A stretch of 64,000 nucleotides of DNA. It comes from Qipengyuania sp. HL-TH1 (GTDB taxonomy: Bacteria > Pseudomonadota > Alphaproteobacteria > Sphingomonadales > Sphingomonadaceae). Shown here one piece after another: positions 1 to 64,000 of this stretch (position 1 is its first letter; every line of letters starts with the position of its first letter). Location of the stretch: assembly GCF_036365825.1 (NCBI RefSeq), contig NZ_CP142675.1, positions 2,364,501 to 2,428,500 of the forward strand, in the 5' to 3' direction. A program made the position numbers and the translations under genes. The notes under the pieces were generated by a model, which was not told the DNA's origin, searched no databases, and worked only from the letters and a program-made list of their open reading frames with translations.

Positions 1-8710: not shown

Positions 8711-10440
8711 CCGCCAAAACCCTCGCCCATCTCCTTGTGGCACTCGTCACCCTCACAAGCGCGGCTTCCATTCAGGCTCAGACCCGCGATGCGGCAAGGG
8801 CTGACGGGAAGTACTTTGCCACCGAGCTGCTGGGCGAAGCGCGCGAGGCAGCAACGACCAATCCCGACGCAGCACGCGTTCCCAATTTCGATCCGCAAGC
8901 GACGCGCGATCTGCAGGATCTTGCGCGCGATCCCGACCAGATCGAGACCCGCGCCCGCAGCGCCGCTACGACCAGCACGCCGATGCGGACGATCCGCGAC
9001 AGCATGGCCAATCGCGCACGGTTCGAGCCGAACGAGATCGAGGACGTGATCGCGCGCAGCCTCGCCATCAACGAGACGCCGCTCGACTACACCAGCGGCA
9101 TGGCAATTTCGGGCAGCCAGGGATCCTGCGTTCCGCTGCCGCCCGGTTCGGGCGCGGCGGGCACATATACCGCGACCTGCAATACGGGCACACGGATCGA
9201 TCAGTCGGTTGGCCAATGCGCGGTACCACTCGTCGTCAGGGTCAGCCAGCAACCGCAGTATCATTACCTTTGCAGCCCATTGGGCAGCTTCAACCTATCA
9301 GGTGAGCCGGACTGCGAAGAGTTTTCGGGCGCTCTTTGCCGGGTGACCGGGCACCGCGATGGTCCTTGCTTGCAGTGGGGTTGGTCCGGTGGTCGCAAGT
9401 GGTGCACCGAGCCGGGCGATCCGCTTACCGAGCTGACCTGCGACGAACAGGTCGCAGGTCAGACGCCCTACCGCATTGCCAACGCTACCACCGTTACCAC
9501 GACCCCGGACGAAAGCCAGTGCACAGGTTTTGCGGACAATAGCGATTGCACGCTGGACGCAGAGATCTGCACCGATACCGATCCGCAGACCCGCGTGGTC
9601 GATGGCGTCTCTGTCACAAAGCCCTGCTGGGAATGGCAGAGGAGCTACACCTGCATCGCGCGCGAAGCGGCGACCGATTGCTCCGACATCGAAAGCCAGG
9701 GCAGCTGTCGCTTTGTTCGCGAGGAATGCCTCACCGACGAAGACCCCTGCGAGACCTGGGAGCGCATCTACGAGTGCCCGCTTCCCGGGACCGACAGCTC
9801 CACCCAGTATGTCTGCGACGGCGATGTCTATTGCATCGACGGCAGCTGCGAGACGATCCAGCGCACCGCGAACGACGAGTTCAAGGATGCCGTCACCGCG
9901 CTCCATGCGATGGACGAGGCCCGCGGGCAGTTCGATCCCGAGACGCTGACGCTGTTCCGCGGCACGCGCAACACCTGCTCGTCCAAGGTCTTCGGCGTGC
10001 TCAACTGCTGCAAGGGCAAGGGTTTCCCGCTCATCCCCGGCATCAGCCTGCTGGTCGCGCTCGGCTGCAACCGCGAGGAAGTTCTGCTCCACGAACGCGA
10101 TGCGCAGGGGCTGTGCGCCTACGTGGGGACCTATTGTTCGGACAAGTTCCTCGGCGTCTGCCTGACCAAGAAGAAGGTCTACTGCTGCTTCGAGAGCAAG
10201 CTCTCGCGGATCCTGCAGGAACAGGGTCGCCGCCAGCTGCGCAAGCCCTGGGACAAGCCCAAGGAAGAGCAGTGCGAGGGGTTCACGCTCGACGAGTTCG
10301 CCCGGCTCGACCTCAGCCAGATGGATTTCAGCGAAGTCTATGCCGAGTTCACCGAGGCTGCACGGCTCCCCGACGAGCTCGAGACCAGCATCCTCATCCA
10401 GCAGAAAATCGAAGATTATTACGCAAGGAGTGGCCAATGA
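8707..10440 (+). CDS. traN: TraN, cysteine-rich outer-membrane mating-pair stabilisation protein
   Basis: TraN sits in the outer membrane and stabilises mating pairs by contacting recipient surface proteins. The 577-residue product is close to F TraN in length. It has a signal peptide (LLVALVTLTSAASIQA) and dozens of cysteines; the C-terminal part with NCCKGKG, CYCCFESKL-like pairs and EEQCEGFTLDEFARLDL is the conserved TraN end. The central region (about residues 140-400), which in known TraN proteins determines recipient specificity, has repeated Cys-rich segments such as CDGDVYCIDGSCE. Confidence 0.92.
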   Translation: MTAKTLAHLLVALVTLTSAASIQAQTRDAARADGKYFATELLGEAREAATTNPDAARVPNFDPQATRDLQDLARDPDQIETRARSAATTSTPMRTIRDSMANRARFEPNEIEDVIARSLAINETPLDYTSGMAISGSQGSCVPLPPGSGAAGTYTATCNTGTRIDQSVGQCAVPLVVRVSQQPQYHYLCSPLGSFNLSGEPDCEEFSGALCRVTGHRDGPCLQWGWSGGRKWCTEPGDPLTELTCDEQVAGQTPYRIANATTVTTTPDESQCTGFADNSDCTLDAEICTDTDPQTRVVDGVSVTKPCWEWQRSYTCIAREAATDCSDIESQGSCRFVREECLTDEDPCETWERIYECPLPGTDSSTQYVCDGDVYCIDGSCETIQRTANDEFKDAVTALHAMDEARGQFDPETLTLFRGTRNTCSSKVFGVLNCCKGKGFPLIPGISLLVALGCNREEVLLHERDAQGLCAYVGTYCSDKFLGVCLTKKKVYCCFESKLSRILQEQGRRQLRKPWDKPKEEQCEGFTLDEFARLDLSQMDFSEVYAEFTEAARLPDELETSILIQQKIEDYYARSGQ

Positions 10441-11267
10441 CGCGCCGCCAATCACTGCCGATGCTGGCCCTCCCAGCACTGGCCATGATTCTCGCTGCAC
10501 TGCTCCCCGTTCGGGCAGCCGCCCAGGAAGCGCGCCAGGCAAAGCCAGCTGCTTCGGCAGACAGCCTCTACTGCGAGCAGCGCAGGCTCGGCTACTGGTT
10601 CTATTGCGTAAAGCCGGTGCCGGCAGACGAGCCGCAGATGGCGCAGCCACCAGCCCAGGTGACCGCCACGCAGGAGCTGGACGCGGTCACGGGGGAACTG
10701 CGCGAACTCAAGGCGCGCGCGATCCTCTATCCGACGCCGGAAAACGTCACCGCCTATATCCGCTTCCAGCGTGCCCAGCTCGACCGGGCTTCGCTGTTCT
10801 CCGATGTCTGGCAACGCGCGATTTGGCAGGATCCCGAGCTCGACTACACGCTCGAACGACCGGTCGGCGCACTCGCCAAGAAGCAATGGCAGGACGCGCG
10901 CGCTGCCGACCGCGACGCGGTGATGGCCAGGCTCTCCGAACGCTATGGACTGTTCTACTTCTTCGCCCAGACCTGCGGCGCCTGCGAAGTGATGAGCCCG
11001 ATCGTGCGCTCGGTGGCGGACCGCTGGCATATCACGGTCCGGGCGATCTCGACCGATGGCGGGCCGTCCAGGCACTTCCCCGACTACAAGGTCGAAAGCG
11101 GCCAGCGGCCCCGCATGGGGCTCGAACCCGGCATCACCCCGGCGCTCGTGCTTTGGGACAGCGTGGCCAGGCGCCCGATCCCGATCGGATACGGCGTGCT
11201 CTCGGCCGACGAGCTGCAGGACCGCATCTACCTCCTCACCTCGAAGGAAGCCGGACATGATTACTAG
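10437..11267 (+). CDS. traF: TraF, thioredoxin-like periplasmic pilus-assembly protein
   Basis: The F-type TraF protein acts in the periplasm in pilus assembly. The 276-residue product has a signal peptide (LALPALAMILAALLPVRAAA) and a C-terminal thioredoxin-like domain with FFAQTCGACEVM. F-plasmid TraF lacks an intact CxxC, whereas this copy keeps CGAC, so it may be redox-active and assist with the many disulfides of TraU, TraN and TraH. The ATG at 10437 overlaps the traN stop. The frame is also open upstream through much of traN, which is not coding. Confidence 0.92.
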   Translation: MTRRQSLPMLALPALAMILAALLPVRAAAQEARQAKPAASADSLYCEQRRLGYWFYCVKPVPADEPQMAQPPAQVTATQELDAVTGELRELKARAILYPTPENVTAYIRFQRAQLDRASLFSDVWQRAIWQDPELDYTLERPVGALAKKQWQDARAADRDAVMARLSERYGLFYFFAQTCGACEVMSPIVRSVADRWHITVRAISTDGGPSRHFPDYKVESGQRPRMGLEPGITPALVLWDSVARRPIPIGYGVLSADELQDRIYLLTSKEAGHDY

Positions 11268-12693
11268 CATCCGCAATGCGGCGCTCACCATAGCTGCCGC
11301 CAGCATGGTCGCGTCCCCCGTCGCCGCAAACGTCGGCGACAGCATGGACCGCTTCATGGACGACATGGGCGCTGCGGCCAATGTCACCGGGCCGAGCGCA
11401 TTCGAAGGACAGTCGGCGGGCTATTACAGCCTCGGCAATGTCTGGACGCGCTTCCCGCAGAAGACGACCAGCATCGCCAACCTCCAGCTGCCGCGTGCCC
11501 GCGCAGGTTGCGGCGGCATCGATATCTTCGCCGGGTCCTTCTCCTTCATCAACGCGAGCGAGATGGTCGCGCTGTTGAAGGCCGTCGCGAACAATGCGGT
11601 GGGGTTCGCCTTCAGCCTCGCGATCGATACCGTCTGCCCCGAGTGCTCAAAGATCATGCAGGAGTTCAGCCAGAAGGCGCAGCTCATGAACAATCTCTCG
11701 ATCAACTCCTGCGAGATGGCGCAGGGGCTGGTCGGCGGCGTCTGGCCCAAGGGCGATCTCGCCGACAAGGCGATCTGCGAAGCGATCGGCAATTCCGAAG
11801 GTATCTTCACCGACTATGCTGCCGCCAAACACGGTTGCGGCACCAGGGGTCAGCGCGCCTCGACCAATGAGAGCGCCGGCGCCGACTATGCCGACGTCAA
11901 TCCCGGTGTACCGCGCAATTACACCTGGCATGTCCTCAAGCAGAGCGCCTTCTTCAACCCTGGTGGCACCTTCGACCGCGACCTCGCCGAGTATGCGATG
12001 ACGCTCATCGGCACGGTGATCTACGTGCCGCCCCGCGATGACGAACCAGGCAAGTTCGTGCCTTTCGCAGGCGATGCCTCCTCGACGCTGGTGACCGCGC
12101 TGCTCGACGGGACGCAAGGCCAGTCGGTGCGGGTGTTCCAGTGTGACGAGCCCGACCAGTGCCTCAACCCCACTTTCCAGCAGATGAGCCTCACGAGCGC
12201 GAAGGCCATCCGGCCCCGCGTTGCCCAGCTCATCGGCAGCATGGTCGAGGCCATCCGCAGCGACACAGCGATCGGCGACGAGGAGAAGGAGCTGCTCCAG
12301 GTGGCATCGGTGCCGCTCTACAAGATCCTCACCGTGCAGGCGGCCTATGGACGCGGGATGGCAACCGACGACCGCGACACGCTGGCCGAGATCGCCAGCA
12401 TCGATCTTCTCTATGCCATCCTCGAACGCATCACAGCCGAGGCCGGACGCTCGATGGCGAGCTTCATTGCGGCCGATGAAGCGAAACTCGCGATCTGGCG
12501 CGCTCAGGTCGCGGAAGTCCGGTCAAGCCTCGCCCAGAGGCAAGCGACCGGACAGGCGCGGGTCTCCGCGATCATGCAGATCATCGAGAAGACCGCGATG
12601 ATCGAGAACATGCTCGCCGCCTCGATGTCGCCATCGATGGCCGCCGCGCTCGACTGGTCGCGCGGGATGCAGTCCCGCTCCATCGTTCCATAA
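11257..12693 (+). CDS. traH: TraH, periplasmic pilus-assembly protein
   Basis: TraH is required for F-pilus assembly and interacts with TraF and TraU. The 478-residue product matches the family length. Signal peptide LTIAAASMVASPVAA at the N-terminus, then the conserved block FEGQSAGYYSLGN and the cysteine-containing ARAGCGGIDIFAGSFSFIN, both strongly typical of TraH. The C-terminal third is helical and probably coiled coil. The ATG at 11257 lies inside the end of traF; a longer upstream extension is only an open shadow frame. Confidence 0.95.
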   Translation: MITSIRNAALTIAAASMVASPVAANVGDSMDRFMDDMGAAANVTGPSAFEGQSAGYYSLGNVWTRFPQKTTSIANLQLPRARAGCGGIDIFAGSFSFINASEMVALLKAVANNAVGFAFSLAIDTVCPECSKIMQEFSQKAQLMNNLSINSCEMAQGLVGGVWPKGDLADKAICEAIGNSEGIFTDYAAAKHGCGTRGQRASTNESAGADYADVNPGVPRNYTWHVLKQSAFFNPGGTFDRDLAEYAMTLIGTVIYVPPRDDEPGKFVPFAGDASSTLVTALLDGTQGQSVRVFQCDEPDQCLNPTFQQMSLTSAKAIRPRVAQLIGSMVEAIRSDTAIGDEEKELLQVASVPLYKILTVQAAYGRGMATDDRDTLAEIASIDLLYAILERITAEAGRSMASFIAADEAKLAIWRAQVAEVRSSLAQRQATGQARVSAIMQIIEKTAMIENMLAASMSPSMAAALDWSRGMQSRSIVP

Positions 12694-12705
12694 GGGTGAG
12701 GCAGC

Positions 12706-15417
12706 ATGGTCGAGATTTTCACGGTCGGCGGCGGCGAGTATATCGTCAATGTCCTCAATGCCGTTGCCGCCTGGACCGGAGCGGGCGGCTACAAGAGCCT
12801 GATTCAGGTCGCGCTGGTGATGGGCATGGTGCTCGCGGTCATCGTGGTCGCGTTCAACCAGGACTGGCGCGCATGGCTCAACTGGTTCCTCGGTGCGACG
12901 CTCATCTACATGTGTCTGATGGTGCCGCGCATGGACGTCCATGTGACAGACCGGGTCAATCCAAGCCTTGCACCGGCAACGGTGGCCAATGTTCCGCTCG
13001 GGCTCGCCCTGATGGCAAGTTTCACCAGCCAGGCGGGGGACTATCTGACCCGCTCGGCCGAGCTCGTCTTCGGCTTGCCGGACGACCTCAACTACTCGAA
13101 GAACGGCATGATCTATGGCGCGCGGCTGCTTGAATCGACGCGGAGCTTGCGCATTTCCGATCCGGAGTTTGCTGCGAACTTCGACGAGCATGTCAGGCAA
13201 TGCGTGTTCTACGATCTGCTGCTCGGCCGCTACTCGATGAAGGAGCTGTCCGAGAGCGATGATATCTGGGCGACGATCGCACCCGGCAGCGCGGCGCGCG
13301 CGCAGAAATTCCTGACCCGGCAGGCCGACGACAGCGTGACGGCCTCGATCATCACCTGCCGCGAAGCCTACACCGCGCTTTCGGGGCAATGGGCGAGCCT
13401 CATTGACGAGATGACGCTTGTCGCGGGACGCCAACTCTATCCGCGCCAGACCGAAGCGCTCGCCAAGGCCAAGCTCATGGCCGACCTCCCGATTGCCTAT
13501 CAGTATCTTACCGGCATCTCGCGCAGCGCGAGCGACATTTTCCGCCAGGTGTTGACGATCAATGCCATGAACCAGGCCATGCACGGCTTTGCAGGGGCGA
13601 GCGGCACCGGCAGTATTGACGTCTTCGCGCAGACCCGGGCCGATATTCAGACCGAGCGGACCTATTCTTCGATCGCGCACAACGCGATGAAATGGGTCCC
13701 AATCCTCAATGTCGTACTGACGGTGGTGTTCTACGCGCTGTTCCCTGTCCTGTTTCCGCTGTTCCTGATGCCGCGGACCGGACCCATTGCATTGAGAGGT
13801 TACGTCACCGGCTTCTTCTATCTTGCGGCGTGGGGACCGCTCTTCGTCATCCTGCACATGATCCTGATGTTCAAAGGCGCGGGCGATGTCGCCGCCGCTG
13901 GCGGCAGCACGGGCCTCAGCCTCGCGACCTTTGCTGGCATGAGCGACGTCAACAGCGATATCGGCATCTTGGCAGGCTATCTTGTCGCCTCGATCCCGTT
14001 CCTTGCCGGCGGCGTGGCGCGTGGTGCGCTGGCGATTTCGGGCCAGGCAACGAGCTATCTCAACCCGAGCCAGAATGCAGCCGAGGAAGCCTCGCGCGAA
14101 GCGAGCACCGGCAACGTCTCACTCGGCAACTCGAGCATCGACAATTCGACAGTGTTTTCCCGCCAGTTTGCGCAGGGCAATCTTGCCCCCAACATTGCCT
14201 ATGGCGCGGCACAGACGCGGGGATTCAGCGACAGCGGCACGCAGACGACCAGCTTCCCCGATGGCGAGTTCGCTGCAGTCCCGAATTCAAGCTATCCGTT
14301 CACGCCGACGCTCGGGCAGGACTTCACGGGCCGCCTAGGAACGATGGCGAGCCAGAGCCGGACGCAGAGCGAGACCTATGCCAACCTCGCCCAGCAATCG
14401 ACGAGCTCTGCGCTCACCCGGTTCAGCGAGATCCGCAACGCCTACAGCCAGGGTCAGAGCTCCGATACTGTCAGCGGCGTTGGTACGAACGACAGCATCG
14501 GCACGGCATTCAGCGAAGTCGACAATGCCTCGAGGACGCTCCAGCAGCAGTTCGGCCTGTCCCGGCGCGCGTCAGACGACATTACTATTTCTTGGTTCCT
14601 CAACGGCGAAGCAGGAGCCGGAGCAAAGGCCGAAGGTGGAGTACTAAACGCGCAGGCGGGCGTCCGCGGTGGCCGAAATCAGTCGTGGACCGACAGCGAT
14701 ATCGGGATCGCCTCGGAAGATCGCGGCAGGATAATGGGTACGCTGCGGCAGCTTTCGGATAGCCGCAACTGGTCGAACACGCGTGAAGGCTTCCTGCGCG
14801 AGACGAGTTCGAGTTCGGTATCGCAGGTGTCAACCAGCTCGTCGGGTCTCAGCCGATCGCTGACCGAAGCCGAAAGCTACACACGAGAGGCGCGTCGGGC
14901 CGAAGAGGTGGCCAGCCGCCTCGAGAACCAGGCCAGTTGGTACGAGGCCAATAGTGCCGCAGGCACGCTAAACCTGAGCCAGGCTTATCGCGAATGGGGC
15001 ATGGCCGAGATCGAAGCCAATCGCGACTATTACGGGCCGGTGCGCTTCGACGACATCGAGTTCCAGATGAGCGCGCGCGGCCAACAACTGCAATCGCGGT
15101 TTGTCGAGAGCTATGCTGATCGCCTACAAGACGACATCGAAGCCGACCTTTCGCTGCCGGACTTCGCTCCTGTCAGCCGCCCCGGGATCGGAAGTGCTGG
15201 GCAGGTACGCGCAAGAGGAGCCGTGGGCTCTGCGGGTGGTCCCTCAATGCCCGATGCTCCTGATCGGTCTGACATCACGGATGAGGTCGAGCGGGTGCGC
15301 CGACAGGGTCGTGGCAGGATCGGAACCGTGCGAACTTATCTTGATCGCCAAACGGAAGGCGCCACGGGCGCGAGTGAGGAAGCTGCAGACGACGTCAAAG
15401 AATGGGGCAATAGATAG
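12706..15417 (+). CDS. traG: TraG, mating-pair stabilisation and entry-exclusion target protein
   Basis: TraG has an inner-membrane N-terminal part needed for pilus assembly and a periplasmic C-terminal part needed for mating-pair stabilisation and exclusion. The 903-residue product shows several transmembrane helices in the first about 450 residues (for example VALVMGMVLAVIVVAF and two around residues 340-390) and a long Ser/Thr/Gln-rich, low-complexity C-terminal domain with helical segments near the end. It starts 12 bases after traH, with GAGG upstream of the ATG, and is the last gene of the transfer operon in this window. Confidence 0.92.
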   Translation: MVEIFTVGGGEYIVNVLNAVAAWTGAGGYKSLIQVALVMGMVLAVIVVAFNQDWRAWLNWFLGATLIYMCLMVPRMDVHVTDRVNPSLAPATVANVPLGLALMASFTSQAGDYLTRSAELVFGLPDDLNYSKNGMIYGARLLESTRSLRISDPEFAANFDEHVRQCVFYDLLLGRYSMKELSESDDIWATIAPGSAARAQKFLTRQADDSVTASIITCREAYTALSGQWASLIDEMTLVAGRQLYPRQTEALAKAKLMADLPIAYQYLTGISRSASDIFRQVLTINAMNQAMHGFAGASGTGSIDVFAQTRADIQTERTYSSIAHNAMKWVPILNVVLTVVFYALFPVLFPLFLMPRTGPIALRGYVTGFFYLAAWGPLFVILHMILMFKGAGDVAAAGGSTGLSLATFAGMSDVNSDIGILAGYLVASIPFLAGGVARGALAISGQATSYLNPSQNAAEEASREASTGNVSLGNSSIDNSTVFSRQFAQGNLAPNIAYGAAQTRGFSDSGTQTTSFPDGEFAAVPNSSYPFTPTLGQDFTGRLGTMASQSRTQSETYANLAQQSTSSALTRFSEIRNAYSQGQSSDTVSGVGTNDSIGTAFSEVDNASRTLQQQFGLSRRASDDITISWFLNGEAGAGAKAEGGVLNAQAGVRGGRNQSWTDSDIGIASEDRGRIMGTLRQLSDSRNWSNTREGFLRETSSSSVSQVSTSSSGLSRSLTEAESYTREARRAEEVASRLENQASWYEANSAAGTLNLSQAYREWGMAEIEANRDYYGPVRFDDIEFQMSARGQQLQSRFVESYADRLQDDIEADLSLPDFAPVSRPGIGSAGQVRARGAVGSAGGPSMPDAPDRSDITDEVERVRRQGRGRIGTVRTYLDRQTEGATGASEEAADDVKEWGNR

Positions 15418-15621
15418 CTACAGCACGAAATCCTGCAGGATGACGAACACCGCAAATGCGACGACGACCAGCCCAAGTAGCCAGAGTCCGCGTCGTTCCC
15501 AAGGATCTGCTAGAGCCTTCTTCCAGCTGTATTCCATGCGCCGATTTTCGGAGATGGCACGGTCGATCTCTCGCAGGCCCTTCCAGTCCGTCTGGTCGTT
15601 TTGCTCCTTCTCGTCATCCAT
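15418..15621 (-). CDS. Small tail-anchored membrane protein, unknown function
   Basis: A 67-residue product with a charged N-terminal two thirds and one C-terminal hydrophobic helix (LWLLGLVVVAFAVFVILQ), so probably tail-anchored in the inner membrane. I chose the ATG at 15621 because GGAG lies eight bases upstream; an in-frame GTG at 15630 and ATG at 15627 are alternatives. It is convergent with traG and ends one base from the traG stop. Small membrane proteins beside traG can be exclusion proteins, but nothing in the sequence proves that here. Confidence 0.55.
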   Translation of the reverse strand: MDDEKEQNDQTDWKGLREIDRAISENRRMEYSWKKALADPWERRGLWLLGLVVVAFAVFVILQDFVL

Positions 15622-15686
15622 TTCCATCACTCCGACCTAAATAAAGTAGCAAATTTGATGCATTATCGGGCATAAGCCAATTTACG

Positions 15687-15781
15687 TCTCGATATTGACA
15701 CATTAAATATCATCACGTAAAGACGCAAAATCGCTACACAAAGCTCCATAACGGAGATAATGTCTCGATAATGCCACATTA
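15687..15781 (+). promoter_or_regulatory. Direct-repeat operator upstream of and overlapping hipB
   Basis: Two 19-base boxes, at 15687-15705 (TCTCGATATTGACACATTA) and 15763-15781 (TCTCGATAATGCCACATTA), agree at 17 of 19 positions. The second box contains the hipB start codon. A related inverted CATTATCG stands at 15661-15668. HipB family antitoxins repress their own operon by binding repeated boxes upstream, so these are probable HipB(A) operators; this role is inferred. GGAG at 15753 is 14 bases from the ATG, a loose ribosome-binding spacing. Confidence 0.55.
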
Positions 15782-16130
15782 TGATTCACCAGATCTGCGT
15801 CCGCTCTCGGTGCTGCTATCCGACCTCGGGAAGCAGATCGAAGCATATCGCATATCACGCAATCTCAAGCAGGCCGAGCTTGCGGAAATGGCAGGTATCT
15901 CGCGTTCAACGCTCGCCCGCCTGGAAGCCGGTAATGGCGGGACCATCGATAGCCTCGCCAGGATAATGCGTGCGCTCGACATTGAAGACCGCCTGCTGGA
16001 TGTCATGCCGGACGCCAAGCTGAGACCGCTCGATCCCCGGTCCGACACCGGCAAGGCGCGGCAAAGGGTGCGCAAGTCTTCTGAAGGTGAGGCTGGCGAG
16101 GAATGGAGCTGGGGTGACGAGGCCCCATGA
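15771..16130 (+). CDS. hipB: HipB-like XRE-family antitoxin
   Basis: Antitoxin and autorepressor of the HipBA module. The 119-residue product has an XRE helix-turn-helix at about residues 20-75 (LGKQIEAYRISRNLKQAEL, then MAGISRSTLARLEAGN), followed by a basic and then acidic C-terminal tail with WSWGDEAP at the end; in HipB a C-terminal tail with a Trp contributes to stability control. It overlaps hipA by ATGA. The start codon lies inside one of two repeated operator-like boxes, so repression could also affect translation start choice. An in-frame GTG codon lies about 13 codons downstream. Confidence 0.85.
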   Translation: MPHYDSPDLRPLSVLLSDLGKQIEAYRISRNLKQAELAEMAGISRSTLARLEAGNGGTIDSLARIMRALDIEDRLLDVMPDAKLRPLDPRSDTGKARQRVRKSSEGEAGEEWSWGDEAP

Positions 16131-17425
16131 CGCGTGCGGTAGTCAATCTCTGGGGTCGTCAGATCGGCGCCGTCCTGTGGGATGAAGATCGCGATGTCGG
16201 GGTTTTCGAATACACTCCGGAATTCAGTCGCAGCGGCATCGAAGTCGCTCCGCTCACAATGCCATTACGAAGCGGCGTCTACGATTTTCCCGCGCTGAAT
16301 TACGAGACCTTTAAAGGGCTACCGGGCATGCTGGCAGACAGCCTGCCCGACAAGTTTGGTAACGCGCTGATCAATCGCTGGCTTGCCGAGCAAGGCCGCA
16401 CAGCCGACAGCTTCGATCCGGTCGAGCGCCTTTGTTATACCGGTCGCCGAGGCATGGGTGCGCTCGAATTCGAGCCCGCTACCGGTGAGCGCCGTGAACA
16501 GGGTCGGCCGGTCGATATCGCTCCGCTTGTCGAACTCGCCAACAGGGTCATTGCCGCGCGTGAAGAACTGGCCGGTGTGCTCAAGGGTGAAGATGATCAT
16601 CGCGCACTTCAAGAGATCTTGCGCGTCGGCACCTCTGCTGGTGGCGCCCGGGCCAAGGCCGTCCTCGCCTGGAATGAGGAGACCGGAGAATTCCATTCAG
16701 GGCAGCTGACTGCAGGGCCCAGGTATACGCAATGGCTCGTCAAGTTCGACGGCGTGTCGGGCAGTGCCGACAAGGAGCTAGCCGATCCGATGGGCTTCGG
16801 CCGACTTGAATACGCTTGCTATCTGCTAGCCCGAGAGGCCGGCATCGACATGGCTCGTTCTCGTCTGCATGAAGAAGGCGGCCGGGCGCATTTCATGACA
16901 CAGCGTTTCGACCGCACGCCTGATGGCAAGAAGCTTCACATGCAGTCGCTTTGCGCAATGCGCCATTTCGATTTCAACCTCGCTCGCGCATACAGCTACG
17001 AGCAGGCGATCGAGACCATCCGCATGCTCGGTCTCGGCCGCGAAGCGATTAAGGAGCAGGTGCGCCGCGCGCTGCTCAATATCTTCATCCGCAACCAGGA
17101 CGACCACACCAAGAACATCGCATTCCTCATGGATAGCTCGGGTCGCTGGAGCCTCTCGCCCGCATTCGATGTCGTCTATGCCTACAATCCTGACGGGGAC
17201 TGGACCAACGAACACCAGATGTCTCTGGCCGGAAAGACTGACGGCTTCGAGCTTGATGACTTGCTAGCGTTCGGCAAGTTCGCTGACCTGAAGGCAGGTG
17301 AGATCAGAAACATGATTGCCGAAATCAGATCCGCAATCAGCCTTTGGGACAGATTTACGGACTTGGCGGGTCTTTCGAAACGACTCTCTGCGCGTGCGAA
17401 AGCCGGATTCCGAGCCGAACTATAA
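16127..17425 (+). CDS. hipA: HipA-like serine/threonine kinase toxin
   Basis: HipA toxins phosphorylate aminoacyl-tRNA synthetases (GltX in E. coli) and cause dormancy; HipB neutralises them. The 432-residue product has the N-terminal couple_hipA domain (about 1-110) and the HipA kinase domain. The catalytic loop is IRNQDDHTKN near residue 322 and the metal-binding DFG-like Asp is in LSPAFDVVYAY. A phosphate-binding loop with GTSAGGARAKA is present near residue 167, resembling the GGA loop of HipA. All key residues appear present, so it should be active. Translationally coupled to hipB. Confidence 0.92.
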   Translation: MTRAVVNLWGRQIGAVLWDEDRDVGVFEYTPEFSRSGIEVAPLTMPLRSGVYDFPALNYETFKGLPGMLADSLPDKFGNALINRWLAEQGRTADSFDPVERLCYTGRRGMGALEFEPATGERREQGRPVDIAPLVELANRVIAAREELAGVLKGEDDHRALQEILRVGTSAGGARAKAVLAWNEETGEFHSGQLTAGPRYTQWLVKFDGVSGSADKELADPMGFGRLEYACYLLAREAGIDMARSRLHEEGGRAHFMTQRFDRTPDGKKLHMQSLCAMRHFDFNLARAYSYEQAIETIRMLGLGREAIKEQVRRALLNIFIRNQDDHTKNIAFLMDSSGRWSLSPAFDVVYAYNPDGDWTNEHQMSLAGKTDGFELDDLLAFGKFADLKAGEIRNMIAEIRSAISLWDRFTDLAGLSKRLSARAKAGFRAEL

Positions 17426-17653
17426 TGAAAATTGCACACTGAAAGTGATCCGAGACCAGGACTCACGCCAGTCCTTGCGGCTAAACTACTGTGCGGTGTC
17501 ATCGCGGCTTCCAAGGTGATAAACTTGGGATCATCTCCGTCAGTTCGATTACACATCGTGGCATACCGACTAGACTTTGGAGAAGCTGTAGGTTGATTTT
17601 CAAAACGGCCACCGCAATTGGCATGCAAAATTGAATCTTTGGGAGTGCTGTCT

Positions 17654-18358
17654 CTAGGTTGGCCAGAAAACAGCGCTTGTTAGCTCCACGTACTCCTGAC
17701 GATCGAAGTCCGCTGGTTCGACGTTCTGAAATATATTCAGAAATGCCTCCGCCTCGACGCTTTCTGGTTCAATGTATTGAGAGATCGCCCCAGTACAGCG
17801 AGAGCATGCCGCTGACAGGATCGGGATCAAATTGGCAAACATACGGTCCACTTCGTAGCTGTGAGCAAGACACCAATCCTCGAAGCGGTCCGCAGCAATG
17901 GCTTCACGCCCCGCAGCAACAGAATCCGCGTACTTGGCTGATTGCAAATCTAGAATTGCGCGGATGTCAGACCAGCTGACATAGTGTTCAGCGAAACTTC
18001 CACCATCTTCGCTTTCACCTGCTTCGAAATTGATCAGCAGATAGTCTCTGGGATGCTCTTCGGCTCTAGCCCGTCGATAAACGCTTCGAAGCCCGTTGGC
18101 TTGGTTATGGTGTCGAGCGTTTCTCAGTCGCAAGACAAATGCGCACAAGGGGTCATCGTAGAAATTGAAAGCTTCCGGCGCTTCCAATTTCACTGCGTCA
18201 TAAAGGCCATGGAATGCATTCAGAATCCCATCGATTGCGTGGTCTAGATTGCCGACGGCTTCTGGTGCATCGATCAGAAAAAGTTGGCGAAAGCGAAGAT
18301 GCTGTTCGGCAAAAACTCGAAACGCTTGGGCTAGAGTTTCGAAGCGATCTGAGATCAT
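17654..18358 (-). CDS. Uncharacterised protein, last gene of the restriction operon
   Basis: A 234-residue soluble protein that I do not recognise. It contains LRLRNARHHNQANG at about residues 75-88, a basic His-rich patch that loosely resembles the RNxxxH of HEPN nucleases, and a C-terminal half with paired cysteines (SAACSRCTG). The gene starts 9 bases after the stop of the upstream 423-codon gene, so both probably belong to the same transcript as the methyltransferase and restriction enzyme. GC is visibly lower than in the transfer genes, suggesting separate acquisition. Confidence 0.6.
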   Translation of the reverse strand: MISDRFETLAQAFRVFAEQHLRFRQLFLIDAPEAVGNLDHAIDGILNAFHGLYDAVKLEAPEAFNFYDDPLCAFVLRLRNARHHNQANGLRSVYRRARAEEHPRDYLLINFEAGESEDGGSFAEHYVSWSDIRAILDLQSAKYADSVAAGREAIAADRFEDWCLAHSYEVDRMFANLIPILSAACSRCTGAISQYIEPESVEAEAFLNIFQNVEPADFDRQEYVELTSAVFWPT

Positions 18359-18367
18359 AGAATGGTG

Positions 18368-19639
18368 CTACTTAAAGGGTGTGATGGCTGGATCGGAGCC
18401 GCCGAACGTGAATTCGATCCAATCATCGTTATCGTCCTCGCCGCCAGGAATCACCTCAATCTTTGTCGGAAGCCTCCCGTTCGCGAACGGCAGTTTGAAT
18501 GGATTGCCACGTTGAAGTTCTGACATACGATCCACACTGATTTGGCCAGTGAGAACCTCCATAATCATGCGAGAGCTCAATCTGACATTATCGCCTGACA
18601 TTTTGCAGCCTCCATGGTGCCCCCATCCATAATCTGCTTCGATCGCCCTTCGTGCAGCATTGACTGGCATGTCTCGGGGATAAGGGAAGTTTCGCATCAT
18701 CGAACGAAAGGTCGTGTCGAGATCGCCAGCAATCTTTAATGCGTCTTGCGTGCGCAGCATTGCAAACATTTGCCGGTCGTAGCCCTCGGCGGGATGCCAG
18801 CCACGTCTCTCCTCACGAACGCTAATCGCCAAAACGAAGTCTACCGAGCTGTTCTGCCGCAAGAAATCGCGTGTCAGAGTATCCATGAGATCGATGCGAT
18901 TGCCGAAGCCACCATCGGCCATAGTGGCGCAATCCGCATCGCAGATGATTATCCCGGTTAAGGCATCCACCCCCTTCAACTGCGGAACCTTCGATCTCAG
19001 CGCCTTATAATAGGGGTTCCGATTTTTGATGCTTGGGCGGTCATATGAGGCATAGCCGCCGCTACTGTAGGGGCTCTTGGCCGGATCAATACTGACTGAA
19101 ATTTCAGTTTCCTCGTCCACAATGTCTACGCGGATCGGACACTGCCCAGAGCGGTGCTGTTGCCTTATCTCAGGCTCGATGGCTGTCTTGAAGTATTGGC
19201 GCAGGCTTGACCGATTGGGCATCTGCAAGGTCGTTTGCTCGCCTCGATCCTTTCGCTCTCGACTCGATCCTATTCGGATATCCACTCCGCCTATTGGCAT
19301 TCCGAGCTTGGTTTTCAGACTTTCAACCAGATTGCTCAGATCTTCATATGGATTTTTCTTGTCGAGCCCCGCGTCGGATACGGTAGTCACGTCTGCTACA
19401 AACGATATGCCTAGGCCTGCGTACTCGATATCGGGATTTTTGCCGTTCACCTGCTCCGCTTCAACAGCTACCGACCCGACTTGATTGAGGCCGTGTACAA
19501 CCATGAGTTCATAAACGGCTGCCAGCCTATCGCGATTTGGCTGATTTAATCGGCGCACTAAGTCCGCATGCCACTCGCTCGGAGTGCAGGGCCGGATTGC
19601 GTCCAAACGTGCTTGAATGCTTCGACGACTAAAGAGCAA
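18368..19639 (-). CDS. Uncharacterised protein, possible PD-(D/E)xK-like nuclease fold
   Basis: A 423-residue protein without clear family match. The segment NPDIEYAGLGISFVADVTTV near residues 70-90 has the shape of a PD-(D/E)xK core (PD, then a hydrophobic strand, then an acidic-x-T/K), but the second acidic pair is atypical, so nuclease activity is uncertain. Other features are a GGFGNRIDLMDTL segment and an acidic C-terminus (GGEDDNDDWIEF). The gene begins 28 bases after the restriction enzyme stop and ends 9 bases before the next gene. Co-transcription suggests a role tied to the restriction system or a separate defence pair. Confidence 0.6.
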   Translation of the reverse strand: MLFSRRSIQARLDAIRPCTPSEWHADLVRRLNQPNRDRLAAVYELMVVHGLNQVGSVAVEAEQVNGKNPDIEYAGLGISFVADVTTVSDAGLDKKNPYEDLSNLVESLKTKLGMPIGGVDIRIGSSRERKDRGEQTTLQMPNRSSLRQYFKTAIEPEIRQQHRSGQCPIRVDIVDEETEISVSIDPAKSPYSSGGYASYDRPSIKNRNPYYKALRSKVPQLKGVDALTGIIICDADCATMADGGFGNRIDLMDTLTRDFLRQNSSVDFVLAISVREERRGWHPAEGYDRQMFAMLRTQDALKIAGDLDTTFRSMMRNFPYPRDMPVNAARRAIEADYGWGHHGGCKMSGDNVRLSSRMIMEVLTGQISVDRMSELQRGNPFKLPFANGRLPTKIEVIPGGEDDNDDWIEFTFGGSDPAITPFK

Positions 19640-19667
19640 GATGGCCGCCTTTAGTCATTGATGCTGG

Positions 19668-20588
19668 TCACTTCTTTGAGCTGGCGATCCATTCCGTCAA
19701 TGGCTCCAGATCGTGTGCCCAGAAGATGGTCAGGCCGCGTTCCTGCGCATCCAACAAATTGTGCAACTTGTAGACGCCGCTGAGGACCGCACTTGGCACA
19801 ACCTGCCGCAGGCCAAAGTCCGTTTTCCAGCTCGTAGCTTTCACCGCAGCATCATTGTTCAACCGCTTGACCGAGTTGGTTGATGAGTTTGACACCTTAC
19901 ACTCTATGGGCATCACGCGATGGTCCCAAAGTCGCACGATGATATCGCCTTTGCGGTTGCCGAGCACACTTTCGCCGCAGAATTGTCCTGGCTCGGGTGC
20001 CAGGGCGATCGTAGTGATCTTTCGCGGTTCCACCTCTTCGAAACCGAGCTTCAAGAGTGAATCCTTCACCGCGCCTTCCTGACGATCTTTGCCAGATGTC
20101 CGACGCTTTGTCTGAGCTCGACTCGCAGCCATCAACGCCGCCGAGGCAAGCACGGCTGCATTGCGCTCAGCCTCGGTCGGTTCACGATCTTCAACGACCC
20201 AAGCGAAGCGCCGACGGTCAAGCACCTGGCGGACTACAGCTATTACGCGCTGGACCAGTGCCGGTGTGGCCGCAAGATGTCCTTTCGTGAGCGATTGTGC
20301 ATCCGAAAGGGTCTTCAGATCGTCCTGAGAAATCGGAGGACCTGCGAGATACCTGAACGCCTCAAGCAAATTTGGATCGCCCAAAACATCGAGCGCCGTA
20401 TCCTCAAGACGAGAAAGGTCGACGGTGGTCTCGAGTATCTCCTCGATATGCCCCTGATACTCGTCAAAAGCGTCGAGATAGTCTTCCAGAGGTTCTTCGA
20501 GACGTTCGGTGCAAAAGGCCGCGATTGCCTTTTCTCTTTCGACCTCTAATTCTTCGTCGCTCCAAAGCGGCCGATCAATCACAGGCAT
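19668..20588 (-). CDS. XamI-like type II restriction endonuclease
   Basis: Probable restriction enzyme that cleaves DNA not modified by the adjacent methyltransferase. The 306-residue product resembles the XamI family (GTCGAC-cutting enzymes). The catalytic PD-(D/E)xK core reads GDIIVRLWDHRVMPIECK, with Asp 215, Glu 229 and Lys 231 as candidate active-site residues. Its start overlaps the end of the methyltransferase gene by 10 bases, so the modification enzyme is made first. Target specificity is inferred from family resemblance, not shown by the sequence. Confidence 0.75.
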   Translation of the reverse strand: MPVIDRPLWSDEELEVEREKAIAAFCTERLEEPLEDYLDAFDEYQGHIEEILETTVDLSRLEDTALDVLGDPNLLEAFRYLAGPPISQDDLKTLSDAQSLTKGHLAATPALVQRVIAVVRQVLDRRRFAWVVEDREPTEAERNAAVLASAALMAASRAQTKRRTSGKDRQEGAVKDSLLKLGFEEVEPRKITTIALAPEPGQFCGESVLGNRKGDIIVRLWDHRVMPIECKVSNSSTNSVKRLNNDAAVKATSWKTDFGLRQVVPSAVLSGVYKLHNLLDAQERGLTIFWAHDLEPLTEWIASSKK

Positions 20589-22195
20589 ACTCCGCTTGTG
20601 AGCAACTCCGGGCTCGGCACAATCACCCGTTCCATTTCACGAGGCTCAAATTTGGTTAGACCACCCGCGTAAGTCCGTCCCGACTTTTGCGAGATGTTGT
20701 GCTGCAGATAGGAGACCAAGGCGCGCTTCAACTTTTCGTTCATCGGGTCACGAGGATACAACCCATGAGCGATATTGATATGCCTTGCTCCGGCTTTGTT
20801 TAGGGCAAAGCCAGGAGGGCGTCGGGCCATATATGTCGATATGATCGGGGCCGCTTCGCGAAGCCCAATTGACCACCAAGCCTTTCTATTGCGTGCGACA
20901 TACCCGCTATGTGCACCCATCGATTTTGCTACCTTCAGGAAGCTTTCAACGCGCTTGCGGTCTGAGACAGAAAGTTCATCTAGGTCGGTTGGCAGATCGA
21001 TGGCTTGCCTGAGCAAGTCGGGATCTTTCAACAAGCCGCCGGAATTGAAGACCTCGCGAGCGCGCGTGATGGTTGGGAAAAGCACCGAGTCAGGCAAACC
21101 AGCACTATGCTCTCCGGCGATCCATACGCCGTTTGCCCCGGTAACAGTGCCGCGATGAACCCGGCACAGTTCTCCTAGCTCGACGTATCCCTCGGGTGGA
21201 CGTTCCGCTACCCGCGTCAGATGTGACCACCGCTTCTCGGTAGCGAGACGGTCTCGCCTAATGCGTCGACCACTTCCGAGTTTACCCAGACTTGCGAGGT
21301 CATCTACTCTCTGAAAGCTAACAGTCTTGGGTTCCGCACCAATTTCGAAGGTTGTGATCGCTGCGGTCGTGGCAGCATCGGGAAATGGCTGCGCGGTCGG
21401 TTCGATTACGGTAATGTTCTTCCCGCCGAGTTCGCCGAGCATCAGCGACCGAACGAGCGAGCCGTAGTTCACGTCAAGCCACTCGGAAGCTGTAACGAAT
21501 GCCCCTACGTCCTTCTTCTCGGCTTCAAGTGCTGTCGCGAGGAAAAAGTACACGTGGAGCCCAGCGAGTTTGCTCGCCGGCAGTTTCAATTCTGCCGCTC
21601 TTTGCGCGAGCCAATCCTTCCACACAGCATCGATCTGATGATGCCTGACGTATGGTGGATTACCGATGTACAGTGTCTGTCCAGCAGTCCTCTCGGTGAA
21701 ATTTCGGAAGTCACCGAGTATGATCTTTGCCCGCTTTGCATACCCATTCACACACAGATTGGCACGGGCCATCAGGGTTGCGACCGGGTCCACATCAATG
21801 CCGACAAGCTGAGCATTTGGGAACGCTCGCCCGGCGGCTGAGAGGAAGCGGCCTGAGCCAACCCCTGGGTCGACAACGCGCGATGGACTTGAGTTATTCG
21901 CGGCCCACTGCACCATCGACTGAACAATGCCCTCAGGAGTGTACGTCGCCCCATCAGACCGGCGTGTCTCCGCAGATCGGATTGACGAGAACCCTTCTCC
22001 TAAAGGGTCATTTCCGCTGAGAATTGAATCACGCAGCAGAGCCACTCTCTTTGCGGAAACTCGCTGCTTGGCAGAGCTTGCAGCGAGCCTCTTTTCAGCC
22101 TCCGATAACCCATGCCCGACATCGAGCGCGCCGAGTTGCAAGGCTGCCGAAATCAGTTCCTTCTCTGACGCGAAGAGAATGGGGAGATCAGTCAT
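20579..22195 (-). CDS. N6-adenine DNA methyltransferase of the restriction system
   Basis: The 538-residue class I SAM-dependent DNA methyltransferase protects host sites from the adjacent endonuclease. Motif I (SAM binding) is DPGVGSGRF at residues 109-117, an acidic motif II follows in VGIDVDP, and the catalytic motif IV is NPPY at 179-182, which marks an N6-adenine enzyme with motif order I-IV of the gamma type. The C-terminal half (from about residue 300) should be the target recognition domain. It is translationally coupled to the HigA-like gene upstream (ATGA) and to the endonuclease downstream. Confidence 0.88.
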   Translation of the reverse strand: MTDLPILFASEKELISAALQLGALDVGHGLSEAEKRLAASSAKQRVSAKRVALLRDSILSGNDPLGEGFSSIRSAETRRSDGATYTPEGIVQSMVQWAANNSSPSRVVDPGVGSGRFLSAAGRAFPNAQLVGIDVDPVATLMARANLCVNGYAKRAKIILGDFRNFTERTAGQTLYIGNPPYVRHHQIDAVWKDWLAQRAAELKLPASKLAGLHVYFFLATALEAEKKDVGAFVTASEWLDVNYGSLVRSLMLGELGGKNITVIEPTAQPFPDAATTAAITTFEIGAEPKTVSFQRVDDLASLGKLGSGRRIRRDRLATEKRWSHLTRVAERPPEGYVELGELCRVHRGTVTGANGVWIAGEHSAGLPDSVLFPTITRAREVFNSGGLLKDPDLLRQAIDLPTDLDELSVSDRKRVESFLKVAKSMGAHSGYVARNRKAWWSIGLREAAPIISTYMARRPPGFALNKAGARHINIAHGLYPRDPMNEKLKRALVSYLQHNISQKSGRTYAGGLTKFEPREMERVIVPSPELLTSGVCL

Positions 22196-22542
22196 CGGAC
22201 CGCCTCCCGATTTGCGCTTTGGCTCATCGACGTGGTTCCAACAAATTGGAACGGCTGCACCTCAATTTCTCTGTTTTTCTTGCGAGCTTCGGCGATGTCA
22301 AATGCAGTCTGCATCTGCATCATCGCTTCCAATGGAAATCCGAATGCCTTCTCCAACCGAACTGCCATCTCTGGAGACAAATGAACTCGTTGGTTGATGA
22401 GTTTGGATAGCGAAGGACGCGCGACGCCTAGAGCCTTTGCTGCCTCCGTGACGGATATCCCACGCTCGTCAATCAACTTGATTTTCAAGAACCGACCAGG
22501 GTGCCCGGGATGCTCCGTTCTAAACTGTGTCGCAGTACCCAT
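22192..22542 (-). CDS. higA: HigA-like XRE regulator leading the restriction-modification operon
   Basis: A 116-residue helix-turn-helix protein of the HigA/VapI antidote type: HPGRFLKIKL, then EAAKALGVARPSLSKLINQR and SPEMAVRLEKAFG. HigA proteins normally pair with a HigB toxin, but no higB-like gene lies beside it; instead its stop overlaps the methyltransferase start. It probably acts as the controller (C-protein role) of the restriction operon. A Shine-Dalgarno AAAGGGGAT precedes the ATG. An inverted repeat at 22571-22589, just upstream, is a likely operator. The C-terminal extension beyond the usual HigA length is of unknown role. Confidence 0.8.
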   Translation of the reverse strand: MGTATQFRTEHPGHPGRFLKIKLIDERGISVTEAAKALGVARPSLSKLINQRVHLSPEMAVRLEKAFGFPLEAMMQMQTAFDIAEARKKNREIEVQPFQFVGTTSMSQSANREAVR

Positions 22543-22570
22543 TTGGTATCCCCTTTGCAGTCTATTGCCC

Positions 22571-22589
22571 TGTAACGCTACGGGTTACA
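22571..22589 (-). promoter_or_regulatory. Inverted repeat, likely operator of the HigA-like/RM operon
   Basis: TGTAAC at 22571-22576 and GTTACA at 22584-22589 form a perfect 6-base dyad with a 7-base centre. It lies 29 bases upstream of the regulator's start codon, where a promoter would be expected. XRE regulators bind such dyads. Function is inferred from position and symmetry. Confidence 0.5.
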
Positions 22590-22642
22590 AGTGTACCTTT
22601 TTGTTTTTTTTGTTCCACTGTCAATTGGAGCTGAAAGCAGCC

Positions 22643-22816
22643 TCACGAGCGTCGAGCTAGATAATTCTCTACCTTCTCGACTGTTCGGCGGCGCGGCCTG
22701 CGGCCAGCTCGTAGGTCAAGCACGAAGCGCGGATCGCCAACCGCGCGACGACCGAACCGTGTCGCCGAAATGTGCGATTCCTTCAGATGTCGTTCAATGC
22801 GATCCAGCAATTTCAT
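22643..22816 (-). CDS. Small helix-turn-helix-like protein, divergent from the S24 regulator
   Basis: A 57-residue basic protein (MKLLDRIERHLKESHISATR, then FGRRAVGDPRFV and a run of arginines GRRPRRRTVEKV). The layout is like a short DNA-binding helix-turn-helix domain, and similar tiny proteins accompany phage-type regulators in alphaproteobacteria. I chose the ATG at 22816 over a longer in-frame start at 22840 because the conserved-looking part begins there. It shares the 22817-22927 control region, including the LexA box, with the divergent S24 regulator. Function unknown. Confidence 0.6.
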   Translation of the reverse strand: MKLLDRIERHLKESHISATRFGRRAVGDPRFVLDLRAGRRPRRRTVEKVENYLARRS

Positions 22817-22844
22817 GGCCTTCCTCGACTCACTCAACACTTGT

Positions 22845-22859
22845 GTTCCTGTTTTGTTC
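22845..22859 (+). promoter_or_regulatory. LexA (SOS) box, GTTC-N7-GTTC
   Basis: The sequence GTTC-CTGTTTT-GTTC is an exact match to the direct-repeat LexA box of Alphaproteobacteria. It lies between the divergent 57-residue gene and the S24 regulator, 68 bases upstream of the latter. A short dyad AACAC-TT-GTGTT (22836-22847) overlaps its left end and could be an operator for the regulator itself. SOS control of one or both genes is inferred. Confidence 0.65.
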
Positions 22860-22927
22860 TTAGTAGGAAGGTTCCATCGAGTCTAGGAGATTTCCTTCTC
22901 TCCTGAGACCGCTAGAAGGAACGACAC

Positions 22928-23563
22928 ATGGAACATGTCAGAGAGGAGCTCGATCGCCTGATCCAGCAGCGACGGCTCGGATATTCCTCGATCTCGCGGA
23001 TGATCGGAAGAAACTCGTCCTACATTCAGCAATTCATCAAGCGTGGATCGCCGCGCAAACTGGATGACGATGACCGGCGCACGCTTGCCAGCTTCTTCGG
23101 GGTCGACGAGCAAGTGCTTGGCGGACCGCCCGCACCCATGCGTGACGGGTTGATCGAAATACCCGTGCTCAATGTCGATGCATCGGCGGGCTTTGGAGCG
23201 ATTGCCGAAAGCGAGACCGCCCATACCCGCTTCGGTTTCGACGAACGCTGGCTTGGCCGGTTGACCCGGGCGAAGAGCGCCAGCCTTTCGATCATCCACG
23301 TCTTGGGCGACTCCATGGAGCCGACACTCAGCGATGGCGACGAGGTGCTGGTCGATGCATCGGACCAAGGCTCGCGGCTGCGCGACGGTATCTACGTCCT
23401 GCGCGCCGACGATGCGCTGGTGGTCAAGCGCGTGACGCTCAAGCCCGGTGGCCGCAATATCACCATCAGCAGCGATAATTCGGCCTATCCGAGCTGGGAC
23501 GATGTCGACCGGTCCGAGATCCAAGTGGTCGGACGGGTCATCTGGTTTGGGCGGGCGGTATAG
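22928..23563 (+). CDS. LexA/CI-type S24 transcriptional regulator
   Basis: A 211-residue repressor with an N-terminal helix-turn-helix (about residues 5-60, SSISRMIGRNSSYIQQFIKR) and a C-terminal S24 peptidase domain. The catalytic Ser 129 is in GDSMEPTL and Lys 167 in ALVVKR; a possible self-cleavage site is the Ala-Gly in DASAGFG (residues 87-88). Such repressors are cleaved when RecA is activated by DNA damage, which relieves repression. The gene is convergent with the relaxase gene and has a LexA box upstream, so it probably couples element behaviour to the SOS response. Its targets are not visible. Confidence 0.88.
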   Translation: MEHVREELDRLIQQRRLGYSSISRMIGRNSSYIQQFIKRGSPRKLDDDDRRTLASFFGVDEQVLGGPPAPMRDGLIEIPVLNVDASAGFGAIAESETAHTRFGFDERWLGRLTRAKSASLSIIHVLGDSMEPTLSDGDEVLVDASDQGSRLRDGIYVLRADDALVVKRVTLKPGGRNITISSDNSAYPSWDDVDRSEIQVVGRVIWFGRAV

Positions 23564-23578
23564 AAAGCTCTCGTCGGC

Positions 23579-26503
23579 TCAGATCCCGATTTCGAAATGC
23601 TTTACCCTTTCCTTCGTGAGTTCGGGCTTGTCACTTGCAGGCGAAGGGCTGCGGACATCCTCGTCTTGCGAAAGGCCCTTGGCCGCTGCCGCCTTGAGCC
23701 TTTGCGTTACTTCAAGGGCCGACGCTTTCTCGCCGCTGTTGGACTTGATGGCCCGGCCGAGTTTCTCGGCATTATCTGCAATCAGCGTAAGGCCGTCGCG
23801 AAGCCGGGTGACCGTGACCAGGAAAGTCTGCCGATTGGCGAGATTGCGTTCGCGGCTGTCCATCACTGCGATCCCGCGATCCGAAGTAAGTCCCTGCGCC
23901 ATATGCGCATTGAGGGCGTAGGCGAGGTCCATGCATTTGAGCATGGGGTCGCCGCGGTTCAGGCGGAGCTCCTTGCCCACTGATGTCTCGACCAAGACGC
24001 CCTTTGTGTCGATGGCCACGATCCTCGCCTGGTCGGCGTTGAACAGCCCGCGCTTGTGGTCGTTGTCGGTCCAACGGATTTTGTCACCTTCAATGATGGA
24101 CAGCGATTTGCGCTCGAAGAGCGACAGCCGGCTATCGTCTGCGCCCGGCCGCAAGCGCGCGGGATTGAACTTGCGAAGCCGTCCTTTCCTGTCCTCAAGC
24201 ACGAGCTGCTTCCGCGCATGGTCAATGGTCTTGACGGTGTAGTCACCCTTGGAGAGTTTCTGGGTGCTGTCGCGCGAGCGGAAGTTAAGGACCATGCCTG
24301 GTTGGTAAGTGCGAAGATAGCGCAGCTCCTCGTGTGTCACATTCACCCGCGAATGAACGGTCAGCCGGCCCGATCGTGGGCCGAGCTCGCCGTTGGCCTT
24401 GAGTCCGCACTGCACAGCCTCGTTGACCGCAGAACGTAAGGCCCGTCCCGAAGCGTAGATCGACGTCCGATCCCGATCCGCCGGGCTGAGCGAAAGCCAC
24501 TTTTCGGCAGCAACAATCGCGCTGTCCCCACGAGCTTCGATGGTTGAAGGAGCAAGAGCCTGGAGCGCATCGTCGATGCGTCCCTCCTGCGCTGCGGCCT
24601 GGGCTCGCCGCAGTATGGGATCGCGGCCGCGTAAATTCACATCCATGTTGGCGCGCTCGATCCCGGCCTGCTGGACGAGGTCGAAGGGCTTACCGGCATC
24701 GACGGCGGCTAGCTGTCGCTTGTCGCCGACGAGAACCAGGCGCTGGACTTCTGCAAGGTTCGCCAGCCGTACCAGCTTGGCCTTGTCCTCGTTCGACACC
24801 ATCGACGCCTCATCGAGCACCAGGACATGGTCTCCGAGAGCGCTCCGAGCCTCACGCAGCAACGTGGCATTTCCCGGCTCGTGCAGAAGCCTGCCCCATT
24901 GCGCGAGAAAGCGGGCGATGGTCATCGAACGGATGCCGGTGTCGCGCTCGAGCATCTGGACGAGCGTGTTCTGCACGGCGAGCCCCAGTACCTGCTTGCC
25001 TTCCTCGCGAAGCAGCTGGGCAACAGGCTTCATCACGCTGCTTTTGCCCGCCCCGGCTATGCCCTGGATCGCTACGGTCCGGTCACGCGACGAAAGGACA
25101 AGGCCAGCCGCATTCTCCTGTCCTTCGTTGAGCGAAATTCCGTGGTTGAGCGCAGCAACAGCCTGAACCCGCTCTGCAGCGTCCGCCCGATCCAGGATGG
25201 GCAACACCGCACCTCGTCCCTGGTCGACATTCGCAATAATGGTGCTTTCAAGGTCAAGCGCCTCCCGGCTCGCCAGCCAGCCTTTGTGCTCGCCTTTGCC
25301 GGATTCGAGTGCGCCGCTTCTGATCAATGCGTTCACACGGGTTTCGATGTGGTCCACCGTCGTCGGCAGCCCAAAATCGAGCGCCGCCTTCAGCAATCCC
25401 TCACGGGGAAAGGCTGCCTCGCGCTGCGAGAGATGGCGCACCGCGGAAGCAACGGCCTGCGCTGCCGCGATGGTCGGTGCATCTTGCTTGAGGACATGGG
25501 CAGGGATCAGTGGATCCGCCGGATTGCCCTTGATCCGCTGCGCGAACTCTCTCAGCTTCGCAATTCCACGCTGCAGAAGGTTCCCTTCTTTCGAGCTGGG
25601 AATGTCCTTTGTTGCAGCGCGCATCTGCGACGCATCGATCAAGCCGGTAAGGTCAATCCCGACTTCCTGGGATTTCTGCCGCCACCCATCGAGAAGGCCT
25701 TCCCGGTCCCTAACGGGCGCCTTGCTTTTCCTTGTATCGAGCACAGCAATGTCGCGGGTTTTCGGAGTATTCTCCCCCAGCTGGCGTACCGCGTCGAGGA
25801 CTTCTTCGCGCCGCGTCGAAAAGGCCATAACTTGCTGGCGGGCAATGCCCGCTGCTTCGAAGTTGCCATGCTTTCCAACCGGCCCAGCCTCGTAGCCCAT
25901 TTTCTCGACTGCCAGACGAAAGCGAGCCATGGTCATCGAGTTGAGCAGCGTGTTGAACGACCAAAGTTTGTCGTTGCGAAGCGCGCGCCACTTTCCGTCG
26001 CTGCCTTGCGTGACATTCGCCACGACCGCGTGAAAATGCAGGTTTGGCTCCTGGTTGCGGTTGGTGTCGTGCTGGAAAAGACCAATCGTCAGGTTATCTG
26101 TCGCGACCTTCCCGTAACCAGCCTGACTGCCCATCCGGGTCTGCGCCGCGTTCTTTTCTGCCCAGCGCAAGGTCTCGATGACGGCCTCACGATAAGCATC
26201 GATAATCCGCTGGTCGCCGCCCACCAGCGCGAGCAGCGACCAGCTTTTCGGGAGTGAAAATGTGAGGTCGGTTCCCGGCCTGTGGGCCTGGCCCGCGTTG
26301 CCGACCTGGATACCGCCGGGAAGCTCTCCCCGCAGCAAGGCATCGAATTGCTCGGCGCTGACGCGGCCCTCAAGGCCAAGTCGTTCCGCTCCCTTCCCGA
26401 CCCAGGTTCCGGAACGATCGGCATCGGCGCCGGTGTAGTAATTGTCTGCCGCGAAATAGCTCGCAGCAGCCGAAGGGGAGCGCACATTGGCGACGGAAAG
26501 CAT
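23579..26503 (-). CDS. traI: MobF relaxase with TraI/RecD-type helicase
   Basis: Nicks oriT, stays bound to the transferred strand and unwinds it for export through the F-type channel. The 974-residue protein has the TrwC relaxase domain at residues 1 to about 290: candidate catalytic tyrosines Y16, Y22 and Y23, and the metal-binding histidines H145, H156 and H158 (EPNLHFHAVV). The helicase part has Walker A GIAGAGKSS near residue 470, DEASMVSNED (Walker B), and SF1B motifs toward the end. It is shorter than F TraI (1756 residues) and lacks the long C-terminal region. Same direction as traD, 59 bases downstream of it. Confidence 0.93.
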   Translation of the reverse strand: MLSVANVRSPSAAASYFAADNYYTGADADRSGTWVGKGAERLGLEGRVSAEQFDALLRGELPGGIQVGNAGQAHRPGTDLTFSLPKSWSLLALVGGDQRIIDAYREAVIETLRWAEKNAAQTRMGSQAGYGKVATDNLTIGLFQHDTNRNQEPNLHFHAVVANVTQGSDGKWRALRNDKLWSFNTLLNSMTMARFRLAVEKMGYEAGPVGKHGNFEAAGIARQQVMAFSTRREEVLDAVRQLGENTPKTRDIAVLDTRKSKAPVRDREGLLDGWRQKSQEVGIDLTGLIDASQMRAATKDIPSSKEGNLLQRGIAKLREFAQRIKGNPADPLIPAHVLKQDAPTIAAAQAVASAVRHLSQREAAFPREGLLKAALDFGLPTTVDHIETRVNALIRSGALESGKGEHKGWLASREALDLESTIIANVDQGRGAVLPILDRADAAERVQAVAALNHGISLNEGQENAAGLVLSSRDRTVAIQGIAGAGKSSVMKPVAQLLREEGKQVLGLAVQNTLVQMLERDTGIRSMTIARFLAQWGRLLHEPGNATLLREARSALGDHVLVLDEASMVSNEDKAKLVRLANLAEVQRLVLVGDKRQLAAVDAGKPFDLVQQAGIERANMDVNLRGRDPILRRAQAAAQEGRIDDALQALAPSTIEARGDSAIVAAEKWLSLSPADRDRTSIYASGRALRSAVNEAVQCGLKANGELGPRSGRLTVHSRVNVTHEELRYLRTYQPGMVLNFRSRDSTQKLSKGDYTVKTIDHARKQLVLEDRKGRLRKFNPARLRPGADDSRLSLFERKSLSIIEGDKIRWTDNDHKRGLFNADQARIVAIDTKGVLVETSVGKELRLNRGDPMLKCMDLAYALNAHMAQGLTSDRGIAVMDSRERNLANRQTFLVTVTRLRDGLTLIADNAEKLGRAIKSNSGEKASALEVTQRLKAAAAKGLSQDEDVRSPSPASDKPELTKERVKHFEIGI

Positions 26504-26562
26504 CCAGTTTGGTCCTCGTCACGGCTCCCCTCGCGGCCGGGTAATCCCTCCCTATTTGCCTT

Positions 26563-28875
26563 TCACATGTCGGGCTCGAACTCGCCGAAATCCTTTTCCG
26601 GAGGATCTGCGACCGCACCTTCACGCAGGTCTTTCTCGACCGGTATGAGAGGCTGGCGCCCGTTGGCAGCTGAACGGCCTCGTTGCGTCGAACCAGCCTT
26701 GCCACCTGTGTCATCGCCGGCGGTTCCGGGTTCGGACGGATGCTGTTCCGCGCCCATTGCTGGTGCATCCTCACCGGTTTGCACTGCGGCGAGAGGTAGC
26801 GTTGGACCTGCATCCAGATGCGTATCGGAACGGGTTTCGGCACCGAGCTCACCAGTAGCGCGTCCTGCATTCAGCTTTTCAAGCGGCACAGGCTCCTGCC
26901 GATCCTGCGGTTCATCGGCGACACGGCGCTGCCCCTCCAAGTCGAGTTTGAGCTGCTTTGTATCGACAGGTTTACCGGCACCGTCGTCGTTCGAGGCGGG
27001 ATGCTCATCAATCGGTTTCGAACCCGGTCTTGCTTGAAGCGCCGTTGCCGCAGGACCCTGGTCAGGCTTAATGAGCGGTTTCTCGCGGGCGATGAATCCC
27101 TCGGCAATACGGCCACGCGTGCGCGGAATGAGCGATACCGGCGCAGCGGGGAATCCGTCGGGAAATTTGATGTAGGCCGACAACCTCGGAAGGTTCATAA
27201 ACTGGTCGGGCAGGAGCAATGGCTCGATCTGCCGCCTCGGCGTCAGGCTGACCGCATCGCGCGCATTGTTGTACCCGTAGCTATAGCCTTCTTCCATGTC
27301 GCGCACCTGCCGGTGGCCGATGAAATCGGAGCACCAGGTCGCTGTCTCTCGATCGGCCGTCGCTAGGATGAGCTTCGTTCGCGCAAGCGAGGAAAGTGTC
27401 ATGGCCATGTTCTCGCCGTAGACTTCCTTGAGCTTGGCAAACGCATGCACCCCGGTGACGATCGCACCGCCGAAGTTGCGCGCCGTTTGCAACCCCTTTT
27501 CAAGCGCCGGTAGTCGGTGAAGGGCACCGAGCTCGTCGATCAGGAACCACATCCGCAGGTCATGTGTGCGCTCGAGCGTCATCAGCGTATTCATCGCCGT
27601 GTCGAGCCACAGCGTCAGCAACTGCGAGGAGATGCTCATGTCGACATAGCGGGCAGAAAGGAACAGGATCGAGCCCGCCTGGTAGTCGCCTTTGACCCAG
27701 TCGCGGACCGAAAAGCGCGGTCCGGATGAGGGCAAAAGCTTGAGCACTTTCGCATTCGCATTGAACACAGCGCGGATCGATTCCGCCATGCGGGCCGCTT
27801 CCGGAGCGGTCAGCGGATCGGCCATGGTACCGCGCATCAGCTTATGCACCTCGGACAGATCAGCGGTCATCAGCCGCCGTGCCAACGCCTCATTGGTTGC
27901 AGTGCCGGTACGGGCAAGATGAAGACACATCTCGACAAACAGCATGCGCGCCGCAAGCACCCAGAACTGTTCTGAACCACCCCCGTCATGGGGCACGAGC
28001 GCTTCAGCGGCAGCATGAAACTCAGCTTCCGTCGTGCAGTCGTTGAACACGCTCCAAAGCGGGCACCGCACATCGACAGGATTGAGAATGATGTCGCGTG
28101 CAGGATCGTAGAAGGCCTCAATGAATGCCCCTGTGAGGTCGAAAATGACCGCGCGCTGGCCGCGTTCACGCGCTTCGGCAACAAGTTCGGTGAGCGCCAC
28201 GGTCTTGCCGGTTCCGGTCGTACCGATGAGCATGGCGTGGCTCTGCTCGAGCCGCCACGGCCAGCTTACACCGGCGAGATGTGCGGGTTGGTAATGGCCT
28301 GCTTCGGCCAGCGCCGACGAGCTCGCAAGCCGCCACTTCCAGCCAAACTTGCGGCCCAGTTCTTCGGCCCTGAATGCCTTGTTGTGACGCTCGATTTCTT
28401 CTTCGAGTTCGTCGAGCGAAACAAGCATTGCGCCGCGCTCGTGCTTGCGCTCCTTTGACCGACCGCCAAAGCGCTCGGCGAACCACCAGAAGAACACGAA
28501 GGCCGGGATCAGCAGTACTGCCGAAACCAGCAATCCCTGCTTCACTGCCGTACGAAACGCCTCGACCGCCTCGCGCATCGGCGGGAACTCGCGAACGATG
28601 CCGAACGGGAGGCCGACCCTTTCGCCGTCAAGCAGTTCAAGGTTGACCAGCTTGGCCGGATCGAACTCCATGAAGGCATAGAGACTGGCGTAGATATGCA
28701 TCCAGACCAGGTAGATCTGGTGATCACTCAGAGCCGACCGCACCTCCCAATAGCAGGTGCCGACCGCTACCAGGCCGGTGACAATCAAGGGGCCCTTCAG
28801 GCCGGCTGCAAACATGAAACCAAAGTGGCCGAGCAACTGGCTCCCGCGGGTGAAATTCAGGAGATTATGCTTCAT
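26563..28875 (-). CDS. traD: TraD type IV coupling protein
   Basis: Inner-membrane ATPase that brings the relaxase-DNA complex to the secretion channel. The 770-residue product has two N-terminal transmembrane helices (around residues 15-35 and 95-115), Walker A GTTGTGKT near residue 218, and the conserved WFLIDELGALHRLP Walker B region. The C-terminal 150 residues are low-complexity and acidic, as in TraD where the tail binds the relaxosome. I chose the ATG at 28875 (MKHNLLNFTRG); the open frame upstream of it lies over another gene. It overlaps that gene's end by 11 bases. Confidence 0.93.
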   Translation of the reverse strand: MKHNLLNFTRGSQLLGHFGFMFAAGLKGPLIVTGLVAVGTCYWEVRSALSDHQIYLVWMHIYASLYAFMEFDPAKLVNLELLDGERVGLPFGIVREFPPMREAVEAFRTAVKQGLLVSAVLLIPAFVFFWWFAERFGGRSKERKHERGAMLVSLDELEEEIERHNKAFRAEELGRKFGWKWRLASSSALAEAGHYQPAHLAGVSWPWRLEQSHAMLIGTTGTGKTVALTELVAEARERGQRAVIFDLTGAFIEAFYDPARDIILNPVDVRCPLWSVFNDCTTEAEFHAAAEALVPHDGGGSEQFWVLAARMLFVEMCLHLARTGTATNEALARRLMTADLSEVHKLMRGTMADPLTAPEAARMAESIRAVFNANAKVLKLLPSSGPRFSVRDWVKGDYQAGSILFLSARYVDMSISSQLLTLWLDTAMNTLMTLERTHDLRMWFLIDELGALHRLPALEKGLQTARNFGGAIVTGVHAFAKLKEVYGENMAMTLSSLARTKLILATADRETATWCSDFIGHRQVRDMEEGYSYGYNNARDAVSLTPRRQIEPLLLPDQFMNLPRLSAYIKFPDGFPAAPVSLIPRTRGRIAEGFIAREKPLIKPDQGPAATALQARPGSKPIDEHPASNDDGAGKPVDTKQLKLDLEGQRRVADEPQDRQEPVPLEKLNAGRATGELGAETRSDTHLDAGPTLPLAAVQTGEDAPAMGAEQHPSEPGTAGDDTGGKAGSTQRGRSAANGRQPLIPVEKDLREGAVADPPEKDFGEFEPDM

Positions 28876-29197
28876 GGGATTGGCCTCCCATGTTTGCGTT
28901 GACGAGGAGGCCAAGACGCTCGAGGCGTCGCCGGTATGCCTCGTGAGTACGGTCGCGCAAACTCGCGTCAGGGTGGCTGGCCAGAAGCGCATCGAGCGCC
29001 ACCGAAATGAAGATTGCCTGGCGCGCGGGATCGAGCCCTGCGGGCCTGTCCTTCGCCTCGTTATCGCGCTGCCACGCTGCGACGATGAGGTCACGAATAA
29101 AGACGCTGACACTGACGCCATGGTCCGCGGCACACTGGCGAACCCAGTTACCCACGGAGAGAGATACGAATGTCTGAAGCCGATCTTGTCGGGTCAT
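28865..29197 (-). CDS. Ribbon-helix-helix-like relaxosome accessory protein
   Basis: A 110-residue protein encoded directly upstream of and overlapping traD. The N-terminal part RLQTFVSLSVGNWVRQCAAD-HGVSVSVFIRDLIVAA has the strand-helix-helix layout of ribbon-helix-helix DNA-binding proteins such as TraY/MobC-type relaxosome accessories. The C-terminal half is helical and charged. I chose the ATG at 29197; an in-frame start 29 codons further upstream covers sequence that does not look coding. Probable role: binding oriT and helping the MobF relaxase, or regulating traD/traI. That role is inferred from fold and position. Confidence 0.65.
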   Translation of the reverse strand: MTRQDRLQTFVSLSVGNWVRQCAADHGVSVSVFIRDLIVAAWQRDNEAKDRPAGLDPARQAIFISVALDALLASHPDASLRDRTHEAYRRRLERLGLLVNANMGGQSHEA

Positions 29198-29881
29198 GAA
29201 ACAGGTTCCTTGTCGGGCCGACGGAACCTGGCTCACCTTGCGGAAGGTGGCAATGAGAATAAATCGTGAACAACTCGCAGTCAATCGAAAGATTCGGACT
29301 ATATTTCAAGGTGATAGATGGATGTGAGTTGTCAGCGGATCAGCGCAAAGCCGCTCTACTCGCAGACGGGTTGATTTCGCCCAAAACCACATTCTTTAGC
29401 AATAACAGAAAGATTAATCCCGAAATCGCGGGGTAGGGTGTGCTCCTTTGTTCCCAAGTGCGCGAGGTGGTCCAGGCAATGAGGGGGATTCATCAAGGAC
29501 GACTTTTCCCGATCTCCATGTTGGAGCGCGAGCAACCAAGCCTGGCAGCTCACAGCATGCAGATAGAAAGCAGTTGGACGCCTCCAGCCGAAGACAGCAC
29601 CTGCGAAAGAGGCAGCGGCCAAGGGCGCGTGGGAAGCAAAGCAAGCGGGACCTGTCGCGTGCCCAAGCTTCCCGCCGCCCGACCCGGTGCCGGTTCGCAA
29701 GTGCGCGCGGGGCCCAAGAACAAATTACGCCGCACCCTCAGGAGCGCATCGCAAGATGCGCGGGACAGAGTGCGTCCACAGCCCCGCTCCACTTATCGGG
29801 CGGCGCCGCATTGCGGTGGGCGGCCGTCAGAGCAACCGACCGAACCGGTTTCTTGTGCTTCGATGGACTACCCGGCGAACA
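29198..29881. other. Non-coding gap upstream of traD/traI, possible oriT region
   Basis: 684 bases without a convincing gene. Open frames here are short or overlap on both strands and have no recognisable domain. The left part (29270-29420) is AT-rich, the right part GC-rich with a perfect 7-bp hairpin at 29744-29761. In MobF systems oriT usually lies beside the relaxosome genes, and this is the nearest non-coding stretch. I could not identify a nic site by eye. Confidence 0.4.
29744..29761. repeat. Perfect 7-bp inverted repeat with GCAA loop
   Basis: GCGCATC at 29744-29750, loop GCAA, then GATGCGC at 29755-29761. No T-tract follows on either strand, so it is not an intrinsic terminator. A GNRA-type loop makes it a stable RNA hairpin; as DNA it could be a relaxosome recognition hairpin. 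Function unknown. Confidence 0.45.
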
Positions 29882-29882
29882 A

Positions 29883-29918
29883 GAAAAAAGGGCAGGAACC
29901 GCTTCCGGTTCCCGCCCT
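29883..29918 (-). terminator. Rho-independent terminator after the 73-codon gene
   Basis: On the minus strand GGGCGGGAACCGG-AAG-CGGTTCCTGCCC forms a long stem (one mismatch) followed by six T. It lies 10 bases after the stop of the gene at 29929-30150. Confidence 0.85.
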
Positions 29919-29928
29919 GTCGGAAGTC

Positions 29929-30150
29929 TCAAAACTCGTCGAGCATGCCGCCGTGGACCGTGTGGACCACCCGCGCTGCGAGATGCACTGGCAATATGTT
30001 GTAGTCACCCTCGTCGAGGGCAAAGTACCCGAGTTCGTCATCCTCGATAACGTGCTGATCGAAGAAGCTGTGCAGCGCTCTCTTCTCGGCTGTCTCCAGA
30101 GCCTCGAAATAGCTCCGTGACGGAAGGGCGCAATGCATCGAATAAGCCAT
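29929..30150 (-). CDS. Small acidic plasmid protein, unknown function
   Basis: A 73-residue acidic protein (MAYSMHCALPSRSYFEALET, then EDDELGYFALDEGDYNILPV). I chose the ATG at 30150 because AGGAGG stands six bases upstream, an ideal ribosome-binding site; the track of codons further upstream lacks one. A strong terminator follows directly. Monocistronic with its own signals, so likely expressed well. No family recognised; its size and charge would fit a regulator or anti-defence protein, but nothing shows this. Confidence 0.65.
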   Translation of the reverse strand: MAYSMHCALPSRSYFEALETAEKRALHSFFDQHVIEDDELGYFALDEGDYNILPVHLAARVVHTVHGGMLDEF

Positions 30151-30495
30151 GATAATCCTCCTGATTTCTGTCGTGAGACGACAGGAGGTGCGCGCGATGG
30201 TCTTGTGCATCCCGGGTCAGGGATCGCCCGGATGGGCGACCGCGATAGCGGCGGTGGGGGTAACGATTTTGTTCGCCGCCGGATGCAATCCGGTGGCGGG
30301 CAAAATGGTGGGGCCCCGCCGTCCTTGAGGCGGGAGGCGCAAGGCCATCATGCTGGGAGAACCGTGAGCAAGGACCCACCACCTCCGCCCAATATCAAAC
30401 ATCTGCTGCGTGCGAATTGTCTTTCCTACACCCCGATGACGCGGGCATGAAACCAACCGGGGAGCAGATCCGAGGGGGACAAAAGGACAAGTAAC
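30151..30495. other. Intergenic region between divergent small genes
   Basis: 345 bases with no gene. It must hold the promoters of the leftward 73-codon gene and the rightward 88-codon gene, and contains a 41-bp interrupted palindrome at 30266-30306 (listed separately). A second GC-rich repeat, GGCGGGAGG, follows at about 30330. Confidence 0.5.
30266..30306. repeat. 41-bp interrupted palindrome, candidate oriT arm or operator
   Basis: ATTTTG at 30266-30271 pairs with CAAAAT at 30301-30306, and inside these the arms CGCCGCCGGAT (30274-30284) and ATCCGGTGGCG (30288-30298) pair around a 3-base centre with one mismatch. The nested symmetry is much longer than a usual terminator stem, and no T-tract follows. 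Large palindromes of this kind are typical of oriT or of replication and partition sites. Confidence 0.5.
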
Positions 30496-30762
30496 ATGCC
30501 CCGAAACAGGAGCGCGATAGCAGCCCTGCAAAAGCTCGAAGCAGACCGCGAGGCGCTCGACGCCAGACAACGCGAACTTGAAGTGCAGGCGGCCAGAGAA
30601 CTCGGCGAAATCATCCTGGGAAGTGGTCTCGAAAGCTTCTCGAAGAGGGGCCTGAGGAAGGTTGCCGAAGAACTCGGGAAACTCGGCGAGGATGCCGCGA
30701 TCGAGAAACTGACGGGGCGCGGTGCAACACGTGCTTCGAATGCAGCGCCGGGAACCCAGTAA
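30496..30762 (+). CDS. Small helical plasmid protein (MobC/accessory-like), unknown
   Basis: An 88-residue protein, almost entirely predicted helical: residues 8-40 (IAALQKLEADREALDARQRE) form a likely coiled coil, followed by GLESFSKRGLRKVAEELGKL. GGGGGACAAAAGGACAAG precedes the ATG. Similar short coiled-coil proteins occur on sphingomonad plasmids next to mobility genes. A role as a nucleoid or relaxosome accessory is possible but not shown. A strong bidirectional terminator separates it from ssb. Confidence 0.65.
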   Translation: MPRNRSAIAALQKLEADREALDARQRELEVQAARELGEIILGSGLESFSKRGLRKVAEELGKLGEDAAIEKLTGRGATRASNAAPGTQ

Positions 30763-30770
30763 CCCCAGAG

Positions 30771-30804
30771 GAAGAGGCCCTGCCGCTTGCGGCAGAGCCT
30801 CTTC
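30771..30804. terminator. Bidirectional hairpin terminator between the 88-codon gene and ssb
   Basis: GAAGAGGC-C-CTGCC and GGCAG-A-GCCTCTTC pair around a short GCTTGC loop, giving a 13-bp stem with one mismatch. It sits between two convergent genes, 9 bases after one stop and 25 bases from the other. T-tracts are weak, so it may act as a barrier hairpin in both directions. Confidence 0.7.
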
Positions 30805-30828
30805 GTAAGGGGACGATCGGGATCGATG

Positions 30829-31227
30829 TCAGTCGATATCGGGAGCGTCGGTGTTGTCGTTGTCGTCGCTCGAACCACTACCGCGGGAGAGGAAGTCGAC
30901 CTTGTCGGCGAGGATCTCGGTGCCGTAGCGCGTGACCCCGTCCTTGTCCTCCCACTGGGTGTAGTGGATGCGGCCCTGCACGCTGACCAACTGGCCCTTG
31001 GAGCAGTACTGCCCGACGGTCTTGGCGAGGCCGTTGAAACAGGTCACCCGGTGGAACTCACTTTCCTTGGCGGTATAGCCGTTCTCGTCCTTGTAGGTCT
31101 TGCCGTCCTTGTCGCGTGCGGGGCGATCGGTGACGACGGTGATCCCGGTGACGTTGGTGCCTCCCTTGGTCTCGCGGGTGTCGGGATCGCGGGCGATGCG
31201 GCCGGTGAGGATTGCGATATTGGTCAT
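30829..31227 (-). CDS. ssb: Single-stranded DNA-binding protein with atypical acidic tail
   Basis: Plasmid SSB protects single-stranded DNA after conjugative entry. The 132-residue product has a clear OB fold: MTNIAILTGRIARDPDTRET, FHRVTCFNGLAKTVGQYCSKG, VSVQGRIHYTQWEDKDG. The tail is acidic (SSDDNDNTDAPDID) but lacks the usual terminal D-D-D-I-P-F, so recruitment of host repair proteins may differ. Single gene with a terminator on its 3' side. Confidence 0.95.
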   Translation of the reverse strand: MTNIAILTGRIARDPDTRETKGGTNVTGITVVTDRPARDKDGKTYKDENGYTAKESEFHRVTCFNGLAKTVGQYCSKGQLVSVQGRIHYTQWEDKDGVTRYGTEILADKVDFLSRGSGSSDDNDNTDAPDID

Positions 31228-31495
31228 GATAGTAGTCCTTCAGTTCCTCAAACCGGAGACCATCTCCGGCTTGCGAACTTGCCAAAGAAGCAGGGCATGG
31301 GAGGACTGCACCGCAGGAGCGAAGCTCCAAGGGGAACCTGTTCATGACGGGTGGTGCGGGCAGGCGCGCGAAGCGCGACCACACGGCCGGAAAGGAACGG
31401 GTTGCTGTACTCAGCTGACCTGATTCAGGACTGTTCGCGAAGAAAGCCGGATGGGTATCGGGTGCGGGTCTGAAGGTGCCAAGACCCTACTGCAA

Positions 31496-31765
31496 TCAGC
31501 CTGCTCCATCGCCTTCCGATGCCGCCAGTAGATCCATGAAGTTGCGGGCTGCTTCCCGGTCTTCCTCGTTCTCGAACGCCACATCGAGATCGGGGGCGGA
31601 CCCGAACATGTGTAGGAACGACCACAATGCAAAGCGCTTGCCCCGATCCTTCTCAAGGCCGAGATCGACCCGGCAATGTTCAATGCCGGCTGCAAAGGTG
31701 TCTGGGGCAACCCCGGAAAGGTCGCTGGTGGCAAAGTAGCGCTGTAGCAGAACGTCAAGTTGCAT
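31496..31765 (-). CDS. Small conserved plasmid protein, unknown function
   Basis: An 89-residue acidic protein (MQLDVLLQRYFATSDLSGVA, then GIEHCRVDLGLEKDRGKRFA and LWSFLHMFGSAPDLDVAFEN). I chose the ATG at 31765; a 12-codon longer in-frame version is possible. It lies 70 bases downstream of the DUF2493 gene on the same strand and may be co-transcribed with it. No motif points to a function. Confidence 0.6.
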   Translation of the reverse strand: MQLDVLLQRYFATSDLSGVAPDTFAAGIEHCRVDLGLEKDRGKRFALWSFLHMFGSAPDLDVAFENEEDREAARNFMDLLAASEGDGAG

Positions 31766-31835
31766 GACCGGTTCATATTCGGGTCGGCGCTGAATGCACA
31801 TCCAGGCAATTCAGATGAAGATGATGAAGGGCCCC

Positions 31836-32771
31836 TCAGGACCCAGGAGAAGTGCCCAAGAGGCCGCGACGATCGACCACGGTGATCCGGCGCGTCTTAG
31901 CATCGATCACCAGTCGTTCGGTGACGCCATTGCCCGGAAAGGCGACGACATAACGCGGATTGAGCGAGAGCATCTGCTCGTTGCGCTTGAACCCGGCGCG
32001 GGCACCAAGCCGACGATCGAGCGAATAGGTCAGCTGCTGGACTTCGCGGCGTTCGGCCCAGCTGGCGGCCAGGCGATCGGCACCCTTGCCGTCGCCGCCA
32101 TGGACCAGGAAGAGATCGGGAACCACGTCGCGAACCTTGTCCAGCGTCGCCCAGATATTGTCGGCATAAACGCGCGCGTCCTCGGCGCTTTCGAAGCTCT
32201 GGCGACCACCGGCGAAAACCACCGGAGTGCCTTCCGGGATCAGGGCATTACGCCGGTTCTCGGCGCGTGCGCGGAGGAAATCGCGGGCATCGATCACGGC
32301 CGAGGTAAGGTTTCGCGAATGGCTCGTGCGCGAGCCGGAAACGGGCTTCCACGAGGAACCGGTCTCGTCGCGGTAAAGTGCTGCCGCAGCCTCGCGCATC
32401 TGCTCGAAGGCCAGCATGCTGGCTTCGGCGGCCTGCGCGCGCTCGACCTGCTCTTCAAGATTGCTCGAATGCACTTCGGAGCCATCGGCGGATGCAAGGA
32501 GGACCCGGATCTCGTCGCTGGCCTGGTCAAGTTGAGCCGACTTGCGGCTGGCGGCGCGGTGGAAAAGGTTGACCATACCCCAGGCAATATCCTCGGCATC
32601 TGCTTCCAGGGCAGTGTCGGAAAACATCGCAAAAAGGTCGGACCAGACTGCGCCAAGCGTCTGTTCGATCGCATCCTCGCAGGGAAAGTCGGTCTCGTTG
32701 AATGGGGCCGGCCTGATGCTGAGGCCTGAGAGATCGAGGCCGCTCAACTGGTCGATGAAGCTGTCGTACAT
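31836..32771 (-). CDS. DUF2493 (SLOG/YspA-like Rossmann) domain protein
   Basis: A 311-residue protein common on alphaproteobacterial plasmids. The C-terminal part (residues about 195-300) is DUF2493: PVVFAGGRQSFESAEDARVY, then DLFLVHGGDGKGADRLAASW and YVVAFPGNG, a Rossmann-like fold of the SLOG superfamily that binds nucleotides or nucleotide-derived ligands. The N-terminal 190 residues are helical. I chose the ATG at 32771, with AGGAG seven bases upstream. Role unknown; SLOG proteins are often found with nucleotide-signalling conflict systems, which here is only a suggestion. Confidence 0.8.
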   Translation of the reverse strand: MYDSFIDQLSGLDLSGLSIRPAPFNETDFPCEDAIEQTLGAVWSDLFAMFSDTALEADAEDIAWGMVNLFHRAASRKSAQLDQASDEIRVLLASADGSEVHSSNLEEQVERAQAAEASMLAFEQMREAAAALYRDETGSSWKPVSGSRTSHSRNLTSAVIDARDFLRARAENRRNALIPEGTPVVFAGGRQSFESAEDARVYADNIWATLDKVRDVVPDLFLVHGGDGKGADRLAASWAERREVQQLTYSLDRRLGARAGFKRNEQMLSLNPRYVVAFPGNGVTERLVIDAKTRRITVVDRRGLLGTSPGS

Positions 32772-32990
32772 GAGGTGTCTCCTGATCGCGGGGACAAGGC
32801 GAGGAGGCACCATTGCCTCGGTCCTGTCCGCCGGAGCCCGATCAGGGCCGGGACAAGGGGCGAGACGCACCGCGAAGCGGGAAACCTGCGGCCCTAGGCT
32901 GGCGCGGGTAACACGGGCCGACGGGCCGCAGGTTGCGGCGCGCCCCGACCGGCCCAAGGGCCTCTCCCGGCGGACTGGGATGAGGCAGGA

Positions 32991-33431
32991 TCAGGACCCG
33001 GTGTCGCACTTCGATCGGGAGCGCTCGAAGATCGCTTCGCCATTCGAGAACCGCCCGACCAGGCGCAGATCCCCGAACAGGTCGATGAACCTATCCGACA
33101 CCTGGGTAAGCCAGTGCCGTGCCCTCGCCGTTCGTGGGTTGTAGAAATCCGCCTCCCAGTACCGGGCATCGTCACGCTCGGCGAGCCAGATCGCGGCAAG
33201 GCCGCAATAGGTCGATATGCCGCAATCGGCGAAGGCGTTGCGCAAGAGGATTCTGTCCTCGCGGCCGCGCCATCCATCGAAACGCTCGAAAGAAGGAAAG
33301 GTCGCCTTCGTGTTATCGATGACCTCGTCGACGAGGCACTCGTAGACCCAGTCGACATCGTCGCCTTCGCCCTCATCAAGCAGGCGAAAGGCCACCACGG
33401 AGCCGGTCGGATAACTGACGGAACGTCCCAT
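32991..33431 (-). CDS. Conserved plasmid protein downstream of ardC, unknown
   Basis: A 146-residue acidic protein (MGRSVSYPTGSVVAFRLLDE, ERFDGWRGREDRILLRNAFA, CGISTYCGLAAIWLAERDDA, FSNGEAIFERSRSKC). It begins 11 bases after the ardC stop on the same strand, so it is very likely in the ardC transcript. I do not recognise a family. Its location suggests a function in establishing the incoming plasmid, inferred only from context. Confidence 0.65.
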   Translation of the reverse strand: MGRSVSYPTGSVVAFRLLDEGEGDDVDWVYECLVDEVIDNTKATFPSFERFDGWRGREDRILLRNAFADCGISTYCGLAAIWLAERDDARYWEADFYNPRTARARHWLTQVSDRFIDLFGDLRLVGRFSNGEAIFERSRSKCDTGS

Positions 33432-33442
33432 CTCACTGCTCC

Positions 33443-34372
33443 TCAGGCGGCGTCAGCAAGGTCGATATCGTCCTCGCTCTCGCCGAATTGGTGACCCCCA
33501 AGATCAAGCAACAGGCTGGCCGCTTCCTCGGCCTTGGCCGCAGCGGTCAGGATCGCGCGCTCGTCCGATTTGAGGATCTTGAGCCAGGACGCGATGTAGC
33601 TGGCGTGATGGTCGAGGTGGGTGACCGGAAGACCCAGTTCGGCCCCGAGAATGGCCGAGGACAGCTCGGCGATCAGTTCCTCGGCAGCATAGGCATCGCT
33701 CCCGAAGCGGTTCTTGAGATCGCGGTCGAGCCGCGAAGAATGCCCCGTCCAGTGCGACAGCTCGTGTGCAAGCGTCGCGTAGTAGTGGTCATAGGCTTCG
33801 AAGAGTTCGGCTGGCGGCATGGTGACCCGGTCACGCTGCGGCTCGTAATAGGCCTGGGCTCCAGAATGCCGCAGGTCAGCGCCGATCTCGGCGAAAAAGG
33901 TATCAAGCCGCTCTTCGCGTCCTTTGGGCTCCAGCGCGGCAATGAGTGGCTTGGGATGATAGAACTCGGGGAGGCCGTCGCACTGGTCGGCATTGAACAC
34001 GGCATAAGCTTTGAGGACGCGCCGGTACTCGGTGTCAGCTTCGCCTTCGGTGTTCTCGACCTCCTTGGTGTAGTTCTTGTAGAAGATCGCGATGGTCGAT
34101 TTCTCGCCTTTGCGGACCTGTCCGCCGAGCGCCTGACACTGGCGGTAAGTCATCCAATAGGGCGAGACGTAGCCGTTGCCATCGGCCACCATCCACAACC
34201 AGAAGGTATTCATGCCGCGATAGGGCGTTCCGCAGGAGCGCAACGGCCGCGAGACGGGCACACCGCGCCAAGGCTTGACCCAGGGCTTTGTGCCTTGCTC
34301 GAGTTTTTCGATAATGGCGGCGGTAATGCGCTGGGCTGGCGAAGTCGAAGTAGTGCGGCGGGACTTGGTCAT
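33443..34372 (-). CDS. ardC: ArdC-like antirestriction protein with zincin-like domain
   Basis: ArdC proteins bind single-stranded DNA and protect incoming plasmids from type I restriction. The 309-residue product has the N-terminal ssDNA-binding ArdC domain (TKPWVKPWRGVPVSRPLRSC, YRGMNTFWLW) and a C-terminal metallopeptidase-like domain with HELSH at residues 203-207 and GHSSRLDRDL after it. The ATG at 34372 has AGGAG nine bases upstream; the open frame further up is unsupported. It likely acts early after conjugative entry, together with ssb. Confidence 0.9.
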   Translation of the reverse strand: MTKSRRTTSTSPAQRITAAIIEKLEQGTKPWVKPWRGVPVSRPLRSCGTPYRGMNTFWLWMVADGNGYVSPYWMTYRQCQALGGQVRKGEKSTIAIFYKNYTKEVENTEGEADTEYRRVLKAYAVFNADQCDGLPEFYHPKPLIAALEPKGREERLDTFFAEIGADLRHSGAQAYYEPQRDRVTMPPAELFEAYDHYYATLAHELSHWTGHSSRLDRDLKNRFGSDAYAAEELIAELSSAILGAELGLPVTHLDHHASYIASWLKILKSDERAILTAAAKAEEAASLLLDLGGHQFGESEDDIDLADAA

Positions 34373-34617
34373 GGGAGCTCTCCTGATCGCCGGGACGGGC
34401 ATGCCCCGGCTCAGGAAAGGCAAAGCTCCCTCCTCTCTCTTTTACATGTGGCGGCTACCGCAGGCGCGAGCTTCATCTCACGCGCTATTTGTTCAATAGA
34501 CACTTCCAGAGGTGTCGAGCGCGGAGGATAGCCCAAACCTTTTCTCAGGAGGCGACTTTCGAAGATCAAGGCATGCATCGCGGTTGCCACCGGACAGACC
34601 TCAGAACTCCTCGTTCG

Positions 34618-35568
34618 CTAGTTTTTCGCCTGGATCTCTGGCCAATGCTCGCTCACCAAGGAGACCACGAGCTGCTCACCTCTTAAAGAAAGGCGATCGA
34701 TCCATTCATCATCCATCGCCGAAAAATTGGTTCCATAACCAGCAACTGTGTCGCCGGATATAAAGTCATCTGGTTTGTTCGAGAGTCGCGCGTCGTCTTG
34801 TCCGAGATACGGCATTATGAAGCCACCGATCCTTCCGGCTCGTTGCAGATCGAAGAGCCGAGTGGTGGATGCGTTCTGAGCCCTCGCAAAAATGCTTTCA
34901 AAAACTGCTGCCATGCGTGCTGGCATTAACGACGAGGGCTCGCCAACATCCAGCGAGTAGCCCGCACGACATGCGATCAATTTGTAAACCGGATCAACCT
35001 CCAAGCTTATGGAGTGATCGCGGTCCGGCCAAAACGGCATCAAGCCGAGATTGTCGTAGACTCCTCCGTCAGTGAGTGAGATCCGATCAGAGCGCTTTGT
35101 TCCGTTGCGCTCGAACTCAACGGTGGTATCAAGCGCTGGCAGTGCCAACGGGTATGCTGCTGATGCTGCGACTGCATCTGCCAGGCTTGTATCTTCGGAG
35201 GTCGCTGAACCGTATCGCCAGCAATGCAACTTTTCTCTTGTAAAGTAGAACGCAGCCTTTGCGCGCAACTCACAGGCGACTATGATCAACCTGGGTCGAT
35301 CACCACGCAATTCGGACAGGCGCTTCGAACCAAAGACTTTGTCGAAAACTCGCCTCAAAATTGTCGTTCGACTTGCTCTGCGGTGGAGGATCGTCCGGTA
35401 TGGCCAGCGATCGCGGCGTGGACTCACTGGCAATAGTGAAATCATCAGCTTCGTCGGCAAAGCGGCCAATCGATCAAGGGATATGAGCAAGACGGTGAAG
35501 AGCGCCTTCAGCCCTTCCAAACTAAAGACCGCTTCGTAGGCTGCCGGCCAGACAAAACCTTGTCGCAA
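34618..35568 (-). pseudogene. Patatin-like phospholipase, 5' part lost at an IS3 element
   Basis: The C-terminal 316 codons of a patatin-like lipid hydrolase. The Asp motif is present (SLTDGGVYDNLG, about residue 185 of this frame), as is the preceding VAASAAYPLALPALDT segment. The N-terminal GGGxxG oxyanion loop and the GxSxG nucleophile are missing: the open frame begins with a TTG two bases from the inverted repeat of the IS element at 35570. It cannot be catalytically active as it stands. The rest of the gene is not found on the other side of the element, so a deletion accompanied the insertion. Confidence 0.7.
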
Positions 35569-35587
35569 CTGAATAGCCCCTAGTTTT

Positions 35588-36607
35588 CTAGACGCCCTCG
35601 GTGCTCATCATCTGCTGCCGTTCGAACTCTACGGGTGACAGCATCCCGTTTCTCACATGCTTGCGTATCGGGTTGTAGAACATCTCGATGTAATCGAACA
35701 CATCCTGTCTGGCCTCGTCTCGTGAGCGATAGGTCCGCCGCCGGACGCGTTCGCGTTTGAGCAGGTTGAAGAAGCTCTCGACCACTGCGTTGTCATGGCA
35801 GTTGCCACGGCGGCTCATCGAGTGCTCCAGATTGTGGGCCTTCAGGAAGGACGTCCAGTCCATGCTGGTGAACTGCGATCCCTGATCCGAGTGGATCAGA
35901 ACCTTCCCTTTTGGCTTCCTGCGCCACACCGCCATCAGCAATGCCTGCAGGACCAGGTCGGTGGTCTGGCGGTTCTGCATCGACCAGCCCACTACGCGGC
36001 GGGAGTAAAGGTCGATCACCACCGCCAGATAGGCAAAGCCTTCCTGTGTTCTTATGTAGGTGATGTCGGTCACCCATGTCTTGTCCGGTGCCGCGACATC
36101 GAACTGGCGGGCCAGCGTGTTGTCGACCACCCTAGATGGCTTGCCGCCATAGCTGCCCGGCCTGCGCTTGTAGCCGATCTTCGCTTTAATACCCGCCTGA
36201 CGACTGGCGAGACGCGCCACCCGGTTCGGGCAGCAGGTCTCGCCCTGATCGAGCAGGTCGTCGTGCAGTTTGCGGTAGCCATAGACCTTGCCGCTGTCTT
36301 CCCACGCCTGCCGGATCATCGCAGTCTGGCGAACATCTTCCTTCGCCCGTCTGCTCAGCGGGTTCTTCAACCAGGCGTAGAAGCCGCTGGGCTGGATGCG
36401 AAGACACCGGCACATCGCGCGCACCGGGAACAGCGTGCGATGCTCGGCCACGAACGCGTATCTCACTTTGCATCCCTGGCGAAATACGCGGTGGCTTTTT
36501 TTAGGATGTCGCGCTCCTCGGTCACCCGCTGCAGCTCGCGCTTCAGTTGCCGGATCTCGGCGTCCTTTGATCCATCTTCGGGCCGCTTTGCGAACTGTCT
36601 CTTCCAT
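35588..36607 (-). CDS. IS3-family transposase OrfB (DDE integrase)
   Basis: Catalytic part of the transposase. The retroviral-type integrase core shows WVTDITYIRTQEGFAYLAVV (first Asp), VLIHSDQGSQFTS (second Asp) and NAVVESFFNLLKRE (Glu). The N-terminal HTH_21 region reads SGFYAWLKNPLSRRAKED. The protein is normally made as an OrfAB fusion by -1 frameshifting on the A7G run at 36495-36502; the codons upstream of that run overlap orfA and are probably not translated in this frame. The core looks intact. Confidence 0.9.
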   Translation of the reverse strand: MEETVRKAARRWIKGRRDPATEARAAAGDRGARHPKKSHRVFRQGCKVRYAFVAEHRTLFPVRAMCRCLRIQPSGFYAWLKNPLSRRAKEDVRQTAMIRQAWEDSGKVYGYRKLHDDLLDQGETCCPNRVARLASRQAGIKAKIGYKRRPGSYGGKPSRVVDNTLARQFDVAAPDKTWVTDITYIRTQEGFAYLAVVIDLYSRRVVGWSMQNRQTTDLVLQALLMAVWRRKPKGKVLIHSDQGSQFTSMDWTSFLKAHNLEHSMSRRGNCHDNAVVESFFNLLKRERVRRRTYRSRDEARQDVFDYIEMFYNPIRKHVRNGMLSPVEFERQQMMSTEGV

Positions 36608-36729
36608 GCATACAGCGAATGCTGGCTCACGCCGAGTCGCTCGGAAACCTCCGCCACCCGGTAGCCCCGCTCGGTGATCTGGGCCACCGCATCGCGCTTG
36701 AACTCATCGCTGAAATTAGCCTTCCCCAT
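36463..36729 (-). CDS. IS3-family transposase OrfA
   Basis: The 88-residue DNA-binding part of the transposase: helix-turn-helix MGKANFSDEFKRDAVAQITE and VSERLGVSQHSLYAWKRQFA, followed by a leucine-zipper-like coiled coil ending ERDILKKATAYFARDAK, a hallmark of IS3 OrfA. The frameshift run lies over the LKK codons. Confidence 0.92.
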   Translation of the reverse strand: MGKANFSDEFKRDAVAQITERGYRVAEVSERLGVSQHSLYAWKRQFAKRPEDGSKDAEIRQLKRELQRVTEERDILKKATAYFARDAK

Positions 36730-36789
36730 CGTCGCCTCCTGTCCTCAAAATTAGGAAAGAAAGCGTCCACAAATCTAGGGGCTATTCAC

Positions 36790-37896
36790 ACCCCGTTAGG
36801 CGACATCCATGCGAGGTTTGGGTTTATCGATGACATCATCATGCCTCATGCGCACGTAACGAATGAGCGGCGGATTGCATCAGATGCCGAGAGCTATCCC
36901 GAGCAGTTGACGGAATATGAAACGACACCGAAAGCCGAACACCTTCTTTCCCCGGAATTCGTTGAGGCGTGGCAAGAGCAGTTCGGCGCAGGTTTTGACG
37001 AAACCCGAGCGCTCGTAGATGCGATTGAAGACATTGGCATCAAGGCGGAGTCCGCTGTTCAGCAGCTCAAGAAAAGTGAACTTCTAGCGATCGGTGACGG
37101 GGCTTGGCCAATTACCTCCTCTTCCGTCGCGAGCCTCTTAGACGCACTTATCCACTTGCCGCGTTCCACATGGCGGGAAACGCCTGACGGGTTCGAGGAT
37201 CGCGACCGGCATCCTTGGCGCTTCCGCCGACAGCTTTCGCTACTACGGCGCCCATTGATCCAGCTTGATGAGGATAGCGATCCAACGCTCATATTTGCTC
37301 CTGGCCAGATGCGCGACAGTTTCAAATATATGCTTGGAAATCTGCTTCGCGGTGAGTTCCCGCAAACTCAGCTTTCGCCGAAAATGAAGCGTTGGGCTGG
37401 CAAGGCTGCCGACAAGAAAGGACACGATTTCACGCTGAAAGTAGCGGAGCGCTTGAGAGAACTCGGATGGTGCACCGAGACCGAGGTGACAATCCCCAAG
37501 ATCTTGGGCGAGCGCCAAGACAGGAACTACGGCGACGTCGATGTTCTAGCATGGGATTCGAACAGCCGCCGGGTATTGATCGTTGAGTGCAAGGATGTGC
37601 ATTTTCGGAAGACCTACGGCGAAGTGGCGGAGCAACTCGCTGATTTCCGGGGCGTCATCCGTGAGAATGGAAAGCCCGATTATCTGCGTAAACACCTTGA
37701 TCGCGTCGAAATTCTTCGCGGCAATATCGACGCTGTGGCGAGGTTCACCAAGGTCGCCGATTTGACCGACGTCGAGAGCCACCTAGTTTTTGCGGACCCG
37801 GTTCCATTGGAGTTCGCACTTGCACAGATGTCCGAGCAGGTTCGTATCTCACATTTTGATCGCCTAGGCACGGCGCTGGTCTGGGAAGCACCATAA
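36790..37896 (+). pseudogene. C-terminal part of a PD-(D/E)xK nuclease-like protein, cut by the IS3 element
   Basis: An open frame that enters from the IS element and continues for 368 codons; the first native ATG is at 36841 (351 residues). The end contains a nuclease-like core YGDVDVLAWDSNSRRVLIVE-CKD with the Asp and the E-x-K expected of PD-(D/E)xK enzymes, preceded by GHDFTLKVAERLRELGWCTE, a typical first helix. The upstream sequence is replaced by IS DNA, so the 5' end is missing or the gene now starts internally. It is divergent from the patatin fragment on the other side of the element. Original function unknown, perhaps defence-related. Confidence 0.6.
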
Positions 37897-38088
37897 CTTC
37901 GAACTGTTCGAGAACACGAGCGAAACGGCAGTTTCGTGTTCCAGGCAGTAGGAGATCGTCCCTAGTTCCGTTCAGCCGCGCACATTAGATTGGCGCACCT
38001 AATGATCACATTCTTGGGATCAAGCCCCACAATACACGGGTAAGGCCCCCACGAAATTCGAGTAGTTGGAACTGTCATCCTTACAGCG

Positions 38089-39054
38089 CTAGTGCGACTT
38101 CTGAACCCCCAAGGCCTCCAAGACGTGAGGAGAAATAACATCAGGATCATACGGGAGGCGCAACGACGGCTTTTTATCCTCAACCTGGAACTGTGTGCCA
38201 AAGATTTGCGGCTGATTTGTCGCCAGCAAAAAGCGATCGAGGGAAGCTGCCGCAATCCAGCGTGCGGACGGTTCACCGCGTGCCAGTGCGACCATCGCCA
38301 AAGCGTGTGCTTGTAAATAATCCGATGGCTCTTCGCCGTGTTGAAAGATGAATGCAGCGAAATAAAAGTCCCTTCCTGATTTCAATTGACCTTCCCGCAG
38401 CAAACTCTTTGCTCGATTCCGCCTTTCTCGATCCCGGAGTGCCAGCAAATGCAGCCCTTGGTCATCTAACGAGGCAGCGTCGCTTCTTTCGCGCTGGTCT
38501 TCGTCAAAGATCGACGCGATTTCGCGGTTACTTGGGCGAAATCTAAGGTGACTATAGCGGGCGTTTGAGTCCCAATCTTCAAATGCGCATTTTCCCTCAC
38601 TCGGAGCCCTCAGCATGGTGAAAGGCTCAAAGGGTAGCAGTTTAAATGAAAATTCCCCCTTGGTTTGATCTACGGGACTTAACTCGATGATGTCGGGGTT
38701 GTCAGGGTCACCGGGATCTTCAAACGCAATTGCGAGAGTACCTTCCTGTTCCTCAATCCAAAGAGATCTTCGCGAGACGGCGGGGCCGGACACCTGCCAA
38801 AAATCTTCTCCGTCCGTCAGATATTCAGACGGTGCAAGAAGAGAGGCACTCCACGCTTCCTCCTTGGTCAAATCAATTCGGAAAATTGCCTGACTTTCTG
38901 CACAAACGTACCATGAACCTTGTAGACCCGCCAAGCTGCTGGCGTCTGTCCGCCCCGCATGCAAAGCACCCGCCCCTAGGAGGCAAAGAGATATCGGCAC
39001 AGTTCTAAACATTCTCAGGAATGCGCCACTTCGTAGGACCTGATCATATCCCAT
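38089..39054 (-). CDS. Exported protein of unknown function in the Fic/ATP-grasp cluster
   Basis: A 321-residue protein with an N-terminal hydrophobic leader (MFRTVPISLCLLGAGALHAG, from residue 15), so likely exported. The C-terminal part has FYFAAFIFQHGEEPSDYLQA, HALAMVALARGEPSARWIAA and FLLATNQPQIFGTQF, which I associate with the DUF6624-type domain (uncertain). The ATG at 39054 has GGAG nine bases upstream and lies 19 bases after the ATP-grasp stop; a start at 39012 or an overlapping one at 39105 is possible. Same strand and spacing make it part of the Fic/ATP-grasp transcript. It might act on or respond to the product made by the cluster, but this is speculation. Confidence 0.6.
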   Translation of the reverse strand: MGYDQVLRSGAFLRMFRTVPISLCLLGAGALHAGRTDASSLAGLQGSWYVCAESQAIFRIDLTKEEAWSASLLAPSEYLTDGEDFWQVSGPAVSRRSLWIEEQEGTLAIAFEDPGDPDNPDIIELSPVDQTKGEFSFKLLPFEPFTMLRAPSEGKCAFEDWDSNARYSHLRFRPSNREIASIFDEDQRERSDAASLDDQGLHLLALRDRERRNRAKSLLREGQLKSGRDFYFAAFIFQHGEEPSDYLQAHALAMVALARGEPSARWIAAASLDRFLLATNQPQIFGTQFQVEDKKPSLRLPYDPDVISPHVLEALGVQKSH

Positions 39055-39073
39055 TACAAAGCACTCCAGATAG

Positions 39074-40234
39074 CTAAGCAGAAAGCGCGGGGACCTGCTC
39101 ACCAATATCGGTCACAAAGCCCAAATCAGGGCTAGGGAAAAACTTAAACTGCTCAATGTACTTTTGGTATTCCGGGTCACTCAGCACATCGGGAAACAGG
39201 TTTTGGGCGCTGGACGCATCCCAGTCGCTTAGGGTTCCCCAAGCCAGAAAGTGGCAAAACGCGTCGGTGATAGGAACCTCTGGGCATTTATTCTCCAAGA
39301 AAAGGAATTGTCCGCTCTCGTTCACTTCCAAGAAGACAACTTCATCGTCAGGCGTTATGATAAAATCAAACGCCCCATACGTTAGGTTAAGCTCCTTCAT
39401 TAGCTGCAAGCACTTCTCGAATAAGGACGGTGATAGCTCATAGGGATAGCACTTTACGCCACTCAAACCAGACATTCTCCAGTCTACGATTGCCTTTTCA
39501 TGTCCCTGGGATTCGATCGCTATGCCGAATTGTTTCTCCCCGAAGATAGTTACCCTCGCCTCATACTTCTTTTCTATATATTGTTGGAAGATAGCCGGCT
39601 GAAGTCTTACAGCTTCGTCAGTGCGCGAGGAACGTGGCGGGAAAATTGCCGAATAGGCGTGCCAACTCGATTGCTCTCCCTTCCAAGTGTGAGGAAGAAG
39701 CGATTTGCAAATGAGCCGTCCTCGAGCTTTCTCACGGAAGCGCTCCACCTGTTCAGGTGAGTTGGTGATTAGGGTCTGTGGGATTTGCAAGCCGAGTTGT
39801 GCCGCAATAATCAGTTGCAGATGCTTACTGTTTCCAATCATCTTAGCTGGAAAATCGTTGACCATCAGACTCCCGGCATTCTTGCACATAACATCAATCA
39901 TCGACAGAATTGATTTCCGGTGAGCTTTGTGAATTTGCTCTATATATGGCCGATCATCTTCGTGGATTTCAAACTCCTTGACGGAGTCTCCCGCCGTCCG
40001 TCGGAGCCAGACGGTATCATAGACGACATCAGGACCCAGGATCGTTTGGCTCTCGGTTGAGAATGACCACCCGTCGCCCACGTAAGTGGTTTGCTCATCG
40101 TAATAGGGAATGAGGCTTGGCATAAAGAATTCGACCTGAACACCCCTCCTCTCCAGCAAAAATGCCATTACGTAGGCCGTGTGATCTTGGGGCTCTGCGA
40201 CGATAAGCACACGTGGGGATCGAAAATTGGTCAT
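39074..40234 (-). CDS. ATP-grasp ligase of the MvdD/microviridin (graspetide) type
   Basis: A 386-residue ATP-grasp enzyme. The N-terminal pre-ATP-grasp part has RVLIVAEPQDHTAYVMAFLL and DTVWLRRT, both typical of MvdC/MvdD-like ribosomal-peptide maturases; the central part has LMVNDFPAKMIGNSKHLQLI and LGLQIPQTLITNSPE; the C-terminal metal/ATP site ends in VVFLEVNESGQFLFLE, the family's E-x-N-x-x-G-Q-x-L motif. Such enzymes form ester or amide cross-links between side chains of a precursor peptide. The gene begins one base after the Fic stop, so the two are coupled. The substrate is not known; a short ORF at 41064-41156 is the best local candidate. Confidence 0.82.
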   Translation of the reverse strand: MTNFRSPRVLIVAEPQDHTAYVMAFLLERRGVQVEFFMPSLIPYYDEQTTYVGDGWSFSTESQTILGPDVVYDTVWLRRTAGDSVKEFEIHEDDRPYIEQIHKAHRKSILSMIDVMCKNAGSLMVNDFPAKMIGNSKHLQLIIAAQLGLQIPQTLITNSPEQVERFREKARGRLICKSLLPHTWKGEQSSWHAYSAIFPPRSSRTDEAVRLQPAIFQQYIEKKYEARVTIFGEKQFGIAIESQGHEKAIVDWRMSGLSGVKCYPYELSPSLFEKCLQLMKELNLTYGAFDFIITPDDEVVFLEVNESGQFLFLENKCPEVPITDAFCHFLAWGTLSDWDASSAQNLFPDVLSDPEYQKYIEQFKFFPSPDLGFVTDIGEQVPALSA

Positions 40235-40235
40235 T

Positions 40236-41033
40236 CTAAAGCTCCGAGATACCTCTCTCCAATGCTGTGAATTGGCAGCAGAGTTCGATGAGATCTAACA
40301 TGAATTGGAGAAATTCCTCCCATCTTCCGTCTTGGGCCATGCCGCGGAATGCCGGCGTGAAAGAGTTTCCATAATGATAAATCATGGGGCCTAGCGGAAG
40401 AAAGGGTGCTGAAATCACTCCTCGATTTGCAAGATTTCCATGAAAAATTGCGCGCGCCACACGTCCATTGCCTTCTTTTAAAGGATGAAAAATTACGAAG
40501 ACCGCGTATAGAATTACCGCCTCCAACAACGGAGGAAAGGATCGACGCGCTCGGACATTCTTCAATTCCGGATGCCATAGCCGCGAATTCTCTACATTTA
40601 TGTATTTCCAACCCGCAACATGCCCCATCCGTGGCTTGACTATTTCATTGTTGCGAAATTGGGCCACTTCGCCGAGCAATTTTGAGCCCATCTCAATGGC
40701 CCACTCAGGGTTGACTTGCCAATCGAGGAACTGCTCCCATCGCTCGACGAGAACCGGCTCCGAGCATAGCCTTTCTTGAAAGGTCGCCAGGCTCGGCGCG
40801 CGGTAAGAAATCCGAGGATGCGTCGCTATGCGCTCATCGTGCAAAGAAACAGTTTGCAGGAGTCCCGAGGCTCGAACTTCGCTCCCGTAGCTCCGCCACA
40901 CTGCATTTTCGTAGTATCGGTTGAGCGAGGTGACGACACTCTCCAGCTCACAATATCGTTCCGTCAGGTGCGGTGAGCATTCCGGTAAGGTAAATCGGTC
41001 CTCTCGCATTGCGACCCTATTGAGCAAAGCCAT
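40236..41033 (-). CDS. Fic-domain protein (putative AMP/nucleotide transferase)
   Basis: Fic proteins transfer AMP or other phosphate-containing groups to hydroxyl side chains of target proteins. The 265-residue product has the core motif FHPLKEGNGRVARAIFHGNL (His 183, Gly-Asn-Gly-Arg 188-191); the usual F/D residue before the glycine is replaced by K-E, with an acidic residue retained. I see no clear inhibitory S/T-x-x-x-E-[GN] helix. The ATG at 41033 directly follows the T-run of the hairpin at 41036-41064, so a start at 41009 (MREDRFTLPE) is a fair alternative. Coupled to the ATP-grasp gene downstream, an unusual pairing. Confidence 0.8.
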   Translation of the reverse strand: MALLNRVAMREDRFTLPECSPHLTERYCELESVVTSLNRYYENAVWRSYGSEVRASGLLQTVSLHDERIATHPRISYRAPSLATFQERLCSEPVLVERWEQFLDWQVNPEWAIEMGSKLLGEVAQFRNNEIVKPRMGHVAGWKYINVENSRLWHPELKNVRARRSFPPLLEAVILYAVFVIFHPLKEGNGRVARAIFHGNLANRGVISAPFLPLGPMIYHYGNSFTPAFRGMAQDGRWEEFLQFMLDLIELCCQFTALERGISEL

Positions 41034-41035
41034 CG

Positions 41036-41064
41036 AAAAAAGGGCGCCCGTAGACGCCCTTTTT
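41036..41064 (-). terminator. Terminator or attenuator between the short ORF and the Fic gene
   Basis: On the minus strand AAAAAGGGCG, loop TCTACGGG, CGCCCTTTTT forms a hairpin ending in six T. It overlaps the stop codon of the 30-codon ORF and ends two bases before the Fic ATG. With no room for a separate promoter, the Fic and ATP-grasp genes would depend on read-through, an arrangement common after RiPP precursor genes. The stem is symmetric and could also stop transcription from the other side. Confidence 0.75.
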
Positions 41065-41156
41065 CACTTAGTCGGCGTCGACGCCAACGTCATAGTCGGG
41101 ACGAGGGAATGTGGGCTCCCAAGCTCCTCTGTCGCCGACTTATTTGCCTCGGACAT
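41064..41156 (-). CDS. Short ORF (30 codons), candidate precursor peptide
   Basis: ATG at 41156 lies four bases after the stop of the 136-codon gene, with no good ribosome-binding site, so translation would rely on coupling. The product begins MSEANKSATEEL and is rich in Ser, Thr and Glu, residues used by graspetide ligases. Another frame over the same bases would end EPTFPRPDYDVGVDAD but has no start codon; a one-base shift near 41125 would join the two. It is directly followed by the attenuator hairpin and the Fic/ATP-grasp genes. Whether it is translated, and in which frame, is unproven. Confidence 0.35.
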   Translation of the reverse strand: MSEANKSATEELGSPHSLVPTMTLASTPTK

Positions 41157-41160
41157 GGAT

Positions 41161-41571
41161 CTATTTGGGCACCAGCCGTCCATTTGGATGCGCAGCTTGC
41201 TCGACGATGTAGACCACCGGTTCATACCAAATTGCCCCGGTATCGGGGTCGACGCATTTTTCTAGGTGCCCGCCCCAAACATAGTTCTTCCCGTCGGCGT
41301 CGCTGCGTGGCGGCAAGCTCATTGTGCTCCGTCGCACCGGCATCTTCGCGCGCACTGGCACACCAAAGATGAGCGGCATGGGCTGGAAATAGATGCGGCC
41401 ATTTCGAGTGGCGCTACGCGCAAGCGGTCGAATTACCTGCTCACCGGTCTTCGGATTAATGAGCCTCTCGAATATAGGTTCGAGAGGCACGGCGTCGGGC
41501 GGCGGATTGGCGTTAGCGTCCACTGTGAAATTTATACCGCCCGGCGCTTGTCTGGAAGCGCGCGGGCTCAT
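41161..41571 (-). CDS. Uncharacterised 136-residue protein upstream of the Fic/ATP-grasp cluster
   Basis: A protein I do not recognise. It is proline- and arginine-rich at the N-terminus and has a structured-looking C-terminal part (DADGKNYVWGGHLEKCVDPD, TGAIWYEPVVYIVEQ). Its ATG overlaps the stop of the upstream gene fragment (ATGA), so it was part of that older operon. It stands immediately before the 30-codon ORF. It could be a plasmid protein unrelated to the ligase, or a longer precursor; the sequence does not decide. Confidence 0.5.
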   Translation of the reverse strand: MSPRASRQAPGGINFTVDANANPPPDAVPLEPIFERLINPKTGEQVIRPLARSATRNGRIYFQPMPLIFGVPVRAKMPVRRSTMSLPPRSDADGKNYVWGGHLEKCVDPDTGAIWYEPVVYIVEQAAHPNGRLVPK

Positions 41572-42220
41572 CGCTGATAGTATTGATACTTTCGAGGATC
41601 AGCCTGATCCTGGAACGGTTTTCGCTCTTGCTCGGTCCGCGCCTTCTCCAAGGCGCGGAGGCGCTCCGCATTCTCAGGTTTCTTTAAAGCTTCCGCAATA
41701 GCCTTGAGTTTGGTCCTCTGGTGTTGATCAAGACGCCTGTAGGTATCTTGATCGAGCTTGATGCTCGCGGCGCGGGCCTCGGCCATCAGAATAAGCCTGC
41801 GTCCATCGGGTTCACTCAAAGCGCGTTCAAGTGCGTCTCGCCCTGCCGAGATCTGCGCGGCAAGACTATTCTGTCTTGCGCGGGCGGAATGCTGCCACCG
41901 CGGACCGGAGATGCCATGCTCGCTCATCGCCCGTTCCAGCGCGGCAGCTTCAAGAAGTGTGTCGTCTGCGCTAAGGCGGACCTCGAACATCTTCTTCTCG
42001 GTATATTGAATGCTTCGCAGTGAAGGCGCCACAGCCTCTAGGTCCGCCGGGGTAGGCGCAAGCGCGACCTCGCCAAATTGGGAGGGCCGTCTCAGGAGTT
42101 CGTTTTGCGCATGCCGAAGCCCCTTGTTGCGCGCCTGCTCGCGGAATGCCTGATAGGCACCATCTGCCTGGACAAAGCTGCGGCGGAACAACGCAAGGCT
42201 CTGTTCGGTGTGGTGTCCCC
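41568..42220 (-). pseudogene. C-terminal fragment of a relaxase-like or plasmid protein, cut by an IS element
   Basis: About 217 codons of a helical, charged protein (FREQARNKGLRHAQNELLRR, LERALSEPDGRRLILMAEAR, LKAIAEALKKPENAERLRAL). The style resembles C-terminal tails of plasmid relaxases of the MobA/TraA type, but this is weak. The open frame continues about 30 codons into the IS element, so the N-terminal part is gone. Its stop overlaps the start of the next gene. Confidence 0.5.
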
Positions 42221-42298
42221 CGTCAGCACCTATGGCACAGATTGGCGGTTGTGATTTAAGGAGGATTTGGGCTTCGTCGTAGTGACGAAGGAACGAAG

Positions 42299-42673
42299 AT
42301 GAAGCCCAAATCCTCAAGGTCCAAATCGCCTGCCGAGCAGGTGGTGAAGGACATCCGCCGCAAGACCCGTCGGCATTTCTCTGCAGAAGACAAGATCCGG
42401 ATCGTGCTCGATGGCCTGCGCGGTGATGACTCCATCGCCGAGCTGTGTCGCCGCGAAGGGATCGCCCAGAGCTTGTATTACACCTGGTCCAAGGAGTTCA
42501 TGGAAGCCGGCAAGCGTCGCCTGGCTGGCGATACTGCGCGTGCTGCGACCACGGACGAGGTGAAGGATTTGCGCCGTGAGGCACGCGATCTGAAGGAGTG
42601 TGTGGCCGATCTCACTTTGGAGAACCGGCTGCTCAAAAAAAGCATGATCGCGGATGGGGGTGACGACGAATGA
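42299..42673 (+). CDS. Transposase OrfA (helix-turn-helix, HTH_Tnp_1 type)
   Basis: A 124-residue protein with a basic N-terminus, a transposase helix-turn-helix (RHFSAEDKIRIVLDGLRGDD, AELCRREGIAQSLYYTWSKE) and a C-terminal coiled coil (DLKECVADLTLENRLLKKSM) as in IS3-family OrfA proteins. It overlaps orfB by ATGA, so the catalytic protein is made by translational coupling rather than by a slippery site. Confidence 0.9.
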   Translation: MKPKSSRSKSPAEQVVKDIRRKTRRHFSAEDKIRIVLDGLRGDDSIAELCRREGIAQSLYYTWSKEFMEAGKRRLAGDTARAATTDEVKDLRREARDLKECVADLTLENRLLKKSMIADGGDDE

Positions 42674-43650
42674 GGTATCCCGCATCCGAGAAGCTCGAGA
42701 TTATCAGGATCGTCGAGCAGTCGCATCTGCCTGCCAAGCGCACGCTGGATCAGCTCGGTGTGGCTAGGCGCACCTTCTACCGCTGGTACGATCGCTTCCT
42801 CGAGGGCGGGCCCGAGGCGCTTCAGGACCGCCCTTCAGCGCCGAGCCGGGTGTGGAACCGCATCGGAGACGATATCCAGCAGCAGATCGTCGAGATGGCA
42901 CTGGAGCAGACCGAGCTGTCCCCGCGCGAGCTGGCCGTGCGCTTCACCGACGAGAAGCGCTACTTCGTGTCGGAAGCCACGGTCTATCGCCTCCTGAAGG
43001 CCCACGACCTCATCACCAGCCCGGCCTACACGGTGATCAAGGCGGCAGAGGCGTTCCACACCCAGACCACCCAGCCCAACGAGATGTGGCAGACGGACTT
43101 CACCTACTTCAAGATCATCGGGTGGGGCTGGGTCTACCTCTCGACTGTGCTCGACGACTACTCACGCTACATCATCGCCTGGAAGCTCTGCACGACGATG
43201 AAGGCTGAGGACGTCACCGAGACGCTCGACATGGCACTGACCGCCTCAGGCTGCGACCATGCCAATGTCCTGCACAGGCCGCGCCTGCTCAGTGACAACG
43301 GTCCCAGTTACATCGCCGGAGAACTGGCCAGCTATCTCGAAGGCAAGGCCATGGATCATATACGCGGTGCGCCCTTCCATCCGCAGACCCAGGGCAAGAT
43401 CGAGCGGTGGCACCAGACGCTGAAGAACCGCGTCCTGCTGGAGAACTACTTCCTGCCTGGCGATCTCGAACAGCAGATCAAGGCCTTCGCCGAGCACTAC
43501 AACCATCAGCGCTACCACGAGAGCCTGAAAAACGTGACGCCTGCCGATGCCTACTTCGGCAGGGCAACCGCCATCATCGAACGAAGAGAAAGGATCAAGC
43601 GACAGACACTCGAACATCGGCGCTTGCAACACCGCAGGCTCGCCGCCTAA
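42670..43650 (+). CDS. Transposase OrfB (DDE integrase core)
   Basis: A 326-residue transposase. An N-terminal helix-turn-helix (KRTLDQLGVARRTFYRWYDR) precedes the rve integrase core: MWQTDFTYFKIIGWGWVYLS (first Asp), LLSDNGPSYIAGEL (second Asp) and TQGKIERWHQTLKNRVLLEN (Glu). No interruption is visible, so the element may still be mobile. Confidence 0.92.
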   Translation: MRYPASEKLEIIRIVEQSHLPAKRTLDQLGVARRTFYRWYDRFLEGGPEALQDRPSAPSRVWNRIGDDIQQQIVEMALEQTELSPRELAVRFTDEKRYFVSEATVYRLLKAHDLITSPAYTVIKAAEAFHTQTTQPNEMWQTDFTYFKIIGWGWVYLSTVLDDYSRYIIAWKLCTTMKAEDVTETLDMALTASGCDHANVLHRPRLLSDNGPSYIAGELASYLEGKAMDHIRGAPFHPQTQGKIERWHQTLKNRVLLENYFLPGDLEQQIKAFAEHYNHQRYHESLKNVTPADAYFGRATAIIERRERIKRQTLEHRRLQHRRLAA

Positions 43651-43717
43651 ACATCAAACCCAGACAAGGCCCACACTCCGTAAGCCTACGCCGCGAGTTG
43701 TGCCAAATGTTCTGACG

Positions 43718-44470
43718 ACGGACAATCGCGGAATTCAAGCTGTTTGAGCTCGTCCGGCCTGAGCCCGGTATTGGCCGCGAAAAGTACAAAGTCGTGCAAC
43801 TGCTCCGCATGCCACCGATAGTGCGGACGCTGCGGGTCCGCCGCGTTGGATCGCGTGGCCTGATACAATAGCTTATATTCGTTTGGCGTAAACCAGGGTC
43901 GATGTTCGACCTTGGTTTGGCGACGGTAAGGATCTGAAAGATCTGGGACGTGTTCGATCCATCCGTGACGGTAGGCGGTCTTCAGCACCATGCTCAGCGT
44001 TACGACTTCGTTGTGAAGTGTGTTGCGCGCAGGCGGCTTCCACTCCTTCTCGTCATCGTTCCAGCCTTCCGGCTTAGTCATCCGCTTCACACGGTATTCC
44101 TGAGCGGTGCCGGAGGTGATGCTCTTAACGGGCATCTTTTCGAAGTGAGGTAGTAAATGAAGCCTGATCCGGTCTTTGTGGCCCTGCACCCACTTGGGGC
44201 TGCGCCGGCCACGGGTGATCGCTTCGTACTCTTTTCAAATTGCTTTGCGGCCTGAGCAAAGGTTTTGCCGGACTCGAGCTCGCCAAATCTCTTTTTGGCG
44301 CAGAGCTCCAGATACCAATCTTCGGCAACGTCTTTGGCGCGACCGAGGCTGCGCAGCTTCGTGCTTTTGCGCCACTCCTTGCCGTCGAGGTATGTGGAGC
44401 AGTGCCAGTTACCGCCGTCCGCACGGCGGTAGAGGCGGACCTTGTCACCTAAGATTCGATGTATTTCCAA
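43718..44470 (-). pseudogene. Tyrosine integrase, frameshifted and 3'-truncated
   Basis: Remnant of a phage-type integrase. The N-terminal part (MEIHRILGDKVRLYRRADGG, NWHCSTYLDGKEWRKSTKLR) shifts frame near 44230; restoring one G (AAG-GAG-TAC) joins it to YEAITRGRRSPKWVQGHKDR and the core-binding domain. The first catalytic block is present (ANTGLRPDELKQLEFRD, box I Arg), then the IS element at 43717 removes the HxxR and Tyr boxes. It cannot be functional. It starts 141 bases from a tRNA-Met 3' segment, the usual relation of an integrase gene to its attachment site. Confidence 0.85.
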
Positions 44471-44593
44471 AGCGCCTCCCTTTGTGTGCGTTTGTGTGAG
44501 CGCTGTGCGACTCCATTTTAGTGTATCACGGGGGAGTTTTGAGCGTCAAATGCGTGCCGCAGACAAAGAAAAAACCCCTATGAAAAAAATGGT

Positions 44594-45337
<744 letters not shown>

Positions 45338-45582
45338 GGGCAAACTCCGAAATTCCTTCGAAACATCGCCCCGTTGCGATCGGCGGAGAAGGTCTAAGCG
45401 CCGGATGTGGAGAATTATGCGGCTATATGAAGAGCAAGGGCATCTCGCGCCTGACCGCTCCCCTTGGAGCGATCAGCCATCGACCTTCAGCCTAAGTCGA
45501 TTGCCAGCATTGCAAGGTCTGCTCTTGTCTTTTTACCCAAACGCGGACTGATAGTTTTCTGCCGAGTATCTGGCATGGAAAA

Positions 45583-45612
45583 GGCGGCCCGTCCCGATTG
45601 GGACGGACCGCC
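45583..45612 (-). terminator. Rho-independent terminator of the ParB/helicase operon
   Basis: GGCGG-C-CCGTCCC, loop GATT, GGGACGG-A-CCGCC forms a 13-bp stem (one mismatch), followed on the minus strand by TTTT. It lies 30 bases after the ParB stop codon. Confidence 0.85.
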
Positions 45613-45642
45613 CGCCGAGTGACCTGGACCTGTCAGGAGGGG

Positions 45643-47616
45643 TCAGGCAGCCTGCTCGGCAATTTCGTCAGTTGCTTCGGCGTTCACCGCCTCGTCTCCT
45701 TCGTGGTCGGCCAATTCGACTTCTTCCGAACCGGCGAAACGCATGCTCGAAGGCACCCAGGCCTGCGCTCGTTCCTTGATATCTGCCTCGCCGATGAAGT
45801 TGCCCGAGAAAATGCGTTCGGCAGCGCTCGCGAGTTCTGCCTTCTTCGACGCAGCGTAGCGACTGACCATTTCGGGACCACCAGCGGCATCGAGCGCTTC
45901 GAGCGTGCGGGTCTTGGCAACACGGTCGAAGTAGTTGGCAGCCGTAGGACGCCACCAATGCGCGGTCTCGATTTCGAGCAGCGAGCCGAGCGCCTCGTGC
46001 ATCGGCACCGAACGCTCGCCTTCGCAGGCAAGACTGGCAACGAGTGCACGCGAGACGACATGACCAAGCCAGGCCGAGCGCGCCTCGTCGGTAAGCGCCC
46101 GGAACCTGGCAAACCGCTCGACATCGCTCTCGCCAGCACGCCAGCTTTCATCGAGCGACCCCGCGAATTCGGCCAAAGCAGCACTCGCCGGCGCATCCTT
46201 GGCCTCAAACCCGGTGACCGGGCCGGACGCTACCGATCCGACAAGCGTCGACGCTTTCTTGGCGCGCCAGTCGTGCCCATCGGCATCGGCGAGCGTGAAG
46301 ACCATGAAGTCGAGTGCCAGTGCCGGATCGTTTGCGAGATGGATCGCGAGGATGTCGCGGCGCTGCATCGCGAGCTCGTCGAGCAGGCGCTGGGACAGCG
46401 AGCTCCCTTTAGGCTTCGCCGCTCCGCTCTCCTCGACGGCCTCGACCACACATTCGTCAGCGATGACTTCGGTCTCGGTGTAGTATTGCTGGACCAATGT
46501 CGGCTCGCCATTTCGCGAGAGGACTAGGAAGGCGCCAGCTTCGGATTTCAGCTCGTCGGCGAGTACCGGCGGCCGATCATTGATCGCGCGCATGGCGCGG
46601 TCGATTACCACGAGTTCCTGTTCGGCCTTGGCGACCTCATCCTCGTCGCTGTCCTCGTCTTCGAGCACAGCGGCGACGCGGTCGTAGTCGGCCTCGAGCT
46701 CGCCAAGTTCCTTCGCTTCCTGTTCGGTCATCGGCGCAGGCTCGCAAGGCAGACGGCTCAGACCTTCAACAAGGTCGTGGCTGACGTAATTGCCAAGGGT
46801 CGGCCGAATCCAGGCAAGTCCATATTCGAGCGCGGTCTTTTCTGCGGCTTCGTCCATGGCCTTGTGCGCTAGGTCCTCGAGCAGCGCGACGTCGATCCAG
46901 CTCTCGCTGGCATCATCGTCGAACAGTTCGCGCTCGATCCGGCCACCTGCGGCGATATAGGCATCGCGTCCGACGAGAACAGCACGCGGATCGGAACCGC
47001 GCACCGTGGCATCGAGCACCATGCGGCGGATCGTGTCGGGCGTGATCTGGTACCAGGCGTCCTGCAGTTCGGCATAGACATGCGCCTGGCGCTCCACGTC
47101 GGAGATCGCGCCGTAGGCCTTGGCCATGTCGAGCGTGATCGTGCCTTCGGCGAGCGCTTCGAAGACGCAAGGCGCGAGACTTGCAAGGCGCAGACGTCCT
47201 TCGACGAACCGGACAGTGAGGCCGAAGCGGCGCGCCACGTTTTCCGTGGTAGCCCCTGCCTCGATGATGGAGGCGAAGGCCTGCGCCTCGTCGGCGGGGT
47301 TCATCGCGAGGCGCTGGAAGTTCTCGGCAAGACTTGCTTCGCGCACTTCGCTTTCCTCGCCTTCGATAACGAGGCAAGTGACTTCGTGCGTGTCAGGCAA
47401 GGTGCCCTCTTCGGCCAGCGCCTGCAGCGCGGTGAGACGGCGACCGCCGGCCTCGACCTCGAACTTGCCGCGCTTTCCTTTGCGCACGACGAGGTTCTGC
47501 AGCAGGCCGCGCGCAGCAATGTCTGCCCGCAACTGGAGGTCGGCCAGCACGTCGCTCGACTTGCGAACGTTGCGCGGACTCGGGACGAGCTTCTTCAAGG
47601 GAATTGACTGGATCAT
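45643..47616 (-). CDS. parB: Large ParB/RepB/Spo0J-family protein (657 residues)
   Basis: The N-terminal ParB domain is clear: IPLKKLVPSPRNVRKSSDVL, then FEVEAGGRRLTALQALAEEG and the arginine-rich box EASLAENFQRLAMNPADEAQ, followed by a KorB-like helix-turn-helix (TTENVARRFGLTVRFVEGRL). At 657 residues it is about twice the usual ParB length; the C-terminal two thirds is acidic and Ala/Glu-rich with no motif I know. No parA is nearby, so it may not be a classical partition protein; such long ParB-like proteins accompany strawberry-notch helicases on alphaproteobacterial plasmids. The ATG at 47616 follows AGGAG. Confidence 0.85.
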   Translation of the reverse strand: MIQSIPLKKLVPSPRNVRKSSDVLADLQLRADIAARGLLQNLVVRKGKRGKFEVEAGGRRLTALQALAEEGTLPDTHEVTCLVIEGEESEVREASLAENFQRLAMNPADEAQAFASIIEAGATTENVARRFGLTVRFVEGRLRLASLAPCVFEALAEGTITLDMAKAYGAISDVERQAHVYAELQDAWYQITPDTIRRMVLDATVRGSDPRAVLVGRDAYIAAGGRIERELFDDDASESWIDVALLEDLAHKAMDEAAEKTALEYGLAWIRPTLGNYVSHDLVEGLSRLPCEPAPMTEQEAKELGELEADYDRVAAVLEDEDSDEDEVAKAEQELVVIDRAMRAINDRPPVLADELKSEAGAFLVLSRNGEPTLVQQYYTETEVIADECVVEAVEESGAAKPKGSSLSQRLLDELAMQRRDILAIHLANDPALALDFMVFTLADADGHDWRAKKASTLVGSVASGPVTGFEAKDAPASAALAEFAGSLDESWRAGESDVERFARFRALTDEARSAWLGHVVSRALVASLACEGERSVPMHEALGSLLEIETAHWWRPTAANYFDRVAKTRTLEALDAAGGPEMVSRYAASKKAELASAAERIFSGNFIGEADIKERAQAWVPSSMRFAGSEEVELADHEGDEAVNAEATDEIAEQAA

Positions 47617-47720
47617 GGGTGTTCTCCTGATAGGATGCAGGCGCAGGTGAGGATCACGAGGCCCACAAGCCCAAAGGGCTCCCTCCACTCTCATTCTGAG
47701 ATTGGGGTCTGCCCGAGGGA

Positions 47721-50700
47721 TCAGGCGGCAAGCGCGGGGAGGACCGACGAGGCTGCGGAGACTGGCACGAACAGCCGCGTGCGGTATCGGATAATCTCGG
47801 TGAAGCAGCCCTTGTTCTTGTACCAGTCGAGCCGATCGGGCGAGAAGCCAGTCAGTTCGAGGCGCTGTTCGCCGCCGACCAACGAGCGCTTCACGGTAAG
47901 TGGATCATGGCTTGCGAGGCCCAGCGGTTTTCCGCTTGCGAGGACGAGGTCGCCGATCTGCTCTGCCGATGGTCCGGTAACCCCGGACAGGCCAAAGGTT
48001 TTGGAAATCGCAAAGAGATCAACATCGAGCACTTCACGTCCGATGATCGACTGGCCGTCCTCGGCAACGAGCCGGGTGACCCGGACATGATCGCCAGACA
48101 GGCGCTTCCAGACCGGGAGCAGCAGCCCGGTAGCGAGATGGACGCGCTCGGTCACCGGTGAAGCGCCAGCCTCTTCTTCCTCGGCACGCCAGGCGCTCGT
48201 GAACGCGGTGACGCCAGTTTCTTCCCAGTGGCTTTCACCCAGTGCCTCAAGCGTCCAGTTCGCGGACTTGAGCGGTCGCAGCAGGCGCCGACGTTCGATC
48301 ACCTCCCCGTCGTCGGCGATGAGACGCCGGGCTGGTATCGACAGCGCGACCTTGCCCGAGCGCGCATTGCGCATCGGGATTGCGTGCGGGCTGCCAATCT
48401 CGTGCATCCGTAGCAGGCGCTGCAGGCGCAGAGGCCGCAGGTGCCTCGTCACTTCGAGCGAGACGAGGCGGGTTTCCGCTCCGGTCACGGGGTCGGTGCG
48501 CAGGAGTTCATCGGCGAGGACCGTGAAACGATCGACCTTCACGGTTTCCAGTCCCTGATCGAGCGTTCCGGCCTCGCGCGCGGCTTCGATCCGCGCTTCG
48601 ACGAGGCCAAGATATTCATCGAAGATGGCGTTCTGGAGCGCGATCGGCAGCGCGAGGATGCGGTTGAGCCAGCGCTGGATCGTGGGGAGATTGTCGGTCA
48701 GTCCCCCATCTGGGTTTTCGAGACGGAGGCCCGTTCGCTCGACGAAGTGGCCGAAAGTGGTGGCTTCGAGCTTGCCGTCATAGAGCAGCTGGAACCAGCG
48801 GCTGAGCGCGTCGCGCGCATAATCGCTTTCGAGATTGTCGGCCGGGTCGAACAGGTTCTGTCCGCCGGTCTGGCGCTGGCCGCGCGTAAGCGCGCCCAAA
48901 GCGTCGAGCCTTCGCGCAATAGTCGAGATGAACCGGCGCTCGCCCTTCACATCTGTGGTGACCGGGCGGAACAGCGGGGCTGAGGCCTGATTGGTGCGGT
49001 TCGTGCGACCAAGGCCCTGGATGGCGTTGTCGGCGCGCCATCCCGGTTCAAGCAGGAAGTGAACCCGGCGCTGCTGGTTCCTGGCGCCCAAGTCGGCATG
49101 ATAGGAACGCCCCGTGCCGCCCGCATCCGAGAAGACCAGGATGCGCTTGGTCCCTTCCATGAAGGTTTGCGCTTCGGCGACATTGGCGCTGGGGCTACGC
49201 CGTTCGAGGCGCTGCTCACCATCGCGGCCGAGGACAAGCCTGCGGGTCCGGCCCGTGACTTCGGCCACGGCGTCGGTTCCGAAATGTTCGATAATCGCAT
49301 CGAGCGCAGTGGCGATGGGCGGCAGTGCGCAAAGCTGTTCGATCAGCGCATCGCGCGCAGCAATGGCGCGCGGGCAGAAAACGGGATTGCCCTCTCCGTC
49401 GCTCATCGCCTCGGAGCGAAGATTGCCGTCCTCGTCGGCGAAGACCTGCATCAATCGTATCGGGAAGCTCTTCGTAAGGTAGTCGATGACGTATTCACGC
49501 GGGGACAGATCGATATCGAGAGCTTCGCGTTCTTCCACGGTAAGGTCGGCAAGGCGCCGGTCGAGCATGGCCTCGGCGGTCGAGACCAGCTGCACGACAA
49601 CCGAATGCTCTTCGCCAAGCGCTACTTCCATCGCGGGGATCAGGCTCGGCAATTTCATCGAAAGCAGGAGCTGGGCAAAGAAGCGCTGCTTGGTGCCTTC
49701 GAAGATCGATAGCGCCGCAGCCTTGGCATTGCGGTTGAGCGTGTCGCCGCTGTCCTCGTCGACCACGCGGGTTGCTTCGAGCGCAGCTTCGAGGTTGCGG
49801 TGAATGATCGCCCAGGCATCAGCATAGGCATCATAGATTTTTATCTGCGCTTCGGTCAGGCTGTGTTCGAGGATCTCGTACTCGACCCCGGCGAAGGACA
49901 GCGCACGGGCAAGATAGAGACCCTGGGCCTTGAGATCACGGGCGACGAGCTCCATCGCCGCGACGCCGCCAGCGCGGATCTCGGTCATGAATGCCTCGTG
50001 GGTCGGAAAGGCGGTCTCGGGTCCCCAAAGGCCGAGGCGGGAAGTGTAACCGAGGTTGGCGATATCCGAAGCGCCAGTGGCAGACGCGTAGAGCACGCGG
50101 GCGCGTGGGAGATGGTTTTGCAACCTGAGGCCCGCCATGCCCTGTTCGGAGCCCTTGACCTTGCCGCGGGTTGAAGAGCCCCCAAGCGCATTGGCCATCG
50201 CGTGGGCTTCGTCAAAGGCGATCACACCGTCGAAATCCTCGCCCGCCCAGGCAAGGATCTGGTCGAGCCGCGTATCCTCGGCGCGGCCCGAGCGCAGCGT
50301 TGGATAGGTGACGAAGAGAATGCCTTCGGACATCGTTACGGGCTGGCCGAGTTTCCAGCGCGAGAGCGGCTGGAGATCGAGCGGCAGCCCGCCAAGCGCC
50401 TCCCAGTCGCGGCGTGCATCTTCGAGCAGCGCCTCGTTCTTGGTGATCCAGACATGTCGGCGCTCGCCTGCGAGCCAGCGATCCATGATGACCGCGGCGA
50501 TCTGCCGTCCTTTGCCCGCTCCGGTTCCGTCGCCGAGGAAGAAGCCTTGGCGGTAGGAGTGTCCGTCCTCGGAGAGTTCCAGCGAGGTGCCTTCCTGGCT
50601 CACCTTGAACTGACCCGGAAGATCGCGCGCAAATGCCTGGGCAGCGTAGACCAGTGTCTCGCATTGCGCTTCGGACAGCAGGCCATCGGCCTGCCAACAT

Positions 50701-51968
50701 GCGGGAAGGCGCGGGCAAACATCGGGCTGCGGTGCCGCGACCGAACCCATGGCGACCGATTCCACGAGCGGGGTGGGATGGGCCGGAGCGCCTTCGAACG
50801 CGATGCGGCTGGGCCGGTAAGGCAGGTAGATGCCTGCCTGTTCGGGCACAGGCGCGGGGTCGGCGAGGACCGAATAGGCAAGGTCGATCGCATTCGCCGT
50901 GGCTGCTGGTGTCGCGGCGAACGGCGCCACCGGCCGAACCGGCGCGCTTTGGGCCGAAGTCTTGCCAACGAGGCGCACTGGCTTGCCGAGCGGCAGGCGG
51001 TGGATGTTGGCGGAGGTCTGTATGCGTGGCGGAAGCGCAGTGATAAGCTCGTGGAGCGAGATGAGGTCGGCAGTATCTCCGGTGATCGCAGGCGAGGACG
51101 CAGTCGGCGTCTTGTCGAACACAACCAGGCGAACAGCGATCCCCGTCCCTGTCCGGCGAAACATCTGCTGCAGGCGAACATCGAGGAGCAGCGATGCTTC
51201 GTCCTGTTCCTTGGCGAAGGCGGAGGCGTCGAAGCCTTCAGGCATAATGGCGACGATCCTCGCCCGATTAGCAGCGGCCCGGATTGCACCGCGTAGGTGA
51301 CGCATAGCGGTCTCACCGTCCTTGCCGCGTTCCAGGCTGTGAGCGAACGGCGGGTTCATCAGCACGGCAGACGGAACAGGGCCGCGAAGCAAGTCGGCGA
51401 TCAGTTCCCCGTCATGCGCAGTGATGGTGGCCGTGGGGAAGACGTGGGCCAGACCGTCTCGTCTTGCCGGATCGATCTCGTTGAGGAGCAGCGAAGCGTT
51501 CTGGACGCTGCCCCAAAGAGCAAGGGCACCATTGCCTGCGGACGGTTCGAGGAGCGTGTCTTGCGCGCAGCCAGCTGCGGCCTTCGCCATCAGCCAGGCC
51601 AGCATTGGCGGGGTCGAGAACTGCTGGAGCTCGACCTGTGCTTCGCTGCGCACATGCCGCGGCGGAAAGGCAGCTTGGAGCCAGTCGAACCGCGCTTCGG
51701 CTTCATGCACGTTCGTCGCCAGATCGATCCGTGAGGACTCTCGCAACCAGAGCAGTGCGCCGATCTCGACCGCGTTATTGTAGTCAGCGATGGTCCAGGC
51801 GCTTCCCCAGTCCAAAGATCCAGTCTCCTCGGCGAACAGCCCGGAAATGTCGGTACGGGTAAGATGACGTCCCGAAGCAAGAAGCGCGGCAACTCGGGTG
51901 CCGATGGCATAGGCCAAGGGCATGGACGGCAACTGCTCGCCGGCGGGAAACAGGTCTGATTGAAACAT
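47721..51968 (-). CDS. Methyltransferase/strawberry-notch-like helicase fusion (1415 residues)
   Basis: A giant plasmid protein. The N-terminal part has a class I methyltransferase fold (LLEPSAGNGALALWG, motif I; SAVLMNPPFAHSLERG, NPPF motif near residue 213). The middle holds an SF2-type helicase of the strawberry-notch kind: GDGTGAGKGRQIAAVIMD (Walker A-like, near 490), GVIAFDEAHAMANALG (DEAH), ARVLYASATGASDIANLGY, and the C-terminal helicase half with QGLGRTNRTNQASAPLF. Combined methyltransferase-helicase proteins such as P1 DarB counter restriction; a similar protective or DNA-processing role here is inference. In one transcript with the Toprim protein upstream and ParB downstream. Confidence 0.88.
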   Translation of the reverse strand: MFQSDLFPAGEQLPSMPLAYAIGTRVAALLASGRHLTRTDISGLFAEETGSLDWGSAWTIADYNNAVEIGALLWLRESSRIDLATNVHEAEARFDWLQAAFPPRHVRSEAQVELQQFSTPPMLAWLMAKAAAGCAQDTLLEPSAGNGALALWGSVQNASLLLNEIDPARRDGLAHVFPTATITAHDGELIADLLRGPVPSAVLMNPPFAHSLERGKDGETAMRHLRGAIRAAANRARIVAIMPEGFDASAFAKEQDEASLLLDVRLQQMFRRTGTGIAVRLVVFDKTPTASSPAITGDTADLISLHELITALPPRIQTSANIHRLPLGKPVRLVGKTSAQSAPVRPVAPFAATPAATANAIDLAYSVLADPAPVPEQAGIYLPYRPSRIAFEGAPAHPTPLVESVAMGSVAAPQPDVCPRLPACWQADGLLSEAQCETLVYAAQAFARDLPGQFKVSQEGTSLELSEDGHSYRQGFFLGDGTGAGKGRQIAAVIMDRWLAGERRHVWITKNEALLEDARRDWEALGGLPLDLQPLSRWKLGQPVTMSEGILFVTYPTLRSGRAEDTRLDQILAWAGEDFDGVIAFDEAHAMANALGGSSTRGKVKGSEQGMAGLRLQNHLPRARVLYASATGASDIANLGYTSRLGLWGPETAFPTHEAFMTEIRAGGVAAMELVARDLKAQGLYLARALSFAGVEYEILEHSLTEAQIKIYDAYADAWAIIHRNLEAALEATRVVDEDSGDTLNRNAKAAALSIFEGTKQRFFAQLLLSMKLPSLIPAMEVALGEEHSVVVQLVSTAEAMLDRRLADLTVEEREALDIDLSPREYVIDYLTKSFPIRLMQVFADEDGNLRSEAMSDGEGNPVFCPRAIAARDALIEQLCALPPIATALDAIIEHFGTDAVAEVTGRTRRLVLGRDGEQRLERRSPSANVAEAQTFMEGTKRILVFSDAGGTGRSYHADLGARNQQRRVHFLLEPGWRADNAIQGLGRTNRTNQASAPLFRPVTTDVKGERRFISTIARRLDALGALTRGQRQTGGQNLFDPADNLESDYARDALSRWFQLLYDGKLEATTFGHFVERTGLRLENPDGGLTDNLPTIQRWLNRILALPIALQNAIFDEYLGLVEARIEAAREAGTLDQGLETVKVDRFTVLADELLRTDPVTGAETRLVSLEVTRHLRPLRLQRLLRMHEIGSPHAIPMRNARSGKVALSIPARRLIADDGEVIERRRLLRPLKSANWTLEALGESHWEETGVTAFTSAWRAEEEEAGASPVTERVHLATGLLLPVWKRLSGDHVRVTRLVAEDGQSIIGREVLDVDLFAISKTFGLSGVTGPSAEQIGDLVLASGKPLGLASHDPLTVKRSLVGGEQRLELTGFSPDRLDWYKNKGCFTEIIRYRTRLFVPVSAASSVLPALAA

Positions 51969-52043
51969 GGCAATTCGTCCTCCTGATGGGGGCATCGGGA
52001 CACGCCCTCTGCCGGATCAGGAATTCGAGAAGCTCTCTCTCCT

Positions 52044-52952
52044 CTACCGCGCCGCTTTGCGGCGCAGCCATGCTGTAAGTTCATCGTTCCAGTCGGTGTC
52101 GCGTGAGGATGGTTTGCGAACGTGGATCGTCCGCCCATCGCGGGCATAAGCGGCCAGGCCACGCGACGCAGCCAGCTCGCCGCCAGCATCGTGATCGACG
52201 AAGAGGTGAAGCTCGGTCACGCTCTCAGGCACGCTGACGAGACCGAAGCGCTCATTGCCCAGGGTCGCCCAGACGGGGATGCCGGTAAGAGCATAAGCCG
52301 ACATTGCGCTCTCGATCCCTTCAGCAAGGCCGAGCAGGCCGGAGGCCGGAGCGAAGAGACGAACAGCAGCTTCACCGAGCGCGCCAAGCGCGCGCTTCGG
52401 CTTGTCGAAATCAGCCTTGGCATCGCCCGAAAGGAAAGTGCGATGGATGGCGATCGGCCCCTCGTCGAGGTTGACCGCCGCAATCATCGCCGGCAAAAAG
52501 GGGGTTCGTCCTTTCGGACCAAGCGGCGTTCGTGAATGGAAGCGGAGCGCCGGAGATGCGGCAAGGATGCCGCGGCTCTCCAGATATGCCTTTGCCGGGC
52601 TGGCACGCAGTGGCTGTGCATCGCGCCAGATCCTCAGCGCTGCCGCCGAGGGTTTGCGCGTTCTGGTCTGCTCGGGACCTTCGGTAGTCGCAGAAGCTGA
52701 AAAGAGCGCCGGTGCCTCGAAACCTTCACGCGCCAATGCAGACAATACGCTCTGCTGATCACATCCCGCAAAGCAATGGAAAAGGATAGCCTGTCGACCG
52801 AGCGACACACCGAGTGACGGCGTGCGGTCATCATGCGCGGGGCAACAGGCCATGCCCTTTGTGCCGGACCATTTGCCCCCTCGCGATTCGCAAATGCGAC
52901 GGGCGGTCTCGGCAAGCGACCGGTTGGGATGAGTTTGGACAGACAGGGACAT
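52044..52952 (-). CDS. CHC2 zinc finger and Toprim domain protein (primase-like)
   Basis: A 302-residue primase-like protein. Zinc-binding residues C-C-x-A-H...H-C-F-A-G-C are visible in MACCPAHDDRTPSLGVSLGR and LFHCFAGCD. The Toprim half has GLAEGIESAMSAYALTGIPV (motif E) and ELHLFVDHDAGGELAASRGL (DxD). It lacks the full RNA polymerase domain of DnaG, as in the short Toprim proteins of alphaproteobacterial plasmids. Likely primes replication of the entering single strand or of the plasmid. Confidence 0.88.
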   Translation of the reverse strand: MSLSVQTHPNRSLAETARRICESRGGKWSGTKGMACCPAHDDRTPSLGVSLGRQAILFHCFAGCDQQSVLSALAREGFEAPALFSASATTEGPEQTRTRKPSAAALRIWRDAQPLRASPAKAYLESRGILAASPALRFHSRTPLGPKGRTPFLPAMIAAVNLDEGPIAIHRTFLSGDAKADFDKPKRALGALGEAAVRLFAPASGLLGLAEGIESAMSAYALTGIPVWATLGNERFGLVSVPESVTELHLFVDHDAGGELAASRGLAAYARDGRTIHVRKPSSRDTDWNDELTAWLRRKAAR

Positions 52953-53090
52953 GCGAGCTCCTCAGCATGCAAAGTAGCCCCCTCATCAGCGCTCCTCTCC
53001 TCTCCCAAAGGCAGGCGTTCGCCGCTTTCCTACAGGGATATGTTCTATCTATGTTCTCTTTCGATTCGAATCAATGGAGCACAAGTCGAG

Positions 53091-53675
53091 ATGACCTCCC
53101 TCAATCGTCTGACTGCGATAGCGGTCGCCTGTCTGGGGATGATCGCGACCTCCTCACAGCAGGTCCGCGCCCAGGATTTCACTTTGTTCGAGCACGCGAT
53201 CGTTCCACCAAAGACGGACCAGCAGCCGGCAAGGCAATATCTACCTGCAATCTACCAAACAGGGCCAGCAGACGTATCCTACCGGGAAGGCCTGTATATG
53301 GCGGCAATAGCCGAGGCCGAGCGCCGTTACGGGCTTCCGACCAATCTGCTTCGTGCTCTCATCTGGGCTGAGTCCCGCTTCAATCCGATGGCTGTGAGTC
53401 CAGCCGGTGCTGCCGGGCTTGCTCAGCTTATGCCAGCCACGGCGCGAGAACTGGGCGTCCGGAACCGTCATGACCCTCTTGCATCGATCGACGGTGGCGC
53501 CAGGTACCTTCGCGACATGTTGGACCGGTTCGACGCGGTCCACCTGGCCTTGGCTGCTTACAATGCGGGCCCAGGTGCCGTCTCCCGATCACGCGGCATT
53601 CCCAACAATGGTGAAACGCCGCAATATGTCCGGTCTGTGTTGGGACGTTGGCAAGCAATTGGTACGTACAATTGA
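53091..53675 (+). CDS. Lytic transglycosylase (VirB1/SLT type)
   Basis: Cuts peptidoglycan locally, probably to let the conjugation channel through. The 194-residue product has a signal peptide (LTAIAVACLGMIATSSQQVRA) and an SLT domain: ALIWAESRFNPMAVSPAGAA (catalytic Glu in WAESRFNP), AGLAQLMPATARELGV and LALAAYNAGPGAV, all conserved. I chose the ATG at 53091 because the signal peptide starts there; in-frame codons run further upstream. It is the first of a small rightward operon. Confidence 0.9.
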   Translation: MTSLNRLTAIAVACLGMIATSSQQVRAQDFTLFEHAIVPPKTDQQPARQYLPAIYQTGPADVSYREGLYMAAIAEAERRYGLPTNLLRALIWAESRFNPMAVSPAGAAGLAQLMPATARELGVRNRHDPLASIDGGARYLRDMLDRFDAVHLALAAYNAGPGAVSRSRGIPNNGETPQYVRSVLGRWQAIGTYN

Positions 53676-53739
53676 CGAAACTACCTGATTTCCGGCTATT
53701 GTCTGAAATCATGTGCCGGAATGAAGACGGACAACGCCA

Positions 53740-54291
53740 GTGAATGAGACCCCCGGTGAGCCGTTCGACTTTCGCAAGGCGTTGAAGGCACAGAAGCGCC
53801 GGAAGCTGAGAAAGGAGATCGCGTTGGGTTTGGGAGCATTCGCGATCGTATTTGCTGGAGGGATGCTGGCACTCAACTGGTCAGTCCATGATGCCAGCCT
53901 TGCTAACGACGATCAGCAGCCTCAGGCTTTATTCCAGCAAGCAAGCTCCCCACAATTCGACATCTGCGGATCCGTCCGGCGCACATGCGTCGTGGATGGA
54001 GATACTTTCTGGCTTGATGGCGTGAAAATCCGGATTGCCGACATCGACACTCCCGAGATCAGCGAGCCTCGTTGCGACTATGAATACCAGCTCGGCATGC
54101 GCGCGACGCACCGCCTTGTCGAATTGCTGAATGGCGGGCCCTTTGAACTGAGGACCATCGGTAGCAGAGACGAGGATCAGTACGGTCGCAAATTGCGGGT
54201 TGTAACGCGCGGCGGCCGCTCGCTTGGCGATCAGCTGGTCAGCGAAGGCCTGGCGCGAACCTGGACCGGGAGACGTGAACCATGGTGCTGA
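53740..54291 (+). CDS. Membrane-anchored staphylococcal-nuclease-like protein
   Basis: A 183-residue protein with one N-terminal transmembrane helix (IALGLGAFAIVFAGGMLALN) and an SNase domain: VVDGDTFWLDGVKIRIADID with candidate catalytic Arg, TPEISEPRC (Glu), and DQYGRKLRVV (second Arg). It is expected to cleave DNA or RNA outside the cytoplasm. The start is GTG, 64 bases after the transglycosylase stop. SNase-like proteins are frequent plasmid passengers; here it may remove stray nucleic acid during transfer, but this is inferred. Confidence 0.85.
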   Translation: MNETPGEPFDFRKALKAQKRRKLRKEIALGLGAFAIVFAGGMLALNWSVHDASLANDDQQPQALFQQASSPQFDICGSVRRTCVVDGDTFWLDGVKIRIADIDTPEISEPRCDYEYQLGMRATHRLVELLNGGPFELRTIGSRDEDQYGRKLRVVTRGGRSLGDQLVSEGLARTWTGRREPWC

Positions 54292-54476
54292 ACCGCGATC
54301 AGGAATTGTGGGCCGTCGCGCTCTGGGTCGAAAAGAACCATGGCGGAGAGGGAACCGCGTATATCGCGCAGCAAATCCAGCGGCTATCCAACGAAGGGGA
54401 CGAGGCTGGCATAGCAACGTGGAAGACTGTTGCTGAACGGTTCGATCAGCTTAGCTGCCAAAGCTCTACGAACTGA
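54282..54476 (+). CDS. Small conserved protein (DUF6961-like)
   Basis: A 64-residue protein, MVLNRDQELWAVALWVEKNH followed by IAQQIQRLSNEGDEAGIATW and KTVAERFDQL. This pattern is shared by small sphingomonad proteins that I recall as DUF6961. It overlaps the end of the SNase gene by 10 bases, so it is probably coupled. Function unknown. Confidence 0.7.
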   Translation: MVLNRDQELWAVALWVEKNHGGEGTAYIAQQIQRLSNEGDEAGIATWKTVAERFDQLSCQSSTN

Positions 54477-54487
54477 GGCTCGGCACG

Positions 54488-54592
54488 ATGCGGAAGTGGC
54501 TTAAGGTCTGGGGCATCAGAATTGAGTTCGCCTTGCTCGCGTCAGTGTCCCTGATAGGGCTGGTCCTGAGCCTTCAATCCTGCACTGGCTGA
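54488..54592 (+). CDS. 34-residue single-pass membrane peptide
   Basis: A short ORF 11 bases after the previous gene: MRKWLKVWGIRIEFALLASV then SLIGLVLSLQSCTG, one hydrophobic helix with a basic N-terminus and a terminal Ser-Cys-Thr-Gly. GAGG stands eight bases before the ATG. Position, ribosome-binding site and clean membrane pattern support it as a real gene. Function unknown. Confidence 0.5.
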   Translation: MRKWLKVWGIRIEFALLASVSLIGLVLSLQSCTG

Positions 54593-54612
54593 GAAGAAAT
54601 TCGATCTCCCGA

Positions 54613-55836
54613 TCAACCCTTCGCAAACTTCCCCATGATGACCTTTCCTCCAGTCCGGAGCTCATCGAGGTAGTCGCTCCACCATTGAGCCATCCGCACG
54701 CGCTCGTCCCAATGCTTGCCGCGATGGTAGATGCCACGCACAACATTGCTGTCGCCATGTGCCAAGGCACGCTCGATCGCATCAGGATTCCAAAGGCCCG
54801 ACTCGTTCAGGAATGTCGATGCTGTCGCCCGGAGTCCATGAGCGGTGACTTCTTCCTTCGAGTATCCCATGCGACGGAATGCGGCATTGAGCGTGTTTTC
54901 ACTCATGGGACGCTTGGAGCTGCGCGCAGATGGGAAAACATATCCTTCGCGGCCGAGCATCTCGGCCAGATCAGTGAGATAGCCTCTAACCTGCTTGGAA
55001 AGTGGGACGGCATGCGCTCGGCGCGCTTTCATTTTACCGGCAGGGATCTTCCAGACCCCATCGACGAGGTCGATCTCATGCCATTCGGCGTGCCGGAGTT
55101 CGCCGGGGCGTACGAACACATGCGGCGCTATCTGCAAGGCCAACTTCGTCACCATGTAGCCAGTAAAGTCGTCGATTGCGCGCAGCAGCCCACCTAGCTC
55201 GGTGGGCTCGAGGATTGCTGCATAATGCGTGGCTCTCGGCGTTACGAGAGCGCCCTTCAGCATACTGGTCGGATCGGATTTGCAGCGGGTGGTAGCAACA
55301 CCGTAGCGAAACACGCGGCCTGCGAACGACCGACATTTCTTCGCAGTCTCGTGCTTACCGGTGGCTTCCAGCCGTTTGAGGGGAGCCAGAACTTCGAACG
55401 GCTCGATCTCGTTGATGGGTCGGTTCCCGATGGCAGGCGCAAGCTTGTCGAGGAAATAGTTGGCCTTGACGATCGTGCCATCGGCGCGGCCGTTCTGGAC
55501 CATCATCTGTTCAATATACTCACGTGCGACTGCCTCGAACGTCTGTGCAGAAAGGAACTCTGCGCGGATTTTCCGCTTCCGCTTCTCAAAAGCCGGGTCG
55601 CCCCCTGAAGCAACAGCTCGTCGCGCCTCGTAGGCCGCGTCTCGCGCTTGCTTGAGGCTGATGTCGGGATAGCTGCCGATGCAGAGCTTCTTTTGCGCGC
55701 CGCCGATCCGGTATCGGAATCGCCAAAGTTTGCCGCCGGTCGGCGTGACCTCAACATATAGGCCGCGCTCATCGGTTACCTTGTACGGCTTATCCTTGGG
55801 CTTGAGTGCGCGGAGGCGAGTATCTGTCAGCGGCAT
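54613..55836 (-). CDS. int: Tyrosine recombinase/integrase (P4-like)
   Basis: A 407-residue integrase likely responsible for inserting this element at a tRNA-Leu gene. The N-terminal DUF4102 domain is clear (LTDTRLRALKPKDKPYKVTD, GLYVEVTPTGGKLWRFRYRI). The catalytic domain keeps VRPGELRHAEW (Arg), EVTAHGLRATASTF (HxxR), RALAHGDSNVVRG (His) and IYHRGKHWDERVRM (Tyr nucleophile). No disruption is visible. The gene starts 166 bases from a 22-bp copy of a tRNA-Leu 3' end (56002-56023), the expected place for attP. Confidence 0.92.
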   Translation of the reverse strand: MPLTDTRLRALKPKDKPYKVTDERGLYVEVTPTGGKLWRFRYRIGGAQKKLCIGSYPDISLKQARDAAYEARRAVASGGDPAFEKRKRKIRAEFLSAQTFEAVAREYIEQMMVQNGRADGTIVKANYFLDKLAPAIGNRPINEIEPFEVLAPLKRLEATGKHETAKKCRSFAGRVFRYGVATTRCKSDPTSMLKGALVTPRATHYAAILEPTELGGLLRAIDDFTGYMVTKLALQIAPHVFVRPGELRHAEWHEIDLVDGVWKIPAGKMKARRAHAVPLSKQVRGYLTDLAEMLGREGYVFPSARSSKRPMSENTLNAAFRRMGYSKEEVTAHGLRATASTFLNESGLWNPDAIERALAHGDSNVVRGIYHRGKHWDERVRMAQWWSDYLDELRTGGKVIMGKFAKG

Positions 55837-56001
55837 GTGGGGGCCTTTTCATCTGGGCCTTTGCGAAACGGCCTCAAAAGGCCCACAAAAGTGTCTGGAA
55901 CCCCCGAGAACAGGCGGGACGATCCGGAACGATCCAAGGGCCAAATCCCTAGGATTTCTGCGGGTTTTATAGATTATTTGGGAGAACGTGAGAAGAACAA
56001 A

Positions 56002-56023
56002 TGGTGCCCAGAAGAGGACTCGA
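56002..56023 (-). other. tRNA-Leu 3'-end segment, likely integrase attachment core
   Basis: Read on the minus strand these 22 bases match the last bases of a leucine tRNA: T-loop end TCGAGTCC, acceptor strand TCTTCTGGGCA and CCA. The match ends exactly at base 56023, after which the sequence is unrelated and AT-rich, so no tRNA gene is present. The tRNA body would lie to the right if this were the integrated tRNA-proximal junction; because it does not, the site is best read as an attP, or as a junction between accreted elements. Confidence 0.7.
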
Positions 56024-56492
56024 TAATACTTAATAAGAATTTGTAATTGTTTTCAAAGGGAAATTTGATCTACGAATATGGCACAACCACTGGCACTAAA
56101 TGATTTCAAAGTATTGGTTCGATTACCAATCTCTATTGAAATCACTTATTCTCATTACATCTCATCACGTCTTACCACAAGCTTTTCTTATCAACTCGAT
56201 TGGGGCTGTAGGCTTTGATATTAATCGTTGGCAAGCTCGCAATCGTGCGGCAGCACCTTGCAAACGGTGAGGGCAAGGCACCCCTTGTTTTGCTCATTTG
56301 TGCGCAGCGCAATATACGACAGGTACGCGAAGGTCGCTAACGCTCTGCAGCATAGTCAACTAATGGGCCGGAAACGGAATGGCAGGTTCTGAAACAGTTT
56401 TAGGAAAAGCGGACGCTTCTCTGACTGTTACGCCATGGGGATGGTCCGCACGTCGCTGCCTTTTTCGGTCCCGGGCCCTGCGACAGTGTTGG
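56024..56492. other. AT-rich stretch without genes next to the attachment core
   Basis: 469 bases with no convincing gene. The first 150 bases are markedly AT-rich compared with the rest of the window and contain several ATC/CATT-type short repeats (for example TCATTACATCTCATCACGTC near 56150), which could be integrase arm-binding or excisionase sites. No tRNA, terminator or promoter could be assigned with confidence. Confidence 0.4.
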
Positions 56493-57116
56493 TTAGTCGG
56501 GCGTAAAGAACGCGCGCACTTTGGCGAGAAACGAATTTGCGGATTTTGCTCCCACTTTCTTCGTCGCTGCAAGCAGCGGAGCGTTGAAATCAACTTCAGA
56601 CCGTAAACCGTAGGGCGCCGTCAAGCACGTGCACCCCGTCGGCGCGAACAGCCCCCAATCGGCAGGCACTGGTGTTCGGTCGAGGCCGGAACAGACCGTA
56701 CAAGCATCAGGATGAAATACGTCGTATTGGATTTCGATCGGATAATCGGGATGGTTGGCCATCATACGTGCATAGGACTGCGCATTGCGGTGCCGGAAGA
56801 TCACGAAAGATGCTCGCAAAAGCGTGATCTCGTGCGCTCGGATCGGATCCAGCATGCCTTTTTCGCTGATTTCGGCAAGTGCCGCGCGGCTCAGAAAGGC
56901 GTTTGCCCTGATTCCGATCGCACGCTTTTCATCATCGGAGAGCTGACCTCCCATTTTACGGTAAGTGGTGCAGACCGACCGCGGATGCTCCCCATGGAAA
57001 TCGCACAGCAAGTCTTTGATCGTTGCCGCGGCTCCCGGTTTAAGAAGGCCGAGATGTTCGACCGCTTCTTGAGCGGCTCCCATGCGGATTGACTGTTGGT
57101 CGGGAAGACTGTCCAT
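56493..57116 (-). CDS. Uncharacterised protein with a C-terminal Cys cluster
   Basis: A 207-residue protein of unknown function. The C-terminal part has DACTVCSGLDRTPVPADWGL and TGCTCLTAPYGLRS, four cysteines that could bind zinc, in a layout reminiscent of the C-termini of Mu-F-like phage head proteins (C-x2-C ... P-x-G-C-x-C), a weak similarity. I chose the ATG at 57116; an in-frame TTG at 57200 would extend it. It stands alone on the minus strand between the attachment core and the ImmA/IrrE trio. Confidence 0.5.
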   Translation of the reverse strand: MDSLPDQQSIRMGAAQEAVEHLGLLKPGAAATIKDLLCDFHGEHPRSVCTTYRKMGGQLSDDEKRAIGIRANAFLSRAALAEISEKGMLDPIRAHEITLLRASFVIFRHRNAQSYARMMANHPDYPIEIQYDVFHPDACTVCSGLDRTPVPADWGLFAPTGCTCLTAPYGLRSEVDFNAPLLAATKKVGAKSANSFLAKVRAFFTPD

Positions 57117-57474
57117 GACAAGCAATACTGCCCAACACCGGCCCGGCTGGGCAAGCACAAAGACCTCAGCGGAGTTATCCTCGGATGTCGAACTCTGCAA
57201 ACGGCGATCCCGACGTGCCCCACCCGCTGCTCAGCGGCCACGTGAACAATGCACAGCACGGCTACCTTATAGCGGAATGGCTGCTTGCTGATACGCACCA
57301 GTCGAAACCGGTGCGGCAGGAATTTGAACAGACGGCCCACTAACCATGCCAGCGAAGTCGGAAGTGAAGATCAAAGCGACACGTTGGCCAACATTGGGCC
57401 GTGAGCCGACAGGCGCTTTTGGGACCACCCTTTCGAGATAGCTGCCCTTGTGCGAACAAGGCTCGGGTTGAACT
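57117..57474. other. Intergenic region, no gene seen
   Basis: 358 bases between two minus-strand genes. Short open frames on either strand have no start signals or domains. It must contain the promoter of the 207-codon gene and the 3' end of the ImmA/IrrE transcript, but I saw no clear terminator hairpin. Confidence 0.4.
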
Positions 57475-58230
57475 CTACTCGAGCATTTCGGCGGATTTAA
57501 TCACTACCAAAGTGAGGGCGTCACCCGTCGACATCCGAACGGTCTGCTCATAGACCTCGTATCGTTCCGCCTCCCAACGATCAAACCAAGCATCGGCGCC
57601 AATCAGGCTTCTGGTCGTCCGTTCTTTCGTGCCGTGAAGAACCTCAAGAGCGTCGGAATCGGCGTCAATCTCATCGCGCGGAAACCAGCGGTCAGGAACA
57701 GTGGGGCCGCGTTTGAACCAACGCCTCCCGTTTGGGCCGTGACAAACGAGCAATGCGGGCTCCGGACCATAGTCCACCATTCTCAGCGCTGTTGCTGTCC
57801 GACTGGTCTGAAATTCAGCTCTGATCTGATCCACCGCATCGAAGGTCGCTTTGCCGTACTGCTTCGCCATTGGCGCAAAGAGGAAACCGGGCAGCAACAG
57901 GTCGGCGGCATAGGCATCCGCGACGCGCTCCGGATCCGTGAGGCTGCGTCTTTGGTTACCGATCTCGTCGGAACGACAAACGAACGAGCGGCCGCGATGA
58001 TATTTCCAGTGACCCAGCTCATGCGCGACCGAAAAGCGCCGCCGTTGCCAAATCCCGCTGGAATCGACGGTGATGATCGCTCGATCACCGTAGCCGATTA
58101 TACGAGCCTCGCAGCTATCGAGCTTCGCAAACCGGACCTCTGCACCCGCGTCCCAGGCGATGGCCTCGACATCAATGTCCTTCGCGGCGTCAATGCCTAG
58201 TTCCCGCAACAGCTTCTCGGCGGCGCTCAT
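57475..58230 (-). CDS. ImmA/IrrE-family zinc metallopeptidase
   Basis: Proteases of this family (ImmA, IrrE/PprI, CapP) cleave a partner repressor in response to DNA damage or phage signals. The 251-residue product has HELGH at residues 70-74 and ERVADAYAADLLLPG at about 101-115, giving the third zinc ligand and the family's LLLP signature. The C-terminal 120 residues are an extra domain with VPDRWFPRDEID. The ATG at 58230 has GAGG five bases upstream and lies five bases after the 144-codon gene. As last gene of a three-gene operon facing away from the CBASS genes it may act like CapP, with an unusual partner. Confidence 0.85.
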   Translation of the reverse strand: MSAAEKLLRELGIDAAKDIDVEAIAWDAGAEVRFAKLDSCEARIIGYGDRAIITVDSSGIWQRRRFSVAHELGHWKYHRGRSFVCRSDEIGNQRRSLTDPERVADAYAADLLLPGFLFAPMAKQYGKATFDAVDQIRAEFQTSRTATALRMVDYGPEPALLVCHGPNGRRWFKRGPTVPDRWFPRDEIDADSDALEVLHGTKERTTRSLIGADAWFDRWEAERYEVYEQTVRMSTGDALTLVVIKSAEMLE

Positions 58231-58235
58231 CGACC

Positions 58236-58670
58236 TCAACGCGGATTGCCTTGATCGTCGATTGCACCCAAGTCGCGGAGATCCCGCAGTATATCGTCAA
58301 TCTCACGCTCGGATGCACCCTCGCCCTTACGCGCCGCCATGGTCATGCGATCCCGGAGGCGGCCATCATTTGCCGCAAACTGTGCGAGAATCTCCTGCTT
58401 GCGCGAGATCGGCAGGTGGAACAAGTTCGAGGCAGCGCGATCTGCTCGCGCTTCCGCTAGTCCAGCGCGAGCGCGCGCGAGCCGCAACTTCCCGCTTTCA
58501 GCAACCAAGCCCTCAATATGGGCGCGCAGTTCTGCGGCAACAACTTCCGGATCGAACCCGTCGGCACGAGTCTCCGCGAACACCTCTTCATCGGAAAGGG
58601 TCATCCAGTCCTCGACCAACGCGTCTGCGAACGGCAACAGCTTTTGCCCAGGCGTCGTGTTACGTGTCAT
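58236..58670 (-). CDS. Uncharacterised 144-residue protein between sigma-like and ImmA/IrrE genes
   Basis: A soluble, helical, charged protein: LPFADALVEDWMTLSDEEVF, AAELRAHIEGLVAESGKLRL, ARAGLAEARADRAASNLFHL, then MTMAARKGEGASEREIDDIL. The helical arrangement and its place between a sigma-like protein and a protease suggest an adaptor, anti-sigma or protease substrate role; nothing in the sequence proves it. It overlaps the sigma-like gene by ATGA and ends five bases before the protease ATG. Confidence 0.7.
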   Translation of the reverse strand: MTRNTTPGQKLLPFADALVEDWMTLSDEEVFAETRADGFDPEVVAAELRAHIEGLVAESGKLRLARARAGLAEARADRAASNLFHLPISRKQEILAQFAANDGRLRDRMTMAARKGEGASEREIDDILRDLRDLGAIDDQGNPR

Positions 58671-59233
58671 TGGACCCAGCCTTTCGGAAAGGCGACATTG
58701 ATGCGCCGACGCATCCTGCGCCGAATCGTAGCGAAGGTCGCTTCATCCCAGTCGCCGAGTGCGCGTATTTCCCCGGCGTTCATATCCTCGAGATCGCCCA
58801 TAAGGACGAGCTGAGCATCTTCATCGTCGTGGAACAAACCTTCAAGCGCCTTCAATCGTGCTTGGGAATCTTCGCGTTCCAGCAACGTCTCCTCCGCATT
58901 TCGATCGGTGGCCCGCGGTTCGATGACAACCTGGCCATCGTCCAAAGTGGAACTCATACTTTCGATCATGGGTTCCTCCTTCTCGCTCTCTCGCGCGGCC
59001 CACGCCATGCTGCGCATCGCGCCAATGAGAAAGTTCAAGAGAGGCAAGTCCTTCGGGCATTTTCGTGTGCCATCCAGCGCCCTTCGGATGGCTTCGTTGA
59101 CGACATCACGTGCCTCGACCCCAATCCCGACCGCATAAATTACGGCTGCACGTTCTAGGCGCAAGAAGTCGGCCGCCGTTAGCGCGGCAAGAGCGTCTTG
59201 TACCTCCTGCGTCGTGAGGACCGCCGTACTCAA
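58667..59233 (-). CDS. Sigma-70-like (ECF-type) regulatory protein
   Basis: About 188 residues. The N-terminal half resembles sigma region 2 (ALTAADFLRLERAAVIYAVG, ARDVVNEAIRRALDGTRKCP, PLLNFLIGAMRSMAWAARES), the C-terminal part region 4 (LEGLFHDDEDAQLVLMGDLE, MNAGEIRALGDWDEATFATI, then RRRMRRRI). The linker is acidic. No ATG fits: TTG at 59233 (GGGGGC upstream) or TTG at 59266 are the choices. First gene of the sigma-like/144/ImmA trio, divergent from the CBASS operon across 184 bases. It may drive or sense expression of the defence genes; that is inference. Confidence 0.7.
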   Translation of the reverse strand: MSTAVLTTQEVQDALAALTAADFLRLERAAVIYAVGIGVEARDVVNEAIRRALDGTRKCPKDLPLLNFLIGAMRSMAWAARESEKEEPMIESMSSTLDDGQVVIEPRATDRNAEETLLEREDSQARLKALEGLFHDDEDAQLVLMGDLEDMNAGEIRALGDWDEATFATIRRRMRRRINVAFPKGWVQ

Positions 59234-59417
59234 ATCATTGCCCCCGTTCTTGACCCCTCGACACAATAGGCTGCGATGGCGTCGATCTCGGACGTTACGA
59301 GAAAAAAATAATTGGGCAATGTCCGAGGCCCAGCTTCCACCAGCCTACGTGTTCAGAAGATCAACTAGCGGCGAAGTCGTACGAAATGTTGGTCGGCGAA
59401 CTGATGAGGCATATATC

Positions 59418-59642
59418 ATGGCAGGAAAAAACCAGCATGTTGTTCCCCACGCGAATGGATGGGCGGTTCGGGGCGCGGGCAATAACCGCGTGACCTCGGT
59501 GCATCAGACGCAACGTGAGGCGAACGAGCAAGCGCGTGACATCGCGCAGAATCAGTCCAGCGAAGTGCTGATCCACGGTCGCAATGGTCGCATTCGTGAA
59601 CGCAACAGCTACGGCAACGATCCGTTCCCCCCGAAAGGATAA
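59418..59642 (+). CDS. DUF2188 protein at the head of the CBASS operon
   Basis: A 74-residue protein with the DUF2188 pattern: KNQHVVPHANGWAVRGAGNN, then TQREANEQARDIAQNQSSEV and GRNGRIRERNSYGNDPFPPK. I chose the ATG at 59418, where the family begins; an in-frame ATG at 59319 would add 33 codons of poor quality. It lies 7 bases before the CD-NTase gene, so it is probably co-transcribed. Function unknown; DUF2188 proteins often occur in defence contexts, but no activity can be inferred. Confidence 0.8.
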   Translation: MAGKNQHVVPHANGWAVRGAGNNRVTSVHQTQREANEQARDIAQNQSSEVLIHGRNGRIRERNSYGNDPFPPKG

Positions 59643-59649
59643 CCGAACA

Positions 59650-60951
59650 ATGGCGACTGCTCCCGCCCCCGAACTCGATACCTCTACGCTCGACGAGATT
59701 CTTCTCGACCTAGCCGTCCTCATCGAACTCAGCCCGCACGATCGTGAGATCGCGGAAAACCGCTACCGGCGGCTCAAGGAATATGTCGAACGTCCGACGA
59801 GCCCGTTGCGGCCATATCTCGTCGATGGCGAGAGCTTGATCTATGCGCAAGGATCCGTCGCTACCAGCACGACGATCTTGAGCGGCGACAACGACGACCG
59901 TTTCGACGTCGACGCTATCGTGGAAATTGACGTGCCGCTGCACTGGCCCGAAAGCGAACCGCTCGACCAGCTGTTCGAGACACTGAAGAACTTCCCCGGC
60001 GCCGTTGAGGTGGTTCGTTGCACCCGCTGCGTTCAGATCCGCTTTGCCTTCATGCACATGGACGTCACCGTCATGGATCGTCGGCAGCGGATGGGTGGTG
60101 AGCGGCCCGGCCATATTTTCCATTCGCCAGATACCGGACCGACCTATCGCGTCGATTCGAATCCCTGGGGATTCACCGGTTGGTTTCGGACTCAGGTAGG
60201 CATTGGTGAGCGCCTGTTTGAGCAGCGGCTTAAAGCTGCGCGCGACGCGGCGGGCTTGTCCCGCCTGATTGTGGTCGACGAAGCGGAGCGCCGCATCCTC
60301 GCCGATGCCGAGCAAGTACCGCTTCCGCCGATGATCCCATCTCGGATCGACGCGCAGGAAGCGGTCGCGCTAAAGCTCCTGAAGCGTTACCTTAACTTGC
60401 GCTACACGCACTCGCGCCTGAAGCGGCCGCCGTCGATCTGGCTCACCAAGCTGACCGGCGACATGGGGCTGATTCAGGGCGGGCTTACTCTTCAACTCTA
60501 TGCCCTGTCGAAGTTCATCTCCGATAGCCTGCGCGAGCACCTGGCACGCCGCACGGTGCCTCGTGAAGTGAATCCGAGCTACCCACCCGACAAGATCAAT
60601 GATCGTTGGCCGCGTGCATGGCCGGAGGCGGAATCCGACATGACCGTGCTGGCGGACCACCTCGACCTGCTCGCGGATGCCATCGAAAAGATGAACTGCT
60701 CTTCGCAGAGCGCGATCCTGAAGAAGATCGACGAACTGTTCGGCGAACGGTTCGGGCAGGAAGAACGCCGCATTCTCAAGGATCGCTACGATCGGCGAAC
60801 CACAAGCGGGGGCGATTTGCTCATCAAGCCGGGTTCCGGGACGATCTACACACCGGCGATTGCTGCCGCGAAACAGGAAGTGCAGCCAATTCCGCAGCAT
60901 CGCTTCCATCCCGGTCGCCTGCCCTCGGATGGAGAAGCCTCGGGTGGCTGA
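59650..60951 (+). CDS. CBASS CD-NTase (cGAS/DncV-like nucleotidyltransferase)
   Basis: Makes the cyclic oligonucleotide alarm signal after phage infection. The 433-residue protein has the polymerase-beta-like core: YAQGSVATSTTIL (GS motif), RFDVDAIVEI (first two catalytic Asp, D-x-D) and MHMDVTVMDR (third acidic residue), followed by the helical OAS1-C-like part with DAQEAVALKLLKRYLNLRY. All active-site residues appear intact. The ATG at 59650 is near the DUF2188 stop, and the stop overlaps the E2-like gene. Product identity cannot be told by eye; effectors of patatin type respond to cGAMP-like dinucleotides in known systems. Confidence 0.9.
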   Translation: MATAPAPELDTSTLDEILLDLAVLIELSPHDREIAENRYRRLKEYVERPTSPLRPYLVDGESLIYAQGSVATSTTILSGDNDDRFDVDAIVEIDVPLHWPESEPLDQLFETLKNFPGAVEVVRCTRCVQIRFAFMHMDVTVMDRRQRMGGERPGHIFHSPDTGPTYRVDSNPWGFTGWFRTQVGIGERLFEQRLKAARDAAGLSRLIVVDEAERRILADAEQVPLPPMIPSRIDAQEAVALKLLKRYLNLRYTHSRLKRPPSIWLTKLTGDMGLIQGGLTLQLYALSKFISDSLREHLARRTVPREVNPSYPPDKINDRWPRAWPEAESDMTVLADHLDLLADAIEKMNCSSQSAILKKIDELFGERFGQEERRILKDRYDRRTTSGGDLLIKPGSGTIYTPAIAAAKQEVQPIPQHRFHPGRLPSDGEASGG

Positions 60952-61435
60952 TGGCTCAAGATCCACACATGCACAACTGAATGCCATGCGCCGCCTGTGG
61001 CCGAACTTCCACGGGCGGCGTCACGAAAACGGCCTGGTGGTCTGGCGCGGAGTGCTCAAGCCACGCGCACAAGCGTACGCCGTGAACATATTGTGGTGGC
61101 CGGGGAAGATTGATCGCCCCTATGTGATGATCGCCGATCCGCCAATCGAGCCTCGGCCTGGAGGCAACTATGTCCAGATTCCTCACCTGATGTTTGATTC
61201 GGACAACCCTATAAAGTCGGGGCTTTGTCTGTTCGATCCGGACGGGCGGGAGTGGAGCGATGCGGATCTCATCTCGGAGACGACAGTGAAATGGACTAGC
61301 GAGTGGCTGCACTACTACGAGCTGTGGCACCTCACCGGGGAGTGGCTGGGACCGAGCGTCGGATACGAGTCGGTCGCACAGATGAACGCCATTGAAGCTG
61401 AGTCCATTCGCGCAGCCGTGGCTGATGTTCACTGA
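60944..61435 (+). CDS. cap2: E2-like Cap2 protein (E2-only, type II-short CBASS)
   Basis: Ubiquitin-E2-like protein that primes the CD-NTase by conjugating its C-terminus. About 163 residues; no E1 domain is present. The E2 active-site region reads VQIPHLMFDSDNPIKSGLCL with His 81 and candidate catalytic Cys 95, followed by FDPDGREW and WLHYYELWHLTGEWLGPSVG, which match bacterial E2 proteins of CBASS. The CD-NTase ends in Gly-Gly, as expected for the substrate of such conjugation. I chose GTG at 60944, which overlaps the CD-NTase stop; ATG at 60986 is the alternative. Confidence 0.82.
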   Translation: MADGSRSTHAQLNAMRRLWPNFHGRRHENGLVVWRGVLKPRAQAYAVNILWWPGKIDRPYVMIADPPIEPRPGGNYVQIPHLMFDSDNPIKSGLCLFDPDGREWSDADLISETTVKWTSEWLHYYELWHLTGEWLGPSVGYESVAQMNAIEAESIRAAVADVH

Positions 61436-62456
61436 TCGCCGTGCCGGAAGCCTGGCGATTCGCCGGGGCCGCCAGCCCTGGCCGGAGGGCAAGGTCTTCA
61501 AGATACTTTCCCTCGACGGCGGAGGGATCAAGGGCATCTACAGTGCTCAGTTCCTTGCCCGATGCGAGCAGGAGCTGACCGCTGGCAAGCCCCTGGCATC
61601 CTATTTCGACATGATCGCCGGAACGTCAACCGGCGGCATTATCGCGCTGGGACTCGCGCTCGGCTATTCCACCTCGGATATTCTGGATTTCTACACGAAC
61701 GACGGACGCAGAATATTTCCTCCGTTGCCCACTACCCGGCTCGGCAAATGGTGGCGAGGCTTCCGCTGGCTGTTCCGGCCGCATCTCAACCACCAGGAAT
61801 TGGAAAAGGCGCTGAGACTAAGGTTTGGCGACCGTTTCCTCGGCGAAGCAACGACGCGGGTCGTCATCCCCGCCTTTTTGGTCCCCAAGACCGAAATCGC
61901 GGTGTTCAAGACCGACCACCACTCCGATTTCCGCAACGACTACAAGACGCGGGCTTGGGAGGTTGCCCGCGCGACTTCCGCAGCTCCCACCTATTTGAAA
62001 GGGTACGAACACACGCCCTCAGGCCGAATTTTCATCGACGGCGGCGTTTGGGCAAACAACCCGGTGATGGTGGCACTAGTGGACGTATTGAGCGCCTATG
62101 AGATTTCACCTGACCAAATCGACATCCTTAGCATTGGCACCGGCAATCCGCCGTTCGAATTGCGGCCGAAAGCGGCGCTAGGCGGCGCAGTTTCTTGGCG
62201 AGGGGCGATCAAAGCGGCGATGTTCCTGACCACCGACAATGCAACGGCTCAGGCCAAGTTATTGCTCGGACCTGATACATGTCTCCGGGTCGAGCCCGCT
62301 GGCGATGACGGGACTATCGAAATGGACGATTACGATCGAGCGCTATCTATCCTTCCGAGATCGGCGGATCGGGATTTCGACGAATTGAGAGAGGAAGTCG
62401 CGCGGTTTTTTGCCGAAGCTGCGCTCCCAAGGGAACGTCACTACACTGATGCATAG
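61425..62456 (+). CDS. capV: Patatin-like phospholipase effector CapV
   Basis: CBASS effector that degrades membrane phospholipids when bound by the cyclic nucleotide. The 343-residue protein has the oxyanion loop DGGGIKG at 31-37, the nucleophile elbow GTSTG with Ser 68, and the catalytic Asp in DGG at 205-207 (FIDGGVWANNP). A proline/arginine-rich N-terminus precedes. The ATG at 61425 overlaps the E2 stop. Complete and apparently active, unlike the patatin fragment at 34618. Confidence 0.9.
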   Translation: MFTDRRAGSLAIRRGRQPWPEGKVFKILSLDGGGIKGIYSAQFLARCEQELTAGKPLASYFDMIAGTSTGGIIALGLALGYSTSDILDFYTNDGRRIFPPLPTTRLGKWWRGFRWLFRPHLNHQELEKALRLRFGDRFLGEATTRVVIPAFLVPKTEIAVFKTDHHSDFRNDYKTRAWEVARATSAAPTYLKGYEHTPSGRIFIDGGVWANNPVMVALVDVLSAYEISPDQIDILSIGTGNPPFELRPKAALGGAVSWRGAIKAAMFLTTDNATAQAKLLLGPDTCLRVEPAGDDGTIEMDDYDRALSILPRSADRDFDELREEVARFFAEAALPRERHYTDA

Positions 62457-62559
62457 CCGAAAAGACGGCCACTATTGGGTCATCAAATCTACCTGTCGAA
62501 TGACCGGGCATGGGGCGCATTCCAGACTGACCGCTTTGCATGCCTGTCGGCAACTGCCC

Positions 62560-64000
62560 TTAAATCGCAATCGCCCGCCCTCGCCCAAGATCGAGGCCAT
62601 GATGGAAGGCTAGTTCGCCACCAAGCGAGCGACCGCTGGTCATACCGATGCCCAGCTCGGCCTTGCGACTGGCGAGGAGCGACTCAAGCTGGGGATCGCG
62701 CTGGAGGCTCTTTGCCATATTCGACATCTCAGAGCGGGCTGACCGGTAACTGCTCATCTCGCCATGCCTGTAGCTTTGCTCGCTGTTCCTCTGAAGCTTC
62801 TGCCAGCGATCCACAAACTGATCGGCCTTTTCCTGCCCTGCACCGCGAGCCTTCTGCACGGCCTTCATGGCAAGGATGGCACGTCGGACTTCACCCTTGG
62901 CCGCCTCATGCGCTAACGGTGGATCGGCAAGATAGGCCCGCTCGATGTCGCGTGAATAGTTCGCACCAAACGCGTCCAGTTCCTTGCGCGCCGTCGCAAG
63001 CTCCTTCTTCAGCGCCGCCTGACTTCCCTGCTCGACACGCTGATCGAGGGTCGCGCCATTTTCCTGCGCCATGAACAAGTTGCTAACTGCGCGGGCGTGA
63101 CGTCGAACAGCGGCCTGCGCCCTGATCTGGCGGTCTGCTTCCGGCGTGCGCATTCCATCGATCAGGCCGCGCACTTTTTCTGGCACCTTGCGAATAATCT
63201 CGGCAACCCGCTCACGGAAGCTGATCCCGCGCCGCTCGGCAAACCGCCGCTCAATGCTCTCGATCTCGCCATAGTCGCTTGCCATATCCTTGGCGCGCTC
63301 GCGCGACAGAGTTTGGGCGAGCTTGTCGCGGTCTGCAAAATCATCGCTGCCATAGTGGAGGTCGGCGGAGTCGCGATGGCGGGATAGTGCAACATAGCTG
63401 CTGTGCTGATCCATTCCCGGCGTCGCCAGAACATGGGCGCGGTCCACAGTGACACCTTGCGATTTGTGAATGGTCGCGGCGTAACCGTGGTCGAAATGGG
63501 CATAGTCCTTCGTGTCGAACGCGACGCTCCGACCATCGTCGAGCAGCACCGCCATGCGCTGCGCGCTGACCGATTGCATCGTGCCGAGGCTCCCGTTCTT
63601 GATGCCAAGCTCGCGGTCGTTGCGCAGGAACATCAACCGGTCGCCGGTCGCGAACTGTCTTGTGCCGCGCTCGGCATTGATCGAAACGTCTTGGCCCAGC
63701 GCGCCGTCCTCGCGCAGCCTGTCGCGCGCCAGCTCATTGAGCGCGCGAACCTCATCGTTGGTGTGCGTGAGAATGATGCGTGACTGATCGGGTCGTGCGG
63801 CGCGTTCGCGATTCCAGCCCACGATCAGTTCCTCGCGCGCAGCGTCGCGCGTCTCGGCAACATGCACCATGCCGTTTGCCGAATATGCGTCCAATGCCTC
63901 GGCGGTGCGGCCCGTTGCCAGATGGCGCGTGGCATCTCGCTGCCAGTCCTCGCGCTGCCGCCGCACCTCGGTAATCTCGACCCCGCCGTGGCGCTCATGG
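62560..64000 (-). CDS. traA: Ti-type relaxase TraA, C-terminal part (runs off the window)
   Basis: The helicase and C-terminal part of a MobQ relaxase of the Ti-plasmid TraA type; the reading frame stays open to the window edge (HERHGGVEITEVRRQREDWQ near the edge). SF1 helicase motifs include ILTHTNDEVRALNELARDRL and the motif VI region YAATIHKSQGVTVDRAHVLA, SSYVALSRHRD. After these comes a long helical tail. The relaxase domain lies beyond 64000. A second relaxase in addition to the MobF TraI suggests a composite element or a neighbouring second mobile element. Confidence 0.88.
   Translation of the reverse strand, partial: HERHGGVEITEVRRQREDWQRDATRHLATGRTAEALDAYSANGMVHVAETRDAAREELIVGWNRERAARPDQSRIILTHTNDEVRALNELARDRLREDGALGQDVSINAERGTRQFATGDRLMFLRNDRELGIKNGSLGTMQSVSAQRMAVLLDDGRSVAFDTKDYAHFDHGYAATIHKSQGVTVDRAHVLATPGMDQHSSYVALSRHRDSADLHYGSDDFADRDKLAQTLSRERAKDMASDYGEIESIERRFAERRGISFRERVAEIIRKVPEKVRGLIDGMRTPEADRQIRAQAAVRRHARAVSNLFMAQENGATLDQRVEQGSQAALKKELATARKELDAFGANYSRDIERAYLADPPLAHEAAKGEVRRAILAMKAVQKARGAGQEKADQFVDRWQKLQRNSEQSYRHGEMSSYRSARSEMSNMAKSLQRDPQLESLLASRKAELGIGMTSGRSLGGELAFHHGLDLGRGRAIAI

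Follow-up and report, generated by a model that had tools for sequence, protein, structure and literature searches.

We propose that the CBASS immune operon of Qipengyuania sp. HL-TH1 is controlled by activation and not by derepression: in what we regard as the probable reading of this locus, an ECF sigma/anti-sigma pair gated by a CapP protease drives both the immune operon and itself. The locus lies in a stretch of 64,000 nucleotides, referred to here as the window, and coordinates are those of the window unless another locus is named. The sigma-like protein would bind RNA polymerase as an ECF-type sigma factor, and in the resting state it would be kept inactive by a 144-residue protein acting as an anti-sigma factor. 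CapP would be activated by single-stranded DNA (ssDNA), as reported for CapP and PprI, and the switch would be one that senses damage. Active CapP would cleave the 144-residue protein near its C-terminal A-A-R motif, freeing the sigma factor to read two back-to-back promoters of the form TGTCCGA-N16/17-GC(A/C)TA, one serving the immune operon and the other the sigma factor's own operon; transcription from the first would turn CBASS on, and transcription from the second would provide positive feedback.

If true, the logic of such a sigma switch is the opposite of that of the repressor-based CBASS controllers. The operon promoter would presumably go unread by the housekeeping polymerase and, with positive feedback added, a sharper, all-or-none response would become possible for systems that kill the cell. 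The short promoter motif is searchable and would offer a route to further operons, undescribed ones among them, that share this control. Beyond HL-TH1, we hold with rather less confidence, but still favour, a wider reading: a mobile sigma/anti-sigma/CapP cassette, found in seven sampled phyla, would constitute a family of dedicated immune sigma factors, bringing its own promoter and an autocatalytic on-switch to CBASS, Pycsar, Bub-like, MBL-E2-E1 and small DUF2188-type operons and to some Tn7-like transposons, which would be kept silent by lack of the sigma factor and not by a repressor.

The proposed regulatory trio and the divergent CBASS operon

The trio consists of three open reading frames on the minus strand, in the order sigma-like gene (58667–59233; 188 residues with sigma-2 and sigma-4 regions, TTG start), 144-residue gene (58236–58670) and CapP gene (57475–58239; 254 residues), with each neighbouring pair overlapping by 4 bases. 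Their place agrees with the first-pass annotation, as does the distance of 184 bases to the CBASS side, which corresponds to the gap between the sigma-like gene and the DUF2188 gene (59234–59417). An alternative, longer TTG start of the sigma-like gene at 59266 would abut the edge of the predicted −10 box.

Facing away from the trio on the plus strand are genes for a DUF2188 protein (59418–59642; Pfam DUF2188, 2.3e-24; PADLOC candidate PDC-S16, 4.3e-39), a CD-NTase, the CBASS cyclase (59650–60951; PADLOC Cyclase PDLC00813, 9.3e-186), a CBASS E2-like protein (60986–61435; PADLOC E2 PDLC00876, 6.5e-59) and a CapV-type patatin phospholipase effector (61425–62456; NCBIfam CBASS_lipase, 7.5e-71, above the cut-off; Pfam Patatin, 2.6e-31), the starts of the last three being those of the gene caller. 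With CD-NTase, E2-like protein and effector within one operon, this is, by gene content, a type II-short CBASS. Near the cassette lie a 1424-residue ORF that is helicase/methylase-like by eye (47721–51995) and a tyrosine integrase recognised by Pfam (54613–55836).

The protease matches the PADLOC capP model over almost its whole length (E=1.9e-61, 205.7 bits, residues 3–247 against profile positions 5–241 of 242) and Pfam Peptidase_M78 at 2e-10, and the top PDB match of an eight-row protease profile is CapP itself (7t5t, 2.7e-13). The HExxH motif of zinc peptidases reads AHELGH in HL-TH1 and HE[LIM]G[HY] in 75 of 75 relatives. The earlier label of ImmA/IrrE protease was right as to type and too loose, the protein being a member of the CapP family.

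The 188-residue protein belongs to a family that shows homology, by profile comparison, to both region 2 and region 4 of ECF sigma factors. A 61-row family profile matches a SigH-type chimera in PDB at 1.2e-7 (positions 37–180 of 192) and SigH at 3.7e-7, and sigma factors make up 14 of the 19 listed PDB chains at E≤1. TIGR02937 (sigma70-ECF) is matched by 22 of the 61 members at E≤0.01; the HL-TH1 protein alone scores 0.011 and misses that cut-off.

The 144-residue protein had been described as unknown; it carries a CapH-like C-terminal Arg motif. R114, within [T][LVM]AAR, is the most conserved position of the middle-protein family after the start Met (58 of 59 rows), and in the C-terminal region of CapH, which we take to be the protease-sensitive part, R80, within FFR, is present in 17 of 17; a profile alignment of the two families pairs these residues weakly (hhalign E=0.014, probability 3%). 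The HL-TH1 protein matches the PADLOC capH model weakly (E=2.3e-5, residues 45–136), as do 29 of the 59 family members at E≤0.01. An ordinary, HTH-bearing CapH was considered and ruled out, since no HTH appears among the Pfam matches of the HL-TH1 protein at E≤1. Given how many middle proteins the capH model picks up, loci of this kind may earlier have been tallied as CapH+CapP. The computed evidence supports the earlier suggestion that the CapH repressor has been replaced, its place being occupied by the sigma-like protein together with another protein.

We infer that the 144-residue protein is an anti-sigma factor and that CapP cuts it near the R114 region. In DdrO, the substrate of PprI, the cleavage loop holds Arg118, mutation of which weakened the interaction with PprI (PMC10904395). 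An alternative is that the sigma factor is real and the 144-residue protein is its adaptor, chaperone or co-activator, or that CapP acts on the sigma factor itself, and a middle protein with no sequence match to known anti-sigma families in Pfam or PDB would suit this. The arrangement of the genes speaks against it: sigma factor, partner and protease overlap in that order, the partner is present at 67 of the 69 non-redundant sigma loci described below (in 61 of 66 its gene overlaps that of the sigma factor), and it bears the CapH-like Arg motif. We regard a role other than anti-sigma factor and CapP substrate as unlikely.

Promoter-like motifs between the sigma gene and the immune operon

A bipartite promoter-like motif, TGTCCGA-N16/17-GC(A/C)TA, occurs back to back between the sigma gene and the immune operon. 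It emerged without a prior model from a search for dyads in 75 regions, each taking in at most 260 bases on the upstream side of the sigma gene. The set comprises 65 loci of the genome-contig scan described below, the window and loci L014 and L018, L019, L020, L021, L022, L023, L024 and L025, and leaves out L074, L091, L086, L077, L093, L102, L089, L015 and loci without a sigma gene. The dyad ATGC-N19-GGAC is present in 18 of the 75 regions against 0.0 expected, and TGTCCG on either strand in 46 against 8.65 expected. In the window, the predicted promoter toward the CBASS operon (59320–59347, plus strand; TGTCCGA-N16-GCCTA) has the window's highest position weight matrix (PWM) score, 19.2, and that toward the sigma operon (59267–59294, minus strand; CGTCCGA-N16-GCCTA) scores 15.8, with its −10 box 33 bases from the TTG start.

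At a PWM score of at least 10, a site faces the sigma gene in 53 of the 75 regions, the operon in 49 and both in 43, compared with averages of 1.4, 3.0 and 0.2 in five rounds of shuffled regions and with 9, 10 and 0 among 467 regions upstream of other called genes of the same loci. Because the PWM was trained on the 75 regions, two-fold cross-validation was run, with a seed consensus derived from the whole set; it recovered 46, 43 and 36 of 75 against 10, 9 and 0 of 375 shuffles. The pair is absent at this threshold from 32 of the 75 regions, among them many beta-proteobacterial and non-proteobacterial loci and also the alphaproteobacterial L023, L024, L073 and L084. At 17 CapH loci, one motif match was found in 34 directions, and no pair.

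The geometry of the pairs is promoter-like. Between the end of the −10 box and the start codon of the sigma gene the median distance is 26 bases (n=42), and the −35 boxes stand back to back with a median gap of 13 bases (n=42). An autoregulated promoter is common in ECF sigma systems, and judged by sequence only, such a promoter, cognate to the sigma factor and composed of −35 and −10 boxes, is found here too.

An exact search of the 3.3-Mb HL-TH1 genome with TGTCCGAN{16,17}GCCTA returns the CBASS promoter as its sole match; a reversed control pattern likewise has one match, which puts the count by itself at chance level, and it is the place of the match that matters. Allowing one mismatch gives 41 sites, which include the copy facing the sigma gene, compared with 25 for the reversed pattern, and we claim no wider regulon in this genome. 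Viral contigs hold 45 CapP-like loci, two of which have sigma and middle genes: L175 carries a back-to-back pair of one variant with scores below the threshold (6.5 and 5.9), and L174, with a partial sigma gene, has no convincing pair. The phage records searched gave no match.

Within a locus, the two promoters are more similar than expected. Across 32 loci below 50% sigma identity they agree at 12.69 of 15 positions compared with 10.59 expected, a value reached in 0 of 5000 permutations, and in 30 of the 32 the spacers are equal in length and in 30 the third base of GCATA/GCCTA is the same. The similarity of paired spacer sequences likewise exceeds expectation (0.43 versus 0.31), so part of this pairing could reflect an old duplication.

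The −35 bases, in turn, co-vary with the sigma factor. By mutual information over 50 loci (five traits by 180 columns, uncorrected for multiple tests or phylogeny), residue 168 ranks top for −35 position 7 and residue 172 top for −35 position 5, and both do so again in 29 loci thinned to below 40% sigma identity, residue 86 being in a near tie with 168 (z 3.4 versus 3.5). Where residue 172 is Lys or Arg the base is C in 41 of 42 loci; where it is Thr, Asn or Gln the base is G or T in 6 of 8. Both residues lie in what we take, from the alignment and general sigma anatomy, to be the sigma-4 recognition helix. For −10 position 3, residue 67 ranks first in the 50 loci; in the thinned set residue 109 is top and 67 fourth.

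The first-pass annotation had the sigma-like protein activate defence genes, and with divergent promoter-like pairs whose −35 bases co-vary with predicted sigma-4 residues, this is most likely so; the promoter evidence is what makes a sigma role likely. A different account treats the trio as a split CapH: the sigma-like protein would be merely a DNA-binding repressor acting through a sigma-4-like HTH, the 144-residue protein would correspond to the C-terminal part of CapH, and cleavage by CapP would derepress CBASS, on the model of CapH+CapP. The Arg motif common to the middle protein and CapH fits this, as does the fact that the named partner of CapP is a repressor (PMC13373217). The sites, however, are asymmetric −35/−10 pairs with a 16–17 base spacer at a fairly constant distance from the sigma start, not symmetric operators, and R57 and S75 of region 2 are as conserved as R176 of region 4; we consider a split CapH improbable.

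Recurrence of the trio and the operons it adjoins

A tblastn search of plasmids with the HL-TH1 sigma-like protein matched 13 records, one of them from Cereibacter sphaeroides 2.4.1, and an intact trio divergent from another operon was present in six of the nine regions read, those of Cereibacter sphaeroides CH10 (CD-NTase, E2, SAVED), Rhodobacteraceae S2214, Sagittula, Fuscovulum, Bradyrhizobium (ThiF, patatin) and Aestuarium, in the last of which the protease is annotated as hypothetical and is CapP by alignment. A second Cereibacter record has the protease annotated as two short ORFs, a split CapP; Microvirga (L025) has a sigma ORF, with no CapP seen in the region read, and no CapP was seen with the sigma relative at L015. 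On a Mesorhizobium plasmid (L021, 5860–8366), a sigma factor and a short middle protein stand beside multiubiquitin-ThiF, with a 478-residue gene replacing CapP. The Fuscovulum trio is adjoined by a strawberry-notch gene, and that of Aestuarium by DNA primase and methylase genes.

The sigma profile matched 29 of 385 alphaproteobacterial genomes. Matches in 26 of these reach only 4.5e-11 or worse and were not accepted as family members; the three at E<1e-50 are the window, genome G421, whose trio lies beside ubiquitin-like and E2/JAB-like ORFs (by eye), and genome G459, in which no CapP was seen beside the sigma gene. Four same-genus sigma matches (L002–L005, 30–32% identity) were rejected as trios, no CapP being visible by eye in the 2.7–3.5 kb of each. 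Starting from the sigma factor, an intact trio was thus found in 8 of 12 places read (six of nine plasmid regions, two of three genomes). Trios are rare, and some relatives of the sigma factor come without a CapP.

The sigma alignment is too little conserved to serve as a genome-scan query. A scan of genome contigs with the CapP alignment yielded 79 loci, which are silent on prevalence because they were fetched with patterns from trio CapPs. A sigma gene lies upstream of CapP in 72, namely 71 identified by profiles and L089, which has a sigma profile match and a CapP that runs into the contig end. The other seven comprise two with insertion-sequence-like ORFs (L028, L065), two at contig edges (L033, L104) and three in which no sigma gene was detected (L032, L051, L059). 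At L028 (8226–9576) and L065 (8457–9625) the insertion-sequence-like ORFs, recognised by eye, lie in or at the place of the sigma gene, and the CapP gene is kept. Removal of two copies (L074 of L073, L091 of L090) and one near-copy (L086 of L084) left 69 non-redundant sigma loci.

A known or candidate immune operon lies on the promoter side of 54 of these 69 loci: 14 CBASS, one co-directional CBASS, 18 Bub/E1 (including L078, which is CBASS by its DncV-like CD-NTase), five MBL-E2-E1-JAB, two Pycsar and 14 small DUF2188/DUF3892/p93/p85 operons standing alone, the immune role of which is putative. Representatives of most operon classes were checked with Pfam or PADLOC; the MBL class takes its name from weak PADLOC matches of one representative (RTasMBL, 1.6e-10; LmuA, 2.3e-9) that has no Pfam match. 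On the opposite, downstream side, the same class profiles match at one of 54 loci, here those with 5 kb of sequence on that side, a control that sees promoter-side families only, because the profiles were built from promoter-side genes. To judge by these neighbourhoods, the trio serves systems besides CBASS.

DUF2188 (PDC-S16), DUF3892 and two unnamed families of 85–93 residues recur as first divergent genes (window 59418–59642; L027, L042, L044, L070, L082 and others), and the 14 loci in which such genes occur without a recognised effector class are possible undescribed immune operons. The 15 loci to which the class script assigned no class comprise three with Tn7-like genes and six with one 314-residue family, both classes missed by the script and assigned separately, L096, whose trio adjoins mraZ/mraW, and five that stay unassigned (L030, L084, L087, L088 and L098). 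The 314-residue family supplies the divergent gene of six loci from beta-proteobacteria (L057, L058, L062, L066, L067, L080), and its L057 member has no Pfam or PADLOC match. The Tn7-like genes divergent from the trio are of TnsA/TnsB/TnsC type in L093 and L095 and of TnsB type in L090, which suggests that transposition could share the switch.

Conversely, the trio might be next to CBASS by chance, either as a stand-alone unit or because it regulates a mobile element; three of the 69 loci adjoin Tn7-like transposition genes, others are on plasmids, and some sigma relatives lack CapP. Against this, known or candidate immune operons flank 54 of the 69 loci on the promoter side and the promoter-like motif faces those operons, so chance neighbourhood was rejected as an explanation for CBASS and we consider this account very improbable. 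The same count meets the concern, raised with the original observation, that the trio might be common far from defence genes.

A search of the 385 alphaproteobacterial genomes with capP gave matches in 80. Among 23 capP loci (L137–L159), which are those of at least 137.9 bits among 30 loci read, with seven weaker loci and G421 contig 9 (209.8 bits) outside the count, two are trios (the window and G421), 19 have an upstream HTH protein (by eye) and two, L144 and L158, fall in neither group. In a quick CapP tree, with rows from Pseudomonadota, Acidobacteriota, Verrucomicrobiota, Planctomycetota, Bacteroidota, Thermodesulfobacteriota and Armatimonadota, a branch with SH-aLRT 92 (not starred) parts 71 trio-type CapPs, three of which come from loci where no intact sigma gene was visible, from 20 CapPs of sigma-less loci, 19 with an HTH partner (by eye) plus L144, whose partner type is undecided. 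On a quick tree of 62 CapPs the type of operon changes at least 29 times among seven types, and the cassette therefore appears modular.

Comparison with known regulators

Among the matches listed in a literature search, from which preprints were outside the scope, no title or abstract opening names a sigma factor that controls CBASS or is partnered with CapP. The closest known system is CapH+CapP, which regulates CBASS and Bub operons: it shares with the trio a CapP-family protease beside an immune operon, a partner with a conserved C-terminal Arg and an overlapping range of operons. In the trio, by contrast, no HTH repressor was detected; there is an ECF-like sigma factor together with a middle protein instead, and promoter-like sites lie on both sides.

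PprI/IrrE-DdrO of Deinococcus likewise combines an M78-type protease with a substrate that has a key Arg, in DdrO in the cleavage loop, and PprI is stimulated by ssDNA (PMC10904395). DdrO, however, is a DNA-binding repressor of DNA-damage-response genes, whereas the trio pairs a sigma factor with an adjacent operon.

The ECF sigma/anti-sigma pairs that undergo regulated proteolysis, such as sigmaP-RsiP and sigmaV-RsiV, resemble the trio in having a sigma gene followed by a probable inhibitor, from which proteolysis is expected to release the sigma factor. Their proteolysis is envelope-sensing and takes place at the membrane, whereas the protease of the trio is cytoplasmic, of the CapP/IrrE type, and ssDNA is its expected signal; the target is an immune operon.

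CapW/BrxR and CapK+CapS are DNA-damage-linked controllers encoded next to immune operons, and CapK resembles anti-sigma-factor kinases (PMC13373217). As described in that source, CapW/BrxR is a WYL repressor and CapK+CapS a kinase with a STAS-wHTH repressor, and unlike the trio they include neither sigma factor nor protease. As outlined there, the CBASS-type controllers CapW/BrxR, CapH+CapP and CapK+CapS all repress and are then removed or inactivated (PMC13373217). The trio likely departs from them in its use of a dedicated sigma factor and, with a middle protein that would be an anti-sigma factor cleaved by CapP, it would be a CapP-controlled immune regulator with reversed logic, working through activation.
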